Assembly (NCBI GenBank): GCA_028876065.1
Contig: JAGWTI010000019.1
Span: forward strand, 1-42,866
DNA: 42,866 nt
Direction of reading: 5' to 3'
Origin: Nitrospirota bacterium
GTDB lineage: Bacteria > Nitrospirota > Nitrospiria > Nitrospirales > Nitrospiraceae
This document shows positions 1 to 42,866 of the stretch, piece after piece (positions within the stretch are counted from its first letter, which is position 1; each line of letters begins with the position of its first letter). The notes beneath the pieces were generated by a model that had not been told where the DNA came from, searched no databases, and saw nothing but the letters and a program-made list of their open reading frames with translations. Position numbers and translations under genes: made by a program.

Positions 1-1
1 C

Positions 2-187
2 CGACGGCTGAAAGAGAAATTCCCGCACTATCTGGCCAAAGTCTACTGGGATGGCGGAGGAGTCTGGGCACGAGGATTTTTCGCCTCGACAGTGGGCGTC
101 AACGAAGCCACGATTCGGCAGTATGTCCGGTACCAGGGCGAGCCCCTCGGGCGATCCGATAATGCGATGATGTCTTTCTGCTACTGA
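2..187 (+). CDS. tnpA: IS200/IS605-type transposase, C-terminal fragment cut by the window edge
   Basis: The frame is open from the window edge and stops at TGA 185-187, giving 61 residues. The end of the product (VWARGFFASTVGVNEATIRQ) matches the well-known C-terminal pattern of the Y1 tyrosine transposases of IS200/IS605 elements, which move as single-stranded DNA using a hairpin at each end. The catalytic His-hydrophobe-His and tyrosine motifs would lie outside the window, so activity cannot be judged. A perfect 10-bp inverted repeat begins 14 bp after the stop and could be the right-end hairpin. Family assignment rests on remembered motif similarity. Confidence 0.8.
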   Translation, partial: RRLKEKFPHYLAKVYWDGGGVWARGFFASTVGVNEATIRQYVRYQGEPLGRSDNAMMSFCY

Positions 188-200
188 CGCCTAACTGTTG

Positions 201-238
201 GCCCTGCGCCTTATCGGACAACCGGAACGGCGCAGGGC
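201..238. other. Perfect hairpin downstream of the transposase, possible IS right end
   Basis: GCCCTGCGCC at 201-210 pairs perfectly with GGCGCAGGGC at 229-238 around an 18-nt loop. It lies 14 bp after the transposase stop, where IS200/IS605 elements carry the subterminal hairpin recognised by TnpA. No T-tract follows, so a rho-independent terminator is less likely. Confidence 0.5.
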
Positions 239-288
239 ATTCGTACCGCTCCCTTATGTCCCATTCCCGCTATCGGCCAGCCCTTGCG

Positions 289-387
289 GCTCATCCCTTC
301 CACCCTCAGCGTCAGAAAAAGAAAGAGAGAGCGGGCGTTCCCTCCGGTGCGCCGCACGAACGGAACGCCCGTACCGCTTCGCTCCAC
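289..387 (+). repeat. Direct repeat copy 1 (99 bp) with internal hairpin
   Basis: Nearly identical to 830-929. Both copies run from GCTCATCCCTTCCACC through a purine-rich stretch to GCTTCGCTCCAC. Each holds an inverted repeat, GGGCGTTCC / GGAACGCCC, here at 333-341 and 362-370. The two copies bracket the small membrane-protein module at 446-732. Confidence 0.85.
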
Positions 388-404
388 GACTTGAATCTGC
401 TGGT

Positions 405-433
405 TTGACAGACCACCAGGAGCGGCCTATCAT
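405..433 (+). promoter_or_regulatory. Sigma70-like promoter for the small membrane-protein pair
   Basis: TTGACA (405-410), 17-bp spacer, TATCAT (428-433). The expected start of transcription is near 440, only a few bases before the ATG at 446, and no Shine-Dalgarno sequence is visible. The message may be leaderless or have a very short leader. Confidence 0.65.
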
Positions 434-445
434 ATCTAACAGAGC

Positions 446-634
446 ATGAACAAGAAGCAGCGAGAGAACACCTCGAAACTGCTGTACGATCTGGTACGGT
501 TCGCTCTGGTTGGGATCATCTTCGTCAACTTCGTTCCGGGCAAGGAAGCAAGCTGGATTTCGATTATGGCGGGACTGATTATCGCAGCGGTGGCCTATAC
601 GCTGGCTTACCACCTGGATTCCAAGGAGAGCTGA
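446..634 (+). CDS. Small two-helix membrane protein, unknown function
   Basis: 62 residues. A charged N-terminus (MNKKQREN) is followed by two hydrophobic segments at about residues 15-31 and 37-55, ending in DSKES. The opening KKQREN..K..YD..+ resembles small uncharacterised membrane proteins of the DUF6722 type; this is from memory and tentative. The ATG lies about 12 bp after a good -10 box and lacks a ribosome-binding site. A 31-residue single-helix protein begins 2 bp after its stop, so the two are probably co-transcribed, ending at the terminator at 789-817. The module sits between two copies of a 99-bp direct repeat. Confidence 0.7.
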   Translation: MNKKQRENTSKLLYDLVRFALVGIIFVNFVPGKEASWISIMAGLIIAAVAYTLAYHLDSKES

Positions 635-636
635 CA

Positions 637-732
637 ATGGATAGCCTAACGTTTACGTTTCTGATGATTGGCGTTGCACTGATCCTAGGTTGGGGCCTGC
701 TGTACCTGCAGGAGCAGAAAGAGAAGCGCTAA
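637..732 (+). CDS. 31-residue single-helix membrane peptide
   Basis: ATG 637 to TAA 730-732. The product starts MDSLTFTFLMIGVALILGW, has one hydrophobic helix at about residues 5-24, and ends in a charged tail (QEQKEKR). It begins 2 bp after the upstream small membrane gene and precedes a clear terminator, which supports it as a real translated gene. Function unknown; a small partner subunit of the upstream protein is one possibility. Confidence 0.55.
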   Translation: MDSLTFTFLMIGVALILGWGLLYLQEQKEKR

Positions 733-788
733 TCAACGGCCGCAATTAGGAATGCCCCCCTGCAACCCATGCCAGGGGAGAGAGTGAA

Positions 789-817
789 AAGGCCACCGCT
801 TATCGGTGGCCTTTTTT
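789..817 (+). terminator. Rho-independent terminator of the small membrane-protein pair
   Basis: AAGGCCACCG (789-798) pairs with CGGTGGCCTT (804-813) around a CTTAT loop and is followed by a T-rich run. Confidence 0.9.
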
Positions 818-829
818 ATTGCTCTCGGG

Positions 830-929
830 GCTCATCCCTTCCACCCCCAGCGTCAGAAAAAGAAAGAGAGAGGTGGGCGTTCCCTCCGGTGCCTTGCACG
901 AACGGAACGCCCGAGCCGCTTCGCTCCAC
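830..929 (+). repeat. Direct repeat copy 2 with internal hairpin
   Basis: Second copy of the element at 289-387, with the same inverted repeat at 875-883 and 904-912. It starts 13 bp after the terminator of the small membrane-protein module. About 190 bp without a convincing gene follow; they include a weak promoter-like pair, TTGACT (969-974) and TAGTCT (992-997). Confidence 0.85.
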
Positions 930-1119
930 ACATTAGTACGCGTTCTTTGAATGATCCCACTCAACTTATTGACTCCGCAATGAATGATAAGTAGTCTTTT
1001 ACTTGGTCAGGTGACGTCAAAAGCAGGCGGTTTGCCTCGAACGACAGCCAACCGAAGCTGCCGCATCAAAAGCAGCCGCCAGGGCCAATTTCGGGAGTGC
1101 CATTTTCCACTGATCTGCG

Positions 1120-2130
1120 ATGTCCACAAATCCCGATATCGCTGGGGGTTTAGGTCAAACCGGCCAGGTCGCGTCTCATGCTGAGCTTGAGCGCCTTGTC
1201 TACGCGTTCGAAGCGGTCCTGAAGCGATTCGGCATTCCAATCCAATCAGGCTCAGAGCTTGAAGGGGCGTGCTGCTCTGTTCTGGAGGTGATGGTCAAGA
1301 ATCAGAATGCCCACGTCCGTAATCCGCAGGAGGATATCCGTCACGTATTTACAGAAGTCCTAGGTATCTGGTCTTTCCTCAAGAAGATAGTGCGCTTGGA
1401 GAGCCACGCATGTTTCCCGCAGTTTGTGCCTCATCTAGCGTTGCTCAACAAAGGAGCGGTGGTCCAGAACAAGCGAGCCACCGTGTGCCAAGAGGCCACC
1501 AACAAGATTTTTGAGCTTTTGTTTGCCTTGGTGTTGCTCGACGTTAGCGAAGAAGTCGTTCTCGACCACCCCGACTTGGCCAAGGGTGACAATCCTGACG
1601 TATTGGCAACGATTGACGGGCAATGCTGGGGGTTTGCATGCAAGACCATCTATGGTGCGTCCGGGAAGACTTTTTACGACAACCTAAAGAAAGGGGTAGA
1701 GCAGATTGAAGCGGCTCCCAAAGCTCAGATTGGCGTCGTAGTCATGAATCTTCGTAATACCATCAGCCACGAGGCATGCTGGCCTATCCTTAACGAAGCC
1801 GACTACCGCAAGGGCGCGGAACCAATTTTTTCCGCATACAGCCGGCCAGAGGCCTTCGTTGCCTCACACATCCTGGATGCGGTCAGGCAGAAGTACAACC
1901 AAGTGGTTGACGAGATTGGGCTTTCTAATGTCATGAATCTATTCGCCGGCAAGAAAGCGCTGCCGGCATTTGTCGCCTTTTGCCAAACATGTACCGGGAA
2001 AGTAGGTGCACTTGGACCGATCCCCATGTCGGTCGCCACGCTGAATATCGGTGCCTTCGGCGATGTGAGTGCCCATCAAGGGGTAATTGACAAAATCAAC
2101 TCAGCATTGCACGAACGTTTTCAGCAGTGA
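1120..2130 (+). CDS. Unknown 336-residue protein with PD-(D/E)XK nuclease-like core
   Basis: No family recognised. The middle resembles a restriction-endonuclease-like fold: a helix with E132, a strand holding D160 (GDNPDVLATIDG), then GFACK with K175, then a helix carrying Q195. In active nucleases the third motif is (D/E)XK; here the acidic position is Ala (ACK), so the site may be degenerate or re-arranged. No signal peptide or membrane helix is seen. No Shine-Dalgarno supports the ATG, and the next in-frame starts are far away. It stands alone between the direct repeat ending at 929 and repeat R1, in a TA-rich accessory island, which would suit a defence or mobile-element role. That role is inference. 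Confidence 0.7.
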   Translation: MSTNPDIAGGLGQTGQVASHAELERLVYAFEAVLKRFGIPIQSGSELEGACCSVLEVMVKNQNAHVRNPQEDIRHVFTEVLGIWSFLKKIVRLESHACFPQFVPHLALLNKGAVVQNKRATVCQEATNKIFELLFALVLLDVSEEVVLDHPDLAKGDNPDVLATIDGQCWGFACKTIYGASGKTFYDNLKKGVEQIEAAPKAQIGVVVMNLRNTISHEACWPILNEADYRKGAEPIFSAYSRPEAFVASHILDAVRQKYNQVVDEIGLSNVMNLFAGKKALPAFVAFCQTCTGKVGALGPIPMSVATLNIGAFGDVSAHQGVIDKINSALHERFQQ

Positions 2131-2190
2131 GAGAAGTGGAGAAAGAAAGTTGGGGGCAGGTCTTGCAATCATACATTTGATTTGGCCTGC

Positions 2191-2348
2191 CGAGGGTGCG
2201 GAGGATCGGATCGCCCCCGCCCCAACGCTCGGCCCCTGGCCATCAGCCGCCATACGCTCTTATCCCTTCCGTTTCCTGCCATAAGCCATACGCCATCAGC
2301 TCTTCGGTACAAGCCATACGCTCTTCGCAGGGCCGACGCCCCGCCCGC
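2191..2348 (+). repeat. Composite intergenic repeat, copy R1
   Basis: The element has three blocks. The first is a GC-rich palindromic head built on GGAGGATCGGATCGCCC flanked by GAGGG and CCGCCC. The second is a run of 8-9-bp units of the type GCCATACGC / GCCATAAGC ending in CAGCTCTTCGG. The third is a tail, GCTCTTCGCAGG followed by GACGCCCC. R1 lies just upstream of hicBA. Confidence 0.85.
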
Positions 2349-2422
2349 TCGCTGCTTGCTTTTTTGGATTCCCGGGACTACCCTGTTGGACGTGTGACGG
2401 TGGCTGAGAAGGACCCCCTCCC

Positions 2423-2641
2423 ATGAGCCAGACGCGCTTTCAAATCGAGCTGGAGCAGGAAGAAGACGGACGCTGGATCGCCGAGGTGACCGATTTGCCC
2501 GGCGTCATGGCCTACGGCAAGACGCGGGATCAAGCCCTGGGAGCCGCGCAGGCCTTGGCGCTCCGTGTACTGGCCGACCGTTTGGAGCATGGCGAAGCGG
2601 TTCCGGAACAACTGCTGAACGTCTCGTTCGTCGCCGCGTGA
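2423..2641 (+). CDS. hicB: HicB-type antitoxin
   Basis: 72 residues beginning MSQTRFQIELEQEEDGRWIA. The pattern of a short strand, E-x-D-G-x-W-x-A, then DLPGVMAYG and a helix rich in Ala/Leu is the compact RNase-H-like HicB fold. HicB binds and neutralises the mRNA interferase HicA and usually represses its own operon. Its stop codon overlaps the GTG of the downstream toxin (GTGA, 2638-2641), a typical coupling. The hicB-first order is the less common arrangement but is known. A purine-rich AGAAGGA lies about 9 bp upstream of the ATG. The pair is bracketed by repeats R1 and R2. Confidence 0.88.
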   Translation: MSQTRFQIELEQEEDGRWIAEVTDLPGVMAYGKTRDQALGAAQALALRVLADRLEHGEAVPEQLLNVSFVAA

Positions 2642-2850
2642 GTCAGTGGCCGGCCACACAAGCCTCTCGCGTCCTTTCCGCCCTCCTTCGCATCGGCTGG
2701 TCCGTTAAACGCACCGCCGGATCGCATCGCGTGCTCGTGCGCGATGGCTGGCCCGACGCCGTGTTTGCCTTCCATGACCGTGACGAAGTCGGCCCCAAGA
2801 TGCTCGCCCGAATTGCCAAGCGGACCGGGCTCAAGCCAGAAGACCTTTAG
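2638..2850 (+). CDS. hicA: HicA-type mRNA interferase toxin
   Basis: 70 residues starting at GTG 2638, overlapping the hicB stop. HicA toxins are double-stranded-RNA-binding-like proteins that cleave mRNA using one histidine in a G-S-H-x-x motif. Here the sequence reads TAGSHRVLVRDG with H30 in that place, followed by the conserved FAFHDRDEVGPKMLARIAKRTGL tail region. Length and motif order are normal, so the toxin is predicted intact. Confidence 0.88.
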   Translation: MSQWPATQASRVLSALLRIGWSVKRTAGSHRVLVRDGWPDAVFAFHDRDEVGPKMLARIAKRTGLKPEDL

Positions 2851-2890
2851 AAAGCCAGGAAAGCTGACGAGGGCTTTCAGAGTTTTGTGA

Positions 2891-2996
2891 GACGCCCGAC
2901 GAGGGCGCGGAGGATCGGATCGCCCCGCCCTCAAGCTTCGTTTTGGGCCGAACCTCTGGGCCATAAGCCATTAGCCATACGCCATCAGCTCTTCGG
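2891..2996 (+). repeat. Composite intergenic repeat, copy R2
   Basis: Head GAGGGCGCGG..CCCCGCCCTC with the common core at 2909-2926, then CCGAACCTCTGGGCC, then GCCATAAGCC-type units ending in CAGCTCTTCGG. Same orientation as R1. It begins 40 bp after the hicA stop and ends 25 bp before the stop of the convergent vapC. Confidence 0.9.
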
Positions 2997-3021
2997 TTTA
3001 CTGCTCTCGAACCAGCCCCCT

Positions 3022-3420
3022 TTATAGCCACACGATCTTCACTTCCTTCTCCACCGTCTTGAACTCCGGATCTCCCGTATAGATGTCGAGCTTCCTCTGT
3101 TTAGCCAACGCCGCTGCGAAGCAGTCGGCCAGGGACATCTTGTTTGACGCTTTGATTTCCCCTGCCAGCTCAGCCAAGCCTTGATCGGCCGGAACAATTT
3201 CGATAGGAAGGCCTAAGAGCTTGTGGCGGACTTCGTTCCACTTGCCCGCCCCAACCTTGCGCTCGACCATATAACGGACCTCCGCCCAATTCGGGGCAAC
3301 CATGAAGAGAGCCTTGTCGGCCTCCGCTGCCTTCTCAAGAAGCTCCGCTACCTTCTCGGACCCTTTCTCCTGGAAGAGGAAGGCCAGCACCGCATAGCTA
3401 TCGAGCACCGAGCTTTTCAA
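3022..3420 (-). CDS. vapC: VapC-type PIN-domain ribonuclease toxin
   Basis: 132 residues. The PIN-domain acidic residues are visible: D7 in SVLDSYAVLAF, E47 in NWAEVRY, D99 in SLADCFAAALA and D117 in TGDPEF. PIN toxins use these to hold Mg2+ and cleave RNA (often tRNA). The start overlaps the upstream antitoxin by 23 bp, as in many vapBC operons. The gene lies on the opposite strand to hicBA and the next TA pair, yet is bracketed by same-orientation repeats R2 and R3. Confidence 0.9.
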   Translation of the reverse strand: MKSSVLDSYAVLAFLFQEKGSEKVAELLEKAAEADKALFMVAPNWAEVRYMVERKVGAGKWNEVRHKLLGLPIEIVPADQGLAELAGEIKASNKMSLADCFAAALAKQRKLDIYTGDPEFKTVEKEVKIVWL

Positions 3421-3661
3421 GCTTGGCCTCCTCTCGTTCCTTGTCCTTGGCCCGTTCCTTGAGCAATTCCTGGGTTGCCGACGTGTCGCTCTTCAGCATG
3501 CCGCACACACTCCGGATGTATTCTTTGGTAACCGGCTGGAACACGATCTCGTTCTCGCGCTCGACAAAACACACCTTGGTCCCCGGCTTCATCCCATACC
3601 GCCTGCGAAGCTTTGCAGGAATGACTAGCTGTCCCTTGCTCGTGATGTATGCCGTCTCCAT
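3398..3661 (-). CDS. vapB: VapB-type AbrB/SpoVT-fold antitoxin
   Basis: 87 residues. The N-terminus (METAYITSKGQLVIPAKLRR) is a textbook swapped-hairpin AbrB DNA-binding domain, about residues 1-45. The charged C-terminal half, rich in Lys/Glu, would wrap around the PIN toxin. AGGAGG sits 10-15 bp before the ATG. The promoter region is strikingly AT-rich for this GC-rich window and holds an imperfect palindrome, consistent with autoregulation. Confidence 0.9.
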   Translation of the reverse strand: METAYITSKGQLVIPAKLRRRYGMKPGTKVCFVERENEIVFQPVTKEYIRSVCGMLKSDTSATQELLKERAKDKEREEAKLEKLGAR

Positions 3662-3670
3662 ATATCTAAT

Positions 3671-3719
3671 TCCTCCTAAAATATATGACTCACCTTACAT
3701 AATTATGAAAAGTAAGTCA
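3671..3719 (-). promoter_or_regulatory. AT-rich vapBC promoter/operator region
   Basis: On the minus strand a TTGACT (3714-3719) is followed 17 bp later by TAAGGT; AT-rich alternatives for the -10 lie close by. TGACTTAC and GTAAGGTGAGTCA form an imperfect inverted repeat across this region, a likely VapB operator. AGGAGG (3671-3676) is the ribosome-binding site. Confidence 0.5.
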
Positions 3720-3803
3720 ATCATTTAAATGGGGGATATCTACATGCCGATGAGAGTGCCGGCTTTGTCCGTTATTATTCCCCCACACCCCAGGGGTCCC
3801 CCG

Positions 3804-3995
3804 ATGGCGGCGGAGGATCGGATCGCCCCGCCCTGCTCCCGCCCTTCGTTTCCTTCCGAAGCTCTGGGCCATAAGCCATACGCCATACGCTATCAGCTCT
3901 TCGGCTACAGGCCATAAGCCATTAGCCATACGCTCTTATCTTTCGGCCATCGGCCATACGCTCTTCGCAAAGACGACGCCATGCCCCCCGCGCGG
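3804..3995 (+). repeat. Composite intergenic repeat, copy R3 (longest)
   Basis: Head core at 3811-3828, then TCTGGGCC, then two successive runs of GCCATAAGCC/GCCATACGC units (about 3869-3905 and 3911-3970), each ending in an AGCTCTTCGG or CGCTCTTCGC block, then GACGCC. The doubled middle suggests expansion by internal duplication. Same orientation as R1 and R2. Confidence 0.9.
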
Positions 3996-4003
3996 CTGCC
4001 TGT

Positions 4004-4061
4004 TTGACGAGCGGTGCATCATGCGGTAGACTGTGCATCACAGTGATGCACCGATGATGCA
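4004..4061 (+). promoter_or_regulatory. Promoter with nested operator for the RHH-PIN toxin-antitoxin pair
   Basis: TTGACG (4004-4009), 17-bp spacer, TAGACT (4027-4032). The heptamer TGCATCA occurs at 4015-4021 and 4034-4040, and its complement TGATGCA at 4044-4050 and 4055-4061. The inner pair forms a perfect 19-bp palindrome, GTGCATCACAGTGATGCAC (4033-4051). The sites cover the spacer and the predicted transcription start, as expected for a ribbon-helix-helix autorepressor. Confidence 0.75.
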
Positions 4062-4087
4062 TGCGTGGTACATGGAGGTATGAAGCC

Positions 4088-4348
4088 ATGAAAGCGATCA
4101 CGTTGCGCAATCTTCCGCCCGAGGTGGCCAAAACGGTTCAGCAGCGGGCGAAGCAAAAGAAAACCAGCGTCAATAAGGCGGTCATCGAGCTGCTGGAAGA
4201 ATCAGCGGGAGGCACAGCGAAGAAGAAAGTGAAAGTCCGCTACCATGACCTCGACCATCTGGTTGGAACCTGGACCAAGGAAGAGGCTGAGGCATTCGAT
4301 AAGATCGTAAAGTCCTTTCGAACGGTCGATCCCGACTTGTGGAAATGA
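4088..4348 (+). CDS. Ribbon-helix-helix antitoxin (FitA/VapB-like)
   Basis: 86 residues from ATG 4088, chosen because GGAGG (4074-4078) sits 9 bp ahead; an upstream in-frame ATG at 4061 lies inside the operator. The N-terminus MKAITLRNLPPEVAKTVQQR is a classic RHH DNA-binding arm, used by FitA and related VapB antitoxins to bind palindromes as dimers. The C-terminal part (about 50-86, acidic, with KSFRTVDPDLW) should clasp the PIN toxin. Its stop overlaps the toxin start (ATGA, 4345-4348). Confidence 0.88.
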   Translation: MKAITLRNLPPEVAKTVQQRAKQKKTSVNKAVIELLEESAGGTAKKKVKVRYHDLDHLVGTWTKEEAEAFDKIVKSFRTVDPDLWK

Positions 4349-4746
4349 TTCGGTTTTTGTTGGACACGTCCGCTTATTCCGCCTTCATGCGGAGATATCC
4401 CGACGTCATCCAATTGTTTGAATCCGCAGAGAGCCTCTACCTCAACCCCGTCGTATTGGCGGAAGTGCGGGCCGGGTTCCTCCTGGGAACGAGACGGGAG
4501 AAGAACGAAAGAGCGCTCAGGGAATTCCTCCAATCCTCGCGCGTCACCGTACTCCCTATCGATGACGAAACGGCAGATCGGTGGGCCGTCATCGCCGTCT
4601 CGCTCAGAAAGGCCGGCACGCCGATTTCCAGCAACGACATCTGGATCGCCGCCAGCGCCATGCAGTACGGGCTTCCGATCCTGACCTCCGATAGCGATTT
4701 TCAAAAAGTTCCCCAGGTCATGGTTCGCCACTTCTCGCCTGTCTAG
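4345..4746 (+). CDS. PIN-domain toxin (FitB/VapC-like)
   Basis: 133 residues from ATG 4345; a GTG two codons upstream is possible, but the ATGA overlap with the antitoxin is the usual arrangement. PIN acidic residues are D7 (FLLDTSAYSAF), E40 (VVLAEVRAGF), D98 (SSNDIWIAASA) and D116 (TSDSDF), all present, so an active Mg2+-dependent RNase is predicted. It follows the RHH antitoxin and is followed by repeat R4. Confidence 0.9.
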   Translation: MIRFLLDTSAYSAFMRRYPDVIQLFESAESLYLNPVVLAEVRAGFLLGTRREKNERALREFLQSSRVTVLPIDDETADRWAVIAVSLRKAGTPISSNDIWIAASAMQYGLPILTSDSDFQKVPQVMVRHFSPV

Positions 4747-4790
4747 ACAACCAAGAGGCCTACCGTATCGGCGCCAGCAGCCTGACGACC

Positions 4791-4858
4791 AGGCGGCGGA
4801 GGATCGGATCGCCCCCGCCCTGACTCTGACGCCTCCTGTCTGTCCGAACCTCTAGGCC
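4791..4858 (+). repeat. Composite intergenic repeat, copy R4 (short form)
   Basis: Head core at 4797-4814 and the CCGAACCTCTAGGCC block are present; the GCCATACGC units are absent. It lies between the PIN toxin and a decayed gene fragment, in the same orientation as R1-R3. Confidence 0.8.
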
Positions 4859-4943
4859 CTAGACGATCGGCGATACGCTGCGCCTCCACCGCCTGCACAA
4901 GGCGCCGATCGTCCCGCGGAATCCCCCGGCGCAGCGATTCAGG
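4857..4943 (-). pseudogene. Decayed fragment related to the small gene at 11493-11852
   Basis: Read on the minus strand, this stretch encodes RRGIPRDDRRLVQAVE, matching GIPRDDQRLVQVVEELG of the intact 119-residue protein at 11493-11852. The DNA is also alike: both contain GATCGTCCCGCGGAAT and then GCAGCG.TTCAGGCT. Only about 29 codons remain, there is no start, and the upstream end overlaps the end of the PLD-like gene in another frame. Repeat R4 directly abuts the other side, so the repeat may mark the break point. Confidence 0.55.
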
Positions 4944-5871
4944 CTTGCATGGCTTCCAGGGAGTTCCGGCCGGCCGCGGTTCCGGCTTCCGCTCCGAACG
5001 GCTCCCGCCGAATGACGATGCCGTTGCTTTCGGTGTAGACCAACTCGTCCGTCCCAAAATCGTATTCGGGGATTTCGGGGCTTTCCCACCGTTTGATGAA
5101 GTACTGATAAAACATCGTGTACAACCCATGGTCGTTGTGATCATGCCGGAAGACGTATTCCGGCATCACATGCACGTCGCGACTCACGTGGTAATGCTGG
5201 AGCCAGATATGATCGCCCAGGATGGCCAGTTTGACATGGGGCGGGTCGGCATAGAGCTTGAGCCGGACCGACTTTTGCGCCGCTTTCAACTGCTTCAGGA
5301 ACCCGATCGTTCTGCCGACTTGCTCGTGGAAACTCTCGGCGGTAATGTCCGGCTCGAGAATCGCCCGGGCTCGCACCCGCGCGGCCTCGCTGTAGGGGTT
5401 GAGCAGCATGATTTTGGCCTCCAGGCAGTGTTTGAGCACCTCGTGCAGATCCCCCTTGGGGTCCACGAACGTCCGGTCTCCCGTCGCCCCGATGACCATG
5501 ACGCTTCTCGCCAGGCCATGCCGTTTCTTCAACCTCCTGATCCGCCGCTGCGCGAAGGTCCGGTGGCTCGGGAAAAAATAGGCGAAGCCCGCGTCCGCGG
5601 CCATGTCGGCAAGCTTCCGGTCCTCAACGCTGCGGCACAGATAGTTCAGGCACGAAATGAACATGATCGCCACGGCCACTTCCAGCACGATGAGGGCGAT
5701 CTGATCATGCTCGATAATGGACCAGTACCGGGGGAAATCCGTGGAGAAGAATCCGGCCACCGCCGGGAGCGACAAGGCCACGCCGGCGCTCAACGCCAGG
5801 ACGGCGATATGGTAGACGATGGTCGCGGTTTCCTTGAACACCGCGCTCAGGTTTTTCCAGAATTTGTCCAT
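4939..5871 (-). CDS. Membrane-anchored phospholipase D-like protein
   Basis: 310 residues. Two hydrophobic segments (about 17-40 and 57-79) anchor the N-terminus; the rest is probably cytosolic. A soluble domain of about 100-290 contains H212-x-K214 in PPHVKLAILGDHIW, the HxK core of a single PLD half-site, preceded by DPKGDLHEVLKHCLEAKIMLLNPYS, which resembles PLD-like domains of bacterial signalling and stress proteins. PLD enzymes usually need two HxK motifs, so a homodimer would be required; substrate unknown. GAGGTG precedes the ATG. It appears monocistronic. Confidence 0.65.
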   Translation of the reverse strand: MDKFWKNLSAVFKETATIVYHIAVLALSAGVALSLPAVAGFFSTDFPRYWSIIEHDQIALIVLEVAVAIMFISCLNYLCRSVEDRKLADMAADAGFAYFFPSHRTFAQRRIRRLKKRHGLARSVMVIGATGDRTFVDPKGDLHEVLKHCLEAKIMLLNPYSEAARVRARAILEPDITAESFHEQVGRTIGFLKQLKAAQKSVRLKLYADPPHVKLAILGDHIWLQHYHVSRDVHVMPEYVFRHDHNDHGLYTMFYQYFIKRWESPEIPEYDFGTDELVYTESNGIVIRREPFGAEAGTAAGRNSLEAMQA

Positions 5872-6383
5872 GCCCGCACCTCGATGAATGGCCTGCCGTT
5901 ACGCGATCGCCTCTTCCCTGCCGGTAAGTCCGGACGCCGAGGCCGGCCACGCGCGCAAGGGTGTTCCGTCGTCAGATCCCCTGTCTCCGCAATGCTTCGG
6001 CTCCGAGGTCTGCTGAGGTGGCGCTGTGAGCCGCGCGTATATGTAAGGAGCGTCACGATCTGCCTGGCGCCCCTCGATCGATGATCCGCTGATTCATGTT
6101 TCCCTTCCCGGAGATATCCCTCTTGTGGCGGCTTTCTCCAAAGGTGAGGCACACACACGTATCCAGCCCAACAGTCAGCAATGCTTGTGCCAATTGCACG
6201 GGCAACCCTGTATCACTGAACTGATTGAAAGCGCGACAGGTTTCGCCTACAGCGCGATTGACTCAGGACAGCGCTTGAAGGCAATCGCCTACAATGTTGT
6301 GGGCTTCACTACACAGGGCAGGATGCGCGTATGTACGACGTGGCGGTGCGTCACCTGTTTGGGGTCAGGGAAAAGAAAACAGG
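5872..6383. other. Intergenic stretch, no convincing gene
   Basis: About 500 bp between the PLD-like gene and repeat R5. Short open frames occur on both strands but none has a ribosome-binding site, a recognisable domain or natural composition. No RNA gene or strong hairpin was recognised. Confidence 0.5.
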
Positions 6384-6558
6384 GGTCGGGAGTCTTTTCT
6401 TGAAGCACTCGCCTCTGACGGCCCGACGAGGGTGCGGAGGATCGGATCGCCCCGCCCTCCTGCTTCGTGCTGGGCCGAACCTCTGGGCCATACGCCATTA
6501 GCCATACGCTCTTATCTTTCGGCCATCGGCCATCAGCTCTTCGCAGGCCCACGCCCCC
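6384..6558 (+). repeat. Composite intergenic repeat, copy R5
   Basis: It begins with a leader block, GGTCGGGAGTCTTTTCTTG, shared with R6. This is followed by CCCGACGAGGGTGCGG, the common core at 6435-6452, CCGAACCTCTGGGCC, GCCATACGCC-type units, and GCTCTTCGCAGG. Same orientation as R1-R4. Confidence 0.9.
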
Positions 6559-6666
6559 CCCATCTGTACCTTCTTATACATCTCCCTTACCCTTTCCGCC
6601 TAAGCGACTCTTGACAAAATCGGCGGCAAAATGCTGGACTGCGGGCCACTCCGTAGAAGATTCGTG

Positions 6667-7593
6667 ATGAGACACATGGTTGCCTCCTTGTTCAAAACAG
6701 GCGCGCGGTGGGGCGGGACGGCCTTGCTGGCCCTGCTTCTATTCATGTCGGATGCGTCTTTGAGTGCCAAGGATTGGGATATGGACAGGGGCAGGTATTT
6801 GCCTGATCTGGAGATCTATTTACTGGCAGGGCCGGTCAAGTCGGTGACCACCGCCTATTACAAGCCCGACCAAAGTGACATGACCCAGCTGGTGCGCTGG
6901 GAGTTCGATCGCTCGGGCAATCTCCTGGAATCCAGATCCATCACCTTCTCGAGCTCCTGCTCCAAACAGGTGTACACCTACGACGCCAACGGCCATCGCC
7001 TGACATTGCAATCCTTCTCGACGCAGCAGCAGCCCCTGCCTCTCGTTGGGAAAGACGATTGCAAGTTTCCACAGGCCACCGAATATTCGACGTTTTCACA
7101 TGAATTCGACAGCCGCGGTCAGGTGACCAGCCGATCCAAGACCTACTATGGACAATCGTCTCCGGCGGTCAGGGAAGAGTTTCGGTATGACTTCGCGGGG
7201 AACCTGGTTGAACATCAATGGCTGGTTGGTCCCAGAAAAGACCGGCAGTATAGAAATCGCTATGCCTATGATACCTTCCCGGGCGGTCGGCGGATCTTTC
7301 GCCAGGCCAATTATGACGAGGGCCAGGCTCCCGTCGATGTGAGAATCGTCACGACCTATGATTCGAAAGGGAAGCTGCGCACCTATACGAAGGTCCCGCC
7401 GGAGGTTTCGGGCTTCTACAATGATTACGACAATCAATACGACGGCAACGGCCATCTGAAACGCAGCGCGTCCGGAGACTCTCGAACGGATTATTCAGGA
7501 CACGATCCCTACGGCAACTGGACGAAGAGCATTTCCTATCAAGGCAGCGCCCCTTCGCAGACCGCCTCCCGCACCATCCAATATTTCAAATAA
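6667..7593 (+). CDS. Secreted YD-repeat (RHS-like) protein
   Basis: About 308 residues if started at ATG 6667 (a second ATG lies 9 bp on; an earlier in-frame ATG at 6631 would put 12 polar residues before the signal peptide). A hydrophobic segment, GGTALLALLLFMSDASLSA, looks like a signal peptide cleaved near SLSA-KD. The mature part contains at least six loosely spaced YD-type units: FDRSGN, YDANGH, FDSRGQ, YDFAGN, YDSKGK, YDGNGH and YDPYGN. Such repeats form beta-strand spirals that bind carbohydrate or encapsulate cargo in RHS proteins. There is no toxin tip or core domain, so a stand-alone surface or periplasmic beta-protein is likely. TTGACA at 6611-6616 may be its -35 box. Confidence 0.7.
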   Translation: MRHMVASLFKTGARWGGTALLALLLFMSDASLSAKDWDMDRGRYLPDLEIYLLAGPVKSVTTAYYKPDQSDMTQLVRWEFDRSGNLLESRSITFSSSCSKQVYTYDANGHRLTLQSFSTQQQPLPLVGKDDCKFPQATEYSTFSHEFDSRGQVTSRSKTYYGQSSPAVREEFRYDFAGNLVEHQWLVGPRKDRQYRNRYAYDTFPGGRRIFRQANYDEGQAPVDVRIVTTYDSKGKLRTYTKVPPEVSGFYNDYDNQYDGNGHLKRSASGDSRTDYSGHDPYGNWTKSISYQGSAPSQTASRTIQYFK

Positions 7594-7657
7594 CGCGCTC
7601 TACGCAGAAGGATGAACGGGCGATACGGCCCGCCTCCATCCCCGCGCCAAAACACAA

Positions 7658-8401
7658 TTAGGGCGTAGCCGTGAAGAACTCCACCCGGCCCGATTCGATG
7701 GGTGTTTCCATCTGATAGATCCCGCCGACGACATGGACCTTTTTGTCTTTCAAGAGCGGCCCGAGGTACTTGTCCTCTCTCAGCTGGCGCACCACGAGGA
7801 GCACGTTGTGCTTGGCGGCCTCGGGCAGCCGCCGATCTTCCGGCAGCTCCCGCACCAATTCGACCGCCGGCCGGATGGCCTTGGTCAGGCTCGCGATGTT
7901 GCCGGGCGGCGTGACATTGTTGAACACTTCTTTGATCGCCGCCTTGATGGCCCCGCAATCCTGATGCCCCAGCACGACGATCAGCCGAACGGGAGGCTTG
8001 AGGCCGGTGATGCTGTACTCCAGGCTCCCGAGAACCTGGTCGGTCACCGTATGGCCCGCGCCTCGGACAATGAACAAATCGTTTAAGCCCTGATCGAATA
8101 CGACTTCGGGCGGGACCCGTGGATCGGAACAACAGAGCACCGAGGCAAACGGCTGTTCGCCGGTCACCACCGCATTGCGGCGTTCCAGGTTCCAGTCATG
8201 CGGCATCAGCTTGGCTTCCATGAAGCGCCTGTTTCCATCAACCAAGGCTTGGAGCGCCTTGGCGGGATCGGTGGATTCCTCGGTCCTGAAGGGCGGGCCC
8301 GAACTACAGGACGTCAGACTCGAGCTCAGGGCGACCCCCAAGGCCGTGATCGAGGCCCGGTAGAGAAACTCTCGGCGGGACGACTCGTGGCGATCACTCA
8401 T
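7658..8401 (-). CDS. Tat-exported beta-class carbonic anhydrase, probable lipoprotein
   Basis: 247 residues from ATG 8401, preceded by AAGGAGG 5 bp upstream. The N-terminus has a twin-arginine motif (SSRREFLYRA, R9-R10), a hydrophobic stretch and a lipobox-like LTSC ending at C32, so the enzyme should fold in the cytoplasm, cross by Tat and be held at a membrane. The catalytic domain carries the beta-carbonic-anhydrase zinc ligands: C91 with D93-x-R95 (CCSDPRVPPE), H146 and C149 (GHQDCG). It interconverts CO2 and bicarbonate. In an autotroph this would aid inorganic-carbon supply or periplasmic pH control. Convergent with the YD-repeat gene. Confidence 0.9.
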   Translation of the reverse strand: MSDRHESSRREFLYRASITALGVALSSSLTSCSSGPPFRTEESTDPAKALQALVDGNRRFMEAKLMPHDWNLERRNAVVTGEQPFASVLCCSDPRVPPEVVFDQGLNDLFIVRGAGHTVTDQVLGSLEYSITGLKPPVRLIVVLGHQDCGAIKAAIKEVFNNVTPPGNIASLTKAIRPAVELVRELPEDRRLPEAAKHNVLLVVRQLREDKYLGPLLKDKKVHVVGGIYQMETPIESGRVEFFTATP

Positions 8402-8627
8402 GGAAACCTCCTTGCTGTCAGAACCAGCACCTACTGCCAGGGCAGGAAGCGCCCCCACGTCCGGCGACAACAGGTAGAGAGCCGGAAATAGTGTGGCTAC
8501 TATACCGATTGGGAGGAGGAATATCTATCGGCTGGCGACCGTGAGGGGGGAAGCAGACGGTGTCAGGAACCATTTCGCCCCGGCCTGTGATGCGAGGAGA
8601 GGGCGAAATTCAAAGAAAGAATAAAAA

Positions 8628-8700
8628 GGTCGGGAGTCTTTTTTTGAGACGCAGCCTCTGATGCCAGCCGAGGGTGCGGAGGATCGGATACCCCCACCCT
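8628..8700 (+). repeat. Composite intergenic repeat, copy R6 (head only)
   Basis: Starts with the same GGTCGGGAGTCTTTTTTTG leader as R5, then GAGACGC, CCGAGGGTGCGG and a diverged core, GGAGGATCGGATACCCCC. The unit array and tail are missing. It lies just upstream of the promoter of the 41-residue protein. Confidence 0.8.
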
Positions 8701-8723
8701 TCGCATAATCCCGCACATGGGCG

Positions 8724-8751
8724 TTGACAAGTTCGGCGGGGAGCGTATCAT
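8724..8751 (+). promoter_or_regulatory. Sigma70-like promoter of the 41-residue protein
   Basis: TTGACA (8724-8729), 16-bp spacer, TATCAT (8746-8751). Predicted leader of about 45 nt containing AAGGAGG at 8790-8796. Confidence 0.7.
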
Positions 8752-8802
8752 TGGGCCGGCACAGGCCTTTTGTTCGGTCCACCTTGAACAAGGAGGGACG
8801 GC

Positions 8803-8928
8803 ATGTCGGTCATGTGTTCGATGCAAGCCTGCCAGGCGCAGGCGGGAATGTGCGGGCACGAGAAGATGATGTTCGGGATCGCCGCGCTCCTGGTCGCCGG
8901 CGCGGGCGTGTACTTCTTCCTCGGCTGA
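8803..8928 (+). CDS. Cys/Met-rich 41-residue membrane peptide
   Basis: The start of the product, MSVMCSMQACQAQAGMCGHE, has C5, C10, C17 and H19 plus several methionines, then KMM and one hydrophobic helix (about residues 23-40). A strong ribosome-binding site (AAGGAGG, 6-bp gap) and a good promoter support expression. The Cys/Met/His cluster suggests metal (copper or iron) or redox chemistry at a membrane surface. This is inference; no characterised family was recognised. Confidence 0.7.
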   Translation: MSVMCSMQACQAQAGMCGHEKMMFGIAALLVAGAGVYFFLG

Positions 8929-9067
8929 CCGGACGTTCAGACCGGGCTATAACTCCCCGGCCCTTGCGGGAGAACGCAACGGCGTCAGAACCGTTTCCGC
9001 CGAATTCTGACGCCCACCTCAGCCCCGCGCGCCCGCTTCATTCCGCAGCGCTCCGAGCCTTACTTCG

Positions 9068-10438
9068 CTAGCACGGCCCGAGCCTGGCCAACTGCTTGCG
9101 CGCGTCGTCGAGAAGTTCCTGCGTCGGCACACCTTGCAGGGGGTCGCGGAATCCTTCTTTGCGCAACGTGAGCACACCTTCTGCGTGTTTCACCGCCTGG
9201 CACAAATCCCCCTTACGCTTCTCCTCGGGCTTCGTGAGCGCCATGCGGTAGAAATCCAGCGCAAGCAGGTTACTCACCCACGCCGTGCGTTCCGGACAAT
9301 ATCCGTTTTCGTCATCGGCGCAGCCTGGAGGCCTGCCGCTGCCTTCCCGCGCCACTATTTCAAGAAAGTTGACATACTTATAAAAATGGCTGTGGCTGCC
9401 GAGATAGCCTGCCCCGTTTCGGTCTTTCCTAAATCTCAACCGCTGCACTTCCCCCCTGTAATACCATCCATGCCCATCATGAGGATCAATGGCCAGCAAG
9501 AAATCGACGACGGAGTCAATCGCCCCGAGCTCATCCGCTGACAATTCTCGAACATTAATCGCGTCCAGCATCGCTGCATACTGGCTCTTCAACCTGCGGA
9601 CCGATTCCTTAAGAACCGGCTGCTGAGCCAGCGTCGGCAATTTTCTCACGCAGTCGCGGTAGGATTCCTCCGCAAGACGCGCCGGGTCAAAATACCGGCA
9701 AGAACGATATAGGGTGTACCAATACGGGAGGTTCGTCTTGAACGTCACGCGATTGGCTTCGACACGCGCGCCGACAATGTCCGCACCGGCCGTGACAAGG
9801 TTCTCGATCGGAACCGCGGCCAAATCCATGGCTTTCAAGTCGGCGCTCAGAAAACTTAGCTCAAATCCTTTTTCCGCGTACACGACCTCGTCCACGATGG
9901 CCTTTTCGGGGTCAGTGAGCGCATTCCGGCATGCCTCGGGCAGCTCCTCCCACTCGTCGGCCAGCCATTCCTCTATTTGAATCGAGCCGAGATACTCCGA
10001 CGAGGTGGCGGGAACCTTCATCACCACGTATGCCGCGGATTTTGCCGTTGCCCCAAAATGGACCGGCAGGACCTGCGCCAGCACCTGCAAGTCGACTTGC
10101 GCGCCGCTCTTGTCGAGCGCCTCATAGTTTCCGCTCGGGCCTCTCCCTCGATGCACATTCAGCGACGACTCCTTCTCCTGGTCCGTTCGGGTTTTCCGAC
10201 ATTCCTGCAACGATCCAGCCGGGGTTCGAACAATGTTTCCCGTTGGGCTGATTTGGACGATCATGCCGGGCTTGAACGTGTCCCGTGGAAAGTCGAAGAC
10301 TCTGAACCCAGACTTGGCTGCCAGTTGAGCCAGAGAAGCCGGTAGCGGAGTTGGCGGCTGGGTCGGTTCTTTCCTGACCGGAGGACAGCCCCAGATACAC
10401 AACGCCACGAGTGAGATCGCCAAAAGTCCGATGCGCAT
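9068..10438 (-). CDS. Large unknown lipoprotein
   Basis: 456 residues. The N-terminus MRIGLLAISLVALCIWGCPP is a lipoprotein signal peptide with Cys18 after IWG. A proline-rich linker follows. No catalytic motif was recognised. The C-terminal third contains helical stretches such as DPHDGHGWYYRGEVQRLR and LLALDFYRMALTKPEEKRKG that look TPR-like. AGGAG lies 7 bp before the ATG. It appears monocistronic and convergent with the 41-residue gene, with about 140 bp between. Likely periplasm-facing outer- or inner-membrane lipoprotein; role unknown. Confidence 0.7.
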   Translation of the reverse strand: MRIGLLAISLVALCIWGCPPVRKEPTQPPTPLPASLAQLAAKSGFRVFDFPRDTFKPGMIVQISPTGNIVRTPAGSLQECRKTRTDQEKESSLNVHRGRGPSGNYEALDKSGAQVDLQVLAQVLPVHFGATAKSAAYVVMKVPATSSEYLGSIQIEEWLADEWEELPEACRNALTDPEKAIVDEVVYAEKGFELSFLSADLKAMDLAAVPIENLVTAGADIVGARVEANRVTFKTNLPYWYTLYRSCRYFDPARLAEESYRDCVRKLPTLAQQPVLKESVRRLKSQYAAMLDAINVRELSADELGAIDSVVDFLLAIDPHDGHGWYYRGEVQRLRFRKDRNGAGYLGSHSHFYKYVNFLEIVAREGSGRPPGCADDENGYCPERTAWVSNLLALDFYRMALTKPEEKRKGDLCQAVKHAEGVLTLRKEGFRDPLQGVPTQELLDDARKQLARLGPC

Positions 10439-10570
10439 TTTAGGCTCCTAATCCAGCCCTTCGGCCGGCCGTAATTATCATGAAAAAAGAAGGGTGTCAA
10501 AAATCGTTCAGCTCAAGCCCTTCCTTTGAGGAAGCAAAATGGGGATATTCCAAACTTTGGGAAAATCCCG

Positions 10571-10670
10571 CCGAGGGCGCCGGAGAGTCTTCAGCCTCCC
10601 GTTCTCTGAGCTATAGCCTTCACCAGACGCTCTTCGCGGACCCGACGCCCCACCCTCGCGGAGGGTTGCC
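10571..10670 (+). repeat. Degenerate composite repeat, copy R7
   Basis: CCGAGGGCGCCGGAG resembles the head, and GACGCTCTTCGCGGACCC with GACGCCCCACCC resembles the tail of R1 and R5. The core GGATCGGATC is lost, so this is a decayed copy. Confidence 0.5.
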
Positions 10671-10763
10671 GTTCCGCACTATTTCCTTGATTGTTGCCCC
10701 TGGCGGGCCCATCCTTTCTGAAACTTGCCCCTGCCCGGGAACCACACCAACAAGGAGAGAGTC

Positions 10764-11315
10764 ATGCGCTGGATGTCCCCGATCACGGCTCGCGTTGTCG
10801 CCCTGGGACTGCTGTGGGGACTGTACGGCTGTACGGTTCCCCCGCTCATGCATCGGGGCGGGATCATGGTGGATAGCTGGGCCGAGGTGAAGGTGGACAA
10901 CGCCACGGCCGCCGGCATCCTGGCTTCGTTTAACCGGGCGGAAGCGGCCCTTCAGGCAGGCCGGCTGGACGAGCTCATGGATCTCTATTCCGACGGGTAC
11001 GGCTATCACGGGTTGACGAAACAAGAGCTGCGAAAGATCTGGGAGGAGCTCCTGCGGCAGAACCGGGAGTTCCGAAGCAACCACATTCTTTCCCGTTTCG
11101 TCCCGGTTTCGGGTGAGCCGCAGAGCGTCGAGGTCACCTGCACGGGGAGCCTGTGGGCCGTCTCGAAAGAGACAGGGGAACAGGTGAACATCGACAGTTG
11201 GTACGGTGAAGTGCACCACATGGTCAACGAGGGAGGGACGTGGCGCGTACGCGGGCATCGCGGGAAGGCGCCCAAGACACAGGCGTTCGGCGCGGCCCCT
11301 CATCCATTTTTTTAG
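10764..11315 (+). CDS. NTF2-like (SnoaL-type) lipoprotein
   Basis: 183 residues from ATG 10764, chosen for the purine-rich AAGGAGAG a few bases upstream. The signal peptide ends in a lipobox, GLYGC. The mature domain begins with a helix (ASFNRAEAALQAGRLDELMDLYSDGYGYHG), continues with KQELRKIWEELL, and ends in strands (WYGEVHHMVNEGGTWRVRGHRG). This is the order of NTF2-like cone folds used for nuclear-transport-factor, SnoaL and DUF4440 domains. These often bind small hydrophobic ligands or serve as scaffold domains; no catalytic residues can be assigned. It stands alone, convergent with the next cluster. Confidence 0.7.
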   Translation: MRWMSPITARVVALGLLWGLYGCTVPPLMHRGGIMVDSWAEVKVDNATAAGILASFNRAEAALQAGRLDELMDLYSDGYGYHGLTKQELRKIWEELLRQNREFRSNHILSRFVPVSGEPQSVEVTCTGSLWAVSKETGEQVNIDSWYGEVHHMVNEGGTWRVRGHRGKAPKTQAFGAAPHPFF

Positions 11316-11492
11316 CCGGCCTCGAACGGTGCAGCCACAGGCAGGAGGGCGGGAAGTCAGACGTTGCGATCTGGTCGCTGGGAAGGGATAGAGCCGGCGA
11401 AAGGTGTTCGCGGCGTCGGCCGGTTCACACGACAGCCTCACCGCCCACCCGGGCGATGAGGCTGGATGAGTGCCGCAAGTCTCGCAGACCGA

Positions 11493-11852
11493 TCAGCGCC
11501 AGGTGCGATGTGTCTCGCTGACCTGTTCCCGCCCGCCGACCTTTTCGATCTCCCAGGCGACGTCGGACGGAATTTCCACAACCCTGAGCGAAGCGGCATG
11601 CCCGTTGGCCTGGACGCCGAGCTCCTCCACTACCTGGACAAGGCGTTGATCGTCCCGCGGAATTCCCTGGCCGCAGCGGTTCAGGCTCGGTTCCTGCGGC
11701 GAGGCCGCCTGGGGCCAGTAGGCGCCCAGGTCCTCTTCTTTGAGCGCATCCTTCTGGCCCAATTCCCGCAGCCGGAGAAACGCCGCGTGGCTGACGCAAA
11801 AGGTTTCGTAGCTCGTATTGATCACGATTTTGCGTCGCGTCTCGGTCGTCAT
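11493..11852 (-). CDS. Conserved small protein of unknown function
   Basis: 119 residues. The layout, KIVINTSYETFCVSHAAFLR at the start, IPRDDQRLVQVVEELG in the middle and VVEIPSDVAWEIEKVGGREQ before a final THRTW, belongs to a widespread uncharacterised bacterial and phage family (remembered as KIVIN.CYGGF.LS.EA..., ending in AEKHRTW). The start overlaps the stop of the upstream gene by ATGA. Function unknown. A short decayed relative survives at 4857-4943. Confidence 0.8.
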   Translation of the reverse strand: MTTETRRKIVINTSYETFCVSHAAFLRLRELGQKDALKEEDLGAYWPQAASPQEPSLNRCGQGIPRDDQRLVQVVEELGVQANGHAASLRVVEIPSDVAWEIEKVGGREQVSETHRTWR

Positions 11853-12229
11853 CGTTTCCTCCCTCGGCTCTGCGTCCCTGCGCCAGACGCTTCTTGCGCC
11901 GCGACAAACCGGTCGTCGGCAAGGGTATCGTGGAGCCGCGCGGTGACGTGACGGCGGTACTCCACGCTCTGCTTGGCTATGAGGACCAGCCCTTCATGAT
12001 CCGTGAGGATCAACAGGTCATCCTCCGCCACCAGTTCCATGGCGGGGCCCGCCGTATCGATGCGATACTGTGTCCGCCCGTCGGGGTTCCGGCGAAGCCC
12101 GGTCACGATCTCCGTCAGCCCTTCGATGACGCCGTCCTTCCCCTCGGACCGATGCCGGACCTTGACCCCATTCGGAATTTTGAGCCAGGGTTTGCGAGCT
12201 GCCGCCGTTTCCGTTGTGGTGTCGCTCAT
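11849..12229 (-). CDS. Small protein with possible SH3-like core
   Basis: 126 residues from ATG 12229, with GGAGGACCCTC just upstream. After a low-complexity N-terminus, IPNGVKVRHRSEGKDGVIEG looks like the first strands of a small SH3/KOW-like barrel, followed by a helical tail (HVTARLHDTLADDRFVAAQE). No family is assigned. It is translationally coupled to the downstream 119-residue protein (ATGA overlap) and follows the exported 100-residue protein by 20 bp, so these are probably one operon. Confidence 0.7.
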   Translation of the reverse strand: MSDTTTETAAARKPWLKIPNGVKVRHRSEGKDGVIEGLTEIVTGLRRNPDGRTQYRIDTAGPAMELVAEDDLLILTDHEGLVLIAKQSVEYRRHVTARLHDTLADDRFVAAQEASGAGTQSRGRKR

Positions 12230-12249
12230 GAGGGTCCTCCTCCCTGCGT

Positions 12250-12552
12250 TTACCGGCCGGGGACGTCTTGCATCGATTGCCTGGATGTCTGGTCCCGCTT
12301 GCAACTCTCTACGGCGATCAGGCGCTGTCCGGCGGTGGCATCTTTGGGAATTCTCGTCAGGCAGGCTGGCTGCGAGTCTTCGACCGCGCCCGAGGCCACG
12401 AGGCTGCGCCCGTCCGACTGCGCGGACGGAGCGGACGCTGCCGGCGTTTTGTCCGCCGCGAAGGCCGACGGTGCGACGATCCATGCAAGCAGCGGCAACA
12501 CCGCCAGAGAGACGACGAGAACCGTCCGGATGATCATGCGATAGGTATCCAT
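12250..12552 (-). CDS. Small exported protein, unknown
   Basis: 100 residues from ATG 12552, with GGGAGG 9 bp upstream. MDTYRMIIRTVLVVSLAVLP opens a clear signal peptide ending near SAFA-AD. The mature part is about 65 residues, polar and Ala/Ser-rich, with only two cysteines (in QPACLTRI and VESCKRD), which could form one disulfide. No domain recognised. Middle gene of the minus-strand cluster 12850-11493. Confidence 0.65.
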   Translation of the reverse strand: MDTYRMIIRTVLVVSLAVLPLLAWIVAPSAFAADKTPAASAPSAQSDGRSLVASGAVEDSQPACLTRIPKDATAGQRLIAVESCKRDQTSRQSMQDVPGR

Positions 12553-12625
12553 AGTGCTGAACCTCCCTTGTGTACGCTCCGAGGTGTGACTGTCCTTGGG
12601 GTCATGACCGGAATCGGGCATCCCC

Positions 12626-12850
12626 TCACTTCCTGCGCTTGGCCCTGCTCGCCGACGCCGGCACTGAACCGGGCGGACGCGCGCCGTTCCGTCTCGGTTC
12701 GAGATGGTTGCGGCGGTTGGCCTTGATGCCGGGATCGGTGACTTCCCCGCACTGCAGGCAATGCCAGCCCGAGAAGCAGCCGGCCGAGTTTCCGACATCC
12801 GTCAATTCGGTGGTCACCATGAAGCCCCGGCAGCGTGGACAGTTCACCGA
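12626..12850 (-). CDS. Small zinc-ribbon protein
   Basis: 74 residues from GTG 12850, preferred because GAGGGA lies 7 bp ahead; the in-frame ATG at 12904 has no ribosome-binding site. Two CxxC knuckles (VNCPRCRGFM and WHCLQCGEVTDPGI) about 25 residues apart form a zinc ribbon. The tail is strongly basic (NRRNH..RRNG..KRRK), as in small nucleic-acid-binding proteins. It may be the first gene of the cluster running down to 11493. Confidence 0.7.
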   Translation of the reverse strand, partial: SVNCPRCRGFMVTTELTDVGNSAGCFSGWHCLQCGEVTDPGIKANRRNHLEPRRNGARPPGSVPASASRAKRRK

Positions 12851-13398
12851 TCGTTCCCTCTGGGTTGGCGGACCGTCGACATTCGACACCAAGGCCTGTC
12901 GCATTGCCGCGCGACTCTGGCGTCAAAGCAGCGGAGACTGGGGAATCGATCGCGCCGGAAAGGAGTCGGGACGCGCGAGAGATAGGACAGTCAGCGGGGC
13001 TCAGTACGTCATAGGAGAGCGTACCACAGATACAGGCGCATCCACACACTTTATTATTCGATGAGACACAGGCTGTCATCCGCGGCCAGACTGAGTGCAA
13101 GGCCGGACGAAGTATGGGGAATGGACCAGGGTCCTTGGCCGGTCTATTTTGCGACTGACGACATGGGGCTCGCTGTCGCTAAAGGCGACAGGCCAGCCAG
13201 GACTCCCTGCGGGCTGTCAGTCGCCTCACCTCCTATCCTATAGAAAACATTAGGGATCATCGCGAGCAGCCTTCCTAACTTCCTCTGGGGCACTTCTCTT
13301 GCTTCACCCTCGTACCGTTTTGGCCTCAGGTCTGGGCGATATCCCCGGAATAGGCCCAAGCAAGGTCACAATCCGTAACGCCGCGAGGGGGGTGCATC
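12851..13398. other. Intergenic region between divergent gene clusters
   Basis: About 550 bp separating the minus-strand cluster from plus-strand genes. One small hairpin, CTGTCGC / GCGACAG near 13170-13190, is visible. No gene, RNA or confident promoter was recognised. Confidence 0.5.
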
Positions 13399-13716
13399 AT
13401 GGAAGACAGGAGCTATGGGCAGGTGCTGGTCAGAGGATTTGTACAGGCCATTCCCTGGGCGATCGTATTCTCCGTGGCCTGGGTGTTCACCCTCAACATC
13501 ACGATGAGCATGTTTCGCCAGGAGGTGAAGGAGGCCATCGAATATGCCACCAAAACCGGAGTCCGCCAGAGTATCCATGCGGTGTTGACCGACCAGGAGT
13601 TTGACGAGGACCTGTGGCCCAAGATCAAGCAAAACACCAAGGAAGCCATCGAGTACACGGTGACGATGGCCGCTCGGAAGCAGGCGGCCGCGTCCCAGGC
13701 TCAGTCCAAGAAGTAA
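13399..13716 (+). CDS. Small membrane protein with amphipathic helical tail
   Basis: 105 residues. One hydrophobic helix at about residues 17-36 (IPWAIVFSVAWVFTLNI) is followed by a soluble helical region containing two similar stretches, EVKEAIEYATKTG and NTKEAIEYTVTMA, suggesting an internal repeat. GAGGGG lies about 8 bp before the ATG. Function unknown. The next gene begins 43 bp downstream and also has a membrane anchor, so they may form an operon. Confidence 0.65.
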   Translation: MEDRSYGQVLVRGFVQAIPWAIVFSVAWVFTLNITMSMFRQEVKEAIEYATKTGVRQSIHAVLTDQEFDEDLWPKIKQNTKEAIEYTVTMAARKQAAASQAQSKK

Positions 13717-13759
13717 CGGGCGCCGTCCGCCTGCTCGGTCGGGGCGAAGGAGCATGAAC

Positions 13760-14182
13760 ATGTTGGGTCGGGGTTCACTGGGCATTATTCTGACTGCGGC
13801 GTTGCTGCTTGCCGCACGAGCCGTCTGGGTCCGCACCCATCCGCCGCTCCAACCCATGACGGCGCCCAGCACCGAGCCGTTTCTCCTGCGCTATGCCCGG
13901 CAGGCGGCGAAAGAGCATCGTGTGCTCTGGATTCGGTACCGGGAGCCGGACGGGGAAGTGATCGAAGAAAAAGTCGAAATCTACCAGACGATGTGGAACG
14001 GGAATATCAGCGGCTGGTGCCGCCTCCAGCGGCGCCGGAGCACGTTTCAACAAGATCGGATTCTTGCCTGGCAACTGTTAGACGAGCGGTTCGAGCGGAT
14101 CCGTAACATGGAACATTGGGCCAGGTGGGAAGGCTGGTCTGCACGGGTACGAGGGCTGAAAGGGGCGCTCAGGAAACATTAA
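13760..14182 (+). CDS. Membrane-tethered WYL-like domain protein
   Basis: 140 residues from ATG 13760, chosen because AAGGAG (13747-13752) is 7 bp ahead; an ATG at 13754 is too close. One N-terminal hydrophobic segment (about 6-20) would tether it. The rest matches the WYL layout: EHRVLWIRYREPDGEVIEE, then GWCRLQRRRSTFQQDRI, then LLDERFE, corresponding to the conserved Y-x-x-x-D-G, the R-x-F-x-x-D-R-I strand and the closing helix. WYL domains usually sense nucleic acids or small ligands inside transcription factors. No DNA-binding domain is present here, which is unusual. Confidence 0.6.
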   Translation: MLGRGSLGIILTAALLLAARAVWVRTHPPLQPMTAPSTEPFLLRYARQAAKEHRVLWIRYREPDGEVIEEKVEIYQTMWNGNISGWCRLQRRRSTFQQDRILAWQLLDERFERIRNMEHWARWEGWSARVRGLKGALRKH

Positions 14183-14248
14183 CCCAACGGCGTTCCGGCT
14201 CGCCTACCCTTTCTTGACGGTCTTTGTGTTGAGGTGCGGGAGGAACCT

Positions 14249-14503
14249 ATGGAGGGCCTCGCTGCGACGCTGCTCCACGTGTTGAACGACCACCGGGGCA
14301 TGAACTACTGCGAGCAATGCCTTGCCCAAACGGCCGGTGTCACGACGGCCACAGGGTTCGACGCAGTGACGCAATTCATGCAGGAGGCCAGGGCCGGCCT
14401 CTGGGGCAAGCTCACGGTCAACAAAACCGGCCCCTGTTCCCTCTGCAGGCAGCCGACCCCCACCATCGGTAAGCCACACGCGAACATGATGGGCGCCGCC
14501 TGA
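14249..14503 (+). CDS. Small CxxC zinc-finger protein
   Basis: 84 residues from ATG 14249, preceded by GGGAGG. Cysteine pairs NYCEQCLAQ and GPCSLCRQP, about 44 residues apart, could bind one zinc. Between them is a helical segment (FDAVTQFMQEARAG). No family is assigned. It follows the WYL-like gene by about 65 bp on the same strand. Confidence 0.6.
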   Translation: MEGLAATLLHVLNDHRGMNYCEQCLAQTAGVTTATGFDAVTQFMQEARAGLWGKLTVNKTGPCSLCRQPTPTIGKPHANMMGAA

Positions 14504-14717
14504 CCGTCGAGCTGGCCGGAACACGGTGGGCGCTGCAGGCTACCGCAGAAGCCACCGGCTGATCCTCGTGCGATCCTCGCGGGCTACGTACGGGCGGTCC
14601 CGAGCATCGTCGTGGCCGCACCGTCCGGTTTGCCTTTTCTCCGATTCTGCTATAATCCGGCCGGAGTTCGCCTGTCCGGCGCGATGTCGCGGTGATTCAC
14701 CTGCATGGAGGTCGGCG

Positions 14718-15077
14718 ATGCGAGGACTGGTGGCGGTTGGCTGCTTGGCTGCGCTGCTCGCGGTGAACGTGTGGGCCGGTGAGCAGGCGTCCAAGGGGAA
14801 TGCCACGAACGGCCAGGCCATCTATGCGCGCAACTGCCTGCCTTGCCACGGAGCGGCGCTGGACGGGCACGGCCCCAATGCCGCCGGCTTGGTGCGTCCT
14901 CCTGCGAATTTCCTCGACAAGCGTTCCCGAAAAAAAACCGACTTCGAGTTGGAGATCACGATCAAGCAGGGGCAACTGTATACGGACATGCACCGTTGGG
15001 ACGACACCCTCAGCGATGCCCAGATTCGGGACGTGGTCGCGTATATCCGCGCCACCGCCCCCCATCTCATCGACTGA
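14718..15077 (+). CDS. Small exported c-type cytochrome
   Basis: 119 residues from ATG 14718, with GGAGG 6 bp upstream and a perfect TATAAT at 14651-14656. A signal peptide ends near VWA-GE. The single heme motif is C40-L-P-C43-H44 in YARNCLPCHGAALDGHGP, and M91 (YTDMHRW) is placed as distal ligand, giving a class I monoheme cytochrome c of the type that shuttles electrons in the periplasm. In a nitrite or hydrogen oxidiser this could link respiratory complexes; its partner is not in the window. Confidence 0.9.
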   Translation: MRGLVAVGCLAALLAVNVWAGEQASKGNATNGQAIYARNCLPCHGAALDGHGPNAAGLVRPPANFLDKRSRKKTDFELEITIKQGQLYTDMHRWDDTLSDAQIRDVVAYIRATAPHLID

Positions 15078-15118
15078 CGCAGCCCGCGGACGCCCCTGTC
15101 CGACGGTGAGGCGATGGC

Positions 15119-15637
15119 ATGAGCGACGACACCAAGGTCTGCCCGGTCTGCGCGGAAACGATCAAGGCCGCCGCCATCAAATGCCGGTTCTGCAACACCG
15201 ACTTGGCGGTCTTCGCGGCGGAACGCGAAGCGGCGACGGAGCGGCCCCTGTTCACCGGCCATCCCGCGGCGACCTACACGGTCGGGCAATGGCTCCTGGT
15301 CCTGATGACCCTGGGGCTGGCCTATCTTCCCTACTGGCTGAAAAGCCGCGCCACCACCTATCAGATTACGACCCAGCGCATTCGTGTGGAACGGGGCCTG
15401 CTGTCCAAGACCAAGGACACGATCGAGCTGTTCCGCATCGATCATTTCGACGTCCGGAAGCCGCTGCGGATGAGGCTGGTCGGCCATGGCTTGCTGCACC
15501 TGCGTTCGTCCGATCCGAACTTTCCCACCGTGACGCTCTACGGCATCCCGAATCTGGAGCACCTCGCCGACACCCTTCGCGACTGCTCCCTTAGGGAACG
15601 GACGAGACGCAACGTGACCACGCTGGTGCAGGCGTAA
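15119..15637 (+). CDS. Zinc-ribbon plus PH-domain membrane protein
   Basis: 172 residues. C8-x2-C11 and C22-x2-C25 form an N-terminal zinc ribbon of the UPF0547 type (VCPVCAETIKAAAIKCRFC). A hydrophobic pair follows at about 58-78, then a bacterial PH domain (bPH2/DUF304-like) with YQITTQRIRVERGLLSKTKD and a later FPTVTLYGI strand. Such proteins are probably membrane-associated, binding lipid or protein partners; function unknown. It starts about 40 bp after the cytochrome gene. Confidence 0.75.
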   Translation: MSDDTKVCPVCAETIKAAAIKCRFCNTDLAVFAAEREAATERPLFTGHPAATYTVGQWLLVLMTLGLAYLPYWLKSRATTYQITTQRIRVERGLLSKTKDTIELFRIDHFDVRKPLRMRLVGHGLLHLRSSDPNFPTVTLYGIPNLEHLADTLRDCSLRERTRRNVTTLVQA

Positions 15638-15688
15638 GGAGGGTCGAAGACTCGGGACCGTCTACAGGCAGACCAGGGGAGGCGAACG

Positions 15689-16921
15689 ATGGAGACGATC
15701 GAGACGCGCTGCTGTGTCGTCGGCGGAGGGCCGGCCGGGATGATGCTGGGGGTGCTCCTGGCCAGAGCCGGGGTGGACGTCGTGGTCTTGGAAAAACATG
15801 CCGACTTTCTCCGGGACTTTCGGGGCGACACGATCCACCCCTCCACGCTCGATCTGATGCACGAGCTGGGTGTCTTGGATGAGTTCCTGAAGCTGCCGCA
15901 CGAAAAAGCGCGCCTGCTCAAGGTCCAGGTCGGCGACAGCTCGATTCCTCTGGCCGACTTCAGCCACCTGCCGACCCAATGCAAATTCATCGCGCTCATG
16001 CCCCAGTGGGACTTCCTGAACTTCCTGGCGACGCAGGGAGCCCGCTATCCCACTTTCCGCCTGCGGCAGAAGCACGAGGCGATCGGCTTGCTCGAAGAAG
16101 AAGGGCGCGTCGTCGGGGTCCGCGCCAAGACACCGGAGGGCGAGACGGAGATCAGAGCCGACTTGGTCGTGGGCGCCGACGGCCGCCATTCGATCGTCCG
16201 CGAGAAAGCCGGCTTTCACGTGCAGGAGCTCGGCGCGCCGATGGACGTCCTCTGGTTCCGCATCTCTCGGAAGGCCGGCGACCCCGAGGAAACCATGGGC
16301 CACTTCGACGCGGGACGGATTTTGATCATGATCAACCGGGGTTCGCACTGGCAGTTCGGATACATCATCATGAAAGGCTCGGCCGAGGAAAGCCGCAAGG
16401 GTGGGATCGAGGCCTTCCGCGAGGCCGTGGCCAAGCTCGCGCCCTTCTCCGCCGACCGTCAGAGCGAGATCCGCAACTGGGACGACCTCAAGCTGCTCAC
16501 CGTCAGCGTGGATCGGCTGCTCCACTGGTACAAGCCGGGCCTGCTCTGCATCGGCGACGCGGCCCATGCCATGTCGCCGATCGGCGGGGTCGGCGTGAAC
16601 CTGGCCGTCCAGGACGGGGTCGCGGCGGCCAATCTGCTGGCCGCCCCCTTGCGCGAAAGACGGCTGACGACGGAGCATTTGCGTCTGGTACAGCAACGGC
16701 GGCTGCTCCCGACGCGGATCGTGCAAGGCATGCAGGTGCTGGTCCAGAAGCAGGTCGTCTCGAAGGTCTTGAGCGGGACCGGTCCCATGAAGCCCTCGTT
16801 GCCGCTCACACTGTTCGCCCGGTTCCCGTTCCTCCGCCGCATTCCCGCCCGGCTGATCGGCGTGGGGATCCGGCCGGAGCATGTGCGGACGCAAGCCGTT
16901 CCCATCGCCGCCCGCCCATGA
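15689..16921 (+). CDS. FAD-dependent oxidoreductase/monooxygenase, PHBH-like
   Basis: 410 residues with the three FAD/NAD(P)H motifs of class A flavoprotein monooxygenases: G12-x-G-x-x-G (VVGGGPAGMM), the DG motif at 162-168 (GADGRHS) and the GD motif at 289-297 (GDAAHAMSP). Family members (UbiH/VisC, PHBH, geranylgeranyl-reductase-like) hydroxylate or reduce aromatic or isoprenoid substrates. The substrate cannot be told. GGGGAGG precedes the ATG by 7 bp. A strong terminator follows. Confidence 0.85.
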   Translation: METIETRCCVVGGGPAGMMLGVLLARAGVDVVVLEKHADFLRDFRGDTIHPSTLDLMHELGVLDEFLKLPHEKARLLKVQVGDSSIPLADFSHLPTQCKFIALMPQWDFLNFLATQGARYPTFRLRQKHEAIGLLEEEGRVVGVRAKTPEGETEIRADLVVGADGRHSIVREKAGFHVQELGAPMDVLWFRISRKAGDPEETMGHFDAGRILIMINRGSHWQFGYIIMKGSAEESRKGGIEAFREAVAKLAPFSADRQSEIRNWDDLKLLTVSVDRLLHWYKPGLLCIGDAAHAMSPIGGVGVNLAVQDGVAAANLLAAPLRERRLTTEHLRLVQQRRLLPTRIVQGMQVLVQKQVVSKVLSGTGPMKPSLPLTLFARFPFLRRIPARLIGVGIRPEHVRTQAVPIAARP

Positions 16922-16943
16922 TTCATCGCAAGGGAAAGAACGA

Positions 16944-16971
16944 AAAAGGCCGCCCCTGCGGGCGGCCTTTT
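16944..16971. terminator. Bidirectional rho-independent terminator
   Basis: AAAAGGCCGCCC (16944-16955), CTGC loop, GGGCGGCCTTTT (16960-16971). With A and T runs on the two sides it can end transcription from both the flavoprotein gene and the convergent heme-protein gene. Confidence 0.92.
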
Positions 16972-16999
16972 GTCGTCCTGCGGCTTATCTGCCGGACGA

Positions 17000-17749
17000 T
17001 TATTTGACCGGAAGCTTGACGCTGACGGCGCCGCCCAAGTCGCCTTCCTTGGCCCCTTCCTTCTTGTAGCCGGAGACGTCGGTCGCCCCCTTGGGCTCCC
17101 CGTGACAGCCCAGGCAGCCCGTCCCGTAGTAGAGCGGGAGCAGCACCCGGACGGCCTTCCCGCCATCGACGGTTTCGTTGAGAATTTTGTCGCCCTGCCT
17201 GGAATAGGCGGCGTCGGCGAATTTCTTGAGCATGCCGGCCTCGAAGTCGTCGGCCTTGTTCTTGGGGTTCCGCAGCAGGGAATCCTGCGTGGTCTGTTTG
17301 AGATAGATGCCGGTCTTGGCGCTGAACTCGGCGGCCGCCTGGGTGCCGAAGTGCGCCGGCGTAAATCCCTTGTAGGCAACCCCCGAGCGGTTGATGTTCG
17401 CCTGATTGGCCGCGACGGTCTTCTTGGAGGCCGCGACCAATTCCGGCAGCAACCCCTTCGCCGTCTCCGGCACGCCGGCCGCCTTCAGGTTCGCCAGGTC
17501 CACGCCGGACCGGGCCTTGAACTTCTCGATCAACTGTTTCTCGAAGACCTCGGGCGTGAAGCCCTTGTCCCCCTTGCTTGCATCGTTGATGAGCGGCTGG
17601 TTGGCCCCGACCGTGCCTCGGCCTGCATCCAGCAGGATGGCCAACAGGCGCCCGGTCTCGACCAGATCCTGGTTCGCCAGCGCGGGCACCGGGGTGATGC
17701 CGAGGAAGAGGGCATACAGGGCGAGCGAGACGACGATGTTTCTACTCAT
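17000..17749 (-). CDS. Exported c-type heme protein with duplicated Tll0287-like (DUF3365) half
   Basis: 249 residues with a signal peptide (cleavage near ALA-NQ). The C-terminal part is a Tll0287-like/DUF3365 heme domain: KGFTPAHFG, KTGIYLKQTT, then C212-L-G-C215-H216 (GTGCLGCHGEP) and a closing SVKLPV. These domains bind one heme in periplasmic redox or gas sensing. Residues about 49-85 (ANQPLIN...KGFTPEVFE..GVDL) closely repeat 114-150 (ANQANIN...YKGFTPAHFG..GIYL), but the first copy has no heme motif, so the protein appears to hold a duplicated half. AGGAGG precedes the ATG. No kinase or cyclase is attached. Confidence 0.85.
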   Translation of the reverse strand: MSRNIVVSLALYALFLGITPVPALANQDLVETGRLLAILLDAGRGTVGANQPLINDASKGDKGFTPEVFEKQLIEKFKARSGVDLANLKAAGVPETAKGLLPELVAASKKTVAANQANINRSGVAYKGFTPAHFGTQAAAEFSAKTGIYLKQTTQDSLLRNPKNKADDFEAGMLKKFADAAYSRQGDKILNETVDGGKAVRVLLPLYYGTGCLGCHGEPKGATDVSGYKKEGAKEGDLGGAVSVKLPVK

Positions 17750-17929
17750 CGCGACCTCCTAGAGATTAGAGGGTGAGAAACGAGGGCTCTGAGTATGGAT
17801 ATTGGGAGCCCGAGGCGATGCCGTGAGTATAGTTCCCCTTGGACAATGGCACCAGCTATTTCCCTCCCGACGCCTGAGCCCGATACGAAGGACACCGTCG
17901 GGAATCCGCATGAACGGGGGGCGAGCCCT

Positions 17930-18691
17930 TCAGATAGGCCGGTGGCCGGACGAAACAGGCAGGCGCGCGGTGAGGATCGTGCTCATCGGGTTCTCGATCA
18001 GATCGCGCCAGTAGCCCGGGCCGAATTTGGCCAGGCCTTCGGGGGAGACTTCAAAGGGGTGCCACCGGAGATCGGTGAACCGGGCGGCCTGCAACGCCTT
18101 CTCGAACACGCCCCTGGCCCAATGCCGATACTCGATGGAAAAGGGCGGGTTCGTGTGCACGTCCGCATGGACGAGTTGCCACTCGGGCCCCGCCGCCACG
18201 AGCCGGTAGGTAAAGCCATACCGTTCCGTCTCGCCCTGCCCCATCACATAATCCGGCTCCGGCAGGAGCGCCAACAACAGGCCGCCCGGCTTGAGGTTGG
18301 CGGCGATATTCCGGCACATGAGACCCATGGCCTCCGATGTCTCCGCGTAATGCAGCAGATAGGTCGCGGTCGCGAGGTCGAAGGAGCCCAGCACCGGAAG
18401 CGTGGCTGCGTCCGTAGTCTGATATTCGATGCCCAGGGGAGCTTTGGCTTCCGCTTCGCGGGCCGCAGCCACCATGGTGTCCGACACGTCCACCCCGACG
18501 ACCTTGCTCGCCCCCCATTGTTTGAAGAGGCGGGAGTAGTAGCCGGTTCCGCAGGCTAGGTCCAGAACGCTCCGCCCCTCGATCGTTCCGGATAGCAGCC
18601 GCTTCACCGTCGGCACTTCCGTGTAGGTGGGGATCGGAGTCTCTTTCCAACCGGCATACCGGGCGCCAATGGCATCGTACTGTGCGCTCAT
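17930..18691 (-). CDS. SAM-dependent class I methyltransferase
   Basis: 253 residues from ATG 18691. Motif I (VLDLACGTG, 42-50), the acidic loop after strand 2 (VVGVDVSD) and the FDLATATYLLHY region mark a Rossmann-fold SAM methyltransferase of the UbiE/small-molecule type. The ribosome-binding site is weak; upstream in-frame codons lack a better one. Substrate unknown. About 170 bp separate it from the upstream TPR lipoprotein gene. Confidence 0.85.
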   Translation of the reverse strand: MSAQYDAIGARYAGWKETPIPTYTEVPTVKRLLSGTIEGRSVLDLACGTGYYSRLFKQWGASKVVGVDVSDTMVAAAREAEAKAPLGIEYQTTDAATLPVLGSFDLATATYLLHYAETSEAMGLMCRNIAANLKPGGLLLALLPEPDYVMGQGETERYGFTYRLVAAGPEWQLVHADVHTNPPFSIEYRHWARGVFEKALQAARFTDLRWHPFEVSPEGLAKFGPGYWRDLIENPMSTILTARLPVSSGHRPI

Positions 18692-18864
18692 GGAACGCCA
18701 TGATACCCGTCCGCCCCCAATAGGACAACCAGGAAGAACCGAGCGGTAGAACCATGACATTGGGTTGATTCGCCGCGACGGAACGCGTTCGCGCGCAGAC
18801 TTCGGAAGGGTCCGGAGACACAGGAGCGGGCGGCGCACGGCGCGCTCCCATGCCCATGCAATCC

Positions 18865-19476
18865 TTACGGCGTTCGAAAATCGACGGCGCCCAGCTCTTG
18901 TTTCGACTGGGCCAGCCGTTCATGGAGGATCTTGTTCTCGGACGGGGCCATGGCCTCGGCTTCTGCCAGGATAGCCTTGGCTTCCTGGTACCGTCCGGTT
19001 CGCGTGTAGATCCTGGCCAGGGTATCCAGGATATACGGGCGCAACGGACCCGCTTGCTCCAGGGCGTTTCCGGCCAGTCGCTCGGCCTCATCCAGCCGTT
19101 CTCCTCGCGACAGGTAGACCATCGCCAGATTGTTGCCGGCGCCGGGATGATGGGGGGCGGCGTCCAAGGCCCGGCGATAGTAGCCCTCCGCCTCCTGGAA
19201 CGCCCCGCTCTCGAACGAGAGATTTCCGAGGCCGATGAGAGCGGGCACGAAATCGCTCCGTTGATGCAGGGCGGCCTGATATTCGCGAGCCGCCATCTCT
19301 TTGAAGCCCTGCCCCTCATACGAAGTTCCCAGCGTGACGTGCTCCTCGGGAGTCAAGGGATCATGGAGCACGACGACCCGAGGGATGCTCGAACAAGCCT
19401 GGAGGCCTCCCAGCAGGAGGGTCATCACCATAACCCACGCGACGGACCATCTAGCGGACCATAACCTGACGATCAT
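18865..19476 (-). CDS. TPR lipoprotein of the PA2779/PA2778 operon
   Basis: 203 residues from ATG 19476, with AGGAGGG upstream. The signal peptide ends in a lipobox, GLQAC. About four TPR units follow (GTSYEGQGFKEMAAREYQAA, IGLGNLSFESGAFQEAEGYY, NNLAMVYLSRGERLDEAERL, LDTLARIYTRTGRYQEAKAI). The ATG overlaps the stop of the PA2778-like peptidase gene by 4 bp, so the two are translationally coupled. Probably a scaffold on the periplasmic side for the peptidase and the small membrane protein. Confidence 0.8.
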   Translation of the reverse strand: MIVRLWSARWSVAWVMVMTLLLGGLQACSSIPRVVVLHDPLTPEEHVTLGTSYEGQGFKEMAAREYQAALHQRSDFVPALIGLGNLSFESGAFQEAEGYYRRALDAAPHHPGAGNNLAMVYLSRGERLDEAERLAGNALEQAGPLRPYILDTLARIYTRTGRYQEAKAILAEAEAMAPSENKILHERLAQSKQELGAVDFRTP

Positions 19477-20105
19477 GAGGCGGCCCTCCTGCGGTTCTCG
19501 TCCGGCAAGACCAGCAGCGTCAACCGGCCGGTCTTCTCCCAACTCCGGAGGAACCGCTCGTAGGGGACGAAGTCGTCGCGGAGCGGGCCCGAGTGGACGT
19601 ACACCCCTTGACGCCGATCATCGTACCCCGTGACGACGACATAGTGGCCTTGCGGAAAGAGCGCGGAGCCGAGGTTCAGAAGCGCTACCAGAGGATGCCC
19701 GGCCGCCAGTTCGGATTTCAGGTCGTCAAGACCGCCGGAGTAGATCGCGGTATCCAGCCCACGCGCCTGGGCGGCCAGCAGGAGATCCATCGGCAGAGCC
19801 CCTCCAAGGCGGGGCGTGTAGACTTCCTTTCTCAGGTCTTGCGGGTCCGTCGGGACCCCCCAAAAGGTCAGGACGCTTGCGAGGGTCGCAGGGCCGCATT
19901 GATCCTTGTCATCCGGAAAGAACGGAACCGGGATGTGGTGCGGCGCCTGGTACTGCCGGGCAGACGCCTGCGCGAGTTCGCGGTTTCCAGCCGATCGGGC
20001 GTCGGCCGAGACCCTATCGGGCCGGCCTGCACAGCTCATCAGCAGCGCCCCCCACAGACCCACACAAAGCACGACGGTCACGCGCGTCAATCTTCCGCTG
20101 CACAT
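19473..20105 (-). CDS. PA2778-family cysteine peptidase (C39-like) lipoprotein
   Basis: 210 residues. A signal peptide ends in a lipobox (LMSC25). The catalytic Cys is C70 in DQCGPATLASVLTFWG and the His is H154 in GHYVVVTGYDD, matching C39-like papain-fold peptidases (PA2778 family). These are thought to process or bind a small partner; the PA2779-type protein encoded 30 bp upstream is the usual neighbour. GAGGAAGG precedes the ATG. The downstream TPR lipoprotein overlaps its stop. Confidence 0.85.
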   Translation of the reverse strand: MCSGRLTRVTVVLCVGLWGALLMSCAGRPDRVSADARSAGNRELAQASARQYQAPHHIPVPFFPDDKDQCGPATLASVLTFWGVPTDPQDLRKEVYTPRLGGALPMDLLLAAQARGLDTAIYSGGLDDLKSELAAGHPLVALLNLGSALFPQGHYVVVTGYDDRRQGVYVHSGPLRDDFVPYERFLRSWEKTGRLTLLVLPDENRRRAAS

Positions 20106-20135
20106 AGTCAGGACCTTCCTCGTTGTTTGGAGCCC

Positions 20136-20573
20136 CTACTTGCTTTCCCCCTCCTTGGTGACCACGATGCGGTGCCCCAACAGGTACACCAGGATCACAG
20201 CCAGGATGGCGATCACCAGCAGCGCGATCACGATGCCCAGGCCGGCGTCACCGCCGGGAATCAACGCATCCACCTGCGTCGCCATTTGATGCAATTGATC
20301 ATCCGACAGACGGGTCAGCCGGGCCGTGACTTCGTCCGGAGTCAGCCCGAAGTCTTCGAGTCGCTGCTGGACGACCTTGGATTCCAGCACACGCTGGATC
20401 TTCTGGAGATCCGCGGCCCGATTTGAACCGAGCGCCGGCTCCGGCATCGTCGACACCGGAGGGGCCAGCATGGCCCTGACCTCCGAGGGATACCACCCTA
20501 TCAAGAGGGTCATCACGACCAACGTCCAGATCATCGTCTGTGTGAAGACTGGTATCTGCAGCATTTTCCCCAT
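20136..20573 (-). CDS. PA2779-family small membrane protein
   Basis: 145 residues from ATG 20573, with GGGGAGGAG upstream. An N-terminal hydrophobic segment (IWTLVVMTLLIGWYP) is followed by VLESKVVQQRLEDFGLTPDE and DDQLHQMATQVDALIPGGDA, then a C-terminal membrane helix (IVIALLVIAILAVILVYLLG) and a basic tail. This layout of two helices with a helical middle ending at PGG is the PA2779 family, commonly encoded next to a PA2778 cysteine peptidase. The PGG just before the last helix is a plausible processing site. Function unknown. Confidence 0.85.
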   Translation of the reverse strand: MGKMLQIPVFTQTMIWTLVVMTLLIGWYPSEVRAMLAPPVSTMPEPALGSNRAADLQKIQRVLESKVVQQRLEDFGLTPDEVTARLTRLSDDQLHQMATQVDALIPGGDAGLGIVIALLVIAILAVILVYLLGHRIVVTKEGESK

Positions 20574-21007
20574 GGTCCGCTCCTCCCCAGAATTTCTTTC
20601 CCTGCAGGCGGGTATGACCCGCGAGGGCCGAAACTCCTGTCGGTCACCATCCTTTACCGACCTCCCTATTAGGCAAGGACAGTGCCGACCGGCCCGCATA
20701 CTCGAGATCCTACGTATCTCGATGAATTAACGGATATTTTCGACAGGAGATTCTTTTGTAGTGGCCGGATCGATTGCAGGGATTCGCCTACATGGTTGGC
20801 TTTCCATACAGATCAATCTTATTGAATCAAGTAGTGATTCTTGAGTGTAGGCGATTGTCTGCATGCTGAAGGAGCCAGCCAACGCTTTGTACTCACAATG
20901 CTCCATGATGAACACCGCCATACCTGGACGTTCTGCTTGTAAAAACGGACGCGATGGTCTCTAATGTTCCAGTTCAATTGACGCACCGATAGACGCTCTT
21001 GCCTTTG
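20574..21007. other. AT-rich divergent intergenic region
   Basis: About 430 bp between the divergent PA2779 operon and the VIT1-type gene. The part at 20720-20960 is clearly more AT-rich than the surroundings. Short open frames there lack support. No firm promoter or RNA was recognised. Confidence 0.5.
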
Positions 21008-21964
21008 ATGGCCCACGCGCACGACCAGAGACTCGCCCGCACGCTCATCCTGGACGAGCTGTTCGACCTGTCCCTGTACCAGGCGCTGCGTGGGGTCACC
21101 AAGCCGGATACGCAGCAGGTGCTCGACGAACTGATCGTGGTCGAGGCAGGGCATCTGGCCTTCTGGCAGCAATTCTTCGACAGTCAACTGGCCACTCTCG
21201 ATGCCGGCCGGCGCCTCAAGCTCCAACTCATCATTCTCGCCTGCCGCCTGTTCGGCGACACCGGCGTCCATTTGGCCCTGGAAGCGATCGAGGTCTACGG
21301 GGTCCGGAAGTACCTGTCCCTCTGGAGAAGTTACAAAGGCCAGCCGCTGGGCAAGGCGCTCGAGGGGATCCTGCAAGACGAGCTCCAGCACGAGGATCAG
21401 CTCGTGACGCAGCTGACCGAACGGAAGATCAACCCGGAGCGGATCAGGAACATCTTTTTGGGATTGAACGACGGGTTGGTGGAAATCCTGGGGGCGGTCA
21501 GCGGCTTTTTCGGGGCCTTCGGCAATCCGGTGCTGGTCTTGATGGCCGCCAGCACGACGGCGGTCGCCGGCTCGCTCTCCATGGCCGCCGGGGCCTACGC
21601 GGCCATCAGCTCGGAGCGGGAAGTGCAGGCGACGGAGGAAGCCAAGAAAGAGTTCCTTGGCGAACAGGACGGGAACAAGGACGTTCCGGATCGGCCGCTC
21701 GGCTCGGCCTTGGTGGTCGGCGCCAGTTACTTCGCCGGAGCCATGATCCCGGTCCTGCCGGTCCTGTTCGGCGCGGCCAACGCCTTGGTCTCGGCCCTGG
21801 CCGCCGGCACCACGATCATCCTGGTCTCGCTGATCCTGGCCTTCCTCTCCGGCATGGACATCACCAGGCGTATTCTCACCAACCTGGTCATCATCACCCT
21901 GGCCGTGAGCATCACCTATCTCATCGGCATGGCGGCCAAGCAGCTCTGGGGGATTTCGGTCTGA
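21008..21964 (+). CDS. Ferritin-like/VIT1 fusion, iron (or Mn) exporter of the MbfA type
   Basis: 318 residues from ATG 21008 (an in-frame TTG lies 9 bp earlier; an upstream TAG bars longer forms). The N-terminal 140 residues form a ferritin-like four-helix domain with two ExxH diiron pairs, E46-x-x-H49 (VEAGH) and E125-x-x-H128 (DELQHED). The rest is a VIT1/CCC1 domain with five hydrophobic helices and the typical LGLNDGLVEILGAVSG start. The combination is as in MbfA, which exports iron from the cytoplasm after sensing or oxidising it. It converges on the radical SAM gene, 9 bp away. Confidence 0.85.
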   Translation: MAHAHDQRLARTLILDELFDLSLYQALRGVTKPDTQQVLDELIVVEAGHLAFWQQFFDSQLATLDAGRRLKLQLIILACRLFGDTGVHLALEAIEVYGVRKYLSLWRSYKGQPLGKALEGILQDELQHEDQLVTQLTERKINPERIRNIFLGLNDGLVEILGAVSGFFGAFGNPVLVLMAASTTAVAGSLSMAAGAYAAISSEREVQATEEAKKEFLGEQDGNKDVPDRPLGSALVVGASYFAGAMIPVLPVLFGAANALVSALAAGTTIILVSLILAFLSGMDITRRILTNLVIITLAVSITYLIGMAAKQLWGISV

Positions 21965-21973
21965 CTCTGCCCC

Positions 21974-23608
21974 CTAGCGGGCCGAGGCCATCGGCAGTTC
22001 CCGCGAGCCTTCCGCCTCCCGCTGAATGCGCAGCCGTTCGGCTCTCGACTCCTGCAGCACTTTGTCCAGCACCTCGTCGGTGAGCTGCGTGAAACTGGCC
22101 GCCATGTCCTTCATGGCGCCATGCTCGACGGCACGCGACAAGGTTTCGGCCTTGGTCGCCCCCTTCTTCTGCCCGAGGAACGGCTTGACGATGAGATAGA
22201 CCACGTCCCGCACCGGCATGTAGCGGAGGAACCGGCGGAGCAACCGGAAGGTTTGCAGCGGATAGTGCAGCAGTTTGTAGAGGAACAGCTTCCGCAACCC
22301 GGCTTGGCGCACCTCATTGATCACCGGACCGGGCAGGCAGGTGGGATCGATCTCCGAACATTTGAAATACTTGTACCAATCCGTCTGCTCGCTCACCAGC
22401 TTACGCTTCACATACTCCTGCCAGAGGGGCGTCCCGCGATAGACACAAAGCCGGTTGAACCCGAAGGTGTCCAAGGGAAGCTTGGAGGCCAGGTCGAAGG
22501 TGGCCCGCATGTCTTCGACGGTCTCGTCCGGATTGCCGACCGTGAAGAAGCCGTGCACGATCTCGATGCCGGCCTGTTTGGCGTTCACCACCGCGGTCTC
22601 CACCTCTTTGAGCGTCTGTTCTTTTTTCAGCCGATCCAGAATCTTCTGGCTCCCGCTCTCGACGCCGAACATGAGCGTGCGACAATGGGCCTTGGCCATG
22701 GCCGGAAACAAGTGCTGGGCCACGGAATCCACCCGCCCCTCGCAGCCCCATTGGATGGTGATGTCGTTGTCCACGACGCCTTTGCAGATCGCCTCGATGC
22801 GTTTGGGCTGGAGGAGGAAATGGTCGTCCACGAAATAGACCGACCCGTAGCCGAGCTCCTGAAGGTGTTTGAACTCTTCGGTGACGTGCTGCGGGCTCCG
22901 GGAGCGCCACTTGCCCTCGTTGAAGATCGGAATGTCGCAGAACACGCAGGGCCAGGGACAGCCGCGCGACGTCTGCATGGTCGTGAACCGCTCCATGGAC
23001 AGCACCGCCGGTACGTCGAGCGGCATGGACTCGACGAAGTCCAGCTCCAGACTCTCCCGGTCCGGAAAGGGCCATTGGTCGAGGTTCCGCTCCATCGTGC
23101 GGTTGGCGTTGCTGACGACCCGGCCGTCCCTGGCCCAGGTGAGCCCGCCGACGTCCTGCGGGTCGTCCAAGCGGTCGAGGAGGTCGAGGATGAGCTGCTC
23201 CCCGTCGCCGCGGCACACGAAGTCCACTTCGGGACATTGCAGCTTGACGAGCGAGGCGTTGAGGCTGGCGAAGACGCCGCCGAAAGCGAGCTTTACTGTT
23301 TGGTTGGCCGCGCGAATCTGCCGCGCGAGGATCTTGGCATAGGGATAGCTGGTCGTGCTGAGAAAGCTCAGGCCGATGAGGGCCGGTTGTCGGTTCTTGA
23401 TCGCCTCGAGGATGACCTCGTTCGGCGTCTCCGGATTGGCCTGGTCGAACATCACGCATTCATGGCCCGCTCGCTTGAGCACCGAGGACAGCGACATGAT
23501 GCCGATGGGAGGAAAGCCCATGACTCGGATCCGTCCGTTCTTGGCCCTGGTCTTGGCCGGCAACGCGTAGAATTGAGGGTCGCGGATGTGGATCAGGAAT
23601 ACCAACAT
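21974..23608 (-). CDS. B12-binding-domain radical SAM protein
   Basis: 544 residues. An N-terminal cobalamin-binding-like Rossmann domain (about 1-165, PPIGIMSLSSVLKRAGHE..) lacks an obvious DxHxxG base-off histidine. The radical SAM core holds C217-x3-C221-x2-C224 (SRGCPWPCVFCD), followed by the GGE-like and VESGSQKILDRL strands of class B enzymes. These perform methylations or rearrangements of unreactive carbons in lipids, bacteriochlorophyll or natural products. Specificity cannot be told. AAGGA precedes the ATG; it is monocistronic. Confidence 0.85.
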   Translation of the reverse strand: MLVFLIHIRDPQFYALPAKTRAKNGRIRVMGFPPIGIMSLSSVLKRAGHECVMFDQANPETPNEVILEAIKNRQPALIGLSFLSTTSYPYAKILARQIRAANQTVKLAFGGVFASLNASLVKLQCPEVDFVCRGDGEQLILDLLDRLDDPQDVGGLTWARDGRVVSNANRTMERNLDQWPFPDRESLELDFVESMPLDVPAVLSMERFTTMQTSRGCPWPCVFCDIPIFNEGKWRSRSPQHVTEEFKHLQELGYGSVYFVDDHFLLQPKRIEAICKGVVDNDITIQWGCEGRVDSVAQHLFPAMAKAHCRTLMFGVESGSQKILDRLKKEQTLKEVETAVVNAKQAGIEIVHGFFTVGNPDETVEDMRATFDLASKLPLDTFGFNRLCVYRGTPLWQEYVKRKLVSEQTDWYKYFKCSEIDPTCLPGPVINEVRQAGLRKLFLYKLLHYPLQTFRLLRRFLRYMPVRDVVYLIVKPFLGQKKGATKAETLSRAVEHGAMKDMAASFTQLTDEVLDKVLQESRAERLRIQREAEGSRELPMASAR

Positions 23609-23971
23609 AGGGATATCCTTTCCGGGCTGGCGCCCAGGCGTCGAAAATCAGGCTGCCCGTTCCCGGGCAGAGAGAGGGGGACTGGTTGGGAAGCTCGAGT
23701 AATGGCTCTTGTACCGACACGAGTGAGAAAGATGTCGACGGGCCCAGGAAGAAAAGACCACAAGGTCCTATCTGCGTCGGCCCGGAAAAGCAGATAGTGG
23801 AGGGAAGTTTCTTATGGGTAACGAAAGTGTACCACGGTCCTGAAGGAGGATGGAAGCAAATACCTCGACACAAACTACAGGCATTCGGGCGATCGCGGGG
23901 TTACTCGTGGTACGTCGGCATGGCCCAGCCGAGGGAAAAGCTCAACTCTCCGCTGCATGGCCAGAAACAAC
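23609..23971. other. Intergenic region, no gene recognised
   Basis: About 360 bp between the radical SAM start and the sucD terminator. It probably contains the minus-strand promoter of the radical SAM gene, but no clear -35/-10 pair could be fixed. A GAAGGAGGATG motif near 23840-23851 precedes a short plus frame without recognisable features. Confidence 0.4.
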
Positions 23972-24001
23972 GGGGGCGTTGGGATTGTTCCCAACGCCCC
24001 C
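23972..24001 (-). terminator. Terminator of the reductive TCA operon
   Basis: A perfect 13-bp stem, GGGGGCGTTGGGA (23972-23984) with TCCCAACGCCCCC (23989-24001) and a 4-nt loop, lies 22 bp after the sucD stop. On the minus strand it is followed by GTTGTTTCT, a short T-rich run. Confidence 0.85.
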
Positions 24002-24023
24002 GAGCGCTTCCGTTCCGGTCTTG

Positions 24024-24896
24024 TTACCGGCCCAGGGCCGCCTGCACCGCCGCGCCGATCTCGGCGGGGTTCTTGACGACCCGGACGCCGGCCGCCTCCA
24101 GTTCCTTCATTTTCTCGGCCGCCGTGCCCTTCCCGCCGGTGATGATGGCGCCGGCGTGGCCCATGCGACGGCCGGGAGGCGCGGTGATGCCCGCGATGAA
24201 GCCGATGACCGGCTTCCGGATTTTTTGCTTGATCAGGGCCGCGGCCTTCTCCTCCGCGTCCCCGCCGATCTCGCCGATCATCACGATGGCCTCGGTCTCC
24301 GGGTCGCTCTCGAACAGGGGCAGCACGTCCACGAAGCCGGTGCCGTTGACCGGATCGCCGCCGATGCCGACGCAGGTGGTTTCGCCCAACCCCAGGTTGG
24401 TGAGCTGGTTGACCGCTTCATAGGTCAGGGTGCCGCTGCGGGACACAACGCCGACACGGCCCTTCTTATGGATGAACCCGGGCATGATGCCGATCTTGCA
24501 TTCGTCCGCGGTGATGACACCCGGGCAGTTGGGCCCGATCAGCCTGGTGTCCCGGCCGCGCAGCGCCCGCTTGGCCTTCACCATGTCGTTCACCGGGATT
24601 CCCTCGGTGATGCAGATGATGAGCTTGATGCCCGCGTCGGCCGCCTCCAGAATGGCGTCGGCGGCGAAGGGCGGCGGCACGAAAATCAGCGAGGTGTCGC
24701 AGTCGGTCTTCTTGACCGCGTCCCGCACCGTGTTGAACACCGGGATGCCTTCGACTTCCTGCCCGGCCTTCCCCGGCGTGACGCCCGCCACCACCTTGGT
24801 CCCGTAAGCCTTGCACTGGGTCGCGTGGAAGGACCCTTCCTTCCCGGTGATCCCCTGCACGACGACGCGCGTATTGCCATTGACGAGAATGCTCAT
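24024..24896 (-). CDS. sucD: Succinyl-CoA synthetase, alpha subunit
   Basis: 290 residues, normal length. The CoA-binding Rossmann domain (about 1-130: [17 protein letters not shown]) is followed by the ligase domain with the phosphorylated histidine H247 in [13 protein letters not shown]. It catalyses the reversible interconversion of succinate and succinyl-CoA with ADP/ATP; in the reductive direction it makes succinyl-CoA for 2-oxoglutarate synthesis. It starts 1 bp from the sucC stop and is the last gene before the strong terminator. Confidence 0.96.
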
Positions 24897-24897
24897 G

Positions 24898-26106
24898 TCA
24901 GTGCCCCGCCTCCCCGGCCGCCCGTTTCTTCCGCGCCTTGCCCGTCATCGCCACGATCTTTTGCGCCGCTTCCCACAGGTCGTTGGCCACCTCGATCGTC
25001 AGCCCCGACTCCTTGAGCAGCTTGCGGCCCTCCTCCGCGTTGGTCCCCTGAAGCCGAACGACCAGCGGCACGGCGATCTGCACTTCCTTCGCCGCCTCGA
25101 TGACGCCGTGGGCGATCCGTTCGCAGCGGACGATGCCGCCGAAGATGTTGATGAAGATGCCTTTGACGTTCTTGTCCTTGAGCAGGATGCGGAATCCGGC
25201 CGCCACGGTCTCCTTGGTCGCGCCCCCGCCCACGTCCAGGAAGTTGGCCGGCTCGCTGCCCGCCAACTTGATCACGTCCATCGTAGCCATGGCGAGCCCG
25301 GCTCCGTTCACCATACAGCCGATATTGCCGTCCAGCTTCACGTAGTTCAGGTTGTTGGCCGTCGCCTCGATCTCCAGCGGCTCCTCTTCATGCAGGTCGC
25401 GCATCGCCTGCACGTCCGCATGCTTGAACAGGCCGTTGTCGTCGAACGACACCTTGCCGTCCAAGGCGATGAGCTTCTTGTCCGTGGTGATGACCAGCGG
25501 GTTGATCTCGACTAGGGCCGCATTCTTCTCCATGAACAGCCGGTAGAGGTTCCCGAGCATCTGGACGAAGGGGTTCAACACCGTCGGCTCGATGGTGTTC
25601 AACCCGATGCCGAAGGCGAGGTTCCGCCCGTTGTAGCCCTGGAACCCCACGGCCGGGTCGATCGGTTCCTTGACGATCTTCTCCGGGGTCTTGGCGGCCA
25701 CTTCCTCGATCTCCATGCCTCCCTCGGTGCTGGCGATGAACACGGGCCAGCCGGAGTCGCGATCCACGAGCAGGCTCAGATACAGTTCCTTGGCGATGCC
25801 CGCCCCCTCCTCGATCAACAGACGCCGCACCTTGCGGCCCTTGGGGCCGGTCTGGTGCGTGACCAGCTTTTTGCCGATCAGCTCCTGCGCCAATCCCGGC
25901 ACCTCCGTCTGGTTCTTGGTGATCTTGACGCCGCCGGCCTTGCCTCGCCCGCCTGCATGGATCTGCGCCTTGACGACGTAGACCGGGCTGTTCAGCTGAG
26001 CCGCCCACTTGGCCGCCGCCTTGGGGTTCTTGATTTCCTTCCCCCGCGGCACCGGCACGCCGAACTGCGCAAACAACGCCTTGGCCTGGAATTCATGGAT
26101 GTTCAT
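24898..26106 (-). CDS. sucC: Succinyl-CoA synthetase, beta subunit
   Basis: 402 residues. An N-terminal ATP-grasp domain ([20 protein letters not shown], then [17 protein letters not shown]) is followed by the C-terminal CoA-ligase domain ([16 protein letters not shown]). It forms the heterotetramer with SucD. AAGGAG lies 6 bp before the ATG. The C-terminus is extended by a basic tail ([14 protein letters not shown]) beyond the usual end. A hairpin-forming repeat (R8) separates it from frdA. Confidence 0.96.
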
Positions 26107-26196
26107 GGCACTCCTTACAAGAGCTTATGGCATATGGCGTATGGCCTATGGCCGGATTCATTCCGCTTCCTGCCATAAGCCATCAGCTATATGCTC
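26107..26196. repeat. Hairpin-forming repeat R8 between frdA and sucC
   Basis: GAGCTTATGGCATATGGCG at about 26121-26139 faces GCCATAAGCCATCAGC at about 26174-26189, giving a long imperfect hairpin. It consists of the same GCCATAAGC/GCCATACGC units as repeats R1-R5, here in both orientations and without the GGATCGGATC head. Confidence 0.85.
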
Positions 26197-27774
26197 TTAT
26201 TCTTTCTTCGCGTAGGCGGGGAACAACATCGGCGAGACGACATCGGCGGCATGGTGCTTGCGCGCTTCGGTCCGGAACCGCTTCAGATGCTCCAACGTCA
26301 GCTTGCCCTGGGGCTCGGCCTTCGCCCTGGCCGCGGCGGTGAGGCCGGACCGTTTCCCATAGACCATCAGATCCAGCAGCGAGTTGCCCATCAGCCGGTT
26401 GCGTCCGTGCAGGCCGCCCGAGGCTTCGCCCGCGACGAACAAGTTGGCGACTCCGGACTCTCCGTTGGTGTCGATCTGCACGCCGCCGTTCTGGTAGTGC
26501 AGAGTGGGATAGATCAGCACCGGGTCTTTCGAGATATCCACCCCGAACCGGTCGTACTGCATCACCATCGCCGGGAAATGCTTCTCGATCGTCCCCGGCC
26601 CCTGCTCCGCGTCCAGCAGCGGCGTATCGAGCCAGACGCCCACACGCCCGGCCATGGTCCGAATGCCCCGGCCCTCTTCGCATTCGCGGATGATCGAAGA
26701 CGACACGACGTCGCGGGTGTCCAGTTCGTTCACGAAGCGCTCGCCCTTGGCATTGACGAGATGGCCGCCCTCGGAACGGATGCCCTCGGTCACCAGCGCC
26801 CCGACCAACTGCTCCGGATAGACGGCGCCGGAGGGATGGTACTGGAAGGTGTCGATGTGCATGAGCTTGGCGCCCATCCGATAGGCCATCGTGAGGCCGT
26901 CGCCGGTCGCCCCGTAATGGTTGCTCGTCGGGAACCCTTGAATGTGCAGTCGTCCGATCCCGCCGGTCGCCAGGACGACGGTCTTGGCCGCGACGACGAT
27001 GAAGCGTTTGTTGTCGAGGTCCCGGAGCACGGCGCCGGTGCAGCGGCCGTTCCCGTCGCTCAGAAGCTCGACCGCGGCGGCAAACTCCAGCATCTGGATC
27101 TTCTGGTTGAGGACCTCATCCTTCAACACCCGCATGATCTCGAGCCCGGTGTAATCCGAGCACGTCAGGAGTCTCGGCTTGGAGCTGCCTCCGCCCTTCT
27201 TCACGTGCAGGTTGCCGTCTGCGTCCCGGTCGAACAGCACGCCGAGATCGAGCAGCCATTGCGCGACGGACGGGCCTTCCTCGACCATGACTTTCAGCAG
27301 GGCATGGTCGTTCTTCATGTGTCCGCCCTTGAGGGTGTCCAGGAAGTGCGTGACCGGCGAATCTTCGGCGGTGACGGAAATCTGAATGCCGCCCTGGGCC
27401 ATCACGGTGTTGGAGTCGCCCAACCGGAGCTTGGTGGCGAAGAGAACCTTGGCCCCCTGCGCATGGGCGTGCAGCGCGGCCGCGCACCCGGCCCCGCCGC
27501 CCCCCACCACAAGCACGTCGCAGGTGTGGGTGGGCGTCAGCTCCAGATCGGCCGGAACCGGGCTGTCGCCCTCGAGCAGCGCCGCCAATTCCCGGACGGT
27601 CTTCTCGCCCTCGTTCGGCCCGAACTTGATCGTGCGGTAGGCGCTTTCGCGGAAGTCCGGGTGGTACTTTTCGATCAGCGCATCCCGCTCCGCCTCGGAC
27701 AGCTTGGGCATGGTCTGCTTCCGCCGGGCATCGCGGGTCTCGTGGACGATTTGTTGTAAGACGTGAATGTCCAT
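26197..27774 (-). CDS. frdA: Fumarate reductase/succinate dehydrogenase flavoprotein subunit
   Basis: 525 residues. The FAD-binding Rossmann motif is VLVVGGGGAGCAAALHA (from about residue 87). The capping domain and active site include LVTEGIRSEGGHLVN and the closing GLHGRNRLMGNSLLD. In covalent-FAD enzymes a His sits in S-H-T-V-x-A-Q-G-G; here the motif reads GDSNTVMAQGGIQ, so N122 replaces that His and FAD should be non-covalent. The protein is shorter than typical SdhA and begins with about 80 extra residues. With FrdB it should reduce fumarate in the reductive TCA cycle. No membrane-anchor gene is adjacent. Confidence 0.92.
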   Translation of the reverse strand: MDIHVLQQIVHETRDARRKQTMPKLSEAERDALIEKYHPDFRESAYRTIKFGPNEGEKTVRELAALLEGDSPVPADLELTPTHTCDVLVVGGGGAGCAAALHAHAQGAKVLFATKLRLGDSNTVMAQGGIQISVTAEDSPVTHFLDTLKGGHMKNDHALLKVMVEEGPSVAQWLLDLGVLFDRDADGNLHVKKGGGSSKPRLLTCSDYTGLEIMRVLKDEVLNQKIQMLEFAAAVELLSDGNGRCTGAVLRDLDNKRFIVVAAKTVVLATGGIGRLHIQGFPTSNHYGATGDGLTMAYRMGAKLMHIDTFQYHPSGAVYPEQLVGALVTEGIRSEGGHLVNAKGERFVNELDTRDVVSSSIIRECEEGRGIRTMAGRVGVWLDTPLLDAEQGPGTIEKHFPAMVMQYDRFGVDISKDPVLIYPTLHYQNGGVQIDTNGESGVANLFVAGEASGGLHGRNRLMGNSLLDLMVYGKRSGLTAAARAKAEPQGKLTLEHLKRFRTEARKHHAADVVSPMLFPAYAKKE

Positions 27775-27785
27775 GGATGAGGTTG

Positions 27786-27848
27786 TTCTCGGTGATCGGT
27801 TTTCGGTGATCAGTTCTTCCTGAGGCCTGACAACTGAGAACTGACGAT
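27786..27848. repeat. CAGTT-type short-period repeat between frdB and frdA
   Basis: Imperfect units related to GATCAGTTCT and CTGACAACTGAGAACTGACG. CAGTTCT (27809-27815) can pair with AGAACTG (27837-27843). This is a different class from the GCCATACGC units next to sucC. Confidence 0.6.
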
Positions 27849-27853
27849 GGGCT

Positions 27854-28579
27854 TCACTTCAACTCCGCGCACGCCTTGGTGAGCTCCTGCTCGTTCATCT
27901 TGAGGACACGGGCCCATTCGTCGTTGAACCGGCCGTCTTCGATCTCCTTGATCCGTTGGGCCAGCCGCACGGGCTTCTCGGTGAAATGGACGCCCTGGGC
28001 CCGGCTGACATAGACCGCCACCAGGCTGGGCGCAATGTCGGCGATGCAGACCGGCGCGCACATGCCGCACATCACGCAGTCCATGAACATCTCCGAGACG
28101 GCCTTGAAGTCGCCGAACACCGCCCGCCACACCCCTTCCCGCACGTCGATCTTCTGCGGGCAGGCTTCGGTGCAGGCGTTGCAGTTCCGGCAGAGCGGGG
28201 CTTCCGGATAGAGATTGAACAGATCCTGTTTGGGGTCGGCCAGGGTGGCCAGATCGTAGGTGGCCTTCCGCGCCGGAAACGGAGGCATCATCGAAAAAGA
28301 CATCCCATCGTGGACTGCGGTCTGGCAGGCCAAGCAAGTCTTCACCTTGGGATCGTCCTTGGTCCGGTAGTAGGTCGCGCAGGCCCCGCAGAAGCCGCCC
28401 AGACAGCCGACGCCCCGGATCACTTCCTGCCCGGTGTACCAGAGGGCCTTCAGCATGGCGATCCCCTCCGGCACCTGGTGCTTCTTGCCGGCGATCTCCA
28501 CCGTCACCATGCGCGGGTGGAGGACCTCTTCCTGGTCGATGACGTCTTTGGTACTGATGTTTCGATCGGCCATGTCCAT
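27854..28579 (-). CDS. frdB: Fumarate reductase/succinate dehydrogenase iron-sulfur subunit
   Basis: 241 residues from ATG 28579; an ATG two codons on is equally possible, and no ribosome-binding site is clear. An N-terminal 2Fe-2S ferredoxin-type loop (GCLGGFCGACATYY...CLAC) is followed by two cysteine clusters, LCRNCNACTEACP and CVMCGMCAPVC. The second reads CxxCxxxC, and the first CxxCxxCxxxCP is a full 4Fe-4S type. Classical SdhB has one 2Fe-2S, one 4Fe-4S and one 3Fe-4S cluster. It carries electrons to FrdA; the donor in this organism is not shown by the window. Confidence 0.9.
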   Translation of the reverse strand: MDMADRNISTKDVIDQEEVLHPRMVTVEIAGKKHQVPEGIAMLKALWYTGQEVIRGVGCLGGFCGACATYYRTKDDPKVKTCLACQTAVHDGMSFSMMPPFPARKATYDLATLADPKQDLFNLYPEAPLCRNCNACTEACPQKIDVREGVWRAVFGDFKAVSEMFMDCVMCGMCAPVCIADIAPSLVAVYVSRAQGVHFTEKPVRLAQRIKEIEDGRFNDEWARVLKMNEQELTKACAELK

Positions 28580-28655
28580 CAGGCTTTCAGCACGGACCGT
28601 CGGCTTTCAGTTTGAATGGGAAGCCTTCTCATCATGCTGATCGCTTCCAGGCTCA

Positions 28656-30911
<2,256 letters not shown>

Positions 30912-33158
30912 TTAGTTCAGCGCATTCAACGCCGAACCAGCCTTGAACCACGCAAGCTGCGGCTCCGTCATGCTGTGGTTCGCCCGGATGGTGAGCGCGT
31001 GGCCATCCGCTTTATGGATTGTCACCTCCACCGGCTTGCCCGGAGCCAGATTTGCCAGCCCCGTCACACTGATGCGGTCTTGCTGCTCGATCTTCTCGTA
31101 GTCCTTCGGGTCAGAGAAGGTCAACGCCAAGATCCCTTGTTTCTTCAGATTGGTTTCGTGGATGCGCGCGAAGCTCTTGACCAGCACCACCTTCACGTTC
31201 AGGAAGCGGGGCGACATGGCCGCATGTTCGCGGCTGCTCCCCTCCCCGTAGTTTTCGTCGCCCACCACGACGGAGCCGATGCCCTTGGCCTTGTAGCGGC
31301 GGGCGATCTGGGCGATGGTCAGGCCCGATTCGCCCGTCAGCACGTCGGTACCCTTGCCCGGCTCGGCGGAGAAGGCGTTGGTCGCGCCCAGGAACATGTT
31401 GTCGCTGATCTTGTCCAGATGGCCGCGGAACTTGAGCCAGGGACCGGCCGGGGAAATATGGTCGGTCGTGGTCTTGCCCTTGGTCTTGAGCAGAAGCGGG
31501 AGCTTCTCGAAATCCTTCCCGTCCCAGCGCGGGAAGGGCTGGAGCAGTTGCAGCCGTTCGCTGGTCGGCGGAACGTCCACGGTGAGGCCCTCGCCGTTCT
31601 CGGCGGGAGGCACCAGGCCCTCTTCGCCCTTGGCAAATCCCTTGGCCGGCAGCTCTTCGCCCTGCGGCGGCTCGAACTTGAATTCCTTGCCGTCCGCGCC
31701 CTTGAGCTTCTGGTTCACCGGATCGAAGGTCAAGTCGCCGGTGAAGGCATAGGCGGTCACGACCTCCGGGCTGGCCAGGAACGAGAGGGTCTCGCTGATC
31801 CCGTCGTTGCGGCCCGGGAAGTTCCGGTTGAACGAGCTGACGATCGAATCCGCCTTCCCCTTGACCCCGTCGGCCCGCTTCCACTGGCCGATGCAGGGGC
31901 CGCAGGAGTTGGACAGGACCGTGGCGCCCATTTTCTCGAAATCGGCCATGAACCCGTCCCGCTTCATCGTGTGGTAGATCCGCTCCGAGCCGGGGCTGAC
32001 GAGAAACGCCGCCTTGGCCTTGAGCCCGGCCTTCAATCCCTGGCGCGCAATGTGCGCCGACCGGCTGATGTCTTCGTAGGACGAATTGGTGCAGCTCCCG
32101 ATGAGCGCCGCCTTGAGCTCGACCGGGTAGCCTTTTTCTTTGGCTTCGGCCGCCATCTTGGAGATGGGCCGGGCCAGATCCGGCGTGTGCGGCCCGACGA
32201 CGTGCGGTTCCAGCTTGGAAAGGTCCACTTCGACGACCTGGTCGTAGTACTTCTCCGGCGACTGCAGGACTTCGGGGTCCGCCGTCAGCAGGGCCTTGTT
32301 GGCTTCGGCCAGCGTGGCGATGTCGTCCCGGTCGGTGATCTTGAGATACGCCACCATCTTCTGGTCGAACTGGAACACGGAGGTCGTCGCACCCAGTTCG
32401 GCGCCCATGTTCGTGATCGTGCCCTTGCCGGTGGCGCTGATGGTCTCCGCGCCGGGGCCGAAGTATTCGACGATCTTGTTCGTCCCGCCCTTCACGGTGA
32501 GCAGGCCGCAGAGGTACAGGATGACGTCCTTCGGCGAGGCCCAGCCGCTGAGCTTGCCGGTCAACTTCACGCCGATCAGCTTCGGATGCAACACTTCCCA
32601 GGGCAAGCCCGCCATCACTTCGCCCGCGTCCGCGCCGCCGACGCCGATCGCCAGCATGCCGAGGCCGCCGCCGTTCGGCGTGTGCGAGTCGGTCCCGATG
32701 ATGAGGCCGCCCGGGAAGGCGTAGTTCTCCAGCACCACCTGGTGAATGATGCCGGCGCCGGGCTTCCAGAACCCGATGCCGTACTTCTTCGCGGCGGAGG
32801 CCAGGAAGTTATAGACCTCCTTGTTCTCGTCCATGGCGCGGAGCAGGTCCTTCTCGGAACCCATCTCGGCGCGGATCAGGTGGTCGCAGTGGATCGTGCT
32901 GGGCACGGCGGCCTTCTTCTTGTTGGCCTGCATGAACTGCAGCATGGCCATCTGCGCCGTCGCGTCCTGCATGGCCACCCGGTCCGGCCGGAGCGACAGC
33001 ATGGCCTTGCCCCGGTCCCAGACCTGGGTGTCGAAGTTGTCCGCGTGCGAAACCAATATCTTCTCGGCCAGGGTCAGGGGACGGCCGAATTTCTTGCGGG
33101 CCTTGTCCACGATCCCGGGCATCTTGGCGTACAGAGTTCTGACCATCTCGACCGACAT
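30912..33158 (-). CDS. acn: Aconitate hydratase, mitochondrial type
   Basis: 748 residues from ATG 33158, with GAGGGAG 7 bp upstream; an in-frame TTG five codons earlier overlaps that site. The three 4Fe-4S cysteine ligands are in LIGSCTNSSYED and SNSCGPCIGQW. Substrate-binding DSHTPNGGGLG and GDENYGEGSSREHAA are present. Length and N-terminus follow mitochondrial aconitase rather than AcnA or AcnB. It interconverts citrate and isocitrate, linking AclAB and Icd, its operon neighbours. Confidence 0.95.
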   Translation of the reverse strand: MSVEMVRTLYAKMPGIVDKARKKFGRPLTLAEKILVSHADNFDTQVWDRGKAMLSLRPDRVAMQDATAQMAMLQFMQANKKKAAVPSTIHCDHLIRAEMGSEKDLLRAMDENKEVYNFLASAAKKYGIGFWKPGAGIIHQVVLENYAFPGGLIIGTDSHTPNGGGLGMLAIGVGGADAGEVMAGLPWEVLHPKLIGVKLTGKLSGWASPKDVILYLCGLLTVKGGTNKIVEYFGPGAETISATGKGTITNMGAELGATTSVFQFDQKMVAYLKITDRDDIATLAEANKALLTADPEVLQSPEKYYDQVVEVDLSKLEPHVVGPHTPDLARPISKMAAEAKEKGYPVELKAALIGSCTNSSYEDISRSAHIARQGLKAGLKAKAAFLVSPGSERIYHTMKRDGFMADFEKMGATVLSNSCGPCIGQWKRADGVKGKADSIVSSFNRNFPGRNDGISETLSFLASPEVVTAYAFTGDLTFDPVNQKLKGADGKEFKFEPPQGEELPAKGFAKGEEGLVPPAENGEGLTVDVPPTSERLQLLQPFPRWDGKDFEKLPLLLKTKGKTTTDHISPAGPWLKFRGHLDKISDNMFLGATNAFSAEPGKGTDVLTGESGLTIAQIARRYKAKGIGSVVVGDENYGEGSSREHAAMSPRFLNVKVVLVKSFARIHETNLKKQGILALTFSDPKDYEKIEQQDRISVTGLANLAPGKPVEVTIHKADGHALTIRANHSMTEPQLAWFKAGSALNALN

Positions 33159-33177
33159 AGCGTTCTCCCTCAAAGCG

Positions 33178-33240
33178 TTATCAGTTTTCAGCGATCAGCT
33201 TGAACCGAGCGTTGACGACTGAACACCGACAACGACTTTC
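33178..33240. repeat. TCAG-type short-period repeat between aclA and acn
   Basis: Degenerate units TATCAGTTTTCAGCGATCAG and GACTGAACACCGACAACGAC fill the spacer upstream of acn. Related in style to 27786-27848. The hairpin potential is weaker than in the other spacers. Confidence 0.55.
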
Positions 33241-33286
33241 ATGGCGGAACTGCCCGCGCCTATTTCAGCGGCGGGACCTTCCGCGA

Positions 33287-35113
33287 CTATTTCAGTGGCG
33301 GCACTTCTCGCCGTTTGGGCGCCGCGTAATTCACCAGGTAATCGAAGAGGCGGATCAGGCGGCTGTCCTGGCGCTTCTGGTCCACCCAATGGCCGATCAA
33401 GCCGATCGTCCTGGCCAGGATGAAGAAGCCGTTCAAACTGTCCACCGGGAAGCCGATGTCCACCAGCACGGCGGCCATGGTCCCGTCCACGTTCAGAATC
33501 AGATTGTCCTTCTTCGCCGCCGTGACCTGCTCCACCTGCAGGGCGAAGTCCAGACAGGGCGTCTTGATGTTCAGGCTCTTCACGTAGCCGACCAGCTCCT
33601 TGACCCGCTTGTCCGGGTTGCGGAGGCTCTTGACCCGGTGGCCGATGCCGGGGACCGGCCCGACGTTCTTCTTCATGTAGGCGAGGAACTCGTCCACGGT
33701 CATCTTGTTGTCCACCGCATACTTGAACCAGCGCCCCGCGTCGGTGACCGCGCCGCCGAACCGGGGGCCGATCATGATCATGCCGGCCGCCACCGCCTGG
33801 GACAGGCCGATACCGGCGCAGGCCGCGAGGATCGTCGCATAGGCGCCGCTCACACAGGGACCGTGGTCGGCCGAAAGCATGAGGATGCGCTTGACGATCT
33901 CGGCTTCCTGTTTGGAGATCAGCCGCTTGTCCCAGAGCAACCCGATGATATGGGGAATTTCGTAGCCCTTGTTGATCAGTTCGGAGGCGGGATAGCCGTC
34001 GTAGCAGGGTTCGTCGCCCCGGTCGTCGCTGATCGTGGTGCGGATCAGGGGCACGACGGTGACTTCGTTGTCCTTCATCGCCTGCTCGACGGTCTTCGGG
34101 AGCCGCGGCACGTCGGAGGCCGGTACGTCGGCCACCGGCACGATCTGGCCGCTCTTCACGAACTCTTCGTAGGTCTCCTTGATGGCCGGACCCAGGGCGC
34201 CGAAGGTGGGCGGCACGATGGCGCCGGCCTTCTTGAGCGCGTCCGACTTGGACCGGGCCGAGCCTTCGCCCTTCATCCCCTCTTTGGCGCCGGCATGGCC
34301 GAACTTCATCCCCTTGGGGAGACTCTCCTGGCAGAAACCGGAGACGACGGCCAGCAGCTTGATCCGCCGCTTCTTGGCCCCGTACCACTCGGCCGCCCGC
34401 TCCTCCAGATCGCCGCCCATCTCGCCCACGATGACCACGGCCTTGGTCTTGGGATCGTTCTCGAACATCTCCAGGTAGCTGACGTAGTCCGTGCCGGGAT
34501 AGGCGTCGCCGCCGATGCCGATCGCCGTGGTGATGCCGTCCGCGAACTGGGAGCAGATCCAGATGATCTCGTTGGAGAGGCCGCCGGACTTGGTGATGAC
34601 CCCGAAGGAGCCTTCCCGGTACAGTTTGCAGGCGACCAGGTTGTCGTAGGCGCCGCCGATCACGCCCAGGCGGCAGGAGCCGGCCGAGATGATCCCGATG
34701 GACGAGGGGCCGTTGAACACCTTGCCCAGCTTGGTGGCCTGGCGGGCCAGCAGCTTCGCATCCTTCTCCGGCACGCCCTCGGTGATCATGGAGACGAGCT
34801 TGATGTGGGGATCGTTCAGCGCCTCCATCGTGCCGGCGCAGGCCCGGTCGGCGCCGATGTAGACGAGGCTGGTGTTGATGCTCGGATGGTTCTTGGTCGC
34901 CTCGGCCACGGCCTTGTACACGGGAATGGCCAGCAGGCCGCTGCCGTAGGGCACTTCGTTGGTCTTGCCCGCGTCCGGCGGATAGACGAAGGCCTCGACG
35001 TACAGCGACTTCTTGTTGAGATAACAAAACTCGGCCATGCGACGCGCGGCGTTCACCCCCGCAACTCCGCCCTGGATGACGACTCGCGTGTCCTTGTTCG
35101 CCAGAATGCTCAT
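33287..35113 (-). CDS. aclA: ATP-citrate lyase, alpha subunit
   Basis: 608 residues. The N-terminal half resembles the succinyl-CoA synthetase alpha subunit (VVIQGGVAGVNAARRM) with the phosphohistidine H273 in KFGHAGAKEGMKGEG. The C-terminal half is citrate-synthase-like, ending with PGIGHRVKSLRNPD and the catalytic region NVDGTMAAVLVDIGFP. With AclB it cleaves citrate to acetyl-CoA and oxaloacetate using ATP and CoA, the key step of the reductive TCA cycle. GAGGGA precedes the ATG. Confidence 0.96.
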   Translation of the reverse strand: MSILANKDTRVVIQGGVAGVNAARRMAEFCYLNKKSLYVEAFVYPPDAGKTNEVPYGSGLLAIPVYKAVAEATKNHPSINTSLVYIGADRACAGTMEALNDPHIKLVSMITEGVPEKDAKLLARQATKLGKVFNGPSSIGIISAGSCRLGVIGGAYDNLVACKLYREGSFGVITKSGGLSNEIIWICSQFADGITTAIGIGGDAYPGTDYVSYLEMFENDPKTKAVVIVGEMGGDLEERAAEWYGAKKRRIKLLAVVSGFCQESLPKGMKFGHAGAKEGMKGEGSARSKSDALKKAGAIVPPTFGALGPAIKETYEEFVKSGQIVPVADVPASDVPRLPKTVEQAMKDNEVTVVPLIRTTISDDRGDEPCYDGYPASELINKGYEIPHIIGLLWDKRLISKQEAEIVKRILMLSADHGPCVSGAYATILAACAGIGLSQAVAAGMIMIGPRFGGAVTDAGRWFKYAVDNKMTVDEFLAYMKKNVGPVPGIGHRVKSLRNPDKRVKELVGYVKSLNIKTPCLDFALQVEQVTAAKKDNLILNVDGTMAAVLVDIGFPVDSLNGFFILARTIGLIGHWVDQKRQDSRLIRLFDYLVNYAAPKRREVPPLK

Positions 35114-35117
35114 TGTC

Positions 35118-35213
35118 AGTCCCTCAATGATGAATGATGCGTGATGAATGCTGAATGTTCCGAAGAAGAGCGCGTTCGTTCATCGTTCATCACTCATCGT
35201 TCTGCGTTCAGCG
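35118..35213. repeat. ATGAATG-type hairpin repeat between aclB and aclA
   Basis: CAATGATGAATGATGCGTG and GATGAATGCTGAATG on the left face CGTTCATCGTTCATCACTC and GTTCTGCGTTCAGCG on the right, forming a long imperfect hairpin. Unrelated in sequence to the GCCATACGC and CAGTT classes in the other spacers. Confidence 0.75.
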
Positions 35214-36413
35214 TTATTTGTTCTGCAGCGCCATATCCACGATGTCGGTGAGCGGCGTGTTGCGGTCGAAGACGTTGATGTCGAAGCCTTCGTCCTTCAG
35301 CTTCCGCATGAGTTCCAGGCCTTCCTTCTCGTTGGGCCCACCCCGGCGCACCCAAATTTTCACACCCTTGAGCTTGCCCTCCGACTTGGCCTTGCGGAAC
35401 CCGGCGATGATGCCGCCGAAGGTCTTTTTCACGTCGGTAAAGTTGGCGATCGCGCCGCCGACGATGATGTGCTTGATATCGGGCAGGGACGCGACTTTCT
35501 CGGTGAGGACTTCCACGGCCCAGTCCGGCGGGTCGCCGGAATATTCCGCATAGTTGGCCAGCTTGCCGCCGCGGGCCACGACCGCATCCGAATAGTAGAC
35601 GCTCGCGCCGCCGCCGGCCGGCAGCATGGCGATGTTGCCGCCGGGAATCTGGATGAACTTGACGGACCCCTTGATCTTGGAGTCCACCGCCATCACCTCA
35701 ACCTCGTCCTTGGTGTAGGCCCGTCCGAATTCGGCGGCAAACTGGAAATTCCAATCCGGATGGCGGAACTTGGCGTCCCCGTCGAGGAGCGTCACCGCGT
35801 CCAGCGCGATCAACTCCCCGTCGCTCTCGCGGACGACCACCGGATTCACTTCCAAATATTGCGCATCTTCGTTGTCGAAGCAGGTAAAGAGCTTGTTGGC
35901 GAATTCGGCCATCTTCTTGGCCACCGGACCGGTGAATCCCGCCTCCTTGGCCAGCTTGTCCAGATCGGCCGAGGCCGGCTTCTCGCCCACTTCCACCGCC
36001 AGCTTCTTGACCCGATCCCAGTTGGACTCCACTTCGATGCCGCCGCAATTGGCCAGGAGGATTTCGGAGCCGGCCCTGGTGGATTTGACGGAGGCGTAAT
36101 ATTCCTCTTTGTGCGGGATCATCTCCGAGACGATCACTTGGGCCACGGTAATGCTGCCCACCTGCTTCCCCAGCATCTCCTTGACCGCCGCCTCCGCGCC
36201 TTTCCGGTCCAGGCCGACCTTGACCAGGCCGAGCTTGAAGCGGGAGCCGAGCGCCTCGTGGGCCTTGGCCACCAATTTGCCTTGTTGAATCCAGTCGTTG
36301 ACCTTGGCCAACTCGTTGAACTGCTCGACCGATGTCACCACCACATAGTTGGGAACGGTAATGCCCCACTTCTTCATCAGGCCCATCCCGGGCCCTTCAA
36401 GCACCTTCGCCAT
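35214..36413 (-). CDS. aclB: ATP-citrate lyase, beta subunit
   Basis: 399 residues from ATG 36413, chosen because AAGGAG lies 8 bp upstream; a longer open frame extends upstream without a better start. ATP-grasp fold related to the SucC beta subunit: MAKVLEGPGMGLMKKWGITV at the start, YLEVNPVVV for metal/ATP binding and VGGAIANFTDVKKTFGG in the ligase domain. It forms the active lyase with AclA. First gene of the rTCA operon, with a leader of about 190 nt. Confidence 0.95.
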   Translation of the reverse strand: MAKVLEGPGMGLMKKWGITVPNYVVVTSVEQFNELAKVNDWIQQGKLVAKAHEALGSRFKLGLVKVGLDRKGAEAAVKEMLGKQVGSITVAQVIVSEMIPHKEEYYASVKSTRAGSEILLANCGGIEVESNWDRVKKLAVEVGEKPASADLDKLAKEAGFTGPVAKKMAEFANKLFTCFDNEDAQYLEVNPVVVRESDGELIALDAVTLLDGDAKFRHPDWNFQFAAEFGRAYTKDEVEVMAVDSKIKGSVKFIQIPGGNIAMLPAGGGASVYYSDAVVARGGKLANYAEYSGDPPDWAVEVLTEKVASLPDIKHIIVGGAIANFTDVKKTFGGIIAGFRKAKSEGKLKGVKIWVRRGGPNEKEGLELMRKLKDEGFDINVFDRNTPLTDIVDMALQNK

Positions 36414-36612
36414 GGGGTATCCTCTCCTTACAAATAAATGATCGAGGCGCCGCGTCAAGGCAGCAAATGATTCTTGCTGGAAGCGCTGGATTCTAAGTGA
36501 GATTCCAGTCTCCTGGCAATCAACCAAAAGGCCCATTTTTTCAGGACAATGGCCCTATGCCGGCTGGTCACGAGGGGATTGGCCCAGTTCCACAGCCTGG
36601 AAAGGAAGGATA

Positions 36613-36642
36613 ACTATAGGGAAAATCAGCCGATGGTGTCAA
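36613..36642 (-). promoter_or_regulatory. Promoter of the reductive TCA operon
   Basis: On the minus strand TTGACA (36637-36642), 18-bp spacer, TATAGT (36613-36618). Predicted start near 36606, leaving a leader of about 190 nt before aclB. The leader holds an imperfect hairpin (36486-36494 with 36500-36508). The -35 box overlaps the stop codon of the upstream gene (36639-36641). Confidence 0.75.
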
Positions 36643-37385
36643 GGGTTGCGGGGACGTGGATAAGCGCCCGGTCCGTCTTCCGGCTCCAACCCTATCACCA
36701 TCAACAACCGGTGCCAGGGCATCTGCCCACTGGCCCGGGAAAAGCTGCGCACGAAGACCCCCTCGACATCCTGGAAGTAGTTGATATACGGAAGCCCGCC
36801 GAGCAGTTCCGGCGCCTGCCCGCGCCGTCGTAACTGTTCCGGATGCTTGAAATCCTCGATCGTCGCGATCTGTCCGGACGGAGTTTCGAACCAACCGTCG
36901 TTCCAGACATCAAAGACCCACCATTTGCCCTCCGACTCGATGAAACAGAGAGCCGCCCTGGCCGACGCGCCGGGAGGCGAGTAGGCTTCCCAGCGTCCCT
37001 CGTTCCCCGTATACGTGGTCAGGGCCGTGAAGACTTCGGATAATTGGCCGTCGTTGCCGTAGTGGCGCAGCACAATGTGCGAAATGTGGTCGTCCACCAG
37101 CGGCAGCCCCGATGGGATCGGCTTGACCTGGCTCCTGGTCCACTCCATCAGCCGGAGAACACGCCGTTGCGGATCGGTTTCGCCGCCTGCCGCTTCCTCC
37201 GCCCAACGTTGGAACTGCCGGTGCCGGAGGTAAAACTTGGCCGCCTTCTCCCAGAGGGGCATCCGATGGACGATCATCCGATCGTCCACCCCCTCCAAGC
37301 CGGTGGTCGGGATCTGCCCGATCAGTGTAACCAGCAACGCCAGGCCGACGGTTCCGACCAGAAGCCCAGCAGAAAACCGTTTCAT
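36639..37385 (-). CDS. Exported transglutaminase-like protein
   Basis: 248 residues from ATG 37385, overlapping the mutM stop by ATGA. An N-terminal hydrophobic segment (SAGLLVGTVGLALLVTLIG) is a signal anchor. RRVLRLMEWTRSQVKP, LSEVFTALTTYTGNEGR and GKWWVFDVWNDGWFE resemble the transglutaminase-like core with its final W-x-F-D strand. The expected catalytic Cys is not evident: the position preceding the helix reads LSEVFTAL, so it may be inactive. Its stop overlaps the aclB -35 box. Confidence 0.6.
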   Translation of the reverse strand: MKRFSAGLLVGTVGLALLVTLIGQIPTTGLEGVDDRMIVHRMPLWEKAAKFYLRHRQFQRWAEEAAGGETDPQRRVLRLMEWTRSQVKPIPSGLPLVDDHISHIVLRHYGNDGQLSEVFTALTTYTGNEGRWEAYSPPGASARAALCFIESEGKWWVFDVWNDGWFETPSGQIATIEDFKHPEQLRRRGQAPELLGGLPYINYFQDVEGVFVRSFSRASGQMPWHRLLMVIGLEPEDGPGAYPRPRNP

Positions 37386-38224
37386 GCTGCCCCTTTTTTC
37401 TGACAGCCGGGACAATAGAAGGAGCTGCGCTGGCTAGTTTCCACCATGCGCCTGATGGTCTTGCCGCAGCCGGAAGGACAAGGCTGGCCTTCCTTCCCAT
37501 AGACCAAGTGTTGCTTCTTGTACCGACCCTCACTCCCGTCCGGCGCAAAAAAATCCCGGACACTGGAACCACCGGCCTCGATCGCTTCGGCTAAAACCTG
37601 CCGCATCACGTCATACAAGCGCCGCCGCGACGGCTCGCTCAGGCGATTGGCCTGCTTAGCCGGATGCAATCTGGCTCGATAGAGAATCTCGTTCGCATAG
37701 ATATTCCCGATACCCGCGATCACTTGTTGGTGCATCAGCAAAGCTTTGAGTCGGCCGCGGCGGGTCTGAAGGAGATTACGAAACTCCTCCCAGGAGACCG
37801 TCAAGGGATCGCACCCGAACCGCCTGGCGACGTATCGGTCCAGCCCGGCTCGATCCAGGAGCGACATCCTGCCGAAGCGGCGCGGGTTCCAGTAGAGCAG
37901 CTCCGGTTCCTTCCCCCCTTCCAACATCACCCTCACGTGGACATGCTTCGCGAACGTCGGGGCATGGAGGCGGAACAGCAGGAGCCCCGTCATGCCGAGC
38001 TCCGCCACGAGATAGCGGGTCTCCCCCTCCCTGGTGCAGGTCAGCACCACGCTCTTGCCCTTCCGTTCGACCGCCGCGATGCAGGCGCCCCGATACCAGG
38101 ACAAGGTCGAGTAGCCTTCGCGAACGATGTCGCGGCGGCCGACCCAGCAATCGCGGATGCGCGCGCCGACGATCCGCTCGCGAAGCCGGCGGGCGACCAC
38201 TTCCGCTTCGGGCAACTCAGGCAT
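37382..38224 (-). CDS. mutM: Formamidopyrimidine-DNA glycosylase
   Basis: 280 residues. P2 and E3 of MPELPEAEVV form the catalytic N-terminus (the family usually reads MPELPEVE). HQQVIAGIGNIYANEILYRA is the helix-two-turn-helix region, and the zinc finger is CPSGCG...CPGCQ at the end. It removes 8-oxoguanine and cuts the strand by beta/delta elimination. Its start overlaps the uracil-DNA glycosylase stop by 8 bp. Confidence 0.95.
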   Translation of the reverse strand: MPELPEAEVVARRLRERIVGARIRDCWVGRRDIVREGYSTLSWYRGACIAAVERKGKSVVLTCTREGETRYLVAELGMTGLLLFRLHAPTFAKHVHVRVMLEGGKEPELLYWNPRRFGRMSLLDRAGLDRYVARRFGCDPLTVSWEEFRNLLQTRRGRLKALLMHQQVIAGIGNIYANEILYRARLHPAKQANRLSEPSRRRLYDVMRQVLAEAIEAGGSSVRDFFAPDGSEGRYKKQHLVYGKEGQPCPSGCGKTIRRMVETSQRSSFYCPGCQKKGAA

Positions 38225-38882
38225 CGCGCCGGCCTTTCTCGATCGCGGCGATGAGCGTACGAAAGGTCCGCGTCACGGCCCGCTCGAAGGCGTCCATCGA
38301 GGGATAGGTCCGCAGAATCGTCCGCTGATTGCGGGGCGAGGGGTGCGGGAAGGAGACGATCCGGCAGACAAGCCCGGTCCCGACGGCCATAGACGAGACC
38401 GCCTGCGCGACCGATCCGGCGGCCAGCTTGCCGAACGTCACGACGACCGAGGGAGTCAGGAGGCGCAGTTCCGCTTCGAGAAACGAGGCGCAGGTCTTGA
38501 TCTCCGCCCGGCGCGGAGACCGGTTGGCCAGGGGATTGCGCGAGGACCGGGGGTGACACTTCACGACATCGGTCATGAAGAACAAGTCTTCCAGGTCCCG
38601 GTACCGAGGATGGGCGAGCCGGGCCAGCGCGCGCCGGATCAACTGTCCGGCCGGCCCGGTGAACCGCCGCTTGTTCGCCCAACTTCGATAGCCGGGGGCC
38701 TCCCCGACCAGCAGGTAGCCGGTAGCCGCCGTGCCGGAGGCGTCAGAGTCGAACCGACGCCAGGGCTCCATGGAGTCGCACGCGGTGCAGCGGGCAATCT
38801 GTTGCTGGAGCAACGGCAGTCCTGAGCGGGAAGAGCGGCCCGGCGCGCGGGCCGGCCGGCTAGAACTGGCGGGACGAGACAT
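38217..38882 (-). CDS. Uracil-DNA glycosylase, iron-sulfur family (type 4/5)
   Basis: 221 residues from ATG 38882, overlapping the upstream phosphatase by 23 bp. Motif 1 is VGEAPGYRS and the His motif is SFPHPSPRNQ. Four cysteines (C32, C35, C109, C131) are placed as ligands of a 4Fe-4S cluster, as in families 4 and 5. It removes uracil from DNA. The His motif with HPSPRN fits family 5 at least as well as family 4. Confidence 0.88.
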   Translation of the reverse strand: MSRPASSSRPARAPGRSSRSGLPLLQQQIARCTACDSMEPWRRFDSDASGTAATGYLLVGEAPGYRSWANKRRFTGPAGQLIRRALARLAHPRYRDLEDLFFMTDVVKCHPRSSRNPLANRSPRRAEIKTCASFLEAELRLLTPSVVVTFGKLAAGSVAQAVSSMAVGTGLVCRIVSFPHPSPRNQRTILRTYPSMDAFERAVTRTFRTLIAAIEKGRRDA

Positions 38883-39306
38883 TGGGGTTCGACGCAGAGC
38901 CGGCCTGCCGCATCCGTTTGACCTGCTCGATCGTCTCCTGCAGATGGGGAATCGGCGTGGCGCCGGGTCGCCGCGCTCGCAAGAGCTTTTCGGCATCGGC
39001 GTAACTCATCCCCTTCACGCAGACCAGGTAGGCGATCACCATCGAGACCGAGCGTCCCATGCCGGCCCGGCAACAGACCATCAGCCTGTTGGTCGGCGGC
39101 TGTTGCGCCAGCCAATCCACGGCGGCCTTCACGTCCTTCGGGTCGGCTTCGCCGTACTCCTTCAGCGGGATATAGTGGTAGGCCACGCCCTTCGGCGGCG
39201 CAATGGCATGTTCCCCCGACACGAACAGCACGCTCCCGACGAAAGGCGGCGGCTTCTGCGCGTCGTCCACGTTGCCGACCATCAGTTGCTCGTTCACGAA
39301 ATGCAT
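38860..39306 (-). CDS. Dual-specificity phosphatase with CC in place of HC
   Basis: 148 residues. The CX5R loop is C79-RAGMG-R85 (VCCRAGMGRSVSM), but the residue before the nucleophile is C78 where the family has His. Possible general acid D55 or D58 in YGEADPKD. Belongs to the small DSP group often found alone in bacteria. The ATG is 7 bp after a TATATT box, so the message may be leaderless. It heads the operon with the two DNA glycosylase genes. Confidence 0.8.
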   Translation of the reverse strand: MHFVNEQLMVGNVDDAQKPPPFVGSVLFVSGEHAIAPPKGVAYHYIPLKEYGEADPKDVKAAVDWLAQQPPTNRLMVCCRAGMGRSVSMVIAYLVCVKGMSYADAEKLLRARRPGATPIPHLQETIEQVKRMRQAGSASNPNVSSRQF

Positions 39307-39313
39307 AGGTAGA

Positions 39314-39380
39314 AATATAGCCGAAACCAGGCTGGAGCGTCAAAGCCTCATTGCAGGAGGGGGAACGGAGCCGGTATACT
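39314..39380. promoter_or_regulatory. Divergent promoters of the phosphatase-repair operon and the 119-residue zinc-ribbon gene
   Basis: Minus strand: TTGACG (39338-39343), 18 bp, TATATT (39314-39319), 7 bp before the ATG at 39306. Plus strand: TTGCAG (39351-39356), 18 bp, TATACT (39375-39380), with GGAGAGGAG before the ATG at 39422. Confidence 0.6.
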
Positions 39381-39421
39381 CCCGACAGGCCGGTGTCCAC
39401 CCAGGAGAGGAGCCCGAACCC

Positions 39422-39781
39422 ATGCCATCCCTGACCGTCGAGCAGGTCGAATCCCGATTGAGCTCGGTCCGCTGCGCCATCTGCAAGACCAGCACGTTCA
39501 TGATCGACCGCCGGACCATGCAGCCGGACGGCGACTGGAAAGGCGCCTGCCTGAAATGCCGGTACACCTTTCCCGTCTACACCAACATGGAGTTCTACCT
39601 GCGGACCCAGCCGGACGTCCCTCACCGGCTCAAGGACATCGCCTGCCCCGCCTGCGAGCACAAGAGCGTGGACCTGGATTTCCGCATCGTCATGTCGGTC
39701 CGCGAGGCCATCTATTTCGTGACCTGCAAGGCCTGCGGACACAAGTTCCCGGAATGGTCGTCACTGGAAGCCTTCGAATAA
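39422..39781 (+). CDS. Protein with four CxxC motifs (double zinc ribbon)
   Basis: 119 residues from ATG 39422, with GGAGAGGAG upstream. C18-x2-C21, C43-x2-C46, C75-x2-C78 and C102-x2-C105 divide it into two zinc ribbons (RCAICKTS.. CLKCRYTF and ACPACEHK.. TCKACGHK). Possibly RNA- or protein-binding; no family is assigned. A small acidic gene begins 37 bp downstream. Confidence 0.75.
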   Translation: MPSLTVEQVESRLSSVRCAICKTSTFMIDRRTMQPDGDWKGACLKCRYTFPVYTNMEFYLRTQPDVPHRLKDIACPACEHKSVDLDFRIVMSVREAIYFVTCKACGHKFPEWSSLEAFE

Positions 39782-39818
39782 CCCGACGCGCTCCGCCCGA
39801 TTGGTGTATACTGTGCCC

Positions 39819-39995
39819 ATGGATACATCCAAGTCCCCACAACAGCCGCCGAAGCCCGAATCCAAATCCCGGAAAGAGATTCCCCTGGTGTCCGTCCCCA
39901 ACGACCGGGACATGATCGCGTCTGAAATGGAAGAACTCTTCGACGAGGACAAGGTCACGCACAAGCACGGCTCCTCCGAACCGGAAGCAGACTAA
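39819..39995 (+). CDS. Small acidic hypothetical protein
   Basis: 58 residues from ATG 39819. A Pro/Lys-rich N-terminus (SKSPQQPPKPESKSRKEIP) and an acidic middle (SEMEELFDEDK) suggest a disordered adaptor. TATACT (39807-39812) lies 6 bp before the ATG and there is no ribosome-binding site, so it may be leaderless or co-transcribed. Confidence 0.55.
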   Translation: MDTSKSPQQPPKPESKSRKEIPLVSVPNDRDMIASEMEELFDEDKVTHKHGSSEPEAD

Positions 39996-40087
39996 GCCTC
40001 GGAAGCCTTCAGCTATCAGCTCAATCCATATAGCCGGACCGGCCGCTCCTGCCTGCCCAGATGCTTCGCCTCGAAAAAACCGGAGCA

Positions 40088-40337
40088 CGGCTGACGAACG
40101 GCGGCCAGCTTCGGCGCCGGCACGATGCGTTGCCCCTTCTCTGGCTCATCTGGTCTTACTGTTGGCCGGTCGCCTCATCGGAATAGAAGAGTCCGGCGCC
40201 CGGCACCCTCTCCGCTTCCGAACACCCCGTTCCCGCCGTGCCGGACGCCTCACTGACCATCCGTTCCAGCCGCGCTTTAAAAAAGAGAGTTTGGCAGGGA
40301 CACGTCGCTCATGGACCTGTCCCTGCTAGCGGTGGCT
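40088..40337. repeat. Long direct repeat, copy 1 (~250 bp)
   Basis: Aligns without gaps to 41266-41515 (constant offset 1178), with few mismatches: CGGCTGACGAACGGCGGCC.. through ..TGTCCCTGCTAGCGG. Near the end GGCAGGGACA pairs with TGTCCCTGC. It lies between the small gene ending at 39995 and the broken TA module. Confidence 0.9.
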
Positions 40338-40378
40338 TACGCTATTGATTGATTATAGAGGGATCGAGTGGTCAGCTC

Positions 40379-40528
40379 TCAGACATCAGAATGAAAACGA
40401 ACAGCTCGCTTTGCATTCTCACGTCGAGCCCGGTTGCTCTCACGTTTGGCGTCAACCTTACGACCCCAGTAAGCGCCAGAGCCCTTCTTGGGTCCAGCGT
40501 GTTCTGCCTTCTTGGCTTTTCCGGCCAT
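40379..40528 (-). CDS. Small basic protein, paralog of 42272-42442
   Basis: 49 residues from ATG 40528, with AAGGGGAG 7 bp upstream. The GPKKGSGAYWGRKVDAKRES core, followed by NRARRENAKR, is shared with the protein at 42272-42442. Very basic, with no hydrophobic segment; likely nucleic-acid- or ribosome-binding. It follows the broken ParE-type toxin gene by 68 bp on the same strand. Confidence 0.7.
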   Translation of the reverse strand: MAGKAKKAEHAGPKKGSGAYWGRKVDAKRESNRARRENAKRAVRFHSDV

Positions 40529-40596
40529 GCTTCTCCCCTTTTTCTTCCACCAGCAAAGAACAGAATCTCCTTTGGCTTCCTCGTAGAGGTGAACTC

Positions 40597-40896
40597 TTAG
40601 CTGCTCTCTTTCAAGCGCTTCCTGATCCACGATGGTTTCCTGCGGCAATCCATCACGGCGTGCACGCGAACAAACTCCCCCTTCACACTGTAATAGATCG
40701 CAAACGGAAAGCGCTTGGAAAGGGCCCGGTGATGCGAGAACGTAAGCGGGTGAATCCCTGCGGAGTGACGGAGAGAATCGATATCTGCAAACAACTCGTC
40801 TTAAAAATACGACCCGAGTCCCGCCTCCTGACTTTCGTAAAAACGAAAGCCCTGGCCTAAATCCACCAGAGCTTCCTCCAGTACCTGGATTCTCAC
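40597..40896 (-). pseudogene. RelE/ParE-type toxin broken by an in-frame ochre codon
   Basis: From GTG 40896, which overlaps the antitoxin stop (GTGA), the frame reads VRIQVLEEALVDLGQGFRFY...GLGSYF, then TAA (40801-40803), then continues in the same frame as DELFADIDSLRHSAGIH..HHRALSKRFPFAIYYSV..RKKPSW-like to the end. The whole is a RelE/ParE-fold toxin of about 99 residues. One base change in a Leu or Tyr codon would explain the stop. The rest has no other damage, so the loss is recent or the codon is read through. Confidence 0.8.
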
Positions 40897-41111
40897 GAGA
40901 GCTTCTTGCGCAGAGCCTCTTTGGCCGTCTCCCAATCAATCAATTGCGTTTTACCCTCGGCAAGCAACCGGAGACGTTCCTCCAGAACCTCCTTGTGCCA
41001 GGCAGGGGACTCGATGGCTTCCGGCGTCCGGGCGAGATCCTCCCACAGCGACTCCATCGCAGCCAGCTTCTCCTGGAGGGTCATGTCCTTGAGCGGAAGG
41101 TTGAACGGCAT
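40893..41111 (-). CDS. RelB-like addiction-module antitoxin
   Basis: 72 residues beginning MPFNLPLKDMTLQEKLAAME. The helix pattern LQEKLAAMESLWEDLARTPE and the later PAWHKEVLEERLRLLAEGK with final DWETAKEALRKKLS match the short addiction-module component family (TIGR02574 type), which pairs with RelE/ParE toxins. TTGAAT (41140-41145), 16 bp, TATACT (41118-41123) is 6 bp from the ATG, so the message is probably leaderless. It remains intact although its toxin is broken. Confidence 0.85.
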   Translation of the reverse strand: MPFNLPLKDMTLQEKLAAMESLWEDLARTPEAIESPAWHKEVLEERLRLLAEGKTQLIDWETAKEALRKKLS

Positions 41112-41265
41112 GGCCCTAGTATACCCCAGCTTCCAACGGATTCAAGCCTCTTTGCCGGACCGTCGGCGAATGAGCCGCAGTGCCCCCGACGGACGGCTTT
41201 TTGACCAGCCTAAAAGCCAGAAAAGGTTCTTGGGAAATTTCCCCCCTTCGAAACAAACAGAGCCG

Positions 41266-41515
41266 CGGCTGACGAACGGCGGCCAGCTTCGGCGCCGGCA
41301 CGATGCGTTGCCCTTCTCTGGCTCTTCTTGTCTGACTGTTGGCCGGTCGCCTCATCGGAATAGAAGAGTCCGGCGCCCGGCGCCCTCTCCGCTTCCGAAC
41401 ACCTCGTTCCCGCCGTGCCGGGCACCTTACTGACCATCCGTTCCAGCCGCGGATAAAAAAAGAGGGGGTGGCAGGTACAGGCCGCTCATGGACCTGTCCC
41501 TGCTAGCGGTCGCTT
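41266..41515. repeat. Long direct repeat, copy 2 (~250 bp)
   Basis: Second copy of 40088-40337. The terminal inverted repeat is GGCAGGTACAGG with CCTGTCCCTGC. It lies upstream of the antitoxin-toxin-basic protein set; copy 1 lies downstream, so the module is bracketed by direct repeats. Confidence 0.9.
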
Positions 41516-41650
41516 CGCATTTGATTGTTGATCAATAAACGGCGACGACAGCCCCGTCGCCATTCAAGATTGTGGCCTTGTTGGCTAACCCTTTTGAGCA
41601 ACCTGCTGGGTTGAACCACGCCACCACCTGTCCAAGAAAAGACTCCATTC

Positions 41651-42149
41651 TTATTTCCCGCTTCTTACACCAAGAATCTGCTGACAAAGAAGGAGTAACT
41701 GTTCGGGACGGCACTTTGTTAAATGTTTTGACACGACTCTATGGAGAAGGATTGCCCTGACCTTTTCAGTGAACGCATGATCGGCACCACGGTCTAGTTT
41801 TGTATGACAGTTAGGACAAAGGAGAACGATGTTATCTGCAGAGGCCTGCCCGCCCCCTCTCGCCTCCTTCCAATGTGCACGCTCAAGGGGGACACTACCT
41901 TCTGAACAGGCCTCGCATGCAGGCCGGGATCTCGGCGGTGGCACCTGCGGTTCCGTTTCGCGCCGTACAGGGAGTCCAAGCATTTCAATCCAACTTCTGC
42001 TTCGGCTTCGCTTGTTGGACTCAAAGATCATATTGCGCTTCACGCCCCATCGATCAGCAAGGCGTTTCTGCCCCCCACCTCTTCTCGACATAGAACTCCT
42101 GGTAATCCTCTTCGAGAGTACGGCCGAGATGGCCCTCCACTTCCAACAT
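41651..42149 (-). pseudogene. Frameshifted HTH-HNH endonuclease gene
   Basis: From ATG 42149 the frame encodes MLEVEGHLGRTLEEDYQEFY, VEKRWG and then goes out of frame at a G6 run (42071-42076 on the plus strand as C6). Dropping one G joins QKRLADRWGVKRNMIFESNK, a helix-turn-helix-like segment, to the HNH domain CEACSEG..ERAHWKEARGGGQ..NIVLLCPNCHTKLDRG (Cys pairs, H, N, H). In frame, the product would be about 165 residues. Upstream, codons for RTEPGQKTRR continue the family-like sequence without a start codon, so the 5' end may also be damaged. Confidence 0.7.
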
Positions 42150-42271
42150 GCGGCGAGTCTTTTGGCCAGGCTCTGTGCGCTTGTAGACCATCTTGAGATC
42201 CAACCTTAATTCAGCGAAAGCATATCGTATGCGGTCGTTTTGTATAGGAGCAACAAGACAGATTTAAGGGG

Positions 42272-42442
42272 TCAGCCCCCTTTCTCGTTCACCGAATCTG
42301 TAAGGCCCTGCCGGACGTCTCGCTTTGCACGCTCACGTCGAAGCCGATTGCTCTCGCGTTTGGCGTCGCCCCTACGGCCCCAATAGGCACCGACCCCTTT
42401 CTTAGGTCCAGAGTGTTCCGTCTTTCTGGCTCTTCCAGCCAT
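42272..42442 (-). CDS. Small basic protein, paralog of 40379-40528
   Basis: 56 residues from ATG 42442 (weak ribosome-binding site). GPKKGVGAYWGRRGDAKRES, then NRLRRERAKR, matches its paralog at about 75% over the core, with a longer tail. It begins 16 bp after the brnA stop, so the family again sits at the 3' end of a TA operon. Confidence 0.7.
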   Translation of the reverse strand: MAGRARKTEHSGPKKGVGAYWGRRGDAKRESNRLRRERAKRDVRQGLTDSVNEKGG

Positions 42443-42458
42443 GACTCGATTTGCCAAG

Positions 42459-42749
42459 CTAGCCGGCATGCGCTCTTTTCGCGCGTGTCCGTGCATACGC
42501 TGAACGTGAGGCGGTCGGTCGCGAATGATGCTCGGCATAGGCGTCGAGCAGCCGCCGGACCATGCGCTGGTACTGGGTGTGATGTTTCTTCGCCTCTTCC
42601 TTAAAAAACTCGACACTTCTCTTGCTCAGGGCGATGGTTACCTTGACCCCTTCATCCCGAAAGACAAGGTCCTCGGGGCGTGGGAGAAAGTCAGGAACGA
42701 CCCTGAGGCTTCCGAGTGGTTCGTCCGTGTACTTGATTTTCGCGCTCAT
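42459..42749 (-). CDS. brnA: BrnA-type antitoxin (CopG/RHH)
   Basis: 96 residues. After an N-terminal arm (YTDEPLGSLRVVPDFLPRPE), VKVTIALSKRSVEFFKEEAK and HTQYQRMVRRLLDAYAEHH match the BrnA/CopG ribbon-helix-helix family. The start lies inside the brnT gene (59-bp overlap). It neutralises BrnT and represses the operon. Confidence 0.85.
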   Translation of the reverse strand: MSAKIKYTDEPLGSLRVVPDFLPRPEDLVFRDEGVKVTIALSKRSVEFFKEEAKKHHTQYQRMVRRLLDAYAEHHSRPTASRSAYARTRAKRAHAG

Positions 42750-42866
42750 AGATTCGCCTCCCCTTTCGCCAGTAACCGGCTTCGAAAATCCGAATCACGT
42801 CATGGCGAAACGTGAATCGAACGGTCAGAATCCCACCGCCCACCCAACCGATACAGTACTGCCGCT
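42691..42866 (-). CDS. brnT: BrnT-type toxin, C-terminal part cut by the window edge
   Basis: Open from the window edge, stop TGA at 42691-42693. The visible part contains YCIGWVGGGILTVRFTFRHD and VIRIFEAGYWRKGRRIYER, matching the C-terminal strands of BrnT ribonuclease toxins (RelE-like fold). It overlaps brnA, which starts at 42749. The beginning is outside the window. Confidence 0.75.
   Translation of the reverse strand, partial: RQYCIGWVGGGILTVRFTFRHDVIRIFEAGYWRKGRRIYERENQVHGRTTRKPQGRS

Follow-up and report, generated by a model that had tools for sequence, protein, structure and literature searches.

Paralogous small basic proteins encoded beside toxin–antitoxin genes in a Nitrospirota contig, and their relatives in other bacterial and viral loci

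Two small basic genes in tandem units

We analyzed a stretch of 42,866 nucleotides (the window) from contig JAGWTI010000019.1 of a Nitrospirota bacterium (assembly GCA_028876065.1), in which a preliminary description had picked out two short genes for related basic proteins. Both open reading frames are present, encoding proteins of 49 and 56 amino acids (P0001 and P0002; Table 1), and they are paralogs as claimed, with 77% identity across 44 residues. Single-sequence and profile searches of the genome (3.41 Mb, 158 contigs) identified these as its sole copies. Neither protein matched Pfam or NCBIfam at E values up to 1, PHROGs at 0.1 or PADLOC at 0.01, and P0001 had no sequence match in the PDB at E values up to 1. 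A known antitoxin domain, one mark of a type II antitoxin, was likewise absent from both proteins in Pfam and NCBIfam at E ≤ 1. Because four protein-family libraries give no match, annotation routinely overlooks the small basic protein.

Comparison of 39 family members revealed purifying selection, with a median pN/pS of 0.22 in frame versus 1.67 and 1.38 in the shifted frames (740 pairs; one of 741 was excluded for low pS). Two members in this alignment (L073 and L076) are one residue off register past a gap, a bias that runs against low pN/pS. These values rule out an overlap artefact or an antisense reading of another gene. We also rejected a DNA-level element, such as an attachment or target site, because synonymous sites vary freely.

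On the minus strand, a BrnT gene truncated at the contig end comes first, then BrnA, P0002, an HNH gene and a repeat; these are followed by a PF09720 antitoxin, an interrupted ParE/RelE-type toxin and P0001, beyond which the repeat recurs. The two units are arranged in tandem, and the type of toxin–antitoxin (TA) system differs between them. The preliminary description had placed P0001 behind a ParE/RelB-like pair and P0002 behind a BrnTA pair. Each small gene does immediately follow TA-type genes in the same orientation, but the antitoxin of the P0001 unit belongs to PF09720 rather than RelB. The BrnTA assignment is upheld by strong similarity to the BrnTA pair of another locus (L017), although BrnA falls below its Pfam cut-off (20.4 versus 26.1 bits) and BrnT is incomplete, its 5′ part missing because the contig ends at 42866. 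The ParE/RelE-type gene was identified by tblastn with the ParE-like protein of locus L015 as query. It is split by an in-frame stop into two open reading frames in one frame (40801-40935 and 40597-40794), and since the toxin carries this stop, the PF09720–ParE/RelE-type pair is probably dead. P0001 and the antitoxin gene are both open, and P0001 follows the interrupted toxin after a gap of 68 nt.

Table 1 Features of the window. Repeats are given without strand.
Feature	Position	Strand	Evidence and remarks
Small basic protein copy 1, P0001	40379..40528	-	49 aa, pI 11.1
Small basic protein copy 2, P0002	42272..42442	-	56 aa, pI 11.4
PF09720 (Unstab_antitox) antitoxin gene, upstream of P0001	40893..41111	-	E 7.7e-16, 58.3 bits, cut-off 23.3
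ParE/RelE-type toxin gene between PF09720 antitoxin and P0001	40597..40935	-	In-frame stop; tblastn 3e-6
BrnA-type antitoxin gene, upstream of P0002	42459..42749	-	1e-50 to BrnA of L017; gap 16 nt
BrnT-type toxin gene, 5′ part missing	42691..42866	-	Similarity to BrnT of L017 only, 1e-20
Dispersed ~280-nt repeat, one side of P0001 unit	40071..40351	.	90% identical to 41240..41530 copy
Dispersed ~290-nt repeat, other side of P0001 unit	41240..41530	.	
Free-standing HNH gene between the two units	41651..42091	-	PF01844, 1.9e-6
PIN toxin gene, same contig	3022-3420	-	Without small basic protein
PIN toxin gene, same contig	4061-4746	+	Without small basic protein

The repeat flanking the P0001 unit is dispersed and about 250-290 nt long, with 26 matches in the genome (two in the window and 24 elsewhere). 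Ten of the 26 have one of the 34 BrnT, ParE or PIN genes counted in the genome within 1 kb, compared with about 2.5% expected per copy. At one further site (L121), a BrnT gene and its neighbour are bracketed by two repeat copies. We considered an integron-type, repeat-flanked cassette and dropped it: the repeat is dispersed, and its orientation to genes varies in the regions read. No RNA element was detected at Rfam gathering thresholds between positions 38500 and 42866. Below threshold, the HNH gene weakly resembles IscB and the HNH effectors of PADLOC. A small open reading frame ahead of the PIN gene at 4061-4746, read by eye, may be its antitoxin.

Distribution and partner genes of the family

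The family has the conserved core KTEH-G-KKG-GAYWGRK--AK--SN--RR, with E9, H10, G12, K14, G16, G18, G22, A27, S31, R35 and R36 invariant in 29 members, eight of them viral. A close-relative scan of genome contigs identified 21 loci, mostly in Nitrospira and other Nitrospirae; the other hosts were Syntrophales, other Deltaproteobacteria, Verrucomicrobia, Giovannonibacteria and two records named only as bacteria. Distribution between genomes is sporadic. Profile searching of 395 genomes in the phylum picked up the small gene in 35, with nothing more than partial matches in 11 of these. A single-sequence search of 61 near relatives was positive for four. In the phylum of genome G414, it occurs in 6 of 345 genomes (two of them the seeds, G414 and G416, and one a marginal match that contains two stops), and the five finds among 297 genomes in the phylum of G416 are all already among these six. 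The phylum of G417 yielded 2 of 288 genomes, one being a seed and the other marginal. The five genomes behind six chosen loci all carry the small gene by construction. Several copies are broken. Genome G416 contains three copies, one behind a DUF4258–YokU-like pair (L021), one behind a YokU-like gene at a contig end (L024) and one behind DUF2442 (L023). Another bacterium carries a DUF4258–YokU-like unit in which the second half of the small gene is replaced, with a HigA-like gene after it (L026).

We assembled 48 distinct loci and searched them by tblastn, using partner proteins as queries. The two window copies stand in for L001, and same-place duplicates were removed (L002, L003, L027-L031, L033, L035, L037-L039, L047, L053, L064, L065, L066, which equals L019, and L067-L070). 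Also left out were L074 and L077, which gave no match on rescan, and profile matches without a separate locus. Broken copies were retained, as was L024, the second copy in the genome of L021, which a contig end cuts. A TA-type gene lies within 800 bp in 30 of the 48 loci, four of these calls being weak (DUF2442 in L023, DUF6036 in L076, and in L044 and L050 a Panacea gene at a distance of over 400 nt); in some loci, such as L004, L012 and L043, an antitoxin-like gene alone was recognized. Eleven further loci have a Bro-N or ORF6N gene instead of a TA-type gene, two have only a cas gene (L045, L071), and five have no recognized partner within 800 bp (L005, L020, L022, L072, L075). When queries from the same locus were omitted, 22 of the 48 loci kept their TA match.

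As a control, we searched 220 windows of 1,750 bases each, drawn from 20 stretches of 11 genomes carrying the small gene. The same queries matched none of them, and with six toxin queries added, two matched. The control queries were taken from the loci themselves and do not cover other TA subfamilies: in a positive check on TA regions of the source genome they found two BrnT genes and missed the ParE and PIN genes. The BrnT, ParE and PIN genes of that genome would together touch about 2% of windows of such size. The difference between loci and control is significant (Fisher p < 1e-18), with the qualification that the p value overstates the case because the loci are partly related; in particular, 11 Nitrospira-family loci share one downstream chromosomal flank and are therefore not independent. 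The link to TA genes proposed from the window stands, as it is consistent across loci and far above the control.

Position and strand follow the same pattern. All 43 loci with a partner have their nearest one on the strand of the small gene, and all 115 partner matches share that strand; the aligned portion of the nearest partner is no more than 150 nt away in 37 of these loci. Where a TA-type gene is present, as in the 30 loci above, the small gene regularly neighbours it in the same orientation, as expected of a third component of TA modules. Upstream gaps are 2 nt to HEPN (L073), 3 nt (L017, with an ATT start), 7 nt (L008) and 16 nt (window) to BrnA, 5 nt to the YokU-like gene (L021), 17-21 nt to Bro-N (L013, L014, L019, L040, L049), 20 nt (L046) and 39 nt (L009) to HigA, 21 nt to DUF2442 (L023), 65 nt to ORF6N (L016), 68 nt (window) and 115 nt (L015) to ParE, and 127 nt to a YgiT-like gene (L010). 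Downstream, HicB follows after 2 nt (L041, L042), and in L012 HigA overlaps the end of the small gene. Downstream Cas3 is the nearest partner in seven loci, and Cas1 in L071.

We called neighbouring open reading frames by means of a simple coding score and inspected them visually, and one or two representatives of each partner type were then scanned against Pfam. These scans identified a HigB-like toxin with HTH_3 (L009), Gp49 with HTH_3 (L046), BrnT with a sub-threshold BrnA (L017), DUF4258 with a sub-threshold MqsA (L010) or YokU (L021), and PF09720 with a sub-threshold ParE (L015). They also recognized HicA (L041), a HicB-like protein (L018), DUF2442 (L023), NTP_transf_2 with HEPN (L073), a DUF6036 nucleotidyltransferase (L076) and SocA/Panacea (L044). 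Outside the TA types, the scans found Bro-N together with Cas3 (L013), ORF6N (L016, L025), Cas3 (L045) and Cas1 (L071). The HicB of L041 has no Pfam match and takes its name from its position before HicA, and the protein downstream of the small gene in L075 had no Pfam match either.

The preliminary description had called the TA families unrelated. According to the accessible text of one publication, the BECR-fold toxin families include BrnT, Gp49, DUF4258 and ParE, with HigB-like toxins among the fused ones and MqsA described as an antitoxin fused to DUF4258 (PMC11980606). Because these are BECR families, the variety of TA types beside the small gene is partly one toxin fold with different antitoxins. 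Five recognized partner toxin types (BrnT, HigB-like, Gp49, DUF4258 and ParE) are accordingly of one class, so the description is too simple for these; the HicA, HEPN and nucleotidyltransferase partners are further types, outside the BECR list as far as the accessible text extends. In the same source, BrnT and Gp49 degrade mRNA, no known activity is given for DUF4258, and ParE, conventionally a DNA-directed toxin, includes a subcluster that cleaves mRNA (PMC11980606). PIN toxins are common in the source genome, accounting for 21 of the 34 toxin genes counted (BrnT 5, ParE 8, PIN 21), and three PIN queries found no PIN partner within 800 bp of any copy of the small gene.

A tie to TA genes had been proposed; it accounts for the 30 loci above, but the association is wider, taking in the 11 Bro-N or ORF6N loci and the seven with cas3 downstream. 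The Bro-N protein of L013 matches the PADLOC phage-defence candidate PDC-S13 (9e-107), the ORF6N protein of L016 matches candidate PDC-S05 (1e-64), and the Cas3 of L013 fits PADLOC Cas3c best. The small gene directly precedes cas3 or cas1 in eight loci (L013, L014, L016, L034, L036, L040, L045, L071), in seven of which it lies behind a Bro-N or ORF6N gene or fragment.

Viral copies and predicted structure

Two scans identified the module on 12 viral contigs, three of which (L085, L086, L089) carry an identical protein. In 11 of the 12, it lies in frame within a larger protein of 170 to more than 1000 amino acids; in L088, it stands alone as a 45-residue open frame. The carrier gene is located between the portal and head maturation protease genes in L078, and between the tail sheath and tail tube genes in L079. 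By eye, the viral carriers have short leader-like N-termini. The viral proteins of L060 (3314-5338), L059 and L061 string together tiny domains with long unassigned parts; DUF7230 also occurs in the L060 carrier, and DUF5661 in those of L059 and L061. Phage and plasmid record collections gave no match in BLAST searches, whose low-complexity filter may hide short Lys-rich queries. T4 internal proteins are injected into the host, where IPI* blocks a host nuclease (PMC3012670), and by analogy the viral carriers may be cleaved and located in the virion.

AlphaFold2 predicted for P0001 a hairpin (residues 9-14 and 17-23) and a helix (24-48), with a pLDDT of 79 and a pTM of 0.53, and for a viral copy shorter strands and a helix (pLDDT 74.5, pTM 0.47). 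The small protein is thus predicted to form a beta-hairpin followed by one long Lys/Arg-rich helix (beta-beta-alpha). A fold search with the P0001 model against the PDB gave no match, viral fold matches were noise, and neither sequence nor fold searches of the PDB identified an RNA-binding domain matching P0001. We also considered a hairpin and helix like those of a dsRNA-binding domain, and dropped the idea after the fold search and a profile comparison with one HicA gave nothing. The preliminary description had suggested binding to RNA or the ribosome, and a pI of 11 with the predicted beta-beta-alpha fold would be compatible with this.

Possible roles of the small basic protein

Third components of TA systems have been proposed before. 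The available portions of the work of Makarova et al. invoke a third component, still unknown, in Bro-type pairs; for MNT-HEPN they raise the possibility of one that binds DNA (PMC2701414). Three-gene TA operons, such as the TAC chaperone modules (PMC5105189) and putative three-component systems (PMC2701414), likewise have a small third cistron on the same strand. In contrast to these, the gene studied here encodes a basic module of 50 residues with a predicted beta-beta-alpha fold and without a chaperone, protease or HTH match, and it is common to many TA types as well as Bro-N, ORF6N and cas loci. The Panacea antitoxin domain (PMC8832971) is also a single family found beside many toxin types, but Panacea is the antitoxin, whereas the small protein, which is far shorter and strongly basic, in many loci accompanies a recognizable antitoxin-type gene. 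A search of the open-licence literature on third TA components, at the level of titles and abstract openings, gave no entry among the matches listed in which the small basic protein is recognizable, and a search with its core peptide returned four papers, whose titles all concern unrelated peptides.

Our data tentatively favour the view that TA and phage-defence operons share a mobile accessory gene, whose product we infer to bind nucleic acid and to affect the neighbouring toxin. The small protein would be made together with the TA or defence proteins, as an optional accessory. Its hairpin and helix would bind nucleic acid, most likely RNA or the ribosome and, as a second choice, operator DNA. 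Toxins of the HigB, HicA and HEPN types are RNA-cleaving. Since RNA is what several of the partner toxins cleave, we favour it or the ribosome as the ligand. Once bound, the protein would tune or shield the target of the neighbouring toxin, or help in control of the operon. Against a role at RNase targets, 13 of the 48 loci hold only Bro-N/ORF6N or cas genes and not RNase toxins.

An unlikely alternative, though the strongest of those we weighed, is that the small gene is an ordinary DNA-binding gene of insertion hotspots or mobile islands that meets TA genes by chance and has no functional link to them. The 11 Nitrospira-family loci fit this idea, as the TA type beside the gene varies even though they share one downstream flank, and so does the dispersed repeat around the P0001 unit, with its 10 of 26 copies near BrnT, ParE or PIN genes. 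Chance adjacency is harder to reconcile with the common strand in 43 of 43 loci (partly related), with the spacing of 2-21 nt from a number of partner types unrelated to each other, and with the lack of a PIN partner to three queries when PIN makes up 21 of the 34 toxin genes counted in the source genome. We regard as improbable that the family began as a virion or internal-head module of phages and was captured by bacteria, or that capture ran the other way. Such a module would coat or protect phage DNA and persist in chromosomes as a leftover or a counter-defence piece. The module's place in frame within larger proteins on 11 of 12 viral contigs (alone in one), the structural genes flanking the L078 and L079 carriers, and the nuclease-blocking T4 protein argue for such an origin. 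T4-type internal head proteins (PMC3012670) and polyvalent phage proteins (PMC5512222) resemble the family in that a Lys-rich module sits inside large multi-part proteins; in L078 and L079, two of the 12 viral contigs, the carrier lies in a head or tail gene block. The bacterial copies, however, are free-standing, their neighbourhoods showed no prophage block on visual inspection, and the phage and plasmid record collections gave no match (subject to the low-complexity filter).

Slightly less probable still is an extra antitoxin or toxin subunit that directly binds the toxin or antitoxin protein. The third-cistron position in TA operons speaks for it, and we counted the proposal of Makarova et al. 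in its support. It is opposed by the broken copies in L007, L026, L051, L052 and L054, beside which, by sequence similarity, TA genes persist. A type II antitoxin is expected to be kept whenever its toxin is kept, whereas the small gene, again by similarity, has broken copies beside TA genes. Because of these loci, and because P0001 is intact beside a broken toxin, the small protein is probably not the antitoxin. Many loci already have a recognizable antitoxin, and a subunit of this kind would presumably need unrelated surfaces for HEPN, HicA, BrnT, Bro-N and Cas3.

Returning to the accessory-gene reading, TA modules are mostly read as two-gene units. A conserved third protein that recurs in many TA types, Bro-N/ORF6N defence candidates, cas loci and phage proteins would hint at one step shared by all of them, such as docking to a target on RNA or the ribosome. 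More speculatively, and with a low probability in our estimation, one nucleic-acid-binding module may serve both sides, docking RNA or the ribosome as the third gene of bacterial TA and defence operons and blunting toxins as part of a phage virion protein. If so, phages would deliver the module at infection, by means of virion proteins, against the same RNase-type toxins. DUF7230 (PF23876), for which no paper was found in the open-licence literature, is another tiny basic module; a search of 295 genomes in the phylum matched neither it nor the controls. It lies in the same phage protein of L060.
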